A stretch of DNA of 51,387 nucleotides from Gammaproteobacteria bacterium (lineage in GTDB: Bacteria > Pseudomonadota > Gammaproteobacteria > Ga0077536): contig JAIEQK010000095.1 in assembly GCA_019747795.1 (NCBI GenBank), positions 1 to 51,387 of the forward strand. The letters are read 5' to 3'. A program made the position numbers and the translations under genes. This document shows positions 1-51,387 of the stretch, one piece after another; position 1 is the stretch's first letter, and each line of letters begins with the position of its first letter. The notes under the pieces were generated by a model, which worked only from the letters and a program-made list of their open reading frames with translations, had not been told where the DNA came from and searched no databases.

Positions 1-135
1 GGCCAGCTCGACGAGGTGCTGCTGCGCGGACATCGCGCCAGCGTGCGCGTGACGCGCGCGGCCCGCTGGAAGCTGTGGCGGCGCGCGAGCGCGTTTCGCG
101 AGCAGCTTCGCGCGCAGGTGCTCGCCGACGACTGA
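1..135 (+). CDS. C-terminal end of an unidentified protein (5' truncated)
   Basis: An open frame runs from the first base of the window to a TGA at 133-135 and encodes 44 residues. The fragment is rich in Arg and Ala (RAARWKLWRRASAFREQ), looks helical and basic, and shows no motif I recognise. It is probably the tail of a gene that starts upstream. It lies 82 bp before the UPF0149 gene on the same strand, with no obvious terminator between. Codon use matches the rest of the window. The identity cannot be set from the part that is visible, and a spurious open frame is possible in DNA this GC-rich. Confidence 0.4.
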   Translation, partial: GQLDEVLLRGHRASVRVTRAARWKLWRRASAFREQLRAQVLADD

Positions 136-217
136 CGCGCGGCGCAGACAGGCCGAGGCCGCGCGGGCTAACATGCGGCCGCTCGCAGCCCGCGGTCCCA
201 GCACACGACGCCACGCC

Positions 218-925
218 ATGGATTTCACGCCCCAACCCCTGACCGACGCCGAACTCGACGAACTCGACGAGTTTCTCGCCCATCCGACGCTGGAGGACAC
301 CTCCATGGACGTCTCGGTGCTGGATGGCTACCTCACCGCCCTCCTGATCGGACCACGCAGCGTGCTGCCCACGCTGTGGCTGCCGCGCGTGTGGGACATG
401 GAGCACGCCGAGAATGCGCCGGGCTTCGCGCGGCGTGATGAGTTCGAGCACATCGTCGAACTGATCTTCCGCCACAACAACGCCATCGCCGCGGGCCTGC
501 AGGACGCGGAGCGGCCGCGCATCGCGCCGATCTGCGTGCGCGACGACTGCTGGGGCGTGGCCGAATGGTGCACCGGTTTCATGCTCGCCGCGGCCTTCGA
601 CGAACCCGCCTGGGGACAGCTGATGGACGAGCAGCCGGAACTGTTCGAAGCGGTGAGCGTGCTTGGGCTCGGCACGGACGAGGAGATCATGGAGGAGTTC
701 AGCGACCGCGACGCCGCCATCGACGCGGTGATCGCGGCCGTGAAGCGCATCGAGGTTGCGTTTCGCGAGGCGCGCGCGAGTGAACCCGATGCGCTCCGCC
801 TGGTGCAGCCCGAAACGCCCTACGCACGTGAAGCGCCCAAGGTCGGCCGCAATACTTCCTGTCCCTGCGGCAGCGGTCGCAAGTTCAAGAAGTGCTGCGG
901 CCGCGATGACCGCGTCACCAACTGA
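218..925 (+). CDS. UPF0149 (YecA-like) family protein with C-terminal SEC-C zinc motif
   Basis: This 235-residue protein has the UPF0149 fold: an N-terminal region with MDVSVLDGYLTALLIGP, and a central part with DDCWGVAEWCTGFMLA. It ends in a SEC-C motif, NTSCPCGSGRKFKKCCG, whose Cys residues bind zinc. SEC-C tails are also found on SecA and on many small proteins, where they mediate contact with partners or ribosomes. The exact role of YecA-type proteins is unclear. I chose the ATG at 218 over the upstream in-frame ATG at 173, because the 15 extra residues are not family-like and 173 falls inside a TAACAT -10-like sequence. The 3' end overlaps the recJ start by 20 bp, so the two genes are probably cotranscribed. 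Confidence 0.85.
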   Translation: MDFTPQPLTDAELDELDEFLAHPTLEDTSMDVSVLDGYLTALLIGPRSVLPTLWLPRVWDMEHAENAPGFARRDEFEHIVELIFRHNNAIAAGLQDAERPRIAPICVRDDCWGVAEWCTGFMLAAAFDEPAWGQLMDEQPELFEAVSVLGLGTDEEIMEEFSDRDAAIDAVIAAVKRIEVAFREARASEPDALRLVQPETPYAREAPKVGRNTSCPCGSGRKFKKCCGRDDRVTN

Positions 926-2675
926 CGGGCCCGCGCGCTTCGCGCTGCGCCCGCGCATCGTCCGGCGCAGCGTGCCGGGCGAAGCCTTCCTGCCTGGCGA
1001 TCTGCACGCGGTCACGCGTCGCGTGCTCGCGGCGCGGGGCATCACTTCGCCGGCCCTGCTCGACACCTCGTTGAAGGGGCTGCTGCCGGCCAGCACGCTC
1101 GGCGGCACCGCGCGCGCGGTGGCACTCATCGCGGAGGAGATGGCGCAGGACGGCCGCATCCTGGTGGTCGGCGACTTCGATGCCGATGGCGCGACCAGCA
1201 CCGCGCTCGCGCTGCGCGCGTTGCGCGCGATGGGTGCGCGCGAGGTCGACTACCTCGTGCCCAACCGCTTCGAGTACGGCTACGGCCTCACACCCGGCAT
1301 CGTCGAGCTCGCCGCAGAGCGCGCGCCCGCGCTGCTGATCACGGTGGACAACGGCATCTCGAGCCTGGAAGGCGTGGCGCGCGCCAAGGCGCTCGGCATG
1401 CGCGTGGTGATCACCGATCACCACCTGGCTGGCAGCGCGCTGCCGGCGGCCGACGCAATCGTCAATCCGAACCTCGCCGACGAGTCCTTCCCGAGCAAGT
1501 GCCTGGCGGGCGTGGGCGTGATCTTCTACGTGATGACGGCGCTGCGCGCGCTCTTGCGCGAACGCGGCTGGTTCGCCGCGCGCGGACTGCCCGAGCCCAA
1601 TCTCGCCAGCCTGCTCGACCTGGTCGCGCTGGGCACGGTGGCGGACGTGGTGCCGCTCGATCAGAACAACCGGCGGCTGGTGGCGCAGGGACTCGCGCGC
1701 ATCCGCGCCGGCCAGTGTCAGCCCGGCATCGCCGCGCTGGCGACGGTCGGTGGACGCAACCGCGCGCGGCTCGCCGCGAGCGACCTGGGCTTCGCCCTCG
1801 GCCCGCGCCTGAACGCCGCCGGGCGGCTGGCCGACATGTCGCTCGGCATCGAGTGCCTCCTGTCCGACGACCCGACCCGCTGCGCCGCCATCGCCGAACA
1901 GCTCGACGCGCTGAACCGCGAGCGCCGCGAGCTCGAGGACGTGATGCGCGAGACGGCCTTCGACAGCGTCGAGCGCGAGCTCGGCGCGACGCTCGGCGGT
2001 GAACTCCCGCCGGCCTTCTGCCTGTTCGACGAACACTGGCACCAGGGCGTGATCGGCATCGTCGCGGCGCGGGTGAAGGATCGTTTCCATCGTCCGACCA
2101 TCGCCTTCGCGCCGGGGGACGCGGGCACCATCAAGGGCTCCGCGCGCTCGATTCCGGGCGTGCACATCCGCGACGCGCTCGACGCCGTCGCGGCACGTCA
2201 TCCCGAACTCCTCACGCGCTTCGGTGGACATGCCATGGCGGCGGGCCTGACGCTCGCAGAGGACGCGCTCGAGCCATTCCGCGCGGCGTTCTGCGCGCAG
2301 GTCGCGACGCTGCTCGACGCCGAGACGCGCGAGCGGCGCATCGACACCGACGGTGAACTCGGCGAACGCGACTTCTCGCTCGAACTCGCGCGTGAACTGG
2401 CGCGCGTCGCGCCCTGGGGCCAGGGCTTTCCCGAGCCGCGTTTCGAGGGTGAGTTCGTCATCACCGACAGACGCGTGGTCGGTGGGCGGCACGCGAAGCT
2501 CGTGCTCGCGCCGCGCGGCGCGCGCGGCACGCTGGCCGCCATTGCCTTCGGCGCGGCGGGCGAGCCGTGGTTCGCGCGCGCCGAGTCCATCCACGCCGTG
2601 TACAAGCTCGACGTCAACGACTACGGCGGCGTGGAGACGGTGCAGCTGGTGGTCGACTACGCGACTTCGCTGTGA
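906..2675 (+). CDS. recJ: single-stranded-DNA-specific 5'-3' exonuclease RecJ
   Basis: The product is 589 residues, close to the usual RecJ length of about 577. It carries the DHH phosphoesterase motifs: [15 protein letters not shown] (motif I, metal-binding Asp), an ITVDNG stretch and ITDHHLAG (DHH motif), then a DHHA1 part with GSARSIPG and [10 protein letters not shown] and a C-terminal OB-like region. RecJ degrades single-stranded DNA 5' to 3' in RecFOR recombination, mismatch repair and base excision repair. The frame is open further upstream, but the ATG at 906 gives the family-like N terminus and places the gene in a 20-bp overlap with the UPF0149 gene. prfB follows after 69 bp but has its own promoter. 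recJ directly before prfB-lysS is a common gammaproteobacterial order. Confidence 0.96.
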
Positions 2676-2681
2676 GCCGCG

Positions 2682-2710
2682 TTGGCCTCGTCGAAGCCAG
2701 TCGCTACAAT
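2682..2710 (+). promoter_or_regulatory. sigma70-like promoter for prfB-lysS
   Basis: TTGGCC (2682-2687) and TACAAT (2705-2710) are separated by exactly 17 bp and lie 34 bp before the prfB ATG. The -10 matches the consensus in five of six positions and the -35 in four. The site lies just after the recJ stop, so prfB-lysS can be transcribed independently of recJ. It is read from the sequence only. Confidence 0.6.
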
Positions 2711-2744
2711 GCCGGCCCTGCGTCACAGCCACTCGCGAGCCGTC

Positions 2745-3840
2745 ATGGAACTCAATCCCACCTACAGCGCCATCAAGGACATGCAGTCCCGTATCGAAGC
2801 CCTACGGGGGTATCTTTGACTACGCTGAAAAGGCCGACCGCCTGACCGAGGTCGAACGGGAACTCGCCGAACCGAAGGTCTGGGACAATCCCGAGCGCGC
2901 CCAGGAACTGGGCCGCGAACGCGTCGCGCTGGAACGCGTGGTGGTGACCTTGGACAAGCTCTCGCAGCGTCTCGCCGACGCCCGCGACCTGCTCGATCTC
3001 GCCGCCGAAGAAGACGATGCCGACACCGCGACCGCGGTGCAGACCGACGTCGCCGGGGCCGAGGCCCAGCTCGCCGATCTCGAATTCCGGCGCATGTTCG
3101 CCGGCGAGATGGATCCCAACAACGCGTTTCTCGACATCCAGGCCGGCTCCGGCGGTACCGAGGCGCAGGACTGGGCAGAGATGCTCTTGCGCATGTACCT
3201 GCGCTGGGGCGAGCGGCGCGGGTTCAACCCGGAACTGCTCGAGGCCTCGGCCGGTGAAGTCGCGGGCATCAAGAGCGCGACGGTCAAGTTCAGCGGCGAA
3301 TACGCCTTCGGCTGGCTGCGCACCGAGACCGGCGTGCATCGCCTGGTGCGCAAGTCGCCTTTCGATTCCGGCAACCGGCGTCACACCTCGTTCGCCTCGG
3401 TGTTCGTCTCGCCGGAGATCGACGACAACATCCAGATCGAGATCAACCCGGCGGATCTCCGCACCGACACCTACCGCGCCAGCGGCGCGGGCGGTCAGCA
3501 CGTCAACAAGACCGACTCGGCGGTGCGCATCACGCACATTCCGACCAACACCGTGGTGCAGTGTCAGAACGAACGTTCGCAGCACAAGAACCGCGACCAG
3601 GCGATGAAGATGCTGCGCGCCAAGCTCTACGAGCTCGAACTGTTGAAGCGCCAGGAGGCGCAGCAGGCGATCGAGGACAGCAAGTCCGACATCGGCTGGG
3701 GCCACCAGATCCGGTCCTACGTGCTCGACCAGTCGCGCATCAAGGATCTGCGTACCGACGTCGAGACCGGCAATCCGCAGGCGGTGCTGGACGGCGGTCT
3801 GGACATGTTCATCGAAGCCAGCTTGAAGATGGGACTATAG
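2745..3840 (+). CDS. prfB: peptide chain release factor 2 (programmed +1 frameshift)
   Basis: RF2 ends translation at UGA and UAA codons. The gene starts at the ATG at 2745 ([17 protein letters not shown]), reaches an in-frame TGA at codon 25 (2817-2819), and continues in the +1 frame from GAC at 2818 (DYAEKADRL). The joined product is 364 residues; E. coli RF2 has 365. Downstream are the RF2 specificity tripeptide SPF (in [12 protein letters not shown]), and the catalytic GGQ loop ([17 protein letters not shown]) that enters the peptidyl-transferase centre. The interruption is the well-known autoregulatory frameshift: low RF2 lets ribosomes pause at UGA and shift, which restores RF2. It is not a pseudogene. 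lysS follows 7 bp after the stop, so the two genes form an operon, as in E. coli. Confidence 0.97.
2805..2820 (+). promoter_or_regulatory. RF2 programmed +1 frameshift site
   Basis: The sequence CGGGGGTATCTTTGAC holds the elements of the bacterial RF2 recoding site: a G-rich internal Shine-Dalgarno-like stretch, a TAT spacer codon, the slippery CTT codon, and TGA followed by C. The tRNA-Leu slips from CUU to UUU, and GAC is read next. The first base of the usual AGGGGG is replaced by C here; the remainder is canonical. Confidence 0.95.
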
Positions 3841-3847
3841 GCACGCC

Positions 3848-5347
<1,500 letters not shown>

Positions 5348-5357
5348 GGGGCGTCGC

Positions 5358-5442
5358 TGTAGGTCGGACTTCAGTCCGACATTCCTTTTCAGAGCCTTTA
5401 TCTGCGCCAGGAAAAGAATGTCGGACTGAAGTCCGACCCACA
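5358..5442. repeat. REP-type inverted pair (GTAG-foot palindromes)
   Basis: A TGTAGGTCGGACTTCAGTCC palindrome (5358-5384, ending GACATTC) faces an inverted copy (5416-5442, GAATGTCGGACTGAAGTCCG...). About 31 bp separate the two. Each copy is a hairpin with a GTAGG foot, the form of REP elements mobilised by RAYT (TnpA-REP) Y1 transposases. The pair resembles a BIME. It fills most of the gap between lysS and the hvfA promoter. Related copies occur near 26.7, 30.0 and 50.7 kb. Confidence 0.85.
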
Positions 5443-5468
5443 GGGCCAGAATCGCCGCGGCCATCGCG

Positions 5469-5497
5469 TTGCCCGTCGCGCGAGGCATCCGCATAAT
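5469..5497 (+). promoter_or_regulatory. sigma70-like promoter for the hvf/bufferin-like operon
   Basis: TTGCCC (5469-5474) and CATAAT (5492-5497) are separated by 17 bp, with the precursor ATG 47 bp downstream and an AGAGGA ribosome-binding stretch before it. This supports hvfABC as its own transcription unit. No metal-regulator operator could be recognised. Confidence 0.55.
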
Positions 5498-5544
5498 CCC
5501 GGCGCCCGCATCATCGCGCGCCGCTGCAAGAGGACTCTTCACCA

Positions 5545-5847
5545 ATGATCAAGAAATCCCCGCTCGCTCCCGTCGCCACCGCCGTCGTCATCACGCTCGG
5601 CGCCGTGTCCGTGACCGAGGCCGCCGACAATCCCTTCGCCGCGCAGGCCTTCGAACGCGGCTACCAGGTAGCGGCCGAGCAGGGCGAGATGAGCTGTGGC
5701 GCCGGCATGAGCGAAGGCAAGTGCGGCGCGGGCGCGGCCGAAGCCAAGGCCGACGCGGCCAAGGCGGAAGCCGCCAAGGCTGGCGAGAGCAAGTGCGGCG
5801 CCGGCCTGGGCGAGACCAAGGCCGGCGAGGGCAAGTGCGGCTCCTGA
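5545..5847 (+). CDS. hvfA: HvfA/bufferin-type RiPP precursor with repeated Cys-Gly motifs and signal peptide
   Basis: The product is a 100-residue low-complexity protein. It starts with a signal peptide ([20 protein letters not shown], cleavage likely near Ala27), followed by a soluble part rich in Ala, Gly, Lys and Glu. Four Cys-Gly motifs are present: EMSCG (48-52), EGKCG (57-61), ESKCG (81-85) and EGKCG (95-99). EGKCG repeats define the HvfA class of precursors, whose Cys residues are converted by the DUF692/DUF2063 pair to copper-binding oxazole- or thiooxazole-type groups. From family knowledge the product is exported and sequesters copper in the periplasm. hvfB starts 19 bp downstream. 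Two motifs deviate from EGKCG, so not every Cys need be modified. No DoxX-type fourth gene (hvfD) follows. Confidence 0.85.
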
Positions 5848-5857
5848 ATTTTTCCTC

Positions 5858-5880
5858 GCGGCGCGTATGAAAGGCGCCGC
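5858..5880 (+). promoter_or_regulatory. hairpin that holds the hvfB start codon in its loop
   Basis: GCGGCGC (5858-5864) and GCGCCGC (5874-5880) form a perfect 7-bp all-GC stem around a 9-nt loop, GTATGAAAG, which contains the hvfB ATG at 5867. The expected ribosome-binding region lies inside the stem. This could lower hvfB translation relative to the precursor gene upstream. It is inference from sequence only. Confidence 0.4.
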
Positions 5881-6724
5881 GCCGCTCGGCGTCGCGGGCA
5901 CCGGCCTCGGCCTGCGACGCGCGCTGCTCGCCGAACTCGAAGACCGCGGCGCGCACGGTATCGACTTCTGGGAGGTGGCACCGGAGAACTGGCTGGACGT
6001 GGGCGGTGCCCTCGGGCGTCGCTTTCGCGCCTTCAGCGAGCGTCACACTTTGCTGTGCCATGGCCTCGCGCTCAACCTCGGCGGCCAGGCGCCGCTCGAT
6101 CTCGAGTTCCTCGCGCGGCTGCGCGGCTTTCTCGATCGGCACGGCGCGCAGGGTTACAGCGAACACCTGAGCTACTGCGCCGACGACGGCCAGCTCTACG
6201 ACCTGCTGCCCATTCCCTTCACCGAAGAAGCGGTACATCACGTCGCATCGCGCATACAGCGTGTGCAGGACGTGCTCGAGCGGCGCATCGCCATCGAGAA
6301 CGTCTCCTACTACTGCGCGCCCGGTGCCGAACTCGCGGAGCTCGCGTTTCTTACAGCAGTGCTCGAGGAAGCGGACTGCGAGCTGCTGCTGGACGTGAAC
6401 AACGTCTACGTGAACAGCTGCAATCATGGCTACGACGCGCGCGGTTTTCTCCGCGGCCTGCCGGTCGAACGCATCGCCTACCTGCACATCGCCGGCCACC
6501 ACCGGCGCGCGCCCGATCTGCTGGTCGACACCCACGCGGCGCCGGTCGATGCGCAAGTGTGGGCGCTGCTCGACGAGACCTATGCGCGCTGCGGGCCGCG
6601 GCCGACCGTGCTCGAGCGCGATGCCGCGCTGCCGCCGCTGGCCGAACTCTGCGCTGAAGCCGCACGCATCGGCGCCTGCCAGGCGCGGCACAGCGTCAAA
6701 GCGCGCGGGCAGGCCGGTGGCTGA
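5867..6724 (+). CDS. hvfB: DUF692 multinuclear non-heme iron oxidative enzyme (HvfB/BufB-like)
   Basis: The 285-residue protein is of the DUF692 (MNIO) family, a TIM-barrel enzyme with two or three iron ions that oxidises Cys residues of RiPP precursors. Family blocks appear in order: GTGLGLR near the N terminus, [54 protein letters not shown] and LERD. They supply the His, Glu, Asp and Asn metal ligands. The substrate should be the precursor encoded immediately upstream, with the DUF2063 protein downstream presenting it. The 3' end overlaps the next gene by 8 bp. There is no clear Shine-Dalgarno sequence, and the start codon sits in a GC hairpin. The length and motif set look complete. Confidence 0.93.
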
Positions 6725-7487
6725 CTCGTCATTGGCCGCGCTGCAGGCGGCCTTCACCGCGCATCTACGCGATCCGGCGCGCCACGCCGCGCCAAACGAC
6801 GTGCCGGCGGCGCGGCTTGCGCTCTACCGCGAGCTGCTGCTCGGTAACGTCGACGAATTCCTGGCGCGCGCCTTTCCCGTGCTGCGCGGCTGCTTGTCCG
6901 ACGAGCGCTGGCGGGCGCTGGTCGATGCGTACTTCGCCGCGCACCGCGCCCGCACACCACTCGCGCCGCGCATGGCGGAAGAGTTCCTCGCCTGGCTCGC
7001 CACGCTGGACCACGCGATGCTGGACCCGCCCTACGTGATGGAGCTCGCGCGCTACGAATGGCTGGAGGCGGACGTGCTGCTCGACCCCCGCGAGCTGGAC
7101 GAGGTCGCCTTGGACGCCGACGCCGATCCGTTGACCGACGCGGTGGTGCTGAATCCCATCCTGCATCTCGGGCGCTACGCGCACGCCGTGCATCGCATCA
7201 CGCCCGGAGCGCCGCCGTCGGCCCCCGCCGCGACGCCGGTCTGGCTGGTGGTCTACCGCCGACGCGACGATCGCGCGGCCTTCATGGAATTGAACGACGT
7301 CGCTGCGCGCCTGCTGCAGCTGCTCGGCGATCCGCAGGGCCACTGCGGCGAGCAGGCGCTGGCCATGATCGCCGCCGAACTCAAGCATCCGCGTCCGGCG
7401 GCCGTTATCGACTCGGGTCGAGCGCTGCTCGCGGACTTCCTCGCGCGGGACATCGTGCTCGGCGCCCGGCATTCCACGCGACGCTGA
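6717..7487 (+). CDS. hvfC: DUF2063 RiPP recognition partner (HvfC/BufC-like)
   Basis: The 256-residue protein has the DUF2063 N-terminal domain: [14 protein letters not shown], then [22 protein letters not shown] and [13 protein letters not shown], and a C-terminal region typical of the family. HvfC/BufC proteins bind the precursor and form a complex with the DUF692 oxidase. I chose the GTG at 6717, which overlaps the hvfB stop by 8 bp and gives the family-like start (M)ADSSLAALQ. The frame is open further upstream only as a shadow of hvfB. This is the last gene of the locus. The next gene begins 62 bp later and belongs to an unrelated family. Confidence 0.88.
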
Positions 7488-7549
7488 GACCCGGGCGCGT
7501 GGCGACCTCGCCACGCCGGTCGCACTTCCCGCCTGCGAGGGCCGAGCCC

Positions 7550-9070
7550 ATGGCATCCTCCACCTTCATGGCCGTGATCAACGGTCTCGCCGCGCTCTTC
7601 ATCCTGTGCGTCGGTCTCGGCGTCGTCGCCGTCGCGGTGCTGTACGTCATCGACGTCACCCAGACCACCCACGCGGTGCGGCGCAACTACCCGGTGATCG
7701 GCCGTCTGCGCTACGTGTTCGAGGACCTCGGCGAGTTCTTTCGCCAGTACTTCTTCGCCATGGACCGCGAGGAGATGCCGTTCAACCGCGCCGAGCGTTC
7801 CTGGGTCTATCGCGCAGCGAAGGGCGTGGACAGCACGGTGGCCTTCGGGTCGACCCGCGATCTGCGCCCGGTCGGCACGGTGATCTTCGTCAACACGCCC
7901 TTTCCGACGCTGGAGGAGGACGCCGCGAGTCCTGGTCTCGTCACCATCGGCGCGGACTGTCCCCATCCCTATCGCACCCAGTCGGTGTTCAACATCTCGG
8001 GCATGAGCTACGGCGCCATCTCGCGCCCGGCCGTGCTGGCGCTGTCCAAGGGCGCGCGGGCGGCCGGCGTGTGGATGAACACCGGCGAAGGCGGGCTGTC
8101 GCCCTATCACCTCGAGGGCGGCGCAGACATCGTGTTCCAGATCGGCACCGCCAAGTACGGCGTGCGCGACAAGGACGGCCGCCTGTCCGACGAGCGCCTG
8201 CGCGCGATCGCCGCGCACGAACAGGTCCGCATGTTCGAGATCAAGGTCTCGCAGGGCGCCAAGCCCGGCAAGGGCGGCATCCTGCCGGGGGTGAAGGTCA
8301 CGGCCGAGATCGCGCAGATCCGCGGCATCGAAGCGGGACAATCCTCGCTGAGTCCGAATCGCCATCCGGAACTCGTGAACGAGAGCGCGCTGCTCGACAT
8401 GCTGGCCCACGTGCGCGCCGTGACCGGCAAGCCGGTCGGCTTCAAGGCGGTGTTCGGCTCGGACCTGTGGCTGGAGAAGCTCTTCAAGGAGATCTGGCGG
8501 CGCGGCCTGGACAGCGCGCCGGACTTCATCACCGTCGACGGCGGCGAGGGTGGCACCGGCGCCGCGCCCATGAGCCTCATCGACAACGTCGGCCTGCCGC
8601 TGCGCGAGGGGCTGCCGCTGGTGGTCGACAAGCTGAAGGCCTTCGGGCTGCGCGATCGCACCAAGACCATCGCGAGCGGCAAGCTGGTGACGCCGGCGGA
8701 CGTCGCCTGGGCGCTGTGCATGGGTGCCGACTTCGTCACCTCGGCGCGCGGCTTCATGTTCGCGCTGGGCTGCATCCAGGCCCTCCAGTGCAACAAGAAC
8801 ACCTGCCCGACCGGCATCACCACCCACGACCGCAACCTGCAGCGCGGCCTGGACGTGACCGACAAATCGGAGCGGGTGCGGCGGTATGCCGAGACCATGC
8901 ACCACGAGGTGGGCGTCATCGCCCACTCCTGCGGGGTGGCCGAGCCACGCCGCCTGCAGCGCTACCACTGCCGCATCGTGCAGGCCAATGGCCGCTCCCA
9001 GCCCATGAACGAGCTCTACCCCGACGTGCGGGTGCTGGCCGTGCCCGGCCTGGAGGAGGCGCGGGCCTGA
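7550..9070 (+). CDS. membrane-anchored FMN-binding glutamate synthase family protein
   Basis: The 506-residue protein has one N-terminal membrane segment (about residues 5-30, FMAVINGLAALFILCVGLGV) and then a GltB-type FMN/(beta-alpha)8 domain. The barrel contains FNISGMSYGAIS, NTGEGGLSPYH, KVSQGAKPGKGG, and ITVDGGEGGTGAAP for FMN and phosphate binding. A 3Fe-4S site is intact as C-x5-C-x4-C (CIQALQCNKNTC, then PTG). The glutaminase and C-terminal structural domains of true GltB are absent, so this is a stand-alone family member rather than glutamate synthase. Its physiological reaction is not established. It precedes the tungsten oxidoreductase by 118 bp on the same strand, which suggests but does not prove a redox link. 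The start at 7550 is set by the membrane segment. Confidence 0.87.
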   Translation: MASSTFMAVINGLAALFILCVGLGVVAVAVLYVIDVTQTTHAVRRNYPVIGRLRYVFEDLGEFFRQYFFAMDREEMPFNRAERSWVYRAAKGVDSTVAFGSTRDLRPVGTVIFVNTPFPTLEEDAASPGLVTIGADCPHPYRTQSVFNISGMSYGAISRPAVLALSKGARAAGVWMNTGEGGLSPYHLEGGADIVFQIGTAKYGVRDKDGRLSDERLRAIAAHEQVRMFEIKVSQGAKPGKGGILPGVKVTAEIAQIRGIEAGQSSLSPNRHPELVNESALLDMLAHVRAVTGKPVGFKAVFGSDLWLEKLFKEIWRRGLDSAPDFITVDGGEGGTGAAPMSLIDNVGLPLREGLPLVVDKLKAFGLRDRTKTIASGKLVTPADVAWALCMGADFVTSARGFMFALGCIQALQCNKNTCPTGITTHDRNLQRGLDVTDKSERVRRYAETMHHEVGVIAHSCGVAEPRRLQRYHCRIVQANGRSQPMNELYPDVRVLAVPGLEEARA

Positions 9071-9116
9071 GGGCCGGTCCGAACAGATTGGAAAGCGGCC
9101 CGGACCGCGCGTCGGG

Positions 9117-9146
9117 CTGGCTCCCGCGTGCGCTTGTAAATATGAT
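9117..9146 (+). promoter_or_regulatory. possible promoter for the aldehyde oxidoreductase gene
   Basis: TATGAT at 9141-9146 matches the -10 consensus in five of six positions. CTGGCT at 9117-9122 is a weak -35 at 18 bp. The GTG start at 9189 follows after 42 bp, with a GCGAGGA ribosome-binding stretch before it. The short A/T-rich patch around TGTAAATATGATTA stands out from the GC-rich surroundings. Confidence 0.35.
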
Positions 9147-9188
9147 TACGGCTTCAGAAGACCAGCCCTTTCAGCGAGGAGTCACGCC

Positions 9189-10931
9189 GTGGAGCACGCC
9201 TGGGACCAAGACAAGATCATCCGGGTCGACATGACCCGACTGTCCATCACCATCGAAGATTTTCCCTCCGCCTGGAAGCTGCTCGGCGGCCGCGCGCTGT
9301 CGGCCAAGATCCTGCTCGCAGAATGCGACCCGACCTGCGATCCGCTGGGCCCCGACAACGTCCTGGTCATGGCGCCCGGTACCCTGTCCGGCACCGCGGC
9401 CCCGACCTCCGGACGACTGTCCTTCGGCTGCAAGAGCCCGCTGACCAAGGGCATCAAGGAAGCCAACGTCGGCGGCAATCCCGGCCAGGACCTGATGAAG
9501 CTCGGCTACCGCGCGGTGATCGTCACCGGTCAGCCGGCCGACCGTGAGCGCCGCTATGGGCTCAAGGTCAACGAGAGCGGCGTCGAACTGGTGCCGGCCG
9601 ACGACTACAAGGGCATGTGGAACTACGCGCTGTGCGAGAAGCTGCTCGCCGACCAGCCGAAGAGCGCCTCGGTCATCTCCATCGGCCCGGCCGGCGAGAT
9701 GATGCTGAAGGGCGCCTCCATCGCCTGCACCGACGACAACAAGGCGCGCCGCCCGGCCCGCCAGGCCGCGCGCGGCGGCGTCGGCGCCGTGATGGGCGCG
9801 AAGGGGCTCAAGTGGGTGCTGGTCGACCCGGCCAAGCGCTCGCTGCGCCGCCCGGACGATCGCAAGGGCTTCTCCGCCTACGTGAAGGAGTTCGCCAAGG
9901 ACTACCGCGCCAGCCGCCACGCCAACTTCAAGTACGGCACGAGCGCGGTGGTGCCGGCGGCCAACATGCTGCACACCTTCCCCTACAAGAACCGCACCGA
10001 GGGCCGCAACCCCGAGTTCGAGCAGCTCGACGGCGCGCGCATCCGCGAATCCTTCGAGACCCGCGGTGGCGAGATGCACGCCTGCATGGCCGGCTGCATC
10101 GTGTCGTGCTCGAACATCGTTCATGACAAGGACGGCAACTACAAGACCTCGGCGCTGGAGTTCGAGACCCTGACCCTGCTGGGTTCCTGCTGCGCGATCA
10201 ACAACTGGGAAGACGTCGCCGAACTCGATCGCCTGTGCGATGAACTCGGCCTCGACACCATCGAGACGGGCGCCGCGATCGCGGTGTACATGGACTCGAA
10301 CGGCATGCCCTGGGGTGACGCCGAAGGCGCGAAGAAGCTGCTTGCCGAGGACGTGAACAACGGCACCGAGCTCGGCCGCAACATCGGTGACGGCGCGCTC
10401 GCCATCGGCACGGCGCGCAAGCATCACCGCATCCCGGTGGCCAAGGGCCAGGCGCTGCCGGCCTGGGATCCGCGTCCGCTGAAAGCGACCGGCATCACCT
10501 ACTGCACCAGCGCGCAGGGTGGCGATCACACCGCGGGTCTGGTGATCGATCCGAAGATCAGCGGTGAGAAGGCGGCCATCGCCTCGCAGGAAGTGCAGAT
10601 CGTCAACGCCGTGTGCGACTCCACCGGCTTCTGCATGTTCTTGGGGCCCACCATCGAGGAGACCGCGAAGTTCTTCACGCCGTTCTTCGGCGAGACCGTC
10701 ACGCGCGAGCAGATCGCCGACATCGGCTGGGAATGCCTGGCGGATGAGTGGGAGTTCAACGATCGCGCCGGCATGACGCTCGCCGACGACAGCATGGCGG
10801 AGTGCATGAGCACCGAGGGCATCGGCCCCGAGCACAGCATGAAGTTCGACGTGCCGGAAGAGATCGTGCGCATGGCCAAGGTGCGCCAGCCGGCCACCGA
10901 GAAGTTCTGGCGCCGCTCGCCGGCCGGTTGA
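9189..10931 (+). CDS. tungsten-dependent aldehyde:ferredoxin oxidoreductase family protein
   Basis: The 580-residue protein has the AOR fold. The N-terminal beta domain contains KLLGGRALSAKILL, GTAAPTSGRLSF and RGGVGAVMGAKGLK, which bind the bis-pterin tungsten cofactor. Helical domains follow with LCDELGLDTIETG (356-type DxxGLD), GGDHTAG (His447, proton relay) and CDSTGFC (Asp477, Cys482). The 4Fe-4S ligands are Cys299, Cys303, Cys307 and Cys482. The first three are spaced C-x3-C-x3-C rather than the C-x2-C-x3-C of Pyrococcus AOR. The family oxidises aldehydes, or reduces acids, with low-potential electrons from ferredoxin. The GTG start is supported by a GCGAGGA stretch 8 bp upstream. No partner ferredoxin, AorB or cofactor gene is adjacent. 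The neighbouring flavoprotein may be its redox partner, which is only a guess. Confidence 0.9.
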   Translation: MEHAWDQDKIIRVDMTRLSITIEDFPSAWKLLGGRALSAKILLAECDPTCDPLGPDNVLVMAPGTLSGTAAPTSGRLSFGCKSPLTKGIKEANVGGNPGQDLMKLGYRAVIVTGQPADRERRYGLKVNESGVELVPADDYKGMWNYALCEKLLADQPKSASVISIGPAGEMMLKGASIACTDDNKARRPARQAARGGVGAVMGAKGLKWVLVDPAKRSLRRPDDRKGFSAYVKEFAKDYRASRHANFKYGTSAVVPAANMLHTFPYKNRTEGRNPEFEQLDGARIRESFETRGGEMHACMAGCIVSCSNIVHDKDGNYKTSALEFETLTLLGSCCAINNWEDVAELDRLCDELGLDTIETGAAIAVYMDSNGMPWGDAEGAKKLLAEDVNNGTELGRNIGDGALAIGTARKHHRIPVAKGQALPAWDPRPLKATGITYCTSAQGGDHTAGLVIDPKISGEKAAIASQEVQIVNAVCDSTGFCMFLGPTIEETAKFFTPFFGETVTREQIADIGWECLADEWEFNDRAGMTLADDSMAECMSTEGIGPEHSMKFDVPEEIVRMAKVRQPATEKFWRRSPAG

Positions 10932-10978
10932 TCCCGGTCCGGCCTTGACGAGCCCGGTCCGCCGTCCGGCGGGCCGGC

Positions 10979-13453
10979 TCAGCCGGTGGTGCGGTCCGTG
11001 CCCCCGGCGACTCCGTTGCCCGGCGCGCTCCGCGCCGGCGCGACGCTCCCCACCGGGCGTACGCTCGGTCGCGGCTCCCGCTGCCCGAGCAGGCTTTCGT
11101 CGAAGCGCGTCACGCGACGCGGACCGTCGAACAGCTGCCCCTTCGCGAACTCGATGCCCATCTTGGCCAGCGCTTCGCGCACCGAGCGGCTGTCGGCGTG
11201 CTCCGCCACGGTCTTGAGGCCCAGCGCGCGCGCCACCCGCGACAGGCCCAGCACCACCTCGTAGTCCACCGAACTCGACAGCAGGTTGGCGACGAAGCTG
11301 CCGCGAATGCCGAGGTAGTCGACCTGCAGGGTCTTCAATACGTCGATGGCGCCGCCGCCGAAGCCGAGATCGCCGACCAGGAACTGGCAGCCGTCCTGCT
11401 TCAGCGTCGTGACGAAGTAGCGCACCACGTCGGCATGGCTGGCGAGGCTCGCCTCCGGCAGGCTGAAGCCGAGCCGCGGCGCGATGCGCGGGTGTTCGCG
11501 CACGCGACGTATGGCGTATTCCAGCAGGCGCTCGTCGGCGACCGAGGAGGCGCCGAGCGGCACGAGCGCGAGGCACATGTCCGACAGCGCGGGATGATCC
11601 GACACCAGCGCCTCGACCGCCGCGCCGATCAGCCAGCGATCGATGTCGCTGCCGAGCTGGTAGCGCGCGGCGAGATCCAGCATCTCGGGACGCGGGATGG
11701 GCTGGTCGTCGCTGGTGCGCACGCCGGCGGTGAGTTCACAGCGATCGCTCGGCAGGCTGGGCATGGTGGCGCACAGCGGCTGGTAGAACAGATCCAGGCG
11801 GCCGGCGTGCAGCGCCGACTGGATCTCGCCCACCCGTCGCAGCTCGCGCGCCTGGCTGTCTTCCTCCGGCGCGGTGGCCTCGAACAGCTGCACGCGGTTG
11901 CGTCCGAAGTGCTTGGCGCTGTAGCAGGCGGCGTCGGCCGCGCGCAGCAGGTGGGCGGTGTCCCGCACCTCCGGGCCGATCTCCACCACGCCGACACTGA
12001 TCGACACCGGCAGTTCGATGGACTGCCAGGTGAAGTCATGACTCTCCACGCCGGCGCGCACGCTCTCGCCGATGCCACGCGCGCGCTCGGCGTCGCAGCT
12101 GTAGAGCAGCGCGCAGAACTCATCGCCGCCGATGCGCGCCAGGGTGTCGGCGCCGCGAATGCGCGCGCGCATCACGTCCACCAGGCTGCGCAGCGCATGG
12201 TCGCCCGCGGCATGACCATAGGTGTCGTTGATGAACTTGAACTTGTCGATGTCGATGTAGAGCAGGGTGTGGGTCTTGCGCGGCGTGTCGCCCGCCTGGC
12301 GCAGCAGTTTGCCCAGGCGCCGCTCGAACTCCGCGCGGTTGATGCAGCCGGTCAGCGTGTCGTGGGTCGCGCGCCAGGCGATGGACTCGACGCGCTGGCG
12401 TCGCGCGGTGACGTCGCGCAGCAGCACCGACACGCCGACGAAGCTGCCGTCGGCGTCGGTCAGCGGCGTGAAGCTGTAGTCGACGCCGAAGGCCACGCCA
12501 TCCTGGCGAATGAGCTGGGCCTGGTCGTGCATGCGCTGGCTGGTGAGAGTGAGGCGCGCCTCGGCGAGGATCGCCTCGGTGCGGTTGTGCGGTTCCCGTC
12601 CGTAGACGATGCGCAGGCAGTCGCCGAGGGGCTTGCCGACCAGTTCAGCGGCGGTCGCGCCGAGCAGCTGCTCGGCGAAGGGATTGACGTAGTCCACGCG
12701 GCCGGCGGCGTCGGTGCCGAGCAGCGCATCGCCCAGGTGGTGCAGCAGCCGGTACTGGCGCGCGTCGCGCGCCAGGCGCTGGTCGAGTTCGTCCAGCGCG
12801 CGCTCCGCGCCGGCCAGCGACAGGGGTGCGCTCTGGGCGTGCTCGCCGGTCACCGCCAGCAGGCGACGCACCACCGAGGCGAGCGCCTCGTGGCGACGGA
12901 AATAGACCCCGGCGACGAGCGCGAGGGTGGCCATGGTGAGCGCGATCCACGGCACGATGCCGGGATGGCGGCCGTCGTGCAGGACGCCGCCGGTCGCCAG
13001 CAGGCCAAGGGCGGCGAGGAAACAGACGTAGGCTTGCGGACGTTCGCCGAGCACCGGGATGGCGACCAGCGCCACGCCCAGGGCCGCGCTCAACAGGGTC
13101 GCCAGCGCCATGCCGTCGGCGCCAGGCACGAAGAGCGCGAGTCCCGAACCCCAGGCCAGGCCCAGGACGGCGGCGAGGCCAACCTCGAGCGAAGCCTGGC
13201 CGCCTGCGCGCGGCCCGGCCTTCGACCACTGCTCGAGCACCACCGTCAGCAGCACGAAGCCGCTCCAGGCACCGAGCAGGGCCGGCGCGGTGCCCTCCCA
13301 CAGCGCCGCGGCGACACCGGCCAGGGCGGCCACGTGCGTCACCAGCCAGACGCGGCCGAGCGTCGCCTGCACCGTCGCGGGCGCGGCGCCGGGCCTGATT
13401 ACGGCATGGCGCTCGGGAGCGGGCGCCTGCTGCGCGCCAGGGTCGTCGTTCAT
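10979..13453 (-). CDS. membrane PAS-GGDEF protein with degenerate EAL domain (probable diguanylate cyclase)
   Basis: The 824-residue protein has four parts. First, about six hydrophobic segments (roughly residues 30-190) form a membrane sensor module. A PAS domain follows (GDALLGTDAAGRVDYVNPFAEQLLG). The GGDEF domain has an intact active site, IGGDEF, and the inhibitory RxxD site (RGAD) five residues before it. The C-terminal domain is EAL-like but lacks the catalytic set: the EAL position reads ELTAG, ITES is LPEAS, DDFGTG is GDLGFGGG, and the LKID lysine is missing. It should make c-di-GMP and probably only bind, not cleave, it. I chose the ATG at 13453, with GAGGA upstream, over a GTG at 13471. 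Two CRP-like sites precede it. It converges with the AOR gene. Confidence 0.9.
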   Translation of the reverse strand: MNDDPGAQQAPAPERHAVIRPGAAPATVQATLGRVWLVTHVAALAGVAAALWEGTAPALLGAWSGFVLLTVVLEQWSKAGPRAGGQASLEVGLAAVLGLAWGSGLALFVPGADGMALATLLSAALGVALVAIPVLGERPQAYVCFLAALGLLATGGVLHDGRHPGIVPWIALTMATLALVAGVYFRRHEALASVVRRLLAVTGEHAQSAPLSLAGAERALDELDQRLARDARQYRLLHHLGDALLGTDAAGRVDYVNPFAEQLLGATAAELVGKPLGDCLRIVYGREPHNRTEAILAEARLTLTSQRMHDQAQLIRQDGVAFGVDYSFTPLTDADGSFVGVSVLLRDVTARRQRVESIAWRATHDTLTGCINRAEFERRLGKLLRQAGDTPRKTHTLLYIDIDKFKFINDTYGHAAGDHALRSLVDVMRARIRGADTLARIGGDEFCALLYSCDAERARGIGESVRAGVESHDFTWQSIELPVSISVGVVEIGPEVRDTAHLLRAADAACYSAKHFGRNRVQLFEATAPEEDSQARELRRVGEIQSALHAGRLDLFYQPLCATMPSLPSDRCELTAGVRTSDDQPIPRPEMLDLAARYQLGSDIDRWLIGAAVEALVSDHPALSDMCLALVPLGASSVADERLLEYAIRRVREHPRIAPRLGFSLPEASLASHADVVRYFVTTLKQDGCQFLVGDLGFGGGAIDVLKTLQVDYLGIRGSFVANLLSSSVDYEVVLGLSRVARALGLKTVAEHADSRSVREALAKMGIEFAKGQLFDGPRRVTRFDESLLGQREPRPSVRPVGSVAPARSAPGNGVAGGTDRTTG

Positions 13454-13501
13454 CTCGGTCCTCACGGACACCGCCGGACCCGCGCGCGAGGTGCCGCGGG
13501 G

Positions 13502-13583
13502 CTTTGTAAATTATTGTGTCGGCGGTGGGCGGCGCAGTGACTGTGGTCACAGGCGCGCCCGTGAGGTGCGTGATCGCGGTCAC
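13502..13583 (-). promoter_or_regulatory. promoter of the GGDEF gene with two CRP-like GTGA-N6-TCAC sites
   Basis: On the minus strand, AATAAT (13515 to 13510) is a good -10 with no good -35. Two GTGA-N6-TCAC palindromes lie upstream, at 13537-13550 and 13570-13583, with centres exactly 33 bp apart (about three helical turns). If transcription starts near 13502, the sites centre near -41.5 and -74.5, the standard class II and upstream CRP positions. This predicts activation by a CRP/Clp-family protein. A leader of about 50 nt precedes the ATG at 13453. The 184-bp gap between this gene and argG holds nothing else that I see. Confidence 0.55.
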
Positions 13584-13637
13584 GCGCCCGGCAGTGAGGG
13601 AGGACCGCCGCGCTGAGCGCGCGGCGGTGGAGGGGGG

Positions 13638-14855
<1,218 letters not shown>

Positions 14856-14942
14856 GAGGCGCATCGGGGTGGTGGTGAAGGGAGCGGCATTGTGCCGAGC
14901 GCGGAGGCCGAGATCCAGCGCGCCCCAGGCGCGCCGTGTGGG

Positions 14943-16643
14943 TCAACGCCAGCGCACCTGGCCGTGGGCCTCGTCCAAGAAAAGGCGCGGGCAGCGCGCC
15001 AGCACCGCGCGCAGGTCGGCCTCGGCCAGGCCGAAGTCCGGCGCGAGCGCGGCCGCGCAGGCGGTCCAGTCGCCGACCAGGCCGGCAGCGTCGCGCGTGC
15101 CGTGCAGGACGAGGTACTCCAACACCGCGCTGCCGACGCGCGCCGCCTCGAGTTCGCGCCGGGTACGCGCCTGCAGGGCATCCAGTTCGCCGAAGCGCGT
15201 GGCGAGCGCGGTGACGAAGGACGCCATCCAGCCGTCCATGCCGAGTTCCTGCTCGAGCGACTCGCGCGTCACGACGATGACCGTGGCGGCGGTGCTCGCG
15301 CGCACGCTCGCGGTGCGCGGCTGGCTCGCGAACACCGCGGTCTCGCCGAACACCTCGCCGGGTCCCAGCCGGCGCAGGGTGACCTCCTGGCTGCCCTCGC
15401 GACGGAACACCTCGCACAGGCCCTCGGTGACGATGAAGGCCTCGTCGCCGGCTTCGCCCTCGCGCACGATGAGCTGGCCGGCGGCGAAGGAACGGGTCGC
15501 GAACCACGCGCCGGCGCGCAGGAAGCCCTCCAGGTCGGCCTTCAGTTCCTGCACCGACTGGTGACGCTGCGCCGGATCTGCCGCCAGCGCCTTCATCGCG
15601 ATGCGCGCGAGGCCGGGCGGGATGTCGCGGCGCGGCTGCACCTGGTCGGGCGGCAGGATGTGGCTCTGCAGGGCGGCGTCGATGCGCTCGTCGGTGTCGC
15701 GCCCGACATGCGGCGCCTGGCCACAGAGGACCTGGTACAGCGTGCCGCCCAGCGCGAACACGTCGGTGCGCTGGTCGATGAGATCGAGCCGGCCGCGCGC
15801 CTGCTCCGGCGCCATGTAGCCGATGGTGCCGACGATCGCGCCCTCGTCATCGCCGACCACGCCCGCGCCGCGCGCGATCTGCACCGCCTCGCCGCCCTCG
15901 GACGGCCGGCTGCCCGCCAGCAGTCGCGCGATGCCCCAGTCCATCACGTACACCTGGCCGAAAGAGCCGACCATGATGTTGTCCGGCTTCAGATCGCGAT
16001 GGATGACGCCGCGCGCGTGGGCGAAGCTCACCGCGTCGCAGACCTTGATCAGGATCTCGATCAGGCTGCGCAGCGCGCCGCGGCTGCGATCGTTGGCGCA
16101 CAGGAGCGCGGTCAGGGTCATGCCCTGCACCTGCTTCATGGTGAAGTAGTAGCGGCCTTCGGCGTCGACGCCGAGATCGTGCACCGGCACGATGTTGGGA
16201 TGATCGAGCTGCGCGGTGATCTGCGCCTCTTCGACGAAGCGCAGCGCGGCGCGCGGCCGCGACACGCCGACCCGCTCCAGCACCTTGGTCGCGACGCTGC
16301 GCAACAGCAGGCGATCGCGCGCGGCGTGCACCGCGCCGAAGCCGCCGCGACCGAGCAGGGCGAGGGTCTCGAGGCGTTTCTCCGGCGTGAAGAAGCCGGG
16401 TTGCAGCGCCGGCGCGGCGGCCACCGCGCCGGCCGAGGGGCGCGCCGCCAGTTCTTCCAGGGTGCGGGTATCGTTCGCCGCGACGGTCGGCGGCGACTGC
16501 ATCACAAGGGTCGCATCCCCTTCGGTGCTGGCCGAGGTCGAGAGCATCCAAAGGGGAATGTGACAGGTGACGGTGGCGTCGGCGGCTTCGGTCGCGTCGT
16601 CCGGCGGTCCGCCGGGCGGTGGCTCGCGTTCCTCCATGATCAT
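14943..16643 (-). CDS. Hanks-type Ser/Thr protein kinase with C-terminal cyclic-nucleotide-binding domain
   Basis: The 566-residue protein has a proline-rich N-terminal tail. The kinase domain spans about residues 90-380: a glycine loop GRGGFGAV (98-105), the ATP lysine in VATKVL (Lys120), Glu139, the catalytic loop HRDLKPDN (Asp217), DWG in place of DFG (Asp235) and YMAPEQARG. No transmembrane segment is seen, so it is probably cytosolic. The C terminus (about 405-520) is a cNMP-binding domain with a complete phosphate-binding cassette, PGEVFGETAVFASQPRTASV, including the Glu and Arg that hold the nucleotide. It may therefore be switched by cAMP or cGMP. GGAGG lies upstream of two in-frame ATGs (16643 and 16637), and either could start the protein. 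A TATGAT -10-like element lies at 16670-16675. Confidence 0.9.
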   Translation of the reverse strand: MIMEEREPPPGGPPDDATEAADATVTCHIPLWMLSTSASTEGDATLVMQSPPTVAANDTRTLEELAARPSAGAVAAAPALQPGFFTPEKRLETLALLGRGGFGAVHAARDRLLLRSVATKVLERVGVSRPRAALRFVEEAQITAQLDHPNIVPVHDLGVDAEGRYYFTMKQVQGMTLTALLCANDRSRGALRSLIEILIKVCDAVSFAHARGVIHRDLKPDNIMVGSFGQVYVMDWGIARLLAGSRPSEGGEAVQIARGAGVVGDDEGAIVGTIGYMAPEQARGRLDLIDQRTDVFALGGTLYQVLCGQAPHVGRDTDERIDAALQSHILPPDQVQPRRDIPPGLARIAMKALAADPAQRHQSVQELKADLEGFLRAGAWFATRSFAAGQLIVREGEAGDEAFIVTEGLCEVFRREGSQEVTLRRLGPGEVFGETAVFASQPRTASVRASTAATVIVVTRESLEQELGMDGWMASFVTALATRFGELDALQARTRRELEAARVGSAVLEYLVLHGTRDAAGLVGDWTACAAALAPDFGLAEADLRAVLARCPRLFLDEAHGQVRWR

Positions 16644-16718
16644 GGTCCTCCGGGCGCCAATGCCGCCCCATCATAGCCGAGCGTCGGCGCCGGCCGGCAA
16701 GCGAGGTCCCTTTTCGCG

Positions 16719-17129
16719 CTACTCCGAGCGCGTGAGCGCGGCGCGGAACAAGACGCGCGGCGGCGTCTCGCCCGCGGCGCGGAAATCGGCGACGAGCGGC
16801 AGGTGGACCGCAAGCCACTCGCGCGGCGTGTCGACCAGGTTGGTCACCAGGCGCACGCCGGGCGCGTCGTCGAATTCGACCAGCGCGACGATGTAGGGCA
16901 GCGGACCCTGGTAGCGCGGATCGAAGCGATGGCTGACCTCGGTCCAGCTGTACAGGCGCGCCCTGCCTGCGACCGCGCGCCAGCCGATGTCGCTGGCGCG
17001 GCAGTGTGGACAGCGCGGCATCGGGTACCAGTGATGACGCCGGCAGGCGTCGCACCAGGGCAAGCGCAGTTCACCTGCGGCGAGCCAGCGGTTGAAGGCC
17101 GTGAACTCCGGCGCGAGCGCGTCGCTCAT
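16719..17129 (-). CDS. DUF35 zinc-ribbon/OB-fold protein, partner of the adjacent thiolase-like protein
   Basis: The 136-residue protein has the DUF35 layout: an N-terminal helix, then a zinc ribbon with CDAC and CPHC pairs (about residues 26-43), then an OB fold (ARLYSWTEVSHRF, YIVALVEFDDAPGVRLVTNL). DUF35 proteins form complexes with thiolase-like enzymes and hold the acyl-CoA substrate. In steroid side-chain degradation, the Ltp2-DUF35 pair is an aldolase. The start codon overlaps the stop of the thiolase-like gene (ATGA), which implies translational coupling and a 1:1 complex. No enzymatic residues of its own are expected. Confidence 0.88.
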   Translation of the reverse strand: MSDALAPEFTAFNRWLAAGELRLPWCDACRRHHWYPMPRCPHCRASDIGWRAVAGRARLYSWTEVSHRFDPRYQGPLPYIVALVEFDDAPGVRLVTNLVDTPREWLAVHLPLVADFRAAGETPPRVLFRAALTRSE

Positions 17130-18283
17130 CGCCGGTCGCGTCCGAGCAGCAGCACGCCGTAGTCGGGAATCGACCACCCACCGACAAGACCTATCTCGGC
17201 GCTCGCGACCTGCGCCGCGCCGGCCTGGCCGCGCAGCTGGCGCACCGCTTCCAGCACGTGCTCGACGCCCAGCAGGTAGCTGTGCGCGAGCAGGCCGCCA
17301 TGGGTGTTGACCGGCAGGCCGCCGTGCACGCCGATGCCGCGTTCGCGCACCAGCGCCGGCGCCTCGCCGCGCGCGCAGAAGCCGAGGTCTTCCAACTGCA
17401 CCAGCAGCGAAATCGTGAAGCAGTCGTAGAGCTCGGCGAAGTCGATGTCGCCGCGCGTGATGCCGGCCTCGGCGAGCGCCGCTTCCATCGCGCGATGCGC
17501 GCCGGTCACGCGCACTATCTCGCGCTGCTGGGTGAAGATGTCGTCGCCGGTGAAGGGCTCGCTCGCGAAGCGCGAGGCCAGCACCTTGACCGGCGGCTGG
17601 CGCAGGTCCCGCGCGCGCTCGAGCGAGGTCATGATGAAGGCGCCGACGCCGTCGCTGATCAGGCAGCAGTCGGCGACCCGCATCGGCTCGGCGACGAGGC
17701 GCGAGTCGTAGTAGCCCTCGCGCGTCAGCGGCTTCCTGTTCTGCGCGAGCGGGTTCAACAGCGCATTGTCGCGATGGGCGATGGCGACCGCGGCCAGGTC
17801 GTCGGGCGTCATGCCGTACTCGTGCATGTAGCGTCGCGCCCACAGCGCGAAGTAGGTCGGCTGGGCGTTGAAGCCGTAGGGCTTCTCGAAGGCCATCTTG
17901 GCCGGGTACATGTCGTGGAAGCCGTAGGGACCGCCGGCGCGCGAGCCCCAGTCGACGCCGAAGTAGTACAGTACCGTGCGCGCGCGACCGCCGCGAATGG
18001 CGAGCTGCGCGAGTTCCGGTGCGCAGGCGTTGCCGGCGCCACCGAAGGACGTGCCGCCGTCGAAGCCGCGCTCGATGCCGAACTGCGCGGCAATGAATTC
18101 CCGCGGCACGGTGTGCGGCATGATCACGCCGTCGGTGATGATGCCGTCTATGTCGCTGGCATCGAGCCCGGCGTCGTCGAGCGCGGCCTGCACCGCCTCC
18201 ACCGCGAGCGTGCGCAGCGGCCGGTCCGCTCGCCGCACCGGGCGGGTCTGGCCGATGCCGACGATGGCGATGTCGGTGCTCAT
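17126..18283 (-). CDS. thiolase-like (Ltp/SCP-x type) protein, probable aldolase or lipid-transfer enzyme
   Basis: The 385-residue thiolase-fold protein begins MSTDIAIVGIGQTRP and has YGMTPDDLAAVAIAHRDNA, ELYDCFTISLLVQLEDLG and NTHGGLLAHSYLLG. At the place of the usual nucleophilic Cys (NRxCSSG in true thiolases) it reads SFGGAGNACAP, so by eye the nucleophile is Ala. That is expected for the Ltp2-type thiolase-like aldolases, which cleave hydroxyacyl-CoA without Cys and work with a DUF35 partner; such a partner is encoded directly downstream with an ATGA overlap. The ELYDCF tyrosine is a candidate active-site residue. An upstream in-frame GTG (18406) lies inside the VOC gene and was rejected. 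The substrate is unknown; a branched or steroid-like acyl-CoA is plausible. Confidence 0.85.
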   Translation of the reverse strand: MSTDIAIVGIGQTRPVRRADRPLRTLAVEAVQAALDDAGLDASDIDGIITDGVIMPHTVPREFIAAQFGIERGFDGGTSFGGAGNACAPELAQLAIRGGRARTVLYYFGVDWGSRAGGPYGFHDMYPAKMAFEKPYGFNAQPTYFALWARRYMHEYGMTPDDLAAVAIAHRDNALLNPLAQNRKPLTREGYYDSRLVAEPMRVADCCLISDGVGAFIMTSLERARDLRQPPVKVLASRFASEPFTGDDIFTQQREIVRVTGAHRAMEAALAEAGITRGDIDFAELYDCFTISLLVQLEDLGFCARGEAPALVRERGIGVHGGLPVNTHGGLLAHSYLLGVEHVLEAVRQLRGQAGAAQVASAEIGLVGGWSIPDYGVLLLGRDRR

Positions 18284-18300
18284 GCGATCGGCGAGCACAC

Positions 18301-18329
18301 GCCGCGCGCCAAGGAGCTTGGCGCGCGGC
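18301..18329. terminator. perfect 13-bp GC hairpin between VOC and thiolase-like genes
   Basis: GCCGCGCGCCAAG, a GAG loop and CTTGGCGCGCGGC form a perfect 13-bp stem just after the VOC stop. No T-run follows on either strand, so it may be a factor-dependent terminator or a processing site that separates the VOC gene from the thiolase/DUF35 pair. No other element is seen between the two genes. Confidence 0.5.
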
Positions 18330-18335
18330 GGCGCA

Positions 18336-18701
18336 TCACATGTTGAAGAAGCAGAGCTTGTTGCCGTCGAGATCGCGGAAGTAGCCGGCGTAGAAGCCGT
18401 CGCCACGATCGCCGGGCGCGCCTTCGTCGCTGCCGCCGAGCGCCAGCGCCTTGGCGTGCAGCGCCGGGATCTGGGTCTTGTCGGCGATGTAGAGCGCGGT
18501 CATGTTGCCGTTGCCCGGCGTCGCCGCCTTGCCGTCGAAGGGCTTGATGATGCACACCATGGGCGCCTCGGGCGAGGTGCCCCAGGCGATGAAGCGCTCG
18601 TTCTGCATGGCGCGCTTCGCGCCCAGCATGGCGAACAGCTCATCGTAGAAATGCGCGGCCTGTTCGATCTTGTTGGTGCCGAGCGTGACGTAACCGATCA
18701 T
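18336..18701 (-). CDS. VOC (glyoxalase/bleomycin-resistance) family protein
   Basis: The 121-residue protein has two beta-alpha-beta-beta-beta halves typical of the vicinal oxygen chelate fold. It begins MIGYVTLGTNKIEQAAHFYDELF and ends with GFYAGYFRDLDGNKLCFFNM, the usual C-terminal metal-side strand of the family. VOC enzymes include lactoylglutathione lyase, extradiol dioxygenases and fosfomycin or bleomycin resistance proteins. This subgroup with GYVTLGTNKI is common in proteobacteria and has no assigned reaction. A GGAGGA ribosome-binding site lies directly before the ATG. A strong hairpin follows the stop. The protein is short and single-domain, so it should work as a dimer. Confidence 0.88.
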   Translation of the reverse strand: MIGYVTLGTNKIEQAAHFYDELFAMLGAKRAMQNERFIAWGTSPEAPMVCIIKPFDGKAATPGNGNMTALYIADKTQIPALHAKALALGGSDEGAPGDRGDGFYAGYFRDLDGNKLCFFNM

Positions 18702-18759
18702 GGGAATCCTCCGGTGCGTTCCAGTGGGCGCGCCGCGGCGCGGCGCCGGTCGGATGATA

Positions 18760-19536
18760 TCAGGCGCGGAGCGCGCGCTCGAAGGCGGCGAGGAAGGCGG
18801 CCGGCGCCTCGGCGTGGGGCCAGTGGCCGCCGCCGATCACGGTTTCGATGACGTGGCGCGGAAACCAGCGCGCGATGAGCGGCAGGTGCTCGTCCGTGAC
18901 GCGGTCCGAGAGCTCGCCGCGGATGAACCAGGTGGGACGGTCGTAATGCGCGTCGGCCGGCGCCGGCAGCGGGCCCAGGATGTTGGCCATGTCGCGTTCC
19001 AGCGTCGCGAGGTTCAGGCGCCAGCGCGGTTGGCCCTGTTCGAACAGCAGGTTCTGCAGCACGAACAGCCGCACCGGCGTATCGGGAATGGCCGACGCCA
19101 GGGCGCGGTCCGCGTCCGCGCGGCGGCGGATGGTGGCGAGGTCGACCGCCTTCAGCGCGGTGATGACCTCGTTGAAGCGATCGGGGTAGGTGACCGGCGC
19201 GATGTCCACCGCCACCACGCGCTCGAGCCCCGTGGGGTCGGTCAGCGCCATGGTCATCGCCGCCTTGCCGCCCATGCTGTGCCCCACGAGCGAGAAGCTG
19301 GCGAGTCCGAGCGTGCTCACCAGCCGACGCACGTCGGCCACCATGGCCGTGTAGTCCATGGTCGCGGTGTGCGGTGACGCACCGTGGTTGCGCAGGTCGA
19401 CCAGGTGGAAGCGGTAGCGATCGCCAAGCGCGCGCGCCACCGTGATCCAGTTGCGCCCCGCGCCGAACAGGCCGTGCAGCACCACCACAGGTGGGCCGTC
19501 GCCGACCGATTCGTAGTGCAGATCGACCGCCGTCAT
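18760..19536 (-). CDS. alpha/beta hydrolase (YbfF-like esterase family)
   Basis: The 258-residue alpha/beta hydrolase has an oxyanion-hole stretch VVVLHGLFGAGRNW, the family phrase VDLRNHGASPH, a nucleophile elbow GHSMGG (Ser87), an acid candidate Asp211 (LSDRVTDEH), and a base His238 in GGGHWPHAEAP. RNHG-S-PH and GHSMGG place it near the YbfF/AbhD11 esterases, which hydrolyse short acyl esters and acyl-CoA in the cytosol. The ATG at 19536 overlaps the stop of the NUDIX gene (ATGA), so the pair is translationally coupled. The longer open frame upstream is a shadow of the NUDIX gene. Confidence 0.88.
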   Translation of the reverse strand: MTAVDLHYESVGDGPPVVVLHGLFGAGRNWITVARALGDRYRFHLVDLRNHGASPHTATMDYTAMVADVRRLVSTLGLASFSLVGHSMGGKAAMTMALTDPTGLERVVAVDIAPVTYPDRFNEVITALKAVDLATIRRRADADRALASAIPDTPVRLFVLQNLLFEQGQPRWRLNLATLERDMANILGPLPAPADAHYDRPTWFIRGELSDRVTDEHLPLIARWFPRHVIETVIGGGHWPHAEAPAAFLAAFERALRA

Positions 19537-20003
19537 GGCGCGCCCTCGCGCAGCGCGGGCGGGATGCGCGCCGGGTTCAGCCAGCGCTGCGGCCACAGGC
19601 CGAGGAGCGCGATGTCCTCGTCGATGCCGTCCATCACCGGGTAGTCGCGAAAGCGCTCCGGCGCGACCCAGGCGAAGGCGCTGTGCTCGTGGTTCAACCG
19701 CACTTCGCCCGCCAGCCAGTGGCGCTGAAAGAGGTGGATCTCGTAGATCCCGCCGTAGTAGGTGTCGCGCAGCGGACCGAGATAGCGCACCAGGCGGGTC
19801 TCGTGTCCGGGCCCGATCTCTTCCTCCATTTCGCGCAGCGCCGCCTCGGCAGGCGTCTCGCCGGCCTCGATCTTGCCGGCCGGCAGGCCCCACAGGCCGG
19901 GGCCGAGGCGCGCGGTCTCGACCCGCCGGATGAGCAGCAGCTCACCGGCCGGATTCAAGAGCAGGTTGAGCGCGTAACGCGCGGCAGGCGGCTGGGCGGA
20001 CAT
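19533..20003 (-). CDS. NUDIX hydrolase
   Basis: The 156-residue protein carries a complete Nudix box, starting GKIEAGETPAEAALREMEEE, whose REMEEE glutamates bind the divalent metals. The preceding GLWGLPAGK is the usual lead-in to the box. Such enzymes hydrolyse nucleoside diphosphates linked to another moiety, or nucleotide sugars and oxidised dNTPs; the substrate cannot be read from sequence. It is the first gene of a two-gene unit with the downstream esterase. A TATACT -10-like sequence lies at 20029-20034 on the minus strand, 26 bp before the start. No -35 of good quality was found. Confidence 0.9.
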   Translation of the reverse strand: MSAQPPAARYALNLLLNPAGELLLIRRVETARLGPGLWGLPAGKIEAGETPAEAALREMEEEIGPGHETRLVRYLGPLRDTYYGGIYEIHLFQRHWLAGEVRLNHEHSAFAWVAPERFRDYPVMDGIDEDIALLGLWPQRWLNPARIPPALREGAP

Positions 20004-20185
20004 TCTCTAACCCCGATGGCGAGGCGCCAGTATAGCCAGCAGGCGCGCGGCGGAGACGCGCGCGGCGGCTCAAGTTGCGCGGCCGTCGGCCGCTATCGAA
20101 GGCGAACCTGGAGGGGGACGCGTGCCACGCGAGTCCGCAAAGGCTCACCTACCCTCACCTGCGACCACAGATGCGCCACCCAGCC

Positions 20186-21247
20186 ATGACCCGACGCCTG
20201 CTTGTTCCGATCCTCACCGCGCTGCTGATGCTGATGACGGTCAGCGCCGCGCCGGCCGCCGAGGGTGGGCACGACGAACTCGTGATCCTCAACTGGGCGG
20301 ACTATGTCGACCCGGATCTGATTGCCGCCTTCGAGCGCCAGCACAAGGTCAACGTGCGCGTGGTCAACTACGAGGACGACGACAACCGCGACCAGCTGCT
20401 GCTCGCGACCAACGGCAGCGGCTATGACCTGGTGGTGGTGAACGAAACGCGTATCAGCGTCTACCGTGCGCATGGCTGGATCGCGCCGCTCACCGCGGCG
20501 GAAGTACCGAACCTGAGACACGTGGACGCCAAGTGGCTGGACAAGGCACCCGCCGCCAAGGGTCATGCCGCGCCCTACTTCTGGGGCACCGTCGGTATCG
20601 CCTACCGCAGTGACCTGGTGAAGAAGCCGCCCCAGGGCTGGACCGACCTGTTGCAGCCTACCGACGACCTCAAGGGCAAGGTGGCGATGCTGAGTTCGTC
20701 GCGGGAGATCCTCGGCATGGCACTGAAAGCCACCGGCCACTCGGTGAACAGTGCCGATCACCACGATATCGACGAGGCCATGCGCCTGCTGCTGGCACAG
20801 AAGCCCTATGTGCGCGCCTACCAGCAGTCCCTGTTGAACGAACGCTCCGAACTCGTCACCGGCGACGTGCAGATGCGCATGACCTTCAACGGTGATGCGC
20901 TGACGCTCAAGCGCTTCAACCCCAACATCGAATACGTGGTGCCGGCCGAGGGTACCGGGCTGTGGGTCGACTACATCACGGTCATGGCCACTGCCGCCAA
21001 CGCCAAGCTGGCCTACGCCTTCGTCGATTTCCTCAACCAGCCGGCCAATGCCGCGCAGAACGCGCAGTACGCGAGTTTCGCCACCACCAATGCTGCGGCG
21101 GAGAAGCTCCTGCCGGCGGCGTTCCGCGCCAATCCGGCGGTCTACCCCGACGCCAAGACCTTGGCCAACTCCGAGATGTTTGCGGCCATGCCGCCGCGTG
21201 TCCTGAGTTATCGCAACACCAAGTTCTCGCAGCTGTTGCAGAACTGA
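20186..21247 (+). CDS. PotD/PotF-like periplasmic polyamine-binding protein (NspS-like sensor subunit)
   Basis: The 353-residue protein has a Sec signal peptide (MTRRLLVPILTALLMLMTVS, ending APAA). It then has the extracellular solute-binding fold of the spermidine/putrescine group: LVILNWADYVDPDLIAAFE, NGSGYDLVVVNE, FWGTVGIAYR, and an aspartate-rich C-terminal lobe. No permease or ATPase genes are adjacent. Instead a GGDEF-EAL receptor starts 22 bp downstream on the same strand. This is the arrangement of NspS-MbaA in Vibrio cholerae, where the binding protein reports polyamine levels to a membrane c-di-GMP enzyme. The role here is inferred from that context. ATG 20186 is preferred over 20171 because it gives a standard signal peptide; neither has a strong ribosome-binding site. 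Confidence 0.85.
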   Translation: MTRRLLVPILTALLMLMTVSAAPAAEGGHDELVILNWADYVDPDLIAAFERQHKVNVRVVNYEDDDNRDQLLLATNGSGYDLVVVNETRISVYRAHGWIAPLTAAEVPNLRHVDAKWLDKAPAAKGHAAPYFWGTVGIAYRSDLVKKPPQGWTDLLQPTDDLKGKVAMLSSSREILGMALKATGHSVNSADHHDIDEAMRLLLAQKPYVRAYQQSLLNERSELVTGDVQMRMTFNGDALTLKRFNPNIEYVVPAEGTGLWVDYITVMATAANAKLAYAFVDFLNQPANAAQNAQYASFATTNAAAEKLLPAAFRANPAVYPDAKTLANSEMFAAMPPRVLSYRNTKFSQLLQN

Positions 21248-21269
21248 GCGCACGATCCGCGCCGCGGCC

Positions 21270-23723
21270 ATGAAGCTCAAGGCCAAGATTCCCGCGCTGG
21301 TGCTGCCGCTGGTGGTCGCGCCGCTGCTGGTGCTGAGCGTGCTGGCCTTCACCCGCATCTACGACGCCATGCGCGACCAGTTGGAGGACGAGACCGCGCG
21401 CGCGCTGCGCAACGCCATGTCGCACATGCAGCAGGCGGTATCCGCCGCGCGCGGCAACCTGCAGCTGTTCGAAAACAACCTGGTGCTGACCAAGTACGCC
21501 ACGACCAGCGAGGAGGACCGCTACACCCTGTTGCAGCCCGCGCTACTGGACATCTTTCGTGCCTGCCAGGCGGCGTTCCCCGATTATTTCGAGATCCGTT
21601 TTCTCACGCCGGAGGGCTACGAGGACGCCCGCCAGGCGCGCTTCGATATCGGCAACAGCAGCGACGAGGAAGGCGGCAGCGAGTGGTTCAAGCGCCTCGG
21701 CGCCCATGCCGAGGGCGCCTACGTCACCACCTACATGCACCCCGACACCGGCAGGCCGGCCCTGTTCGTCGGCACCGCGGTCAGGCGGCGCGACATGACG
21801 GTGGACACCGGCGCGGCTGAGCCGGTCCTGCGCGGCTACCTCGGCATCACGGTCGACCTGGTGGATTTCGCGCGCCACATCGCCGAGGCCCACGTCGGCG
21901 AGTCTGGCTACCTGTTCGCCACGGACGCCAAGGGCAAGATTCTCTTCGGCCGCCAGGATCTGCGCTTGCCGGCCGACTTCGTCGCGCGCGTCGACGCCGC
22001 GCTCAAGGACGACAGCGACGAGATCACCATCGACATCGGTCAGGAGCCCACCGGCCTGCACATGCGGCGGCTGAACGATGGACTGCTGCTGTTCGCGTCC
22101 CATTCCCATGCCGACACGCGCAACCTGATCTTCCAGGCGGGTGCGGTGGTCGTGCTCGGCGTGCTGCTCATCCTGGTCGTGACGGGCGGCGGTCTGGTCG
22201 CGGTGCTGGCGCGTCACATCGTGCAGCCGGTGATCAGGCTGCGCGCGGTCGCCGCCGAGATCGGCAGCGGCAACTGGGACGTGGAGAGCGGCATCGCCAC
22301 CAACGACGAGATCGGCGATCTCGCGCGCTCGGTGGAGGACATGGCGCGCAATCTCAAGGCGGCCGACGATCGCGTGCGCTTCCTCGCCTACCACGACAAC
22401 CTCACCGGCCTGCCGAACCGCGCGATGTTCCGCGACTACCTGACCCGCGCGCTGTCCCAGGCCGAACGCGCCGGCCAGAAGCTCGGCGTGCTGTTCATCG
22501 ACATCGACGGCTTCAAGCGCATCAACGATACCCTCGGCCACCAGACTGGCGACCTGCTCTTGAAGGAGATCGCGCGCCGCCTGACGGCGCGGCTGCGCGA
22601 GGAAGACATGGTCACCCATTGCGAGGCGAGCAGCGCCGACCACGACGGTCTCCTGGCGCGCCTCGGCGGCGACGAGTTCATCGTTCTGCTGACCGGCGTG
22701 CACGATCCCCACGGGCCCGGCACCGTCGCACGCCGCTTCATCAAGACGCTCGGCGAGACCATCACGCTGAACGGCCAGGACTGCCACATCGGCGCCAGCA
22801 TCGGCATCGCGCTGTATCCGGACGACGGTGCGGACGCCGGTGAGCTGATGCGCAATGCCGACATCGCCATGTACCACGCCAAGAACCTCGGCAAGAACGC
22901 CTACCAGTACTTCCAGTCGTCGATGAACGCGGCGGTGCTGGAGCGCGCGGCGCTGGAGGCCAAGCTGCGCAAGGCCATCGCCGATCACCACCTGTCGCTG
23001 CACTACCAGCCGCAGGTCGATCCGCGCAGCGGCGAGATAGTCGGCCTCGAGGCGCTCCTGCGCTGGACAGATCCGGAGACCGGACCAATCTCGCCGGGCG
23101 CCTTCATCCCGCTCGCCGAGGAGACCGGTCTCATCCTGCAGATCGGCGAATGGGTGATCGACGAGGCCTGTCGCCAGGCGCGGGCCTGGGACACGCGCGG
23201 CGTGCGCCCGGTGCCCATCTCGGTCAATGTCTCGGGCGTGCAGTTCGAGCGTCAGGACGTGGCCGAGGTGGTGCGCGCCGCGGTGCAACGGCACCACCTG
23301 CCGCCGGGGCGTCTCGAGATCGAGATCACCGAGTCGGCCATCATGCGCCACCCGGAGCGGGCGGTGGCGGCCTTGAACACCCTGCGCGAGTCCGGCGCCG
23401 GCGTCGCGCTCGACGACTTCGGCACCGGCTACTCCTCGCTCAGCTACCTGCGGCGCTTTCCCATCGACACGCTGAAGATCGATCGCAGCTTCATCATGGA
23501 GATCGATCAGAACCAGGAGGACGCGGAGATCGTCGCGGCGATCGTCGCCATGGCGCACACCCTCGGCCTGCAGGTGATCGTCGAGGGCGTGGAGACCGCC
23601 CCGCAGCTCGAGGTCATCGTCGCCAAGCAGTGCGACGTGGTGCAGGGCTTCGTATTCAGCCGGCCGCTGCCGGCGGCCGACGTGCCGGCGCGCCTCGCGG
23701 GGCCGCTCAAGCGCAGCGCCTGA
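21270..23723 (+). CDS. dCache-HAMP-GGDEF-EAL membrane receptor (MbaA-like)
   Basis: The 817-residue inner-membrane protein has an N-terminal membrane segment (about 7-28), a large periplasmic dCache-like sensor (30-280), a second membrane segment (285-312), a HAMP linker (about 313-365), GGDEF (370-555, GGDEF at 466-470) and EAL (560-805). The EAL domain keeps its catalytic set: LEALLRW (594-596), ITES and DDFGTGYSSL (715-724). It should hydrolyse c-di-GMP and may also make it. The GGDEF domain has about 14 extra residues (MVTHCEASSADHDG) between RxxD (443-446) and GGDEF. The upstream polyamine-binding protein is 22 bp away, so the two probably form a sensory pair. It converges with the next gene, leaving a 6-bp gap. 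Confidence 0.92.
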   Translation: MKLKAKIPALVLPLVVAPLLVLSVLAFTRIYDAMRDQLEDETARALRNAMSHMQQAVSAARGNLQLFENNLVLTKYATTSEEDRYTLLQPALLDIFRACQAAFPDYFEIRFLTPEGYEDARQARFDIGNSSDEEGGSEWFKRLGAHAEGAYVTTYMHPDTGRPALFVGTAVRRRDMTVDTGAAEPVLRGYLGITVDLVDFARHIAEAHVGESGYLFATDAKGKILFGRQDLRLPADFVARVDAALKDDSDEITIDIGQEPTGLHMRRLNDGLLLFASHSHADTRNLIFQAGAVVVLGVLLILVVTGGGLVAVLARHIVQPVIRLRAVAAEIGSGNWDVESGIATNDEIGDLARSVEDMARNLKAADDRVRFLAYHDNLTGLPNRAMFRDYLTRALSQAERAGQKLGVLFIDIDGFKRINDTLGHQTGDLLLKEIARRLTARLREEDMVTHCEASSADHDGLLARLGGDEFIVLLTGVHDPHGPGTVARRFIKTLGETITLNGQDCHIGASIGIALYPDDGADAGELMRNADIAMYHAKNLGKNAYQYFQSSMNAAVLERAALEAKLRKAIADHHLSLHYQPQVDPRSGEIVGLEALLRWTDPETGPISPGAFIPLAEETGLILQIGEWVIDEACRQARAWDTRGVRPVPISVNVSGVQFERQDVAEVVRAAVQRHHLPPGRLEIEITESAIMRHPERAVAALNTLRESGAGVALDDFGTGYSSLSYLRRFPIDTLKIDRSFIMEIDQNQEDAEIVAAIVAMAHTLGLQVIVEGVETAPQLEVIVAKQCDVVQGFVFSRPLPAADVPARLAGPLKRSA

Positions 23724-23729
23724 GCGCGC

Positions 23730-25787
23730 CTAGGCGAGCTTCGCCACTTCCACCCGCGCGTCGAAGGCATTGCTGCCGAAGCGCCGATCGGACAGACCGT
23801 CCGGGGTCAGCGCATTGGCCGAGGCGGCGCCGTCCAGGCTGTCCGCGGGCCACCAGCTGAAGGGCAGCGACACCACGCCGGCCGGCGTGTCGCCCGACAC
23901 CCGCGCAACCGCGCGCACTTCACCGAGACCATTCCACATGCGCACCGCGTCGCCGCTCGCGATGGCGCGGGCCGCGGCGTCCTGTGGATGGAGCTGGATC
24001 TCCGGCTGCTGCCCGCGCGTGCTCGCCTGGCGCGGATTGACGTACTCCGAGTTCAGGAAGTGCGCGACCTTGGCGGACACCAGGCGCAGCGGCCAGGCGC
24101 GGCGCGCGTCGTCGCTCTCGGCGATCGGCACGTAGCCGGGCAGCGGATCGAGCCCGGCCGCGGCGAGCGTCGGCGAATGGAACTCGCACTTGCCGCTCGG
24201 CGTGGTGAAGCCGCCGTCGGCGCGCGGTCGGTAGTCCTCGGGTAGCGCGAGGCGCATCCAGCCGCGGCGCGAGAGTTCGTCGAAATCGACGCCGCCGAGC
24301 CACGGGTGACCGGTAGCCAGCAGCTGGCGCACGCGCGTCTCGTCGTCGCTCGTGAGCCAGGGCTCGTCGAAGCCGAGCGCGCGCGACAGGCGACGGAACA
24401 GTTCGGTGTTGGCGATCGCCTCGCCGCGCGGCGCGATTGCGGGCGGATTGATCGCCACGTAGTCCTGCCCCCAGGCGCCCATCAGCTCCCAGTGTTCGAA
24501 CTGCATGGTGGCCGGCAGCAGGATGTCGGCGTAGCGCGCGGTGTCGGTCATGAAGTGCTCGTGCACCACGGTGAAGAGATCCTCGCGTTCGAGGCCGCGC
24601 CGCACGAGGTTCTGGTTCGGCATGGTCACCACCGGGTTCAGGTTGTAGACCATGAGCCAGGTGATGGGCGGGTCCATGCGTGGATCGGTCAGCACGCGGC
24701 CGAGCTGGGCCAGGTGCACCGTGCGCGCCGGCGCCGGATCATCGCCCGGACCGAACACCGCGCTGAAGTCGAGCGCCTCGACCACCAGGTGGCCGGTGAA
24801 GTGACACAGGCCGCCACCGCGTTCGCGCCACGCGCCGGTCAGCGCCGGCAGGCAGGCGACGGCGCGAAAACCCAGCGAGCCATTGGAATAGCGTTCCATG
24901 CCGACCATCAGCCGAATGGCCGCGGGACGCGTGGTGGCGTAGAGCCGCGCGAGACGCTCGATGGCCTCGACCTCGAGCCCCGTGATCTCGGCGACCCGCG
25001 CCGGCGGATATTCGGCGAGTCGCGCGGCGAGCGCGTCGAAGCCCTGGGTGTGGCGCGCGATATAGTCCGCGTCGTGCAGTTCGTCGCGCACGATGACGTG
25101 CATCATGCCGAGCGCGAGCGCCGCGTCGGTGCCCGGCTGCAGCTGCACGTGCCAGTCGGCGTGGGCGGCGGTGGGCGTGCGTACCGGGTCGACCACCACC
25201 ACCTGCGCGCCCTGGCGTCGCGCCTCGCGGATCGCGCCGCCCCACAGGTGCACGTTGGTCGCGGCGGTGTTGGTGCCCCACACGATGATGAGTCGGCTGT
25301 GGGCGAGATCCTCGGGGAGGATGCTGGCGCCGGGGCCGACGGTATTCGCGACCGCGGTGTAGGCGACGTTGCCGCAGATCTGACGATCGACGCCAGTGGC
25401 GCCGAGGCGCGCGAAGAAGGCGTCGCCGGCCCAGCGCTGGAGAATACCGATGGTGCCGGCGAAGTTGGCCGGCATGGCGGTGAGCGGCCCATGCCGCGCG
25501 ATGCCGTCCTGAAGCCGCGCCACCACTTCCGCGAGCGCCTCGTCCCAGCTCACGCGTTCGAAGCGGCCGCTGCCCTTGGGCCCGCTGCGCCGCATCGGGT
25601 ACAGCAGGCGCTCCGCGCTGTACACGCGCTCGGGGTAGCGCTTGAGCTTGGAGCACAGCGCGCCGCGCGTGTAGGGATGATCCGGCGTGCCGGCGAGTCC
25701 CACCGCGCGACCCGTGTCGTCCACCGTGACCTGCCAGGCGCAGGTGTCGGGACAGTCGTGGGGACAGGCACCGTGGACGGTTTTCAT
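23730..25787 (-). CDS. molybdopterin oxidoreductase (DMSO reductase family)
   Basis: The 685-residue catalytic-subunit-like protein has an N-terminal 4Fe-4S motif (Cys8, Cys12, Cys16, Cys45: CPHDCPDTC and GALC), then the molybdopterin domain (WGTNTAATNVHLWG, DPVRTPTAAHAD, MVGMERYSNG), and a C-terminal dinucleotide-binding domain (LHPQDAAARAIASGDAVRMWN). RQICGNVAYTA offers a Cys that could be the Mo ligand, but I cannot fix this by eye. There is no Tat signal, so it is probably cytosolic. No electron-transfer or membrane subunit is adjacent. The substrate is unknown. I chose ATG 25787 because the Cys motif follows directly; the frame stays open to 25883. It is divergent from an enoyl-CoA hydratase gene across a 158-bp gap without a clear promoter. 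Confidence 0.9.
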   Translation of the reverse strand: MKTVHGACPHDCPDTCAWQVTVDDTGRAVGLAGTPDHPYTRGALCSKLKRYPERVYSAERLLYPMRRSGPKGSGRFERVSWDEALAEVVARLQDGIARHGPLTAMPANFAGTIGILQRWAGDAFFARLGATGVDRQICGNVAYTAVANTVGPGASILPEDLAHSRLIIVWGTNTAATNVHLWGGAIREARRQGAQVVVVDPVRTPTAAHADWHVQLQPGTDAALALGMMHVIVRDELHDADYIARHTQGFDALAARLAEYPPARVAEITGLEVEAIERLARLYATTRPAAIRLMVGMERYSNGSLGFRAVACLPALTGAWRERGGGLCHFTGHLVVEALDFSAVFGPGDDPAPARTVHLAQLGRVLTDPRMDPPITWLMVYNLNPVVTMPNQNLVRRGLEREDLFTVVHEHFMTDTARYADILLPATMQFEHWELMGAWGQDYVAINPPAIAPRGEAIANTELFRRLSRALGFDEPWLTSDDETRVRQLLATGHPWLGGVDFDELSRRGWMRLALPEDYRPRADGGFTTPSGKCEFHSPTLAAAGLDPLPGYVPIAESDDARRAWPLRLVSAKVAHFLNSEYVNPRQASTRGQQPEIQLHPQDAAARAIASGDAVRMWNGLGEVRAVARVSGDTPAGVVSLPFSWWPADSLDGAASANALTPDGLSDRRFGSNAFDARVEVAKLA

Positions 25788-25945
25788 GGACGGGCTCCGC
25801 GCGAAAGGAAGGCGAATGATGCGCCAGGCGGGCGCGCCGACCAAGCGCCTGAACGCTTCCACGGCCGCGCGGATTGTGGTCAATTGGGCACAGGCCGGCG
25901 CGGCAAGCGCGCGGGCGGCGCTTCAGCCAGGGGAGTGATGTGGCG

Positions 25946-26725
25946 ATGAGCGGCACTGTCAGGGTCGAACGCGAAGGTCCCATCGGGTACGTCATCCTGG
26001 ACAACCCGGCGCGCCGCAACGCCATCGGCGCGGACATGTGGCGGGCGCTGCCGCCGGCGGTCGCCGCACTGGAGGCGGACCCGGGCGTGCGCGTCATCGT
26101 GCTGCGCGGCGCGGGCGAGGTGGCCTTCGCGGCCGGCGCCGACATCTCAGAATTCGAACGCAACCGCGCCGACGGCGACGCGACGCGCGCCTACGAGGCG
26201 GCGACCGGCGCGGCGCATCGCGCGTTGGAGAACGCCAGCAAGCCGGTCATCGCGCAGATTCGCGGCTACTGCATCGGCGGTGGCCTCGCGCTGGCGCTCT
26301 CCTGCGACCTGCGCTACTGCGCCGCCGACAGCCAGTTCGCGATCCCCGCGGCGCGCCTCGGCGTCGGCTACGGCCTGCACGGTCATCGCCGCCTGGTGGC
26401 GACCGTCGGACACGCGAACGCGCGTGAGATCATGTTCGCCGCGCGGCGCTACGACGCCGAGGAGGCGCGCGCCATGGGCCTCGTCAACCGCGTGCTGCCG
26501 ACCGACGAACTCGAAAACTGGGTACGCGATTTCGCCGCCGGGCTCGCCGCCAACGCGCCGCTCACGCAGGCCGCGTCGAAGGCCGCGATCAACGCGCTCA
26601 TCGTCGCCGAGGGCGACTTCGCCGCCTGCGAGGCGCTGGCCGCGCGCTGCTTCGACAGCGCCGACTACCGCGAAGGTCGCGAGGCCTTCATGCAGAAGCG
26701 CAAACCCAGGTTCCGAGGCCTGTAG
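25946..26725 (+). CDS. enoyl-CoA hydratase/isomerase family protein
   Basis: The 259-residue crotonase-fold protein has oxyanion-hole segments FAAGADISEF and GYCIGGGLALALSCDLRY. The crotonase Glu in the second is Gly (IGGGLAL), while a Gly-rich loop ARLGVGYGLHG stands where the second catalytic Glu often lies (usually PEV/PEI). By eye both catalytic Glu are absent or displaced, so the reaction may differ from hydration. GGGAG lies upstream of a GTG at 25940 and the ATG at 25946; either may start the protein. The stop codon TAG (26723-26725) is provided by the GTAG foot of a REP element. A P450 gene follows after 134 bp. Confidence 0.88.
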   Translation: MSGTVRVEREGPIGYVILDNPARRNAIGADMWRALPPAVAALEADPGVRVIVLRGAGEVAFAAGADISEFERNRADGDATRAYEAATGAAHRALENASKPVIAQIRGYCIGGGLALALSCDLRYCAADSQFAIPAARLGVGYGLHGHRRLVATVGHANAREIMFAARRYDAEEARAMGLVNRVLPTDELENWVRDFAAGLAANAPLTQAASKAAINALIVAEGDFAACEALAARCFDSADYREGREAFMQKRKPRFRGL

Positions 26726-26830
26726 GTCGGACTTCAGTCCGACATTCGTTGCGTGCTTCGATAGGGGCTGTGGGATCGAATGTCGGGCTGAAGCCCGACC
26801 TACAGCGGAAGGTCGGGTGCAAGTCCGACC
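26721..26830. repeat. cluster of three REP-type palindromes
   Basis: The first copy (26721-26747, TGTAGGTCGGACTTCAGTCC...) is identical in its hairpin core to the one at 5358. An inverted copy follows with a GGGCT version of the stem (26778-26804, GAATGTCGGGCTGAAGCCCG...CTACA), then a shorter imperfect one (26807-26830, GGTCGGGTGCAAGTCCGACC). The first element begins inside the last codons of the enoyl-CoA hydratase gene and supplies its TAG stop. The cluster fills the space before the P450 gene. Confidence 0.85.
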
Positions 26831-26859
26831 ATCGGATGACAGCACAAGAGGACTCCCCC

Positions 26860-28107
26860 ATGACCACCCCATCCCCCCTCGCGAAGACCGACCCCTGGCA
26901 GCTGCCCCTGGCGTCCCTCGATCCCAGTCATCCGGACCTCTACCAGTACGAACTGCATGGTCCGTTGTTCGCGCGCCTGCGGCGCGAGTCGCCGGTGCAC
27001 TACACCGCGGACAGTCCCTTCGGATCGTTCTGGTCCATCACGCGTCACGCCGACATCGCGCAGGTGGAGCTCAACCACGAGGTGTTCTCCAATTCGCCGG
27101 CTATAGTGATTGGCGACCCGCCGACGGACTTCGCGCCGCCGATGTTCATCCAGATGGATCCGCCGCGGCACAGCGAGGAGCGCGCAGCCGTGCTGCCGGC
27201 GGTCAGCGCGGCGCGCATGAAGGAACTCGAGGTGCTGATCCGCAGCCGCGTCGGCGCCATCCTCGACGGCCTGCCGGTGGGCGAGACCTTCAACTGGGTG
27301 GACCACGTGTCGCGCGAGCTGACCACGCAGATGCTCGCGACGTTGTTCGACTTTCCCTGGGAGGACCGCCACCTGCTGCCGTTCTGGTCCGACGCCACCA
27401 CCACCAGCGATCTGGTCGGCGCGGACACCGACGAGGCCGAGCGGCGCAGGGTGCTCGGCGAGTGCCTGGCCTACTTCGCGCGCCTGTGGCAGGAACGCGC
27501 GAGCGCGACCGAGCCGCGCTTCGACTTCATCTCGCTGCTCGCGCACAACCCCAAGACGCGCGACATGATCAACGACCCGATGGAGCTGCTCGGCAATCTC
27601 ATGCTGCTCATCGTCGGCGGCAACGACACCACGCGCAATTCCATCAGCGGCGGGGTGCTCGCCATGCATCGTCATCCGGGGCAGCTGGAAGCGTTGCGCG
27701 CTGACCGGTCCCTGATCCCGAACGCGGTGTCCGAGATCATCCGCTGGCAGACGCCGGTGGCGCACATGCGGCGCACCGCCAAGCGGGACTTCAGCTTCCA
27801 GGGGCAGGACATCCGCGCGGGCGACAAAGTGGTGATGTGGTACGCCTCGGCCAATCGCGACGAGGCGGTGTTCGAGGACGCCGGCCGCTTCGACATCACG
27901 CGGCGCAACGCGCGCGAGCACCTGTCCTTTGGCCACGGCATCCACCGCTGCCTCGGCAGCCGCGTCGCCGAGATGCAGCTGCGCATCCTGTGGGACGAGA
28001 TCCTGAACCGCTACACGCGCATCGAAGTGGTGGGCGAACCGCAGCGCTTCCAGTCGAACTTCCTGCAGGGGTATACCGAGCTGCTGGTGAATGTGGTGCC
28101 GCTGTAA
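26860..28107 (+). CDS. cytochrome P450
   Basis: This 415-residue soluble bacterial P450 has the I-helix motif GGNDTTRNS (acid and Thr present), the ExxR motif EIIRW, and the heme-binding loop FGHGIHRCLG with the Cys ligand. VAHMRRTAKRDFSFQGQDI and WYASANRDEAVF resemble CYP125/CYP142-type and terpene-hydroxylating P450s, so a sterol, terpenoid or long acyl substrate is plausible. ATG 26860 has AGAGGA at a good distance. The frame extends upstream into a REP repeat, which was rejected as coding. No ferredoxin or ferredoxin reductase is adjacent, so electrons must come from elsewhere. The gene is flanked by repeats on both sides and looks monocistronic. Confidence 0.93.
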   Translation: MTTPSPLAKTDPWQLPLASLDPSHPDLYQYELHGPLFARLRRESPVHYTADSPFGSFWSITRHADIAQVELNHEVFSNSPAIVIGDPPTDFAPPMFIQMDPPRHSEERAAVLPAVSAARMKELEVLIRSRVGAILDGLPVGETFNWVDHVSRELTTQMLATLFDFPWEDRHLLPFWSDATTTSDLVGADTDEAERRRVLGECLAYFARLWQERASATEPRFDFISLLAHNPKTRDMINDPMELLGNLMLLIVGGNDTTRNSISGGVLAMHRHPGQLEALRADRSLIPNAVSEIIRWQTPVAHMRRTAKRDFSFQGQDIRAGDKVVMWYASANRDEAVFEDAGRFDITRRNAREHLSFGHGIHRCLGSRVAEMQLRILWDEILNRYTRIEVVGEPQRFQSNFLQGYTELLVNVVPL

Positions 28108-28121
28108 ATCGGGACCCCAGG

Positions 28122-28199
28122 AATCGGGGACAGACCACGGTTTCGAAGCGAGTCGAGGACATGGCACGGCTTCAAGGAAACCGTGGTCTGTCCCCGATT
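28122..28199. repeat. 23-bp perfect inverted repeat of the GGGGACAGACCACGG family
   Basis: AATCGGGGACAGACCACGGT (28122-28144, ending TTC) and its exact reverse complement (28177-28199) flank a 32-bp spacer. The element fills the gap between the convergent P450 and enoyl-CoA hydratase genes and could act as a bidirectional transcript end. A shorter relative lies at 50128-50166, and a variant sharing GGGACAGACC at 35647-35676. Confidence 0.85.
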
Positions 28200-28215
28200 A
28201 TCGGCCCCGGTACAT

Positions 28216-29064
28216 TCAGAACTTCGGTTCTTCCCACCACGGAAAGAAGTCCGGCAGATCGCGGCTGACCTTGCCCGGGAACTTCGGCGCGCGCTTCTCG
28301 AGAAACGAACTCACGCCTTCTTTCGCATCCGCCGTCTGGCCGAGGGCATAGACGCCGCGCGAGTCGATGCGGTGCGCGTCCATCGGGTGGTCGGCCGACA
28401 GCATGCGCCACATCATGTGGCGGATGAGGGTGACCGAGATGGCCGAGGTCTGGCTGACGATTTCGGCCGCGATGGCCCGCGCGCGCGGCAGCAAGTCCTC
28501 CGGCGCCAGCACTTCCTTCACCAGTCTGCCGGCGAGCGCTTCCTGGGCCGGGAACACGCGGCCCGAGTAGGCCCATTCCAGCGCCTGCGAGATTCCCACC
28601 ACGCGCGGCAGGAACCAGCTCGAGCAGGCCTCGGGAACGATGCCGCGGCGCGCGAACACGAAGCCGAAGCGCGCGTCGCTGGACGCGAGCCGAATGTCCA
28701 TGGGCAGGGTCATGGTCGCGCCCACGCCGACCGCGGCGCCGTTGATCGCGGCGATCACCGGCTTGCGCGATTCGTAGATGCGGAGCGTGAGCAGGCCGCC
28801 GCCGTCACGATGGCTGGCCGCTTCGCGCTCGGCGGCGTGATCGAAGCTGCCCGCGCCGGCGGACAGATCCGCGCCCGCGCAGAAGCCGCGCCCGGCGCCG
28901 GTCACGATCACCACCCGTACATCGTCGTCGGCGTCGGCGCGATCGAACGCGTCGATGAGTTCGCGCAGCATGGTGTGGGTGAAGGCGTTCAGCTTGTCGG
29001 GACGATTGAGCGTCAGGGTCAGCACGCCGTCTTCGACGGCGTAGAGGATCTGTTCGTAGTGCAT
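28216..29064 (-). CDS. enoyl-CoA hydratase/isomerase family protein
   Basis: The 282-residue crotonase-family protein has RPDKLNAFTHTMLREL at the N terminus, then oxyanion-hole segments GFCAGADLSAG and INGAAVGVGATMTLPMDIRLA. A FVFARRGIVPEACSSWFLPR segment follows, in which PEA carries the usual second catalytic Glu. The first Glu position reads Val-Gly, so it resembles the isomerase-like or single-Glu members. It is longer than the common 258-residue hydratases because of a C-terminal extension ending in DFFPWWEEPKF. I chose ATG 29064, where homologues begin (MHYEQILYAVEDGVLTLTLN). It is divergent from the DUF899 gene. The acyl-CoA substrate cannot be inferred. Confidence 0.9.
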   Translation of the reverse strand: MHYEQILYAVEDGVLTLTLNRPDKLNAFTHTMLRELIDAFDRADADDDVRVVIVTGAGRGFCAGADLSAGAGSFDHAAEREAASHRDGGGLLTLRIYESRKPVIAAINGAAVGVGATMTLPMDIRLASSDARFGFVFARRGIVPEACSSWFLPRVVGISQALEWAYSGRVFPAQEALAGRLVKEVLAPEDLLPRARAIAAEIVSQTSAISVTLIRHMMWRMLSADHPMDAHRIDSRGVYALGQTADAKEGVSSFLEKRAPKFPGKVSRDLPDFFPWWEEPKF

Positions 29065-29159
29065 GATGGACTCGGCTCCGGGATTGAAGGGTCGAGCGGC
29101 GCGGGACAGCGGCCGTTGAGCGCTGCGATTGTACGTAGGAACGGGCATCCGCGACGCGC

Positions 29160-29188
29160 TTGACCGGATCCTGAGGCGGATCGATAGT
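29160..29188 (+). promoter_or_regulatory. sigma70-like promoter for the DUF899 gene
   Basis: TTGACC (29160-29165) and GATAGT (29183-29188) are separated by 17 bp and lie 53 bp before the DUF899 ATG. The -35 matches the consensus in five of six positions. On the other strand a TACAAT (29129-29134) may serve the divergent enoyl-CoA hydratase gene, but without a good -35. Confidence 0.5.
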
Positions 29189-29241
29189 CTCGGCAGTCAC
29201 TTGCGTCTGCCCCATCCTCACCGCGACTGAAGGAGATTCAC

Positions 29242-29943
29242 ATGCCCGAGCATCCCGTCGTCGATCACGCGCAGTGGCTCGCCGCCCGGCGCGCGCTGCT
29301 GGAAGAGGAAAAGGCCTTCAGCCGCGCGCGGGACGCGCTCGCCGCGCGTCGTCGCGCGCTGCCCTGGGAAGCGGTCACCAAGACCTACGTGTTCGACACG
29401 CCCGCCGGGCCACGGCGGCTGGAGGAACTCTTCGCCGGCCGCAGCCAACTCTTCGTCTACCACTTCATGCTCGGTCCGGGCTGGGAGGCGGGCTGCAAGA
29501 GCTGCTCCTACCTCGCCGATCACTTCGACGGCATGCTGCCCCACCTGCGCGCGCGGGACGTCACCTTCCTCGTGGTGTCACGCGCGCCGCTCGCGGAGAT
29601 CGACGCCTTCCAGCGCCGCATGGGCTGGCGCTTCCCGTGGGTCTCGGCCCATGGCACCGACTTCAACTACGACTACGACGCGTCCTCACGCGCCGAGGAT
29701 CTCGCCGCAGGGCGCGCGACCTACAACTACCAGCCGCGCGACGGGCAGATGACCGAACTGCCGGCTGCGAGCGTGTTCTGTCGCGACGCGGACGGCCAGG
29801 TGTTCCATACCTATTCGACCTACGCGCGCGGGCTCGACATGCTGATCGGCACCTACCAGGTGCTGGATCTCATGCCCAAGGGACGCGACGAAGACGCGCT
29901 CGAGTTCAGCATGGCGTGGGTGAAGCACCACGATCGGTATTGA
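29242..29943 (+). CDS. DUF899 family thioredoxin-like protein
   Basis: The 233-residue protein matches DUF899, a thioredoxin-fold family of unknown reaction common in soil bacteria. The N-terminal part has LEEEKAFSRARDALAARRR, then the core LFVYHFMLGPGWEAGCKSCS with a CxxC-like CKSC, LVVSRAPLAEIDAFQRRMGW, FNYDYDAS and a C-terminal VFHTYSTYARGLD. The CKSC motif sits where the thioredoxin active site would be, which suggests redox chemistry; this is inferred. There is no signal peptide, so it is cytosolic. It is preceded by a good promoter and AAGGAG close to the ATG. It appears monocistronic and converges with the helicase gene. Confidence 0.9.
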   Translation: MPEHPVVDHAQWLAARRALLEEEKAFSRARDALAARRRALPWEAVTKTYVFDTPAGPRRLEELFAGRSQLFVYHFMLGPGWEAGCKSCSYLADHFDGMLPHLRARDVTFLVVSRAPLAEIDAFQRRMGWRFPWVSAHGTDFNYDYDASSRAEDLAAGRATYNYQPRDGQMTELPAASVFCRDADGQVFHTYSTYARGLDMLIGTYQVLDLMPKGRDEDALEFSMAWVKHHDRY

Positions 29944-29955
29944 GGGGCCTGCCCG

Positions 29956-29973
29956 CCGGGTTTCAACCCGACC
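29956..29973. repeat. single REP-like hairpin
   Basis: CCGGGTTTCAACCCGACC is a short GGGTT-TCAACCC hairpin of the same design as the other REP copies but without a GTAG foot. It sits between the convergent DUF899 and helicase genes (35-bp gap) and may end both transcripts. Confidence 0.5.
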
Positions 29974-29978
29974 TTCCG

Positions 29979-32051
29979 TCAACGCCACATCGCCCGCGCG
30001 CGGTCCTTCAGATCGACGCGCAGATCGCGCCGCCAGGCGGGTTGTTCGTCCTGGCGGCTGCTCCAGTGACCCTGTTCCAGGGTCGCGAGCACGCGCTCGG
30101 TCAGGAAGCGGCTCTTGCTGCCGTAGACGTGGCGATCGCCGAGCTTCGGCTGCTGCGGCACGAAGTACTTGAGGGGGTTGACCAGCACCAGCCGGTTCTT
30201 CGCACGCGTCAGCGCGACATAGGCGAGCCGCCGTTCTTCTTCCAGCTTGTGCGGATCGCCGGCCGCGAACTCGTTCGGGAAGGTGCCGTCGCTGAAGTGC
30301 TGCAGGTAGACCGTGTCCCATTCCTGGCCCTTGGCCGAATGCACGGTGGACAGCACCAGGTAGTCCTCGTCGATGTGCGGAGGGCCGGCGAGATCGCCGC
30401 TCGCGCTCGGCGGGTCGAGCGTGAGCTCGGTGAGAAACGCGCGGCGCGAGGGATAGTCGTTCGCGAGCTGGGCGAGCTGCTCGATGTCGCCTTCGCGGGG
30501 AAAGGCCTGGTCGTAGCGCCGTTCGAGCAACGGTTGGTACCAGGCCAGCACGCGCTCCATCTGGCCCGGCCAGGGCGCCGATACGAGGTCTTGCATGAGC
30601 TTGGAGGTCGCGTCCCAGCCCGCGCGGCCGCCGGCGGGCAGACCCGCCACGGCATCCAGCGCGGCAAAGTCGCCGGCCGCCGCGGCGAGCGCATCGCAGG
30701 CCTTGCGCGCGGTCGCCGGGCCGATGCCTTCGAGCAGTTGCAGCACGCGGAACGCGGCGAGTTCGTTGCGCGGGTTCTCCGCCCAGTTCAGCACCGCGAG
30801 CACGTCCTTCACGTGGGCGGTCTCCAGGTACTTGAGTCCGCCGTACTTCACGTAGGGAATGTCGCGCTTGCCGAGTTCCACTTCGAGCCTGAGCGTATGA
30901 CGGCTGTTGCGGAACAGGACCGCCTGGTGCCACAGGCGCACGCCCTGTTCGCGGCGCTCGAGCACCTGCTCGCACAGGTAGTGCGCTTCCTCCTGTTCGT
31001 CCTCGACGGTCACCAGGCGCGGTCGCTGGCCGGCGCCGCGCGCGGCGCGCAACGCCTTCTGGTAGCTGCGCGTCGCGTCCAGCATAAGTGCGTTGGAGGT
31101 GTCGAGGATCTCCTGCGTCGAGCGGTAGTTGTCTTCTAGCTTGATGACGGTGGCCCCGGGGAACTGCGTGGGGAAGTCGAGGATGTTCTCCACCGCCGCG
31201 GCGCGAAAGCCGTAGATCGACTGCGCGTCGTCGCCCACCACCGTGAGGCCCGCGCCGTCCGGCCGCAGGCGGCGGATGATGTCGGCCTGCAGGCGGTTGG
31301 TGTCCTGGTACTCGTCGACCAGGATGTGATCGAAATGCGCGGAGATGTCCCGCGCGATGCGTTCGTCCTCCACCAGGTAATACCAGTAGAGCAGCAGGTC
31401 GTCGTAGTCGAGCGTCTGCTGGGCGAGCTTGCGCTCGACGTAGGCGGCGAACAGCGCCTTCAACTCGTCGTGCCATTGCACGAAGTGCGGAAAGTGCGCG
31501 GCGAGCGTCTCGGCCAGCGGACACTGGGCATTGACCGTGCGCGAGTAGATGTCGAGGCAGGTGGCCTTCTGCGGAAAGCGCTCGCGGCTCTTGTGATAGC
31601 CGAGCGCCTGGCGCTCGACGTCCAGCATGTCGGCCGAGTCGCCGCGATCGAGCACGCTGAAGGATTCTTCCAGCCCGAGACTCTGGTGGTAGTGGCGCAG
31701 GAAGCGCGCGGCTAGCGCGTGGAAGGTGCCGGCCCAGTCGACCCGCGCCGCGGCGCCGGTCCGCGCGCCTGCGCTCTGCGCCTGGCGGGCCGCCGCCACG
31801 CTCTGTTCGGCGCGCTGGGTCATCTCGCGCGCCGCGAGGCGGGTGAAGGTCAAGAGCAGGATGCGCTCGGGCGCGACGCCGTTCAGGCACAGGTGCGCGA
31901 CGCGCGCGGCGAGCGTGGTGGTCTTGCCGGTGCCGGCGCCGGCGATCACCAGCAGCGGGCCGCTTCGCCAGCGGCCCTCGCCGTCCGGCGCGCCGAAGGC
32001 CACCGCCGCGCGCTGCGCGGCATTCAGGCGGCCGAGCGTATCGGTGCTCAC
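29979..32051 (-). CDS. UvrD/Rep-family ATP-dependent DNA helicase
   Basis: The 690-residue superfamily 1A helicase has the Q motif RLNAAQRAAVAF, motif I GAGTGKTTTLAARV, motif II VDEYQDTN, motif III VVGDDAQSIYGFRAA, motif IV DNYRST and motif VI VALTRAKNRLVLVNP. It unwinds DNA 3' to 5' in repair or replication restart. It is nearest in size to Rep (673) and PcrA; a C-terminal Rep/UvrD specificity tail is not obvious. The GTG start at 32051 overlaps the lexA stop (GTGA), so it is cotranscribed and translationally coupled with lexA and should be SOS-controlled. The longer open frame upstream is a shadow of lexA. Confidence 0.92.
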   Translation of the reverse strand: MSTDTLGRLNAAQRAAVAFGAPDGEGRWRSGPLLVIAGAGTGKTTTLAARVAHLCLNGVAPERILLLTFTRLAAREMTQRAEQSVAAARQAQSAGARTGAAARVDWAGTFHALAARFLRHYHQSLGLEESFSVLDRGDSADMLDVERQALGYHKSRERFPQKATCLDIYSRTVNAQCPLAETLAAHFPHFVQWHDELKALFAAYVERKLAQQTLDYDDLLLYWYYLVEDERIARDISAHFDHILVDEYQDTNRLQADIIRRLRPDGAGLTVVGDDAQSIYGFRAAAVENILDFPTQFPGATVIKLEDNYRSTQEILDTSNALMLDATRSYQKALRAARGAGQRPRLVTVEDEQEEAHYLCEQVLERREQGVRLWHQAVLFRNSRHTLRLEVELGKRDIPYVKYGGLKYLETAHVKDVLAVLNWAENPRNELAAFRVLQLLEGIGPATARKACDALAAAAGDFAALDAVAGLPAGGRAGWDATSKLMQDLVSAPWPGQMERVLAWYQPLLERRYDQAFPREGDIEQLAQLANDYPSRRAFLTELTLDPPSASGDLAGPPHIDEDYLVLSTVHSAKGQEWDTVYLQHFSDGTFPNEFAAGDPHKLEEERRLAYVALTRAKNRLVLVNPLKYFVPQQPKLGDRHVYGSKSRFLTERVLATLEQGHWSSRQDEQPAWRRDLRVDLKDRARAMWR

Positions 32052-32647
32052 AGCGCGCGCCGAACTTCGATCACGCGGCCGAGGATGCGGCAGTCCAGAC
32101 CGTGGCTGGCGGGATCGATGTCGGCGTAATCCGGGTTGGCTGCTTCCAGCAGCACGCGACGTCCCACGCGCCGCAGGGTCTTGACCGTCGCCTCGTCGCC
32201 GACCAGGGCGACGACGATGTCGCCGCTGCGCGCCTGCGCGGTGCGTTCCACCACCAGCAGGTCGCCGTCGTGGATCTCGCGCCCCGCCATGCTCTCGCCC
32301 GCCACGCGCAGCGCGAAGCAGCGCGGGGCGAGGTCTGCCTGCACCGGCAGGTAGCCGTCGGCGTGGGTCACCGCCTCGTGCAGGCTGCCGGCGTGCACGC
32401 GGCCGAGGATCGGGATCAGTCCGGGCTGAAAGCCGCCCGGCAGGCGGTAGCCGCGATCGCGGCCGCTGTCCTGCTCGAGCTCGCCGCTCGCGACCAGCGC
32501 GTCGAGATGTTCCCGGGCGGTGGCGGTGGAGCGAAAGCCGAAGGCGTCCTGCACCTCGCGCACCGAGGGTGGCGCACCGGCCAGCAGGCGTTCCAGCACG
32601 TAGTCGCGCACGCGGGCGCGGCTTTCTCCGGGTGGGCTCTTGGGCAT
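32048..32647 (-). CDS. lexA: LexA-type SOS repressor
   Basis: The 199-residue protein has an N-terminal winged helix (about 10-70, with SVREVQDAFGFRSTATAREH) and a C-terminal S24 peptidase domain. The self-cleavage site is Ala86-Gly87 in VHAGSL, and the catalytic dyad is Ser119 (GESM) and Lys156 (ATVKTL). RecA filaments stimulate cleavage, which lifts repression of SOS genes. The length matches E. coli LexA (202). The start is the ATG at 32647. A GTACC-N12-GGTAC palindrome lies 9 bp upstream and could be its operator. The helicase gene overlaps the stop, giving a lexA-helicase operon. No recA is in the window. A UmuD-like protein is less likely given the complete winged helix. Confidence 0.92.
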   Translation of the reverse strand: MPKSPPGESRARVRDYVLERLLAGAPPSVREVQDAFGFRSTATAREHLDALVASGELEQDSGRDRGYRLPGGFQPGLIPILGRVHAGSLHEAVTHADGYLPVQADLAPRCFALRVAGESMAGREIHDGDLLVVERTAQARSGDIVVALVGDEATVKTLRRVGRRVLLEAANPDYADIDPASHGLDCRILGRVIEVRRAL

Positions 32648-32656
32648 GGTCGCGTT

Positions 32657-32678
32657 GTACCACACGATCGGGCGGTAC
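32657..32678. promoter_or_regulatory. candidate LexA operator upstream of lexA
   Basis: GTACC-N12-GGTAC is a 22-bp dyad lying 9 bp before the lexA start codon. It does not match the E. coli SOS box (CTGT-N8-ACAG), but LexA operators vary between lineages. Autoregulation of lexA makes this position plausible. The 52-bp gap between the methyltransferase and lexA genes holds nothing else notable. Confidence 0.35.
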
Positions 32679-32699
32679 GACCATGCCGGCCCGTTCGCG

Positions 32700-33476
32700 T
32701 CACCCCGGGCAGGTCGCGACCAGCGCCACCCCCGCGTAGGAGAGCCACACCTCGCCGCCTGCGCGCCGTGCCTGCATGGCGAGCTTGTCGCCCGCCACGC
32801 TGTCCTCGAGCAGGGCAAGGAGCCCTGCGCGATCGTCGTTCCGAGGAAACGAGCCCGCGACCAGGTCGACGGCGCGGTAGGGCACGCGAAAGCGCGTGAC
32901 GCGGGGCGTGCCCAGGCCGGCGTCCTCGAACAGCGCACAGAGCGTGTCCAGGCGCCGGAACTCGACGGTGGACGGGTCGCGAAAGCGCTCCATGGCGTTG
33001 AAGGCCGTGGCCCGCGCGGGGTCGTCGTCGGCCACGCCGTCACACAAGAGGAGCCGCGCGCCGCGGCGCGCCACGCGCAGCATCTCGGCGAACGCGTCCT
33101 CGATGCGTTCCAGGTGATGAAACGCGAAGCGGCTGCAGACGATGTCGAAACTGCCGGCGGCGAAGGGCAGGGCGTAGGCGCTCGCTTCACGCCAGCTGAC
33201 GTTGCCGAGCCGCTGGCTATCCGCCAGCGCCCGCGCCTGCGCCAGCATCGCCGGCGTCGCGTCCACGCCGGTCGCGTGCGCGACATGGGGCGCGAAGGCC
33301 GCCACCACGCTGCCCGGGCCGCAGGCGACGTCGAGGAGAACATCCTCGCGGCGCGGCGCGGCGGCGTCGCGCAGCAGCGCGTGCACCGCCTCGTTGTGCA
33401 ACTCGGGTGCGGCGGCGAAGCCCGCCGCCTGGCGGGTGAACTGGTCCTGGATCAGGGCGTCGTGGGTGTCGTTCAC
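32700..33476 (-). CDS. class I SAM-dependent methyltransferase
   Basis: The 258-residue protein has a Rossmann methyltransferase core: motif I LLDVACGPGSVVAAFA (SAM binding), the acidic post-I stretch TGVDATPAM, motif II/III SFDIVCSRFAFHHL, and EMLRVARRGARLLLCDGV. The UbiE-like order and the FHHLE phrase place it with methyltransferase 11 proteins, many of which act on small molecules or quinones; the acceptor is unknown. The GTG start at 33476 overlaps the stop of the preceding epoxide-hydrolase-like gene (GTGA), so the two genes are coupled. lexA starts 52 bp downstream and may be partly read from this unit as well. Confidence 0.88.
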   Translation of the reverse strand: MNDTHDALIQDQFTRQAAGFAAAPELHNEAVHALLRDAAAPRREDVLLDVACGPGSVVAAFAPHVAHATGVDATPAMLAQARALADSQRLGNVSWREASAYALPFAAGSFDIVCSRFAFHHLERIEDAFAEMLRVARRGARLLLCDGVADDDPARATAFNAMERFRDPSTVEFRRLDTLCALFEDAGLGTPRVTRFRVPYRAVDLVAGSFPRNDDRAGLLALLEDSVAGDKLAMQARRAGGEVWLSYAGVALVATCPG

Positions 33477-34321
33477 GTCGCTGCCGCCGGCGGCGTCGTG
33501 ACCCGCTCGAGGAAGGGCAGGAGCGCGGCCGCGAAGCCTTGTGGGTTGTCGGCGAAGGGCCAGTGCCCGCTGTCTTCGAGGTAGACGACCTCGGCGCGCG
33601 GAAAGTACTCGCGCTGCTCCTCGGCGTAGCGCGACGACACGTAGGGGTCGCGCTTGCCCCAGATGACCAGGCAGGGAAAGTCCGCCGGCGCGAGCGCCGC
33701 GCGCAGCGCCTCGGCGGCGCCGCCGAGATCGCTGGTGGCGCGGTAGAGCCTCAGGATCGCGCGATGCGTGCCGCGGTCGAAGTGGTCGTACATGCGGTCG
33801 ACGAATTCGCGCGGCAGGCCGCGCGGGTTGCCGTGCTTCAAGGCCAGGTGGAAGCCGAAGCGCGTGGTGGTGGCGAGGAAGAATTCGCCCACGAGCGGCG
33901 TGCGCCAGATGCGCGCCATGTAATGCCAGCGGTACTCGCGCATCACGCCGACGTTGACGAGCGTCAGGCTCGCGACCCGCCCGGGATGCTGGGCGGCCCA
34001 GGCGAGCCCCCACGGCCCGCCGAAGTCGTGCAGCACGAGGTGCGCGCGCTCGACCTGGCGTTCGGCGAGCAGGGCGTCCAGGTGGCGGGCGTAGCCGGCG
34101 ACCGTGTAGTCGAAGTCGGCCGGCTTGTCGGCCGCGCCGAAGCCCGGCATGTCGGGCGCGAGGCAGCGGGCGAAGGGCGCGGCCTGCTGCATGAACGGCA
34201 GCCAGTCGGCGCCGAGGCCCGGGTTGCCATGCACGAACACCACCGCCTCGCCGGGGCGTCCGCCGCCGCTGTCGAAGCAGGGCGTGCGCCGGCCGTCGAT
34301 CACGAGGGAATGCTGGAACAT
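33473..34321 (-). CDS. alpha/beta hydrolase of the epoxide hydrolase/haloalkane dehalogenase type
   Basis: The 282-residue alpha/beta hydrolase has [10 protein letters not shown] (31-40, oxyanion hole) and LHDFGGPWG, where Asp99 occupies the nucleophile elbow instead of Ser. An Asp nucleophile marks epoxide hydrolases and haloalkane dehalogenases, which form an alkyl-enzyme ester. [11 protein letters not shown] near the C terminus holds the base His, and the second acid may be in WGKRDPYVS. It is probably cytosolic. AGGAGG lies directly before the ATG at 34321, which decides the start over the in-frame ATG at 34351. It heads a unit with the coupled methyltransferase. Which of the two activities it has cannot be told by eye. 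Confidence 0.87.
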
Positions 34322-34457
34322 CGCGGGCCTCCTGCTGGCGCTCGGCGCCATGCTAGCAGCGCCGTCCAGTGCCGGGCACTGTCGGCCCGGACGCGCTCAA
34401 ACCCGGGTCGCTTCGAGTACCATGCGGCGATTCCACGCACCGAGAAGGAGAGCACCC

Positions 34458-35636
34458 ATGACCGAGGCCGTAATCGTTTCCACCGCCCGCACGCCGCTCT
34501 GCAAGAGCTGGCGCGGCGCCTTCAACATGACCCATGGCGCGACCCTGGGCGGCCACGTCGCCCAGGCGGCCCTGGCCCGCGCCGGCGTCGAGCCGGGCGA
34601 GGTCGAGGACGTGATCATGGGCTGCGCCAACCCCGAGGGCGCGACTGGCTGGAACATCGCACGCCAGGTGGCGCTGCGCGCCGGCATGCCGGTCAGCGTG
34701 TCGGGCATGACCGTCAACCGCTTCTGCTCCTCGGGCCTGCAGACCGTGGCGCTCGCGGCGCAGCGCATCCTGGCCGGCGAGGGCGACATCTACGTCGCCG
34801 GCGGCGTGGAGTCGATCTCCTGCGTGCAGAACGAGATGAACCGCCACATGTTCAGCGAGGCGTGGCTGGAGAAGAACAAGCCGCAGGTCTACTGGCCGAT
34901 GCTGCAGACCGCCGAGACCGTCGCCAAGCGCTACAACATCAAGCGCGAGGACCAGGACCGCTACGGCGTGGCCAGCCAGCAGAAGGCCTTCGCCGCGCGT
35001 GAGGCCGGCAAGTTCAACGACGAAATCGTGCCGATCACCGTGACCATGAAGGTGGTCGACAAGAACACCGGCGCCGAGACCCTGCGCGAGACCACCGCGA
35101 GCCAGGACGAAGGCATTCGCGGCGACACGACTTATGAAGGCGTGTCGCAGATCAAGCCGGCGGTCGAAGGCGGCGTGATCGCGGCCGGCAACGCCAGCCA
35201 GTTCTCCGACGGCGCGTCGGTGCAGGTCGTGATGAGCGACAAGGAAGCCGCGCGCCGCGGCGCCAAGCCCATCGGCATCTTCCGCGGCTTCGCGGTGGCC
35301 GGCTGCGAGCCGGACGAGATGGGCATCGGTCCGGTGTTCGCGATTCCGAAGCTCCTGAAGCGCACGGGCTTGAGCGTGCAGGACATCGACCTGTGGGAGC
35401 TGAACGAAGCGTTCGCGGTGCAGGTGCTGTACTGCCGCGACAAGCTCGGCATCCCGGACGAGCGCCTGAACGTCAACGGCGGCGCGATCGCCGTCGGCCA
35501 TCCCTATGGCATGACCGGCAGCCGCCTCATCGGCCACGCGCTCATCGAAGGCAAGCGCCGCGGCGCCAAGCGCGTGGTGGTGACCATGTGCATCGGTGGC
35601 GGCATGGGCGCGGCGGGCCTGTTCGAGGTCTGCTGA
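34458..35636 (+). CDS. acetyl-CoA C-acyltransferase (thiolase)
   Basis: This complete 392-residue thiolase cleaves 3-ketoacyl-CoA with CoA, or condenses acetyl-CoA. The catalytic residues are present: Cys90 in NRFCSSGLQ, His348 in [16 protein letters not shown], and Cys378 in [20 protein letters not shown] holds the conserved NEAF motif. The start ATG at 34458 has AAGGAG close upstream. It resembles FadA/FadI-type and acetoacetyl-CoA thiolases, and the chain-length preference is not evident. Unlike the thiolase-like protein at 17126, all catalytic positions are kept. A perfect GGGACAGACC hairpin follows the stop by 10 bp and may end the transcript, so the gene looks monocistronic. Confidence 0.95.
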
Positions 35637-35646
35637 AGACGCCCCG

Positions 35647-35676
35647 AGGGACAGACCCCGCACGGGGTCTGTCCCT
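35647..35676. terminator. GGGACAGACCCC hairpin after the thiolase gene (repeat-family variant)
   Basis: AGGGACAGACCCC and GGGGTCTGTCCCT form a perfect 13-bp stem around GCAC, followed by TCTCAATTCC. It shares GGGACAGACC with the repeats at 28122 and 50128. It could serve as a terminator for the thiolase gene. Confidence 0.6.
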
Positions 35677-35760
35677 TCTCAATTCCTGGCCCGGCGCTGC
35701 TGCGTGCGATCGAATCATGCTAGGCTCGCCGCGACGATCGCGCCGCGGGGAGGGCACGCG

Positions 35761-35982
35761 ATGACAGCCAGGTTCACAGCACTCTGCATGTTGCTCGCAG
35801 TCGCGCTCAGCGCCTGCTCGGACAAGCCGTCCGACCCCGCTCCCGTCAGCGCCGCGCCCGCCGAACAAAGCGATCTGAAGGCCGCCGTCAAGGCGCCGCT
35901 GGACCAGGCCGCCGGCGTGAACGCGCTCATCGACGAGCAGGACGCCGCGCAGCGCCGCGCGATGGACGAGCAGGGCCGCTAG
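35761..35982 (+). CDS. small lipoprotein of unknown function
   Basis: The 73-residue product has a lipoprotein signal peptide (MTARFTALCMLLAVALSACS) with lipobox LSAC, so it should be lipid-anchored to a membrane. The mature part is short, rich in Ala, Asp and Gln, and probably unstructured then helical (AAGVNALIDEQDAAQRRAM). I recognise no family. GGGGAGGG just before the ATG is a plausible ribosome-binding site, and a CATGCTAGGCT stretch about 40 bp upstream may hold a weak -10. A 22-bp palindrome follows the stop. It looks like a stand-alone gene. Confidence 0.65.
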   Translation: MTARFTALCMLLAVALSACSDKPSDPAPVSAAPAEQSDLKAAVKAPLDQAAGVNALIDEQDAAQRRAMDEQGR

Positions 35983-35994
35983 CGCATCACACGC

Positions 35995-36016
35995 CGCCAT
36001 CGCCGCGGCGATGGCG
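35995..36016. terminator. 22-bp perfect palindrome after the lipoprotein gene
   Basis: CGCCATCGCC-GC-GGCGATGGCG is a perfect 22-bp palindrome in the gap between the lipoprotein and cupin genes. It can form a strong hairpin without a T-run, or bind a dimeric regulator of the cupin gene 37 bp downstream. Termination seems more likely. Confidence 0.45.
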
Positions 36017-36052
36017 AGTAACCATCACTCCCAACGCAAGAGGAACGACGCC

Positions 36053-36559
36053 ATGGCATTGCCGCAGGAAATCAAGCCGCTCAATTCCGAGCTGATGGAT
36101 ACGCTGGTGCAGGCCAGCAAGATGGACTGGACGCCGCAGTTCAACACCGACAAGGCTTTCATCAAGGTGCTCTGGACGGGTTCCGAGTCCGGTAGCTGGG
36201 CGGTGCTGTTCCGCTGGCTGAAGGGTTTCGTCGCGCCTCCGCACAAGCATCTGTCCGCTTCCCATACCTTCATCCTGAGCGGCAAGCTGCAGGTACGGGA
36301 CGGCGTGCTGAACGCCGGCGACTACGTCTACGAGCCGAACGGCATGCTGCACGGCGCGACCACCGCACTGGAAGACACCGAGTACCTGTTCATCTGCAAC
36401 GGGCCCGTGCTGTTCTTCGACGGCAAGAGCTTCACTTCCTACCTGAGCTGGGAAGAACTGCGTCGCATGCAGGACAAGGCGCCGACCAAGTGCAAGCCCG
36501 CCGCCGCCAAAGCCAAAGCGAAGGCGCCTGTCAAGGCGCGCGCGCGCAGCACGGCCTGA
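36053..36559 (+). CDS. cupin-domain protein (acetylacetone dioxygenase-like family)
   Basis: The 168-residue protein has one cupin barrel. Motif 1 is APPHKHLSASHTFILSGKLQVRDG, with His residues for metal binding. Motif 2 is GDYVYEPNGMLHGATT, with the third His. The phrase FRWLKGFVAPPHKHLSASHTF is typical of the cupins grouped with acetylacetone-cleaving and dihydroxyacetophenone dioxygenases, so C-C bond oxidation is possible, but this is inference. The C-terminal tail (about 145-168, KPAAAKAKAKAPVKARARS) is a basic, low-complexity extension that the family does not need; its role is unknown. ATG 36053 has AAGAGGAA upstream. The GST gene follows after 14 bp. Confidence 0.82.
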   Translation: MALPQEIKPLNSELMDTLVQASKMDWTPQFNTDKAFIKVLWTGSESGSWAVLFRWLKGFVAPPHKHLSASHTFILSGKLQVRDGVLNAGDYVYEPNGMLHGATTALEDTEYLFICNGPVLFFDGKSFTSYLSWEELRRMQDKAPTKCKPAAAKAKAKAPVKARARSTA

Positions 36560-36573
36560 GGTCAGGGCCGGCG

Positions 36574-37206
36574 ATGAAGCTCTACTGGTACCGGGTCGCG
36601 CCAAACCCGACCAAGGTCCGGCTCTACATCGCCGAGAAGATCGCCGGCGGCGCCGCGCTCGAGATCGAAGGGGTGCTGGTCACGCTGCCCAAGGGCGAGC
36701 AGCGCTCACCCGAGCACCGCGCGCGCAATCCCTTCGAGACCTTGCCGGTGCTCGAACTCGACGATGGCTCGACCATCATCGAGTCGCTGGCGATCATCGA
36801 GTACCTCGAAGAACTGTATCCCGCGCCGCCGCTGTGGGGGATGGAGCCGCGGACCCGGGCGCGGGCCCGCGAAGTCGAACGTATCGTCGAGCAGCGCCTG
36901 CTGAACCCGGTGATCACCTATATCCACGCCACCGCCTCCCCGACCGGCAGGCCGCCCAACGCCGACGTTGCGGATCGCGCCGCGGCGGAATGGCCGATGG
37001 CGCTCCTCTATCTCGACGAACTGCTGGCCGACGAGCGCCCCTTCCTGCTCGGCGAGGCGCCGACGGTCGGCGACTGCACGCTGGCGGCGACCTTGCAGTT
37101 CGCGCGCTTCGCCAAGATTGACCTGCTCGCGGGCCTGCCGAACCTCGCGCGCTGGGACGACGCCTACCGCGCACGGCCCATCGCCCAGATGGTGCTGACG
37201 CTTTAG
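36574..37206 (+). CDS. glutathione S-transferase family protein
   Basis: The 210-residue protein has an N-terminal thioredoxin-like domain (MKLYWYRVAPNPTKVRLYIAEK, NPFETLPVLELDDGSTIIES), with the cis-Pro of TLPVLE and the glutathione-gamma-glutamyl contact at DGSTIIES. An all-helical C-terminal domain follows with FLLGEAPTVGDCTLAATLQFAR, whose LGEAPTVGDC is the N-capping box of the family. It conjugates glutathione to, or isomerises or dehalogenates, an unknown substrate in the cytosol. The ATG at 36574 follows a GGTCAGGG stretch. It is separated by 1 bp from a second GST-like gene, so the two are probably cotranscribed with the upstream cupin. Confidence 0.93.
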   Translation: MKLYWYRVAPNPTKVRLYIAEKIAGGAALEIEGVLVTLPKGEQRSPEHRARNPFETLPVLELDDGSTIIESLAIIEYLEELYPAPPLWGMEPRTRARAREVERIVEQRLLNPVITYIHATASPTGRPPNADVADRAAAEWPMALLYLDELLADERPFLLGEAPTVGDCTLAATLQFARFAKIDLLAGLPNLARWDDAYRARPIAQMVLTL

Positions 37207-37207
37207 C

Positions 37208-38314
37208 GTGAGCCCGCCCTATCGCCTGTTCGGCGTGGAGTGCTCCTACTACGCCGCGAAGATCCGCGCCTGCCTCGCCTACAAGCGCCTGCCCTTCATC
37301 GAGGTGCAGGCGTCGCGGCGGGTGTACGCCGAGGAGATCCTGCCGCGGGTCGGTTGGCCGGTGGTGCCGGTGCTGATCACGCCGGACGGCGAGACCGTGC
37401 AGGACACGTCCGACATGGTGGATCTGGTCGAGGCGCGTCATCCCGAGCCCCCGGCGCTACCCACCGGGGGCGTCGCCCGTGTGCTGTCCTACCTGCTCGA
37501 GTTCCTCGGCGACGAGTGGATCAAGCTGCCGGCGATGCACTATCGCTGGAATCACAACTACGACTTCATCGTCGCCGAGTTCGGGCGCAACAACGATCCC
37601 GAGGCGTCGCCCGCCGAGCAATGGCGGGTGGGCGAGAAGATCGCGCCGCGCTTTCGCGACTGGCTCGTGCCGCTCGGCGTGGTGCCGGCGAGCGAGGCGA
37701 CGGTGGAGCAGGACTACCTCGCGCTACTCGACCTGCTCGACACGCACTTCGCCGCGCATCCCTACCTGCTCGGCGGCGCGCCGACCTTGGGCGACTTCGC
37801 CTTCTTCGGGCCGCTGTACGCGCATCTCGAGCGCGACCCGAACTCGGGCGCGATCATGCACGCCCGCGCGCCGCGCGTGGCGGACTGGATTGCGCGGTTG
37901 CGCGCCGGCGCCGAGGACGCCGTGCCGGGCGCCGCGCTGCAGGCGCCGCCGGACTCGCTGTGGCCAGTGCTTCGCCTCCTGTGCCGCGACTTCGTGCCCA
38001 TGGTTGTGGCGGAGACGCGCTCGCTGCAGTCCTGGCTCGCCACGCAGCCCGTGGGCGAGGAATTGCCGCGCCACGCCGGACAGCATCGTGTGCGTCTGGG
38101 GCGCGACACGCCGCGCGAGGTCGAGGTCGAGCGCGCGCTGTTTCCCTACGATCTGTTCATGCTGCAGCGGGTGCAGGATGCCTTTCAGGCCCTGCCCAGC
38201 GACGAGGCGCGCGCGGCGCGCGACGCGCTCGCCGGCTGCGGGGCCGAAGCGCTTCTCGATCTGCATCTCGCCGCGCGCGTGACACGCCGTGACTTTCGCC
38301 TGGTGCGCGCGTGA
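37208..38314 (+). CDS. glutathione S-transferase-like protein with C-terminal extension
   Basis: The 368-residue protein has an N-terminal GST-like thioredoxin domain (LFGVECSYYAAKIRACLAYKRLPF, VVPVLITPDGETVQDTSDM) and a helical domain with YLLGGAPTLGDFAFFGPLYAH. About 130 further residues extend beyond a normal GST (from roughly 240), ending RRDFRLVRA. CSYY at residues 12-15 is reminiscent of glutaredoxin-like active sites. The GTG start at 37208 lies 1 bp after the stop of the preceding GST gene, and the transporter gene overlaps the end by 4 bp. The extension has no motif I can name. Its role is unknown, but the context suggests a detoxification or aromatic-side-chain unit. Confidence 0.85.
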   Translation: MSPPYRLFGVECSYYAAKIRACLAYKRLPFIEVQASRRVYAEEILPRVGWPVVPVLITPDGETVQDTSDMVDLVEARHPEPPALPTGGVARVLSYLLEFLGDEWIKLPAMHYRWNHNYDFIVAEFGRNNDPEASPAEQWRVGEKIAPRFRDWLVPLGVVPASEATVEQDYLALLDLLDTHFAAHPYLLGGAPTLGDFAFFGPLYAHLERDPNSGAIMHARAPRVADWIARLRAGAEDAVPGAALQAPPDSLWPVLRLLCRDFVPMVVAETRSLQSWLATQPVGEELPRHAGQHRVRLGRDTPREVEVERALFPYDLFMLQRVQDAFQALPSDEARAARDALAGCGAEALLDLHLAARVTRRDFRLVRA

Positions 38315-39174
38315 GCCCAGCGCTCGGCGCGCCGGCGCTGTTCGTATTCCTGTGGTCGACCGGCTTCATCGGTGCGCGCTACGGCCTGCCGCACGCCGAG
38401 CCCATGACCTTCCTGAGCTTACGCTTCGTCATCGTGCTCGCGCTGCTCGGACTCATCATCGCCTGGCGACCGGCGGCCTGGCCGCGCGCGCCGCGCATGT
38501 ACGGTCATCTCGCGGTGACCGGCATGCTGATGCACAGCAGCTATCTCGGCGGGGTGTTCAGCGCCATTCACGGAGGCTTGAGCGCGGGCCTCGCGGCGCT
38601 GATCGTCGGCACGCAGCCGCTGCTCACCGCTGCGCTGTCCGGGCCGCTGCTCGGCGAGCGCGTCGTCCTGCGGCAGTGGCTCGGTTTCCTGCTCGGTTTC
38701 GTCGGCCTCGCGCTCGTGCTGTCCAAGTCCTTCACGCAGGGCGCGCTGCCACCGACGGCGGTGGCCTGGGCGGTGTTCGGGCTCGCGGGCATCACCTGCG
38801 GCACGCTGTACCAGAAGAAGCACGTGGTGGATGTCGACCTGTGGCGCGGCTCGCTGGTGCAGTTCGCCGCCGCGCTCGTGCCTTGCGGCCTCTACGCGCT
38901 GGCGTTCGAATCACGTGTGATCGACTGGACGCCGTCCTTCGTCTTCGCGCTCGGCTGGCTGTGCGTGGTGCTGTCCATCGGCGCCATCGGCGTGCTGTGG
39001 GTGCTCATACGCAAGGGCGCGGCGGCGCGCGTCGCGAGCCTGTTCTACCTCGTGCCGCCGGTCACCGCGTTCGAGGCCTGGCTGGTGTTCGGTGAGCGGC
39101 TGACCGCGATGCAGGTGGCGGGTATCGTGCTCACCGCGCTCGGCGTGGCGCTGATCAATCGCAAGACCACCTGA
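38311..39174 (+). CDS. EamA/DMT-family inner-membrane transporter
   Basis: The 287-residue protein has ten hydrophobic segments in two EamA repeats: LFVFLWSTGFIGARYGLPHA and LIVGTQPLLTAALSGPLLGE in the first, and LCVVLSIGAIGVLWVLIRKG and LFYLVPPVTAFEAWLVFGE in the second. DMT exporters move small metabolites such as amino acids out of the cell; the cargo is unknown. The GTG at 38311 overlaps the GST-like gene stop by 4 bp, so it belongs to the same unit. The YLVPPVTAFEAWLVFGE phrase is the usual end of the second repeat, and the length is standard. Confidence 0.93.
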   Translation: MSPALGAPALFVFLWSTGFIGARYGLPHAEPMTFLSLRFVIVLALLGLIIAWRPAAWPRAPRMYGHLAVTGMLMHSSYLGGVFSAIHGGLSAGLAALIVGTQPLLTAALSGPLLGERVVLRQWLGFLLGFVGLALVLSKSFTQGALPPTAVAWAVFGLAGITCGTLYQKKHVVDVDLWRGSLVQFAAALVPCGLYALAFESRVIDWTPSFVFALGWLCVVLSIGAIGVLWVLIRKGAAARVASLFYLVPPVTAFEAWLVFGERLTAMQVAGIVLTALGVALINRKTT

Positions 39175-39192
39175 AGCCCGAGGAGGCCCATC

Positions 39193-39375
39193 ATGTCCAT
39201 CATCCGCGTCCTGTCCCTGCTCGCGCTCCTGATGGCGCTGGCCGCCTGCGCCCCCAAGATTGGTTCCGAGGCCTGGTGCAAAGCCATGGACGCCAAGGCC
39301 AAGGGTGACTGGACCGGCAAGGAGGCCGGCGCCTACGCCAAGCACTGCGTGCTGGGCATCAAGCCGGCGGACTAG
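39193..39375 (+). CDS. DUF3012 small lipoprotein
   Basis: The 60-residue product has a lipoprotein signal peptide (MSIIRVLSLLALLMALAAC) with lipobox LAAC. The mature part GSEAWCKAMDAKAKGDWTGK...YAKHC matches DUF3012, a family of short lipoproteins with two conserved Cys that probably form a disulfide. The function is unknown. CCCGAGGAGG lies before the ATG. It starts 18 bp after the transporter gene and is the last gene of the plus-strand run. The 198-bp gap that follows has a GC hairpin at 39534-39565. Confidence 0.85.
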   Translation: MSIIRVLSLLALLMALAACAPKIGSEAWCKAMDAKAKGDWTGKEAGAYAKHCVLGIKPAD

Positions 39376-39533
39376 GCCTGGTTTCGGTGAATCGCCGCAG
39401 AGCGGGAGGCCTGTGCCCGCACGGGGCGTGCCGTCCGGCAACAACGATGCGGTCGGCTCGCCGAAGTCCTCAGCCTACCCGTTGAGCGGCGCGGTGGAGA
39501 TCCCGACCAGAGTCGTATTCGCGTCGAAGTGCG

Positions 39534-39565
39534 GAGGCCGGCCTTGTGCCGGCCTCTTCGTTTGT
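39534..39565. terminator. bidirectional hairpin terminator between DUF3012 gene and the eight-gene operon
   Basis: GAGGCCGGC, loop CTTGT, GCCGGCCTC, then TTCGTTTGT on the plus strand. On the minus strand it lies 18 nt after the stop of the molybdopterin subunit gene, the last gene of the operon. The remainder of the 39376-39573 gap shows no gene. Confidence 0.65.
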
Positions 39566-39573
39566 GGGCGCCG

Positions 39574-41730
39574 TCAGACCGTGGCGTTCGACGCGGGGCG
39601 CAGCGGCAGACGCCGCAGCCGCTTGCCGGTGGCGGCGAACAGCGCGTTGGCCAGTGCCGGCGCGAGCGGCGGCACACCCGGCTCGCCGACCCCGGTCGGG
39701 GCTTCGGTGGACGTGATGATGTGCACGTCGACGCGCGGCATCTGGTCGATGCGCAGCAGTGGGAAGTCGTCGAAGTTGCCCTGCTGCACCACGCCGTCCT
39801 CGAGCGTGATGGCCTGGTCTAACACCGCCGCCAGCGCATAGCCGACGCCGCCTTCCATCTGCGCGCGGATGACATCAGGGTTGATGGCCGTGCCGCAGTC
39901 GACCGCGACCGTCACGCGTTCCACGCGGTAGTCGCCGTCGGCCGCGGTGCTCACTTCCACCACTTCCGCGACCCAGGTCTTGAACGAGCGATGCACGGCG
40001 ATGCCGCGGCCGTGGCCGGCCGGCAGCGGCGTGCCCCAGCCGGCTTCGCGCGCGGCGCGCTCCAGCACGGCGAGGCGGCGTGGATCGTTCCTGATCAGGC
40101 GGCGGCGGTACTCGAACGGATCGACCCCGACCGCGTGCGCGCACTCGTCGACGAAGCACTCCACCGCGAAGGCGGTGTGGGTGTGGCCGACCGAGCGCCA
40201 CCACAGCACCGGTACGCCGGGCTCGGTGAGATGGGCCTCGACGCGCAGGTTCGGCACCGCGTAGGCGAGATCCGACGCACCCTCGTGCACGGTGCGGTCG
40301 ATCTTCTCGTCGCTCGCCTTGGCGCCCGGCAGCAGCGGCTGGCTGACGATGCGCTGCAGCCAGGCGAGGGGATTGCCGTCGGCATCGAGCGTCGCCTGCA
40401 GCGCGTGGGTGGTGGCCGGCCGGTAGCGGCCCGCGCGCATGTCGTCTTCGCGCGTCCAGACCAGCTTGAGCGGCTGGCCGTCATCCAACGCGCGGGCGAC
40501 GTTCACCGCCTCCAGCACGTAGTCGGCGCGCGGATCGGCGCGCCGGCCGAAGGAGCCGCCGGCGTAGAACTGGTGGATGACCACCTGCTTCGGTTCGAGA
40601 CCGAGCAGCTTCGCGACATTGTTCTGATCGCCGCTCATCGACTGCGCGCCGTACCAGAGCTCGGCGCGATCTTTGGCGAGTTGCACCACGCAGTTCATCG
40701 GCTCCATCGAGGCGTGGGCCAGGTAGGGCAGTTCGTAGACTGCTTCGAGGCTGCGCTCGGCCTTGGCGAGTGCGGCCGGCGCGTCCCCTTCGTTGCGCAC
40801 CACGCGCCCGCTCTGGGCCGCGAGCGCGAGGTAGTGCTCGCGCTGGTCCTGGCTGTCGAGTCGGCTCGCGCCACGCTCGTCCCAGGTGACGACGAGCGCA
40901 TCGCGCCCGCGGCGCGCGTTCCAGAAGCCATCGGCCACCACCGCCACGCCGCTGTCCAGCTTCAGCACCGCGTGCACGCCGGGCAGCTTGCGCGCCGCGG
41001 CGTCGTCGACTTTGGCCGGCGTCGCGCCGAAGCGCGGCGGATGCAGCACCAGCGCGGTACGCATGCCCGGCAGGTAGACATCCTGGGTGTACTGCGCGCG
41101 GCCGGCGGTCTTGGCCGCGACGTCGGTGCGAGGCAGCGAACGGCCGATGAGCACGAACTCATCGGGTTTCTTGAGCGCGACCTCGTTCGGCACCGGCAGC
41201 GTCGCGGCGCGCGCGGTGAGCGCGCCGAAGCCCGACTCGCGACCGCTCGCCGCGTGGCGCACGCGGCCGCGAGCCACTTCGATCTCGCTCGCCGGCACGC
41301 GCCACTCGGCGGCCGCCGCCGCGACCAGCATGGCGCGCGCGGTCGCACCCGCTTCGCGCATCTGCAGCCAGCTGTTGTTCATCGCCGAGCTGCCGCCGGT
41401 GCCCTGGGCGGTGCCCCAGTTGAGATTGGCGTAGCGGCTCGCGTCCGCCGGCGCGGCTTCGACCTCGACCTGGGCCCAGTCGGCGTCCAGTTCCTCGGCG
41501 ACCAGGGTGGCGAGACCGGTGTGCGCGCCCTGGCCGAACTCGACGTGCTTGGCGATCACGGTCACGCGCGAGTCCGGCGCGATGCGCACGAAGGCGTTGG
41601 GCGCGAAGTCCGCGGCGGCGTCACTCGCTGCGTCCGCGTCTTGCAAGCGGAAACCCAGGGTGAGACCCGCGCCGAAGGCAAGGCCCGCCTTCAGGAAGCC
41701 GCGGCGCGTCGACTTGAACGGCGCGTTCAT
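39574..41730 (-). CDS. molybdopterin-binding subunit of an isoquinoline 1-oxidoreductase-like hydroxylase
   Basis: The 718-residue protein begins with a Tat signal, STRRGFLKAGLAFGAGLTLG, so it should be folded in the cytosol and exported. The remainder is of the xanthine dehydrogenase molybdopterin subunit family. Examples are HVEFGQGAHTGLATLVAEELD, WGTAQGTGGSSAMNNSW, YAGGSFGRRADPRADYV, and near the C terminus APTGVGEPGVPPLAPAL, where the Glu is the active-site base. It follows the IorB layout, a two-subunit hydroxylase without FAD domain. It hydroxylates an aldehyde or N-heterocycle with water as the oxygen source and passes electrons to the 2Fe-2S partner. The start overlaps the partner gene by 4 bp. 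It is the last of an eight-gene minus-strand run. Confidence 0.93.
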   Translation of the reverse strand: MNAPFKSTRRGFLKAGLAFGAGLTLGFRLQDADAASDAAADFAPNAFVRIAPDSRVTVIAKHVEFGQGAHTGLATLVAEELDADWAQVEVEAAPADASRYANLNWGTAQGTGGSSAMNNSWLQMREAGATARAMLVAAAAAEWRVPASEIEVARGRVRHAASGRESGFGALTARAATLPVPNEVALKKPDEFVLIGRSLPRTDVAAKTAGRAQYTQDVYLPGMRTALVLHPPRFGATPAKVDDAAARKLPGVHAVLKLDSGVAVVADGFWNARRGRDALVVTWDERGASRLDSQDQREHYLALAAQSGRVVRNEGDAPAALAKAERSLEAVYELPYLAHASMEPMNCVVQLAKDRAELWYGAQSMSGDQNNVAKLLGLEPKQVVIHQFYAGGSFGRRADPRADYVLEAVNVARALDDGQPLKLVWTREDDMRAGRYRPATTHALQATLDADGNPLAWLQRIVSQPLLPGAKASDEKIDRTVHEGASDLAYAVPNLRVEAHLTEPGVPVLWWRSVGHTHTAFAVECFVDECAHAVGVDPFEYRRRLIRNDPRRLAVLERAAREAGWGTPLPAGHGRGIAVHRSFKTWVAEVVEVSTAADGDYRVERVTVAVDCGTAINPDVIRAQMEGGVGYALAAVLDQAITLEDGVVQQGNFDDFPLLRIDQMPRVDVHIITSTEAPTGVGEPGVPPLAPALANALFAATGKRLRRLPLRPASNATV

Positions 41731-42182
41731 GCCAGCGCCTCCGCCGCGCGATGGATCGCGGCGCGGATGCGTACGTAGGTCGCGCAGCGACACAGGTTGC
41801 CGCGCATCGCCTGGTCGATGTCGGCATCGCTCGGGCGCGGGTTCCGCGACAAGAGCGCGGTCGCCGCCATCACCTGGCCCGGCTGGCAGTAGCCGCACTG
41901 CGCCACCTCGAGCGCGTTCCAGGCGTCGATCACGGCGCGCGACACCGGCGTGTCGATGCCCTCGATGGTGGTGATGGACTTGTCGGCGAGGGCCGACAGC
42001 GGCAGCACGCAGGCACGCTGCGGCTCGCCGTCGATGAGCACCGTGCAGGCGCCGCACAGCGCCTTGCCGCAGCCGTACTTGGCGCCGGTCAGGTGCAGTT
42101 CGTCGCGCAGCGCCCACAGGAGCGGCGTGTCGTCCGCCGCGCGCAGTTCCTGCTTGCGGCCGTTGATGTCGAGCGTGGCCAT
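41727..42182 (-). CDS. 2Fe-2S subunit of the molybdenum hydroxylase (IorA-like)
   Basis: The 151-residue protein has a plant-type 2Fe-2S cluster (Cys38, Cys43, Cys46, Cys58: YGCGKALCGACTVLI and RAC) and a second cluster in an all-helical domain (Cys96, Cys99, Cys131, Cys133: QCGYCQPGQ and NLCRCATY). This is the small subunit of xanthine-oxidase-type enzymes and passes electrons from the molybdenum centre to an acceptor. No signal peptide is seen, so it would leave the cell by pairing with the Tat-exported large subunit. The 3' end overlaps the large subunit gene by 4 bp. The final electron acceptor, often a cytochrome c, is not encoded here. Confidence 0.95.
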   Translation of the reverse strand: MATLDINGRKQELRAADDTPLLWALRDELHLTGAKYGCGKALCGACTVLIDGEPQRACVLPLSALADKSITTIEGIDTPVSRAVIDAWNALEVAQCGYCQPGQVMAATALLSRNPRPSDADIDQAMRGNLCRCATYVRIRAAIHRAAEALA

Positions 42183-42226
42183 GGCGGTCCTCCGTCGCCG
42201 GAGTATAGCCGGCGAACGTGGCCGCT

Positions 42227-43423
42227 TCAGGTCGGCCAGCGGAGCCTGAGTTCTTTCATGGTGCGGAGCTGGCCGCTCTCGTAGCTCGGCTGCTTGCCGG
42301 GTTCGACTTCGAACTCGGGAATGCGCGCGATGAACTCCTCGATCGCGACGCGAATCTCGAGTCGCGCGAGATGCTCACCGAGACAGCGGTGCGGGCCGAC
42401 GCCGAACGCGGTGTGCACCACTTCCTGGCGCTCGAGATCGAAGCGCGCGGGATCGGCGCAGACTTCCGGGTCGCGCGAGGCGGCGGCGTAGTTGAGCGCG
42501 ACCCGATCGCCGGTGCGCAGCTGTTCGCCGCCCACCTCGCAGTCGGCGCGCACGCTGCGTCCCACCGCCACCACCGGCGCGTAGAGGCGCACGGTTTCCT
42601 CGACCGCGGTGTGCATGCGATCGGGCGCGCGCTGCAGGGCGGCGCGCAGCGCCGGGTCGGCCGCCAGCGCGTAGATCGCCCCGGAGATCGCGTGAGTGGT
42701 GGTGGCGAGCCCGGCGAACACCACGTCCAGCACCACGTGCACCTTGTCGTCCCAGCTGCAGGGCGCGCCGTCGCGCTCGACGCCGGCCAGGATCACGTCG
42801 ACGATGTCGCCGCCGCGCGAAGGCTCCCGCGCGCGGGTCTCGAGAAAACGCTGCAGGTAGACGTACACGCGCTCAAACGCCGGCGTGCGCGCCTGCATCG
42901 GGCCAAAGGAGTAGATGTCGATGTCCTTGAACAGCATGGGCAGGTCGTCCACCGGCACGGGCAGGATGTGCTTGAACAGCACCAGGCCCGGCAGCTGCGC
43001 GGCGAAGTCGGCGACGAACTCGCAGTGTCCTTGCGGCGCGACCCGCGCCACCAGTTCACCGGCATAGGCGCGCGCCGGCGCTTCCAGCGCCTGTACCGCG
43101 GCGGCGGAGAAGAACGGGTTCAGCACCCGCCGCCACTCGGTGTGGTAGGGCGGATCGAGATCCTCGGGCAGGATGGCGATGTTGCCCGGCGGCGGGTTCA
43201 GCATCCAGCCGTCGGCGCTGCTGAAGGTGCGCCAGTCCTGCGCGCAGCGGCGCACCTCGCGATAGCGGTTGAAGACGCGGTAGCCCGGGCCGACCTCGCT
43301 GTGCGCCACCGGGCAGCGCGCGACCAGGTGCTCCAGCACGCCCTCGAACTCGGTGGCGAACAGCGGGTCGTCGATGTCGAACTTGCGGGCGAGGTGCGCG
43401 TAACGCTCGGGAGTGTCGCTCAC
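42227..43423 (-). CDS. cytochrome P450 with Ala at the usual I-helix acid position
   Basis: This 398-residue soluble P450 has EETVRLY (ExxR) and the heme loop FGVGPHRCLGEHLARLE. The I-helix reads FAGLATTTHA. In most P450s the residue before the conserved Thr is Asp or Glu (AGxDT or AGxET); here it is Ala. This acid helps deliver protons, so oxygen activation may depend on another group or on substrate. ILPEDLDPPYHTEWRRVLNPFF matches the P450s often found in bacterial terpenoid and steroid pathways. It is cotranscribed with the Rieske gene upstream (19-bp gap) and the 2Fe-2S subunit downstream (44-bp gap). No ferredoxin partner is adjacent. Confidence 0.93.
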   Translation of the reverse strand: MSDTPERYAHLARKFDIDDPLFATEFEGVLEHLVARCPVAHSEVGPGYRVFNRYREVRRCAQDWRTFSSADGWMLNPPPGNIAILPEDLDPPYHTEWRRVLNPFFSAAAVQALEAPARAYAGELVARVAPQGHCEFVADFAAQLPGLVLFKHILPVPVDDLPMLFKDIDIYSFGPMQARTPAFERVYVYLQRFLETRAREPSRGGDIVDVILAGVERDGAPCSWDDKVHVVLDVVFAGLATTTHAISGAIYALAADPALRAALQRAPDRMHTAVEETVRLYAPVVAVGRSVRADCEVGGEQLRTGDRVALNYAAASRDPEVCADPARFDLERQEVVHTAFGVGPHRCLGEHLARLEIRVAIEEFIARIPEFEVEPGKQPSYESGQLRTMKELRLRWPT

Positions 43424-43442
43424 GGGGAATCTCCGAGTTCGT

Positions 43443-44612
43443 TCAGCGCGCGTGACCTGCCATCAGGCGCGCGATGGTGTTGTGATAGTTCTGCACGGCG
43501 GGCTCGTTGCGGCCGAACAGGAATTCCTGGTTGGCGCCGCTCGTGAGCCCGGCCTGGATGGTGCGGCCGACCGCGTAGTCTTCGTCCTTCACGGCCTGCA
43601 GCACCATGGCGCTGAAGAGCTCCGAAGCGGCGCGCTCCTGCTCGGTCACCGGCGGCTTCGCCACCAGCACGGTCTGGCGGGTGACGGTGGTGGTCGGTGT
43701 CGGGCCAGGGAAGATCTGGCTCACCAGGCAGTGGTCGCCCAGGATCCCGGAGATCGATGTATTGGGAAAACAGTTGTGGATGAGACGGATGTGTTTCTGC
43801 TCATCCCACGCGCTCTCCGGCTGATCGACGAGTTCCGCCAGTGACTTGCGGCCGAAGGTCAGGCGCTGGTGCGGGCCCCAGGTGTCCAGCACGAGGAGGT
43901 TGCCGACCGTGTACTGGCCGACCGTCTTGCCGTGCAGCGAATTGTGATGGTAGGCCTCGAGGTAGCCGTCCAGCGCCACCTTCCAGCCCGGCCCGTCCAG
44001 TTCGCGCTGCTCGTAGATGCTCCAGGTGTCGAGTTGCAGCGTAGCCAGTTCATCGACGAAGTCGCCGAGCCAGGCGTCGATGTCCAGCGGCTCGCCGGGC
44101 GTGAGTTTCACGTACACCAGGCCCGCGCGCTCGGCGCAGTCGAGTTCGGTGAGACCGAGGGTTGCGTGATCGACGTCGCCGAAAGTCTCGGCGGCGTAAC
44201 GGTTGATGAGCGCGCCCTGCGTGTCGTAGGCCCAGGCGTGGTAGGGGCAGGTGAAGACGCGCGCATGGCCGCGTCCCTGCGCGCACACCGTCGCGCCGCG
44301 ATGGCGGCAGGCATTCAGGAAGGCGCGCGCGCGGCCATCCTTGCCGCGCACCATCAGCACCGGCACGTCCAGGACCTGCATCGCGCGGTAGTCGCCGGCC
44401 TGCGGGATCTCGATGCTCAACGCGAGTGCGAGCGGCAGGTGCTTGAACACGCGCTCGACTTCGCGCCGATAGCGCTCGGGGTCGATGTAGGCCGCGACCG
44501 GCATGTGCATCACGCTCGCGGCCTGGTCGGTGGTGCCGGCCTGGAAGTGCGCGAGCGCGCGGCGCGTGAGACCGAGCATCACCTCGCGCCGATCGGTGGC
44601 GGCCGCGCTCAT
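43443..44612 (-). CDS. Rieske non-heme iron ring-hydroxylating oxygenase, alpha subunit
   Basis: The 389-residue protein has a Rieske 2Fe-2S domain (CRHRGATVC then CPYHAWAYD: C-x-H and C-x2-H ligands) and a catalytic domain whose mononuclear iron ligands include the two His of GYLEAYHHNSLH. The third, acidic ligand probably lies in the C-terminal third. FGRNEPAVQNYHN is the usual tail of this family. It dihydroxylates or demethylates an aromatic or cyclic substrate with O2. The gene overlaps the SnoaL-like gene upstream by 4 bp. The SnoaL-like protein may take the place of the beta subunit. No reductase or ferredoxin gene is in the cluster. Confidence 0.94.
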   Translation of the reverse strand: MSAAATDRREVMLGLTRRALAHFQAGTTDQAASVMHMPVAAYIDPERYRREVERVFKHLPLALALSIEIPQAGDYRAMQVLDVPVLMVRGKDGRARAFLNACRHRGATVCAQGRGHARVFTCPYHAWAYDTQGALINRYAAETFGDVDHATLGLTELDCAERAGLVYVKLTPGEPLDIDAWLGDFVDELATLQLDTWSIYEQRELDGPGWKVALDGYLEAYHHNSLHGKTVGQYTVGNLLVLDTWGPHQRLTFGRKSLAELVDQPESAWDEQKHIRLIHNCFPNTSISGILGDHCLVSQIFPGPTPTTTVTRQTVLVAKPPVTEQERAASELFSAMVLQAVKDEDYAVGRTIQAGLTSGANQEFLFGRNEPAVQNYHNTIARLMAGHAR

Positions 44613-45184
44613 GACGACGTCCCCGACGTCACGTGCCGCGCGAGAAACTCGCGCCACGGCGCCAGGGTTTCCGGGTAGTCGGCCGGCAGGCGCTCGCCGC
44701 GAATGAAGAGCCGGTTGCGCTCCTTGAGCGCGCCGGCGTACTCGGTGACCGGCACGTAGTAGAGGAAATGGATGCTGCGTTTCGCGATGCGCCAGCGCCC
44801 GTCCTCGCGACGGTATTCGTCGTGGTAGCGCATCGCGGCCAGGCTTACCACTTCCGACGGGCAGGTCTCCGCGTGGCTCAGCACCAGGCCCGTGGCGCGG
44901 TCGGGGTCGGCCTCGTCGAAGGTGATGACGTGATCGTGCGTCCAATGAAAGGCCGGGCCGCGTACCTTGAACAGTTCGATGTACATCGCCTCGATCGCGG
45001 CGCGGCCATGGGCCAGCATCGCGCCGCTCGGCGAATCGAACACCGCGTCGACCGTGAACAGGTCGCACAGGCGCGGCATGTCATGCTCGTCGCAGGCGAT
45101 GGCGTAGGCGGTGATGAGATCACTGATCGCGAAGCGCGACTCCAGCCGGTCGATGCTGCGCTTGAGCGCGGCCATGTCATCCAT
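44609..45184 (-). CDS. SnoaL/NTF2-like protein (possible beta subunit or isomerase)
   Basis: The 191-residue protein has the NTF2-like cone fold: ISDLITAYAIACDEHDMPRLCDLFTVDAVFD, then GRAAIEAMYIELF, and RYHDEYRREDGRWRIAKRSI. The family includes ring-hydroxylating oxygenase beta subunits, SnoaL cyclases and ketosteroid isomerases. The direct coupling (4-bp overlap) to the Rieske alpha subunit makes a beta-subunit-like or substrate-handling role the best guess. It is larger than the usual 140-residue SnoaL domain because of a C-terminal tail (about 160-191). The catalytic Asp-Tyr pair of ketosteroid isomerase cannot be assigned by eye. Confidence 0.85.
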   Translation of the reverse strand: MDDMAALKRSIDRLESRFAISDLITAYAIACDEHDMPRLCDLFTVDAVFDSPSGAMLAHGRAAIEAMYIELFKVRGPAFHWTHDHVITFDEADPDRATGLVLSHAETCPSEVVSLAAMRYHDEYRREDGRWRIAKRSIHFLYYVPVTEYAGALKERNRLFIRGERLPADYPETLAPWREFLARHVTSGTSS

Positions 45185-45202
45185 GGTGAGTCCTCGAGAG
45201 TG

Positions 45203-46195
45203 TCAGGATAAGGACGCGCGCAGCAGGCGGCGCGCATTGTCGGCGTAGGGGCGGGCTTCGGCCCGCACGTCGCCCGGCTGCTGATCCCAACCGGCGAAGT
45301 TGGTACCGAACAGCAGCCGGTCAGGATTCACGCGACGCCTCAGCAGTTCCACGGACTCGGCGGAGTGCACGTGGATGTCGAACCACAGGCGATGCAGCAG
45401 CGCTTCGAAGGCGCCGTCCTCGCGCAGGCTCGCGCTCGCCCAGGGGCGCTTGCGCGCGGCACTCGCCATGCGTCCGAAGAGATAGCCGGTGGCGCCGCCG
45501 CCGTGGCTAACGGCAATGTCCAGCTTGGGATGACGCTCCAGCACGCCGCCGTAGATGAGCGTGCACACCGCGATGGTCTCCTGCGCGCAGAAGCCGATGA
45601 TGATGTCGAGATCGAAGCGCTTGAGGTTGGGATCGCCGGGCGGGCCGTCGATGCCGGCCGGCGCCGGATGGATGAACAGCGGCACATCGAGCGCGACCAG
45701 GGTCTCGTAGAACGCATCGAGCGCTGGATCGTCCAGCGGCCGGCCGAAGTCGCTGCCGATGTAGGGCCCGACCATGCCGAGTTCACGCACCGCTCGAGTC
45801 GTCTCCTCGATGGCGAAACCGATATCCTGCATCGGCACCGCCGCGCAGGCGGCGAGACGCGCGGCGTGCGGCGCGACCTGGGCGGCGAGGGCGTCGTTGT
45901 GCACGCGGCAGAAGTCGCGCGCCGCGGCCGGCTCGATGAAGTGGAAATAGGTGAGCGGATTGGGCGACAGCACCTGGAAGTCGATACCGGCACGGTCCAT
46001 GGCGGCGAGGCGCAGGTCCACGTCCATGAAGGGGCTGCCGCGGTAGCGCACGCCGTGCAGCTCGTAGCCGCCGACGCGAAAGCGCGGCTGGGCCTCGTAG
46101 CCGAGTTCGGGGCCGTGCTCGCCGGCCGCGCCCATGGTCGCTTCCAGTACGGCGTGGGCGTGGACGTCGATGGTCTGCGCGTCAGCGAGGCTCAC
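45203..46195 (-). CDS. amidohydrolase 2 family (ACMSD-like decarboxylase/hydrolase)
   Basis: The 330-residue TIM-barrel metalloprotein is of the amidohydrolase 2 group. IDVHAHAV carries the HxH metal motif, LFIHPAPAG the next His, AVSHGGGATGYLFGRM the fourth, and FGTNFAGWD the metal Asp. Family members such as ACMSD and gamma-resorcylate decarboxylase remove CO2 from ring-cleavage or phenolic acids. Members associated with P450 and Rieske clusters often act on cyclic dicarbonyls. It overlaps the preceding amidohydrolase gene by 4 bp and is followed by the SnoaL-like gene after 18 bp. Decarboxylation is favoured over hydrolysis, with moderate confidence. Confidence 0.9.
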   Translation of the reverse strand: MSLADAQTIDVHAHAVLEATMGAAGEHGPELGYEAQPRFRVGGYELHGVRYRGSPFMDVDLRLAAMDRAGIDFQVLSPNPLTYFHFIEPAAARDFCRVHNDALAAQVAPHAARLAACAAVPMQDIGFAIEETTRAVRELGMVGPYIGSDFGRPLDDPALDAFYETLVALDVPLFIHPAPAGIDGPPGDPNLKRFDLDIIIGFCAQETIAVCTLIYGGVLERHPKLDIAVSHGGGATGYLFGRMASAARKRPWASASLREDGAFEALLHRLWFDIHVHSAESVELLRRRVNPDRLLFGTNFAGWDQQPGDVRAEARPYADNARRLLRASLS

Positions 46196-47550
46196 AGTGA
46201 TTCTCCGCGCTTGAACTCGTCCACCACGTCCTGTCGCAGGATACGTGTGCCGTAGTGCGGCGCGCGCCAGCCCGGCGGGTCCCGGCGCGGCGGCGCGCTG
46301 AAGCTGGGCACGGGCTCACCGTTCATGATCACCTGGCGCAGATTCTCACGCCGGCCGAGCACGGTGACGTCTCGAGCCACGTCGCCCGCCACCAGCAGCA
46401 GATCGGCCAGGCGGCCGACTTCGACCGCGCCGGTCTCGCCGGTGAGTCCGAGCGCGAAGGCGTTGTCGCTGGTCGCGGCCCTGATCGCTTCCAGGGGCGT
46501 GAAGCCGAGGTCCTTCACGAACACTTCCAGCTCGCGGTAATGCCAGTCGCCGTAGGGCGTGATGGAAAAGCCCGACTCGGTGCCGCACAGCATGGGCACG
46601 CCGGCGTCGTAGGCGCGCTTCAGCATCACCGCGCTTTCTTCGATCTCCTTCTGGAAGATCTTGCGGATGCCTTCGGACGCGCCGACCGCCGCGCCGTAGT
46701 CGGCGAGATTGGCCTGGAAGGTGAAGGTCGGCACGATGGGCACGCGGCGTTCGACCACCGCTTCCAGTGCGGCGTCGTCCATGTAGGTCGCGTGCAGGAT
46801 CATGTCCATGCCGGCCAGCGCCGCGTCCCGCGTGCTGCTCGCGCCGCGACAGTGGCCGACCACCGGGATGCCGAGTTCGTGGGCGGTGTCGCATACGAGT
46901 TTCAGCTCGTCCAGCGTCCACATCTGTACTTCGCCCTTGATGCGCTGGCGCGGCGTGAGGCCGGTGACGTGCACCTTGATCCAGTCGACGCCGATCTTTA
47001 TCTGTCGCCGCACCTCGCGCACGATCTCGTCGCGGCCATGCACCACCATGCCGTAGCCGCGCCGGCCTTCGTCGGGGATCAGCCGGCCGGCGGTGCCGCC
47101 GCCGGCGGTGAGCAGTGCGTTGCCGCCGGTGGCCATGCGCGGCCCGGGCACGATGCCGGCCTCGAGCGCGTCGCGCAGGTCCACGCCCACCTCCCACAGC
47201 GAGTCGGCGTCGAAGAAGCCGGTCACGCCGGCGGCGAGCAGCTTGCGCACGTTGGCCGCGGCGATGATCGCGGCGAGTCCTTCGCGTCGATGGAAGAAGA
47301 GCTCGTCGTTGGAATTCGGCTCGTCGAAGCTGATGTGGCAGTGCGCATCGATCAGGCCGGGCATGACGGTCATGCCGCGGGCGTCGATGCGTGGCACGGC
47401 GGGTGGCGTGCTTGCGCCGAGATCGGGCGCGACCGCCGCGATGCGGTTGCCGGCCAGCAGCACGTCAGCGCTGAAGGGCGGATTGCCGAGGCCATCGATC
47501 ACCTGGCCGCCTTCGATCAGCAGGCTCGCGGGGGTCTGTTCGTTCATCAT
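46192..47550 (-). CDS. amidohydrolase family protein (imidazolonepropionase-like)
   Basis: The 452-residue amidohydrolase 1 protein has a composite beta-sandwich (start SLLIEGGQVIDGLGNPPF, end GRLADLLLVAGDV) around a TIM barrel. Metal positions are AHCHIS (HxH), KVHVTG (bridging Lys is possible here), GHCRG and HATYMDD. The final metal acid reads CGTESG, so it is Glu where most members have Asp (GTDS/GTDA). It may hydrolyse a cyclic amide, lactone or ester. MMNEQ gives two possible ATGs (47550, 47547), with GTGAG upstream. It lies 8 bp after the P450 gene and overlaps the next amidohydrolase by 4 bp. Confidence 0.9.
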   Translation of the reverse strand: MMNEQTPASLLIEGGQVIDGLGNPPFSADVLLAGNRIAAVAPDLGASTPPAVPRIDARGMTVMPGLIDAHCHISFDEPNSNDELFFHRREGLAAIIAAANVRKLLAAGVTGFFDADSLWEVGVDLRDALEAGIVPGPRMATGGNALLTAGGGTAGRLIPDEGRRGYGMVVHGRDEIVREVRRQIKIGVDWIKVHVTGLTPRQRIKGEVQMWTLDELKLVCDTAHELGIPVVGHCRGASSTRDAALAGMDMILHATYMDDAALEAVVERRVPIVPTFTFQANLADYGAAVGASEGIRKIFQKEIEESAVMLKRAYDAGVPMLCGTESGFSITPYGDWHYRELEVFVKDLGFTPLEAIRAATSDNAFALGLTGETGAVEVGRLADLLLVAGDVARDVTVLGRRENLRQVIMNGEPVPSFSAPPRRDPPGWRAPHYGTRILRQDVVDEFKRGESL

Positions 47551-47558
47551 CACTTTTC

Positions 47559-48746
47559 TCACCAGGCTACCGGCAGCGAGCGTGCGCCACGCACCCAGAG
47601 CGAGGCCAGCCACTCGGTGCGGGTTTCGAGTCGTCGAATGTCGGGCATGCGCGCCAGCACTGCTGCGAGGGCGATGGCGCCCATGCGTTTGCCGAGCGCG
47701 GCGCCCGGGCAGTAGTGGGGGCCATGGGCAAAGGACAGGTGCCGTCCGGCATCACGATGGATGTCGAAGTGCTCCGGCGCGTCCCAGTGGCGCTCATCGC
47801 GATTGGCCGAGCCGATGTAGGACAGCACGTAGCTGCCGGCAGGAATAAGCGCGCCATGCAGTTCGACATCGTGGGTGGCGGTCTGGAACACCAGGTTGAC
47901 CGGCGACCAGTAGCGCAGTGTCTCATCCATGAGATTGGCGCACAGCGCGGGATCCTCGCGCACCGCGGCCAGCGCCTCGGGGTGCTCGAAGAGCGCGAGC
48001 AGCGCGCTGCTGATCATGTGGGACGGCGTCTCCGAGCCCCCGAAGTGGGTCAGCACGGCGATGGAGAGCACCTGAAGCGAAGTCAGCACGTCGCCGTCTT
48101 CCTCGGCACGCACCAGGTGCGAAATGAAGTCGTCCCCCGGCGCCACGCGGCGCTCGGCGATGCTGCGCTCGAGGTAGGCGCGCAGTTCCGCGACGCTCGC
48201 GCGGATGCGCGCCACCTCGTCGGGCGGCAGGCTCGCGCGGTTGGCGGCGTTCAGCAGGTCGGCGGTCCAGATCTTGAAGTTCTCGCGCTGGCTGCGGTCC
48301 ACGCCGAGGAGTTCGGCGGTGACGCTCACGGGGACGTAGGCGGCGAAATCGGCCACGAAGTCGAACTCGTGGCCCCGCGCCATGATCTCGTCCAGCAGCC
48401 CGTCGACGATGGCGCGGATGCGCGGTTCCAGGGATCGCGTCACCGCCGGCGTGAAGGCCTGGCCGGCCAGCTTGCGCAGCGGCGTGTGGGCCGGTGGATC
48501 CATGGCGATCAGGGACGGCGTCTCCGGCACCGGGTCGAGGTCGCCGAAGGCCTGCGCGATGAAGTCCCGCGCCGAGTAGGTCTCCGGATGCAGGAAGGTG
48601 TGCTTGCAGTCGTCGTAGCGGAACAGGCCCCAGGCCTTCAGCGCAGGGATGTAGCTGACCGGCGCGTCGTTCCGCAGGCGGCGGTACCAGGGATAGGGAT
48701 CCTGCTGCACTTCGCGCAGCGTGGGATCGAACTCGACGGCGCTCAT
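47559..48746 (-). CDS. cytochrome P450 (first gene of the catabolic operon)
   Basis: The 395-residue P450 has the heme loop FAHGPHYCPGAALGK (FxxGxxxCxG), ExxR as ETLRYW, and an I-helix HFGGSETPSH with the acid and Thr present (SET) but Pro after it. RKLAGQAFTPAVTRSLEPRI and PSLIAMDPPAHTPLR are typical of class I bacterial P450s such as those acting on terpenoids. ATG 48746 is chosen (MSAVEFDPTLREVQQDPYPWY); the frame runs further upstream into the promoter region. A promoter with an embedded palindrome lies 52 bp before it. The first intragenic gap to the amidohydrolase is 8 bp, so it heads the eight-gene operon. Confidence 0.94.
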   Translation of the reverse strand: MSAVEFDPTLREVQQDPYPWYRRLRNDAPVSYIPALKAWGLFRYDDCKHTFLHPETYSARDFIAQAFGDLDPVPETPSLIAMDPPAHTPLRKLAGQAFTPAVTRSLEPRIRAIVDGLLDEIMARGHEFDFVADFAAYVPVSVTAELLGVDRSQRENFKIWTADLLNAANRASLPPDEVARIRASVAELRAYLERSIAERRVAPGDDFISHLVRAEEDGDVLTSLQVLSIAVLTHFGGSETPSHMISSALLALFEHPEALAAVREDPALCANLMDETLRYWSPVNLVFQTATHDVELHGALIPAGSYVLSYIGSANRDERHWDAPEHFDIHRDAGRHLSFAHGPHYCPGAALGKRMGAIALAAVLARMPDIRRLETRTEWLASLWVRGARSLPVAW

Positions 48747-48797
48747 CTCTCGGGCCTCGGCTGAAGGGCGGGCCGATGCCGCCCGCCGCTGGCCCAG

Positions 48798-48827
48798 ATA
48801 GTAAGCGTCCTTACCAAATCGGCACAA
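48798..48827 (-). promoter_or_regulatory. operon promoter with GTAAG-N4-CTTAC operator-like dyad in the spacer
   Basis: On the minus strand, TTGTGC (48827-48822), an 18-bp spacer and TACTAT (48803-48798) form a plausible promoter for the P450-led operon. The dyad GTAAGCGTCCTTAC (48801-48814) lies across the spacer and touches the -10, so a bound dimer would block RNA polymerase. This is the standard position of TetR-family operators; no such regulator gene is in the window. Leader length to the ATG would be about 45 nt. Confidence 0.55.
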
Positions 48828-48852
48828 ACCCCGAATCGCGGGGGGCGGCCCG

Positions 48853-48881
48853 CTGGCCGCGGGGGAACGAGGCCGTACAAT
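48853..48881 (+). promoter_or_regulatory. sigma70-like promoter for the CoA-transferase gene
   Basis: CTGGCC (48853-48858), 17 bp, then TACAAT (48876-48881), followed by GCCGG as in the prfB promoter (TTGGCC-N17-TACAAT-GCCGG). It fires away from the operon promoter; the GTAAG dyad lies 38 bp upstream of its -35. The CoA-transferase ATG is 51 bp downstream. Confidence 0.5.
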
Positions 48882-48932
48882 GCCGGACCGCGCCGCGAGG
48901 CGCTGTCGCGCAATTCACCGGGGAGAACCGCC

Positions 48933-50120
48933 ATGCAGCCCATGACAGGCATACGCATCATCGATGTCACGACCAACGCCTCGGGCCCCATGGCCACCGG
49001 CATGCTCGCCGACCAGGGCGCGGACGTTATCCGCTTCGAGACCGTCGGCGCGGGCGATCCGGCGCGCCACGTCGGCGGCGTGCGCGGCGGGGTGTCGGCC
49101 TATTTCGCGCAGATGAATCGCAACAAGCGCTCGATGGCGGTCGACCTCAAGAACCCCGCCATTCGTCCGGCGCTCTACAAGCTCATCGAGACCGCCGACG
49201 TGTTCGTGCAGAACTCGCGTCCCGGCGCGCTCGATCGCGCCGGCTACGGCTTCGAGGATCTGCACCGCATCAACCCCCGCCTGATCTACGTTTCCATCTC
49301 GGGCTTCGGTCGCAGCAACCCGGCCGCCGACAAGCGCGTCTACGATCCGGTCATCCAGTCGGTATCGGGTTTCGCCGCGGCCCAGGGCGCGGGGGGCGGC
49401 GAGCCGCAGCTGATGCGCACCATCGCGAGCGACAAGGTCGCCGCCGTCACCGCCGCGCAGGCCATCTCCTCGGCGCTCTTCGCGCGCGAGCGCGGCCTCA
49501 TCGCAGGGCACCACGTCGAACTCTCCATGCTCGACGCGAGCCTGCACTTCCTGTGGCCGGAAGTGTTCTGGAACAACAGCTTCGTCGGCGCCGAGGGCTT
49601 CACCCCGAAACCGCTGATAGCGTCCTTCTACGAGCTGCTCCGCACCCAGGACGGCTTCATCACGCTGATCGTGGTCGGCGATGGCGAGTTCGCCGGCGTG
49701 TGCCGCGCGCTCCGCATCGAGCACCTGCTGGACGACCCGCGCTTCACCTCGCTCACGCTGCGCTTCGCCAATTATTCGCAGATGCTGACCGAGTTCCGCC
49801 CGGCGGCGGCGAACTTCACCTGCGCGGAACTGATCGCGCGCCTCGAGGAGAACGATGTGCCTTGCGCCAAGGTGAACCAGCTGCACGAGGTGGCGGACGA
49901 CCCGCGCGTGAAGCATGGCGACACCTTGGTGGAGTACGAGCACCCGCGCGGCGGCCGCATCCGTCAGGCCAGCGCGCCGGCGGTGTTTGCCGGCGAACGC
50001 ATGCCGGTGCGTCTTCCGGCGCCGGCGCTCGGCGAACACACCGCCGAAGTGCTGCGCGCGGTCGGCTGCAGCGACGCGGAGATCGACGCCTGGGTGGCGT
50101 CAGGGGCGGTCGGCGTGTGA
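48933..50120 (+). CDS. class III (CaiB/BaiF) acyl-CoA transferase
   Basis: The 395-residue protein has the class III CoA-transferase fold: GIRIIDVTTNASGPMATGML at the N terminus, RNKRSMAVDLKNP, a YDPVIQSVSGF block whose Asp is the catalytic nucleophile, HHVELSMLDASLHFLWPEVF, and VPCAKVNQLHEVADDPRV. It moves CoA between a carboxylic acid and an acyl-CoA donor. Divergent from the P450-led operon, it is a reasonable entry enzyme that activates the operon's acid product for further breakdown; this is inference. The ATG at 48933 has GGGGAGAA upstream. The next gene lies beyond a hairpin repeat. Confidence 0.92.
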   Translation: MQPMTGIRIIDVTTNASGPMATGMLADQGADVIRFETVGAGDPARHVGGVRGGVSAYFAQMNRNKRSMAVDLKNPAIRPALYKLIETADVFVQNSRPGALDRAGYGFEDLHRINPRLIYVSISGFGRSNPAADKRVYDPVIQSVSGFAAAQGAGGGEPQLMRTIASDKVAAVTAAQAISSALFARERGLIAGHHVELSMLDASLHFLWPEVFWNNSFVGAEGFTPKPLIASFYELLRTQDGFITLIVVGDGEFAGVCRALRIEHLLDDPRFTSLTLRFANYSQMLTEFRPAAANFTCAELIARLEENDVPCAKVNQLHEVADDPRVKHGDTLVEYEHPRGGRIRQASAPAVFAGERMPVRLPAPALGEHTAEVLRAVGCSDAEIDAWVASGAVGV

Positions 50121-50127
50121 ACCATGT

Positions 50128-50166
50128 GGGGACAGACCACGGTTTCCACGAAACCGTGGTCTGTCC
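50128..50166. repeat. short hairpin of the GGGGACAGACCACGG family
   Basis: GGGGACAGACCACGGTTTC (50128-50146), CAC, and GAAACCGTGGTCTGTC (50150-50165) form a 16-bp stem with a 3-nt loop. The arms are the same as those of the 28122-28199 element, but the spacer is almost gone. It sits between the CoA-transferase and DUF1993 genes and may end transcription of the first. Confidence 0.85.
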
Positions 50167-50197
50167 GCGTTTATCCCAATTCAGCGGAGTCCCATCG

Positions 50198-50704
50198 ATG
50201 AGCAATCTTTTCTACGCACAGGTCGTGACCGGCTTCAGCCACACGCTGCTGAGTCTCTCGCAAGTCCTGGACAAGGCCGCGGCGCACGCGGAACGCAGCG
50301 GTTTCGACGCGCAGAACCTGCTGACGGCCCGTCTCTTTCCCGACATGTTCCCCTGCACGCGCCAGTTCCAGATCGCGACCGACGTGGCCAAGGGCGCGGC
50401 TGCGCGCCTGAGCGGGGGCGAAGCGCCGCGCTGGGAGGACACCGAGCAGACCGTCGCGGAACTGCAGGCCCGGCTGACCAAGGTGCGGGACTACCTGGCC
50501 ACCTTCACCGCGGCGCAGTTCGACGGCGCGGCGTCCCGCGCCATCGAGGTGAAGACGCCGGCGGGCGCCTTCTCCTTCACCGGCGAGACCTTCCTGCATC
50601 GCTGGGCGGTGCCGAACTTCTACTTCCACTGCACCACGGCCTACAACCTGCTGCGCCACGGCGGCGTGCCGGTCGGCAAGTTCGATTTCCTGGGGGCGCT
50701 CTGA
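50198..50704 (+). CDS. DUF1993 domain protein
   Basis: The 168-residue protein matches DUF1993, a DinB-like four-helix bundle family of unknown function: LFYAQVVTGFSHTLLSLSQVLDKAAAHA, ARLFPDMFPCTRQFQIATD, ETFLHRWAVPNFYFHCTTAYNLLRH. The last stretch has His residues that could bind a metal. It is cytosolic, with no signal peptide. The ATG at 50198 has GCGGAG at a normal distance. It stands alone between two repeat elements, with no sign of an operon. The long frame upstream is a shadow of the CoA-transferase gene. Confidence 0.88.
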   Translation: MSNLFYAQVVTGFSHTLLSLSQVLDKAAAHAERSGFDAQNLLTARLFPDMFPCTRQFQIATDVAKGAAARLSGGEAPRWEDTEQTVAELQARLTKVRDYLATFTAAQFDGAASRAIEVKTPAGAFSFTGETFLHRWAVPNFYFHCTTAYNLLRHGGVPVGKFDFLGAL

Positions 50705-50711
50705 CGCGGGA

Positions 50712-50812
50712 CGGGCTGGCATCAGCCCGGCACTCTCGTTGCAGGCTCTGGAAGCGAATGGCGGGTTGAAACCCGCCCTACAAGGAATGTCGGGCTGAAG
50801 CCCGACCTACAC
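50712..50812. repeat. cluster of three REP-like palindromes
   Basis: A CGGGCTGGCATCAGCCCGG hairpin (50712-50730) is followed by two inverted elements: GAATGGCGGGTTGAAACCCG...CCTACA (50756-50782) and GGAATGTCGGGCTGAAGCCCG...CCTACACG (50785-50812). The last carries the CTAC (GTAG on the minus strand) foot, whose TAG is the stop codon of the flanking nitronate-monooxygenase-like gene. The stems differ (GGCGGGTT, TCGGGCT), but the layout is the same as at 5358 and 26721. Confidence 0.85.
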
Positions 50813-51387
50813 GACCAGGCGGCGCATTCGCTCCAGCACCGCAATCGCCTCGGCCACCATCCCCGGCACGAACTCGGCGACGTGGATGAGATCGTTCAGC
50901 GCGCCGGCCACCTGGCCGCAGGGCAGGATGCCGCCGTCCATGTCGCCGTCGCGCTGGCCGGCGATCAGGCGTTCGTCCTTGAAGCGCGTGAGGTCTTCTT
51001 CGGTGACGCCGGGACGCTGCTCGAATTCGTGCAGTTCGGCGATGGCGCGGCTGGGCAGGATGCGCGACGGACCGTAGAGCGCCTGGAACAGGGTGTCCTC
51101 GCCTTCGCGCGCGGCGAGGATGCGCGCCGCGTAGTTCGGATGCCAGTCGGGGTTGTCGTGGCTCGCGACGAAGCGCGTGCCGAGCGCGACCGCGTCGGCG
51201 CCCAGCGCGAGGGCGGCGGCGAGCCCGCGGCCGTCGCGCACGCCGCCCGCCAGGATCACCGGCACGTCCACGGCCTCGGTGACGCTCGGTCCCAGGACGA
51301 AGGTGTGCACCGGGCGTGAATGGGTATGCCCGCCCGCCTCGTAGCCCGAGGCGATCAGCATGTCCACCCCGTCCGCGACCGCGCGCT
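50807..51387 (-). CDS. nitronate monooxygenase-like flavoprotein (5' truncated at window end)
   Basis: The C-terminal about 193 residues of an NPD/2-nitropropane dioxygenase family protein are visible, and the frame stays open to the window edge. Visible blocks are SGYEAGGHTHSRP, VILAGGVRDGRGLAAALALG (phosphate-binding part of the FMN barrel) and ADAVALGTRFVASHDNPDW. Such enzymes oxidise nitronates or act as FMN-dependent enoyl reductases. The stop TAG (50809-50807) is inside the GTAG foot of a REP element. The gene starts outside the window, so its length and N terminus are unknown. Confidence 0.9.
   Translation of the reverse strand, partial: RAVADGVDMLIASGYEAGGHTHSRPVHTFVLGPSVTEAVDVPVILAGGVRDGRGLAAALALGADAVALGTRFVASHDNPDWHPNYAARILAAREGEDTLFQALYGPSRILPSRAIAELHEFEQRPGVTEEDLTRFKDERLIAGQRDGDMDGGILPCGQVAGALNDLIHVAEFVPGMVAEAIAVLERMRRLVV

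What the first reader, a model, noticed from the sequence alone, without database searches (positions are those of the whole stretch)
20186..23723. Polyamine-binding protein paired with dCache-GGDEF-EAL receptor (NspS/MbaA-like)
A PotD/F-like binding protein lacks permease and ATPase genes and lies 22 bp before a membrane receptor with HAMP, GGDEF and catalytic EAL. This mirrors V. cholerae NspS-MbaA, where polyamines set c-di-GMP levels. If right, this organism tunes biofilm or motility to external polyamines.
Basis: partly seen in the sequence, partly recalled or inferred. Interest (0 to 1): 0.55.

Follow-up and report, generated by a model that had tools for sequence, protein, structure and literature searches.

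The report
Polyamine-type sensor pair controlling c-di-GMP
Two neighbouring genes make an external amine-catching protein and a membrane receptor that probably turns that signal into a second messenger; it resembles a known cholera-bacterium system but belongs to a separate, little-described branch whose receptors carry several different output parts.

Summary
In detail: a PotD/PotF-like periplasmic binding protein (SBP, 20186-21247 +) lies 22 nt before a receptor (21270-23723 +) with two membrane helices, double-Cache sensor, HAMP, GGDEF and EAL. No ABC ATPase or permease was found in the window. 'NspS/MbaA-like' fits how it probably works, not strict membership. In a quick tree of 113 SBPs, 22 NspS-type rows form one side of a 100% branch; the window protein lies outside, among 60 window-type rows (91%); 31 transporter rows form a third side (100%). 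Of 61 window-type SBPs, 56 are followed by a receptor, 55 of these with a sensor matching the window's; a 57th has one divergently upstream. Outputs of the 56: 21 GGDEF-EAL, 29 histidine kinase, 4 SpoIIE-type phosphatase, 2 cut off. On the first tree the output changed repeatedly. The pocket keeps 6 of 8 published norspermidine-contact residues, but most of these are also common in transporters. Ligand, docking and direction of the c-di-GMP change were not tested. New variant of a known kind; modest interest.

The parts
20186..21247 (+). PotD/PotF-like periplasmic solute-binding protein (353 aa), no permease or ATPase partner found in the window
   Evidence: AlphaFold2 pLDDT 91.6; the first 30 PDB fold matches are spermidine/putrescine-type binding proteins
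20186..20260 (+). probable signal peptide (residues 1-25): hydrophobic core then APAA-EGG, no lipobox Cys; soluble periplasmic protein expected
   Evidence: inspection, no signal-peptide program was run; low pLDDT over residues 1-30
21248..21269 (+). 22-nt gap between stop and start; probable two-gene operon between minus-strand neighbours (NUDIX 19536-20003, molybdopterin oxidoreductase 23733-25883)
   Evidence: no sigma-70-like promoter match in 19900-23900
21270..23723 (+). membrane receptor, 817 aa: TM - double Cache - TM - HAMP - GGDEF - EAL
21276..21365 (+). TM helix 1 (about residues 3-32)
   Evidence: hydropathy; first part of helix 2-68
21366..22115 (+). periplasmic double-Cache sensor (about residues 33-282), with the stretch FPDYFEIRFLTPEGYEDAR that is recognisable in most rows of the sensor alignment
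22116..22223 (+). TM helix 2 (about residues 283-318)
   Evidence: hydropathy
22203..22358 (+). HAMP domain (residues 312-363)
   Evidence: E 8.2e-12
22386..22898 (+). GGDEF domain (residues 373-543), GGDEF at 466-470, no RxxD inhibitory site in the usual place
   Evidence: E 5.4e-47; (inspection)
22959..23666 (+). EAL domain (residues 564-799) with EALLR 594, SVNVSG 651, EIEITES 683, DDFGTG 715, TLKIDR 734, VEGVET 771, VVQGF 790
   Evidence: E 2.2e-76

Best explanation
The two genes form one sensory unit. The secreted SBP captures a polyamine-class cation in the periplasm and closes; one conformation of it docks on the double-Cache domain of the receptor; this moves TM2 and HAMP and shifts the cytoplasmic GGDEF-EAL pair between making and breaking c-di-GMP. 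By analogy with V. cholerae, the undocked receptor is expected to act mainly as a phosphodiesterase. Shown: the two genes, their domains, intact catalytic motifs, conservation of the pair, separation from transporter SBPs, a polyamine-type pocket. Inferred: ligand class (about 0.75), docking on this receptor (about 0.85), control of c-di-GMP (about 0.8), direction of the switch (about 0.5), biofilm or motility as the end result (about 0.5).
For: The pair is kept: 56 of 61 window-type SBPs are followed by a receptor, a 57th has sensor+kinase divergently upstream. 82 SBPs (60 window-type, 22 NspS-type) are split from 31 transporter SBPs by a 100% branch. Pocket: W37, D66, F132, D237, W260, D262 equal NspS W41, D70, F131, D236, W261, D263; among 60 window-type rows W37, D237 and D262 are kept in 60 and W260 in 59 (NspS residues from PMC9993111, section 17). 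The first 30 PDB fold matches are spermidine/putrescine-type. The own genome has a separate aminotransferase-SBP-ATPase cluster for uptake. V. cholerae NspS-MbaA works this way (PMC8079147, PMC8967002; passages).
Against: No ligand, docking or enzyme data. Contact residue D90 is N86 here; of three residues named as needed in V. cholerae and kept in S. meliloti (L89, S216, D263) the window has V85, L217, D262. W37, D237, W260 and D262 are also common in the 29 transporter rows (28, 19, 25 and 29), so they speak for the ligand class, not for signalling. SBP_bac_8 proteins predicted for spermidine/putrescine bound GABA or 5-aminovalerate in P. aeruginosa, and SBPs encoded near two sensor kinases were not seen to bind them (PMC11113362, abstract and introduction). 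The periplasmic domain matches MbaA's only weakly. L212 and L220 show no receptor in the stretches fetched.
Confidence: 0.6

Rival explanations
1. Same two-protein mechanism, but the SBP's ligand is another small cation or zwitterion (GABA, 5-aminovalerate, agmatine, a betaine), not a polyamine.
For: PotD-like SBPs predicted for polyamines bound GABA/5-aminovalerate (PMC11113362); window N86 differs from NspS D90, and the columns of D70 and D90 vary among the 60 window-type rows.
Against: W37, D237, W260 and D262 are near-invariant; the first 30 PDB fold matches are polyamine-type, a GABA-binding protein comes only at rank 35.
Confidence: 0.22
2. The SBP feeds an ABC permease encoded elsewhere, and the receptor senses directly through its Cache pocket; adjacency is incidental.
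For: The own genome has another SBP-ATPase cluster; Cache domains can bind amines directly (PMC10104139, passages).
Against: Adjacency in 56 of 61 through repeated output changes; split from transporter SBPs at 100%. Whether the Cache pocket keeps the published amine-binding residues was not tested residue by residue.
Confidence: 0.1
3. The receptor is only a phosphodiesterase and its GGDEF domain is regulatory (can be true together with the best explanation's first steps).
For: The purified cytoplasmic part of MbaA showed phosphodiesterase but not cyclase activity (PMC8079147, passage); regulatory GGDEF domains are known (CC3396, same passages).
Against: GGDEF motif is canonical here, while MbaA's SGDEF was inferred to make c-di-GMP in vivo.
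Confidence: 0.35

Closest known systems
NspS-MbaA of Vibrio cholerae and Sinorhizobium meliloti
   Same: PotD-like SBP gene directly upstream of a TM-periplasm-TM-GGDEF-EAL receptor; W/D pocket; no I-site. P0001 is 32% identical to the S. meliloti NspS over 353 positions.
   Different: SBP lies outside the NspS clade; genes 22 nt apart, where V. cholerae overlaps by 16 and S. meliloti by 3 bp; GGDEF instead of SGDEF; Pfam HAMP and a weak dCache match here, neither at E 0.01 for L123 and L062 (the paper reports a putative HAMP by Prosite); BLASTP with S. meliloti MbaA aligns significantly only from the second membrane helix on.
Receptor-SBP pairs with histidine kinases (introduction of PMC11113362)
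   Same: SBP gene next to its receptor gene; SBP_bac_8 is named among SBP families that activate receptors.
   Different: The window's output is GGDEF-EAL; 29 of the 56 related receptors are histidine kinases.
PotABCD / PotFGHI polyamine importers
   Same: SBP fold and much of the pocket.
   Different: No ATPase or permease found in the window; SBP separated from 31 transporter SBPs by a 100% branch.

Membership tests
NspS-MbaA | PotD/PotF-like SBP without transporter genes | tested here: met
NspS-MbaA | SBP gene immediately upstream of the receptor gene, same strand | tested here: met
   gap of 22 nt; the published survey used at most 20 bp (PMC9993111), so it would have left this pair out
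NspS-MbaA | receptor with TM-periplasmic-TM-GGDEF-EAL | tested here: met
NspS-MbaA | eight norspermidine-contact residues | tested here: inconclusive
   6 of 8 identical, Y233 to F234, D90 to N86
NspS-MbaA | SBP falls within the NspS clade | tested here: not met
   22 NspS-type rows are one side of a 100% branch without the window row; quick search, SH-aLRT support only; 19 of the 22 rows come from the Vibrio group
NspS-MbaA | periplasmic domain homologous to MbaA's | tested here: inconclusive
   hhalign with membrane helices: probability 98.7, E 1.6e-16, 301 columns; periplasmic part alone: probability 45, E 2e-4 (pairwise E-values)
NspS-MbaA | polyamine binding, docking, c-di-GMP response | not testable with these tools
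   needs bench work
PotABCD-type ABC importer | ATPase and permeases in the same operon | tested here: not met
   none found in the window by phmmer with one ATPase and two permease queries
dCache_1 (Pfam PF02743) | score over the curated cut-off | tested here: not met
   37 bits against 45; relatives L050 and L224 pass with 51.5 and 47.4
double-Cache fold | two stacked Cache modules after a long N-terminal helix | tested here: met

The most novel reading that the evidence does not exclude
The window pair belongs to a second, largely undescribed lineage of receptor-dedicated polyamine-type SBPs, alongside NspS-MbaA, in which one SBP plus double-Cache front end has been joined repeatedly to c-di-GMP enzymes, (hybrid) histidine kinases and SpoIIE-type phosphatases: a general plug-in amine sensor of Proteobacteria and neighbouring phyla.
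Probability: 0.5. Interest if true: 0.6.

Novelty: new variant of a known kind. Interest (0 to 1): 0.42.

Why it matters
For most GGDEF- and EAL-containing enzymes the ligand is unknown (said in PMC8079147, passage). A conserved SBP partner with a recognisable pocket gives a testable ligand class for this receptor and, by descent, for some thirty related kinases and phosphatases seen here (29 and 4). The own genome has a spermidine synthase match over the family cut-off and two Orn/Arg decarboxylase-family matches but no nspC match at E 0.001, so a self-made norspermidine signal as in Vibrio is less likely than spermidine or a foreign amine (inference).

Tried and rejected
Rejected: 'ordinary importer SBP' (no transporter genes found in the window, tree position); 'member of NspS-MbaA proper'; 'sensor unrelated to Cache'. 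The Mantel correlation of SBP and sensor distances (r 0.90 over 55 pairs; 0.73 for row pairs with different outputs) shows joint inheritance and is no proof of contact. The promoter/terminator scan gave nothing above chance. Literature searches (listings of at most 20 papers each, abstracts' beginnings) showed no paper on this SBP-sensor lineage with kinase or phosphatase outputs; this does not show that none exists. The 222 genomes of PMC9993111 could hold some members; that was not checked.

Rows and places left out. L236 (an SBP followed by a protein with a receiver-like start and a kinase match) left out of the NspS group. Of the 47 other lower-scoring SBPs, 30 have ABC or permease neighbours in view: L061 (220 aa) was dropped and 29 went into the first tree; the 17 without such neighbours in view were not used. 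The second SBP of L044 (cut by the contig end) is in neither tree. L018 and L063 (long branches) were left out of the second tree and 4 Gram-positive SBPs with ABC genes beside them were added. L077 was left out of the sensor profile. Of 31 places at E 1.2e-93 or better (window included), 29 were used; two at contig ends were not fetched. Of the places listed (104 of 196 genomes matched), 20 stretches picked by me were fetched, not a random draw. 19 of the 22 NspS-type rows are from the Vibrio group, so that clade is sampled narrowly. GGDEF, EAL, kinase, ATPase and permease labels come from phmmer with single sequences; Pfam was run on 9 receptors (7 window-type, 2 MbaA-type) and on the window's. 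The genome scan rests on two short peptide patterns, and searches scored at most 5 candidates a genome, so copies may have been missed.
Full report
What is there. The window holds two codirectional genes between minus-strand neighbours: a 353-aa SBP (20186-21247) and an 817-aa receptor (21270-23723), 22 nt apart. The SBP matches Pfam SBP_bac_8 (1e-32) and, below the equivalog cut-offs, NCBIfam PotD and PotF. Its best PDB sequence matches are PotD-type proteins of Streptococcus and Listeria (2.4e-54, 5.5e-54). Its AlphaFold2 model (pLDDT 91.6) has spermidine/putrescine-type binding proteins as its first 30 Foldseek matches. The receptor has HAMP, GGDEF and EAL over cut-off and a dCache_1 match under it; hydropathy shows two membrane segments, and the model of residues 1-340 (pLDDT 85.3) aligns to crystal structures of double-Cache domains at Z about 17, below two integrative chemoreceptor models at 18.8 and 18.0. 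The motifs of EAL and GGDEF are intact and there is no RxxD site before GGDEF. phmmer with one ATPase and two permease queries found no ABC gene in the window.

Genome context. The genome (5.94 Mb, 331 contigs, 99% complete) has three SBP_bac_8 matches. One, on contig 328, lies between an aminotransferase and an ABC ATPase, taken here as an uptake cluster (names by inspection), and is 28% identical to the window SBP over the aligned part. The third, on contig 234, is followed by a permease-like ORF (by inspection).

Relatives. Of 40 genomes searched (own included), five have a match at E 5.4e-90 or better and the rest are at 8e-41 or weaker: own, both others of the genus (63-64%), and two of the four searched of another genus of the family (42%). 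The receptor's sensor part is next door in all five. In that other genus the receptor is a hybrid histidine kinase (HisKA, HATPase, receiver; Pfam on one of the two). A scan of the named genome collection with two peptide patterns from the five-row alignment gave 22 loci: 21 at E 3e-79 or better and one weak match beside an ABC transporter. Of the 21, 20 have a receptor directly downstream (9 GGDEF-EAL, 9 histidine kinase, 2 cut by the contig end); in L044 the next gene is a second SBP and the contig ends. Record titles include Hahella, Motiliproteus, Bermanella, Candidatus Thiodiazotropha, Vibrio sp. HA2012, Magnetococcales and Desulfobulbaceae. In even draws of whole genomes, 8 of 369 of the class and 23 of 398 of the phylum have a match at E 1.2e-93 or better; the next best matches are at 4.2e-66 and 1.5e-68.

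Neighbour count. Pooling fetched places, 61 SBPs score 260 bits or more against the five-row profile. 56 are followed on the same strand, within 300 nt, by a receptor: 21 GGDEF-EAL, 29 histidine kinase, 4 with a SpoIIE-type phosphatase, 2 cut. The sensor matches the window's sensor by phmmer in 55 of the 56; L048 (GGDEF-EAL) is the exception. The SpoIIE label rests on Pfam for L207 and L218 (2.5e-20, 1.4e-19) and on sequence likeness for L209 and L211. Of the five others, two are the tandem SBPs of L044, L199 has a sensor-kinase divergently upstream, and L212 and L220 show none in the stretches fetched. Vibrio sp. HA2012 carries both kinds: a window-type pair (L054; SBP 42%, receptor 33% identical to the window's) and an NspS-clade pair (L077).

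NspS-MbaA yardsticks. S. meliloti NspS-MbaA was taken from a named record (L062; SBP and EAL protein overlapping by 4 nt, purD next); that it is smc00991/00992 rests on this layout and on its SGDEF and EAL motifs. Among Vibrio-group SBPs, L096, L102 and L110 match 10 of 10 published NspS residues when the best-fitting start codon is allowed. L102's receptor (L125) has EAL, so the ten residues alone do not single out V. cholerae; in L123 and L124, the receptors of L096 and L110, SGDEF starts at 424 and EVL at 553, which fits D426, E427 and E553 named in PMC8079147 (passages). The Mg-binding numbers quoted in PMC9993111 do not match L123.

Tree. With 111 SBPs, 29 transporter rows and 22 NspS rows each form one side of a 100% branch. 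With Gram-positive SBPs added and two long rows removed (113 rows), the window-type set (60, of which 4 have no receptor directly downstream in view) is one side at 91%, NspS (22) at 100%, and the 31 transporter rows at 100%. Whether window-type and NspS are sisters depends on the root, which was set at the midpoint. On the first tree the kinase label needs 8 changes (at least 5 forced by starred branches) and the window-type GGDEF-EAL label 7 (at least 4), so outputs were exchanged repeatedly. Both trees are quick searches with SH-aLRT only.

Sensor comparison. Profiles of 55 window-type and 21 MbaA-type N-termini align end to end with the membrane helices (probability 98.7), but the periplasmic part alone gives probability 45: common origin is plausible, not shown.

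Pocket. Against the eight contact residues modelled for V. cholerae NspS (PMC9993111, section 17 read), the window has six identical, F234 for Y233 and N86 for D90. Of L89, S216 and D263, needed in V. cholerae by mutagenesis, it has V85, L217 and D262. The own genome's contig-328 SBP has W, E, T, L, W, D, A, D at the eight positions. In the 60 window-type rows W37, D237 and D262 are invariant and W260 is missing once; these are also frequent in the 29 transporter rows (28, 19, 29 and 25), so they mark the ligand class. F131 separates better (37 of 60 window-type, 17 of 22 NspS, 1 of 29 transporter rows, but 3 of 4 Gram-positive transporter rows). The D70 and D90 columns vary.

Mechanism. I take the SBP as the ligand catcher and the double-Cache as its docking site; HAMP then biases GGDEF against EAL. 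This follows V. cholerae, where norspermidine-NspS favours synthesis and free MbaA favours breakdown (PMC8967002 and PMC8079147, passages). The organism probably makes spermidine (speE over cut-off) and shows no nspC match, so the signal may be spermidine or a foreign amine. Cautions: SBPs of this Pfam family predicted for polyamines have bound GABA or 5-aminovalerate, and nearness of SBP and kinase genes did not mean detectable interaction in two P. aeruginosa cases (PMC11113362, abstract and introduction).

Verdict. Observation confirmed; interpretation right in kind, too narrow in family. The addition is a separate lineage of SBP-receptor pairs with exchangeable outputs. I score interest 0.42.

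Noticed in passing
window 10982-13510, minus strand: A second GGDEF-EAL protein with a PAS domain; on reading the translation its EAL domain lacks the usual EALLR and DDFGTG motifs, so it may not cleave c-di-GMP.
   Followed up: partly
window 14946-16643, minus strand: Ser/Thr protein kinase fused to a cyclic-nucleotide-binding domain.
   Followed up: no
G001:C332:4622-4876 (L035): A second partial match to the window's sensor (residues 230-314, 52%) in a relative of the same genus.
   Followed up: no
L044:6904-8788: Two window-type SBPs in tandem in a record titled Marinobacter antarcticus, cut by the contig end.
   Followed up: partly
L115, L127, L129: Tandem SBPs before one MbaA-type receptor in Vibrio-group genomes.
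   Followed up: no
G042 (L078, L079, L080, L081): Hahella sp. HN01 has three window-type SBP-receptor pairs and a separate SBP next to a permease.
   Followed up: partly
L041, L052: MAG contigs titled Klebsiella pneumoniae that are the same places as G001 and G005, which the tool tells as same genus and same family as the window's genome; the titles are probably wrong.
   Followed up: no

Follow-up and report, generated by a model that had tools for sequence, protein, structure and literature searches.

Several described systems share enzymology with the locus presented here. In Nocardioides simplex, a multi-ring compound is dismantled by the lum cluster, which unites a cytochrome P450, a molybdenum enzyme of the xanthine oxidase type, a Rieske oxygenase and several hydrolases (PMC12746152). 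Among single enzymes, decarboxylases related to ACMSD use a metal-bound Asp as general acid and proton donor (PMC8187880), and the dyad of LinA is Asp25-His73 (PMC3507683). The group V Rieske monooxygenases (CntA, Stc2, GbcA) carry a Glu in place of the bridging Asp. A further comparison is the camphor-type pathway with P450cam (CYP101). Ring-rich molecules make up much of the dissolved organic matter of lakes and oceans, and little is known of the bacteria that consume them. A compact operon that recurs in uncultured aquatic bacteria, including SAR86, offers a way to approach one such compound experimentally.

The window, that is, the whole stretch of 51,387 nucleotides analysed, comes from a gammaproteobacterial contig (JAIEQK010000095.1). 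It contains a run of eight intact minus-strand open reading frames, none with an internal stop and each supported in its family by Pfam, as well as the neighbours listed with them:

47559..48746, minus strand: P450a, cytochrome P450 (Pfam p450, 8.8e-27); core gene at the family level
46192..47550, minus strand: AHyd, prolidase/Cc2672-type amidohydrolase (Pfam Amidohydro_1, 1.9e-31); core gene
45203..46195, minus strand: ACMSD-like amidohydrolase (PF04909; Pfam 8.7e-29); core gene
44609..45184, minus strand: SnoaL-like protein, NTF2 fold (Pfam SnoaL_4, 2.3e-26); core gene
43443..44612, minus strand: Rieske oxygenase alpha subunit (Pfam Rieske, 1.6e-16; Ring_hydroxyl_A, 1e-28); core gene
42227..43423, minus strand: P450b, P450cam-like (PDB P450cam, 1.8e-49); companion at the family level
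41727..42182, minus strand: MoS, molybdenum hydroxylase [2Fe-2S] small subunit (Pfam Fer2 and Fer2_2; eight Cys)
39574..41730, minus strand: MoL, molybdenum hydroxylase large subunit (Pfam MoCoBD_1/2; putative Tat signal)
48933..50120, plus strand: CoA-transferase, family III, divergent (Pfam CoA_transf_3, 4.7e-99)
36050..39174, plus strand: flank with a Cupin_7 protein, two GST-like proteins and an EamA-type transporter; syntenic in G001

The layout agrees with the preliminary description of this DNA, with 4-bp overlaps at 46192/46195, 44609/44612 and 41727/41730, remaining gaps of 8, 18, 19 and 44 bp, inside the range of 8-44 bp given there, and a CoA-transferase gene oriented away from the run. 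That description knew of no described pathway with this exact gene set, and a search of the open-access literature in PubMed Central found none. The lum cluster has in common with the operon a P450, a molybdenum enzyme, a Rieske oxygenase and hydrolases, but it also encodes Rieske alpha and beta subunits with a ferredoxin and a reductase, as well as a xanthine oxidase made of one chain, a decarboxylase that depends on thiamin and an extradiol dioxygenase (PMC12746152). None of these turned up in the operon. Identity with the lumichrome pathway was rejected, since the extradiol dioxygenase, the thiamin decarboxylase and the Rieske alpha/beta pair are missing both from the operon and from its annotated relatives.

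A conserved core and its companions

The eight genes had been proposed to form an operon-like unit, with co-occurrence in other genomes as the test. The ACMSD-like protein is found at 49-88% identity in many other genomes with recurring synteny, and because this synteny repeats so often, the gene order is unlikely to be due to chance. Five genes, in the order P450a, AHyd, ACMSD-like, SnoaL and Rieske, form a core that repeats within the window's family, in related lake bacteria, and is contiguous in every complete locus of that family. The distributions of P450a, AHyd and the ACMSD-like gene are identical (10 of 31 genomes), except that P450a, present in all 10 cluster genomes, additionally occurs alone in one other. 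Pairwise distances of the core proteins correlate, with rho between 0.43 and 0.87. The cluster is sparse: when 276 genomes of the class were sampled, only 2 had it at the cut-off used, both from the window's own family. Beyond the family, AHyd, the ACMSD-like gene, SnoaL and Rieske also occur together in metagenome-assembled genomes of marine Pseudomonadales and in SAR86, and the marine operon additionally holds two other P450s, two SDRs and one ferredoxin. Co-occurrence thus holds in the family for all five core genes and in distant marine lineages for four of them, but not for the set of all eight, which does not extend outside the genus. The run does not behave as a single uniform unit.

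Orthologues of P450b, at 65-84% identity, are present in 6 other cluster genomes and linked in most of them. It could be argued that the locus is a genus-level patchwork, in which chance joined the core of five genes to a P450b-molybdenum module with a different substrate, a reading compatible with our preferred explanation of the core. Indeed, the molybdenum pair adjoins P450b only within genus g1, in G001 MoL immediately follows P450b while MoS is not on the same contig, and P450b lies on another contig in G016 and kilobases from the core in G009 and G019. Against chance joining speak the position of P450b directly behind Rieske in G007, G024 and G001, the occurrence of close P450b orthologues only in cluster genomes among the 13 searched, and the tight spacing in the window, where gaps do not exceed 44 bp and the molybdenum genes overlap by 4 bp. 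We regard a patchwork as somewhat unlikely.

Departures from the namesake enzymes

The ACMSD-like protein has the TIM-barrel ACMSD fold (PF04909). Human ACMSD is its PDB match (6e-32) and its fold match (2wm1, TM 0.80). As in ACMSD and the related PF04909 decarboxylases, the HxH motif (His12, His14), the other two metal histidines (His176, His231) and Arg242 are present, with His231 replaced by Asp only in L035 and L037. The catalytic metal Asp, in contrast, is Asn299 in 31 of 31 sequences. Because Asn replaces the residue that serves as general acid, the sequence argues against this enzyme being a decarboxylase.

A comparable substitution occurs in AHyd, whose closest relatives are amide and dipeptide hydrolases, with 3mtw as a PDB match. 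The preliminary description had noticed a Glu at the metal-acid position, which is confirmed (GTES in AHyd versus GTD in relatives). HxH, Lys190, His231, His251 and Glu323 are invariant in A4, and Glu323, at the beta-8 metal-Asp position, is Glu in 19 of 19 orthologues. AHyd thus retains the ligand set of binuclear Cc2672/prolidase-like amidohydrolases except for the beta-8 Asp. The Asn and Glu enzymes could be inactive, but their strict conservation speaks against this. The invariant residues mark subgroups of enzymes that should differ in chemistry from their annotation namesakes, ACMSD and the prolidase-like hydrolases.

The SnoaL-like protein, whose predicted model has a pLDDT of 90.5, finds its nearest folds in LinA, BaiE and LdpA, all lyases or dehydratases. 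Tyr27, Asp32 and His80 are invariant in 21 sequences, and the Asp32-His80 spacing of 48 equals that of Asp25-His73 in LinA. Given this LinA-type dyad on an NTF2 fold, the protein is probably a dehydratase. It differs from this group in its identity of only about 19-24%, in a C-terminus longer than that of LinA and in adjoining a Rieske oxygenase; the comparison with BaiE is one of fold match alone. The position of the gene just before Rieske prompted us to consider a Rieske dioxygenase beta subunit, which was rejected on the conserved dyad and the fold ranking, where LinA comes first (1.2e-11) and the first chain from a solved Rieske dioxygenase complex stands only at rank 35 (7e-8).

In the Rieske protein, the bridging-Asp position is occupied by Glu, as in group V, and the iron ligands, cluster ligands and this Glu are all kept in orthologues. 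Its top NCBIfam match is the group V member GbcA, at a score of 124 against a cut-off of 670. Unlike CntA and Stc2, it lacks the Cys-X-X-Cys pair that some group V members have beside the iron; the window's protein reads EAYHH here, and orthologues EAYHH or EVYHH.

The closest PDB structures to P450a are 6gmf (7.6e-70) and YjiB (CYP109B1; 2.5e-68); its I helix reads FGGSETPS and its heme loop FAHGPHYCPG. P450b is nearest to P450cam and, as already noticed in the first description, has Ala at the I-helix acid position (AGLATTT). The usual Asp-Thr acid-alcohol pair is accordingly Ala-Thr, in the window as in L016, L024 and L046, and this position is His in the P450s of the marine relatives. For one marine P450 compared with the PDB, there was no match at 1e-20. 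The resemblance to camphor-type systems extends to a BVMO/FMO gene adjoining P450b in two relatives (G007 and G016), but the window's operon has no BVMO, and the Ala sets P450b apart.

MoL contains a GVGE motif, and its nearest solved relative over the full length is the large subunit of a bacterial aldehyde dehydrogenase (8gy3_C, 7.2e-81). The earlier proposal that the molybdenum pair is Tat-exported is consistent with a Tat-like motif, STRRGFLK, in MoL.

Proposed function

On balance, we favour a conserved operon for the aerobic breakdown of a cyclic compound that is imported and most likely alicyclic or terpenoid-like; the relatives of the P450s and SnoaL make a terpenoid, steroid or lignan plausible by analogy. 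The data establish which genes are present, how they are conserved, their families and the conserved active-site residues; substrates, step order and joint transcription are what we infer. P450a and P450b would hydroxylate unactivated C-H bonds, and an SDR, encoded within the marine operon and in trans for the window genome, would oxidise the resulting alcohols. The Rieske monooxygenase would introduce another hydroxyl, and SnoaL would use its Asp-His dyad to remove water. The ring may be opened by AHyd and the ACMSD-like enzyme in metal-dependent hydrolytic or C-C cleaving, non-decarboxylating steps, and the putatively exported molybdenum pair would convert an aldehyde to an acid. Since the freshwater and marine P450s differ, the first steps may differ between the two versions.

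Uptake of the compound is suggested by TonB receptor and MFS genes near the operon in SAR86, whose genomes are small, and by MFS genes in the marine loci. The SAR86 neighbours count against the making or tailoring of a secondary metabolite, as does the fact that no PKS, NRPS or terpene cyclase was identified in the annotated neighbourhoods. P450s, SnoaL and Rieske proteins are common tailoring enzymes, and P450 and BVMO proteins weakly match pentalenolactone enzymes, but the NCBIfam matches fall far under cut-off, and we hold such a biosynthetic role to be very unlikely.

Degradation of an N-heterocycle or quaternary-ammonium-type compound deserves slightly more weight but still appears improbable. 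Here the molybdenum enzyme would hydroxylate the heterocycle, the CntA/GbcA-like Rieske enzyme with its Glu bridge would attack the carbon beside the nitrogen, and the amidohydrolases would cut C-N bonds, as in riboflavin and lumichrome degradation. The combination of P450, xanthine oxidase, Rieske and hydrolases in lumichrome degradation (PMC12746152), the bridging Glu and GbcA match, and the affinity of AHyd to amide and dipeptide hydrolases fit this scheme; the missing Cys-X-X-Cys pair, the aldehyde dehydrogenase as nearest relative of MoL, a molybdenum pair that is not conserved with the core, and loci without the lum extradiol dioxygenase, Rieske beta subunit and thiamin-dependent decarboxylase do not.

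What counts against the catabolic operon for a cyclic compound is that the conserved unit showed no acyl-CoA ligase, extradiol dioxygenase or other hallmark of a named pathway, that the cluster is sparse and that the P450s differ between its freshwater and marine versions. More tentatively, and with rather less than even confidence, we suggest an undescribed aerobic ring-degradation pathway common to freshwater Gammaproteobacteria, marine Pseudomonadales and SAR86. Its ACMSD-fold Asn enzyme and AHyd-type Glu enzyme would cleave C-C bonds or lactones without decarboxylation, and would be supplied partly by P450s without the I-helix acid (Ala in P450b, His in the marine proteins).

Neighbouring genes and electron supply

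The CoA-transferase gene is adjacent only in G000-G002 and elsewhere lies on other contigs and in one genome without the cluster; being generic and unlinked outside the genus, it was rejected as a pathway gene and is probably outside the unit. The role of the Cupin_7/GST-like/EamA flank in the operon is uncertain. Regarding electron supply, the preliminary description stated that no ferredoxin or reductase is encoded. This holds for the window, where inspection of the genes surrounding the operon found neither, but not for the marine relatives, which have a ferredoxin inside theirs. Across the whole genome there are 18 Fer2-domain matches, including MoS itself.

Gene set of the window

We recovered all eight minus-strand genes that the preliminary description had presented as an oxidative operon, intact and at the same positions, and the overlaps and gaps reported between them were reproduced. 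The AHyd gene probably starts at 47550 or 47547, which would leave a gap of 8 bp between P450a and AHyd. The relevant features are:

39574-48746 (-): core genes for P450a, AHyd (prolidase/Cc2672-type amidohydrolase), ACMSD-like amidohydrolase, SnoaL and Rieske proteins, then P450b, MoS and MoL (molybdenum hydroxylase small and large subunits)
48933-50120 (+): divergent CoA-transferase
36050-36559 (+): Cupin_7 protein related to the solved structure 3bal, named acetylacetone-cleaving enzyme; two GST-like genes and EamA follow, to 39174
26857-28107 (+): further P450; its score against the SolI model is 402 bits, with a cut-off of 850

The eight proteins match, in order, the Pfam families P450, Amidohydro_1, Amidohydro_2, SnoaL_4, Rieske with Ring_hydroxyl_A, P450, Fer2/Fer2_2 and MoCoBD, and none scores above a curated NCBIfam cut-off. 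The source genome, in which the window is contig 316, is 5.9 Mb in size and 99% complete.

Conservation of the core

With the ACMSD-like protein as bait, its gene was found in the window's genome and in nine others of the family at 77-88% identity, and every match beyond these genomes was weaker than E = 1e-34. Among 31 sampled genomes, the 10 that carry AHyd are exactly those with the ACMSD-like gene. Independent genomes would show such a match with a probability of about 1 in 44 million; since these are related, the true evidence is weaker. P450a occurs in these 10 genomes and additionally only in G011, where it (L071:10122-11297, 74% identity) stands without the remaining cluster genes. Orthologues were assigned by identity and synteny, and neighbourhood genes were called by conservation rather than by a gene finder. 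Many loci are MAG fragments ending inside the cluster; wherever contigs permit comparison, the five core genes keep a constant order and strand. Among the relatives with names, most are gammaproteobacterial MAGs, several from lakes or groundwater according to record titles. Two records titled Klebsiella pneumoniae (L013, L022) hold the family's cluster at 77-88% identity, and these titles are probably wrong.

At class level few genomes carry the ACMSD-like gene: with the cut-off used, it was found in 2 of the 276 sampled, which both belong to the window's own family. The genome collection holds it in 31 loci, nine of which are taken to be the family genomes already counted, while two pairs each come from a single MAG. 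Marine Pseudomonadales-type MAGs (e.g. L025, L026, L027) carry, in this order, AHyd, P450, P450, SDR, SDR, ACMSD-like, [2Fe-2S] ferredoxin, SnoaL and Rieske genes. Divergent to these are genes for a MarR regulator and a molybdenum large subunit, and an MFS transporter is encoded nearby. In the SAR86 genome L040 (2-15374), SnoaL, Rieske and ACMSD-like genes are contiguous, and AHyd, TonB receptor, MFS transporter, Cupin_7, SDR, BVMO/FMO-like and glyoxalase-like genes lie near them. The pairwise distances of one core protein are correlated with those of another (rho 0.43-0.87), as expected for co-inherited genes, although shared species history alone gives such a correlation too.

The P450s of the marine loci belong to other families than the window's and mostly have His at the I-helix acid position. 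The motif, AGAH or AGSH, is found in the P450s of L026:6024-8478 and their orthologues in L017, L020, L021, L027, L031, L032 and L038. A PDB search with the P450 at L026:7279-8478 gave no match at 1e-20.

Active sites and proposed pathway

AHyd keeps the HxH motif, the Lys and both later His residues, and its Asp is replaced by Glu in all 19 sequences covering the site, the window's included. In the ACMSD-like enzyme HxH and His176 are retained, as is His231 with few exceptions. Where related enzymes have the catalytic metal-binding Asp, Asn299 stands in 31 of 31 sequences covering that site; a more distant group (L035 and L037, titled Burkholderiales and Rhodoferax) combines the Asn with Asp in place of the metal-site His231. 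In LigW and in gamma-resorcylate, 2,3-dihydroxybenzoate and iso-orotate decarboxylases, the equivalent Asp protonates the substrate carbon (PMC8187880). An Asn enzyme cannot protonate in the same way, and thus, judging from this residue, the ACMSD-like enzyme is unlikely to be a decarboxylase. A conserved Asp304, five residues past Asn299 in a region modelled with low confidence, could replace it in metal binding.

The Rieske protein keeps those cluster and iron ligands that the alignment shows. Its bridging residue is Glu, and the Cys pair known from CntA and Stc2 is missing. SnoaL has Tyr27, Asp32 and His80 in 21 of 21 sequences, with the same Asp-His spacing as the catalytic dyad Asp25-His73 of LinA (PMC3507683); among solved folds, LinA, a putative scytalone dehydratase, bile-acid 7-alpha dehydratases and LdpA come closest to it. 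In P450b the I-helix acid is replaced by Ala, as it is in L016, L024 and L046.

The most economical reading, in which we infer both order and substrate, is that the P450s and the Rieske enzyme would oxidatively attack an imported cyclic compound. SDRs, in trans for the window, would oxidize alcohols, SnoaL would eliminate water, AHyd and the ACMSD-like enzyme would perform metal-dependent bond cleavage, and the Mo pair, which most resembles the large subunit of an aldehyde dehydrogenase, would oxidize an aldehyde in the periplasm. Both the P450s and the Rieske enzyme would have to draw their electrons from proteins encoded elsewhere, and the window's genome does encode other Fer2 proteins. A search of the open-access literature for a described cluster with this gene set found none. 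The lumichrome pathway (PMC12746152) is alike in kind, but its signature genes are absent here.

Companion genes

Orthologues of P450b (65-84%) occur in G001, G007, G009, G016, G019 and G024, immediately after Rieske in G001, G007 and G024, and adjoining a BVMO/FMO-type gene in G007 and G016. Relatives of MoL at 68-71% are found in two genomes of the window's genus, next to P450b in G001 and beside its own small subunit in G002; outside these, MoL homologues are more distant and located elsewhere in the genome. On contig 117 of G001 (L062), where MoL comes straight after P450b, no small-subunit gene was found. The CoA-transferase lies next to the core only within the window's genus and is also found in a core-less genome. 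The cupin, two GST-like and EamA genes are syntenic in G001, and Cupin_7 genes lie near the cluster also in L028 and L040.
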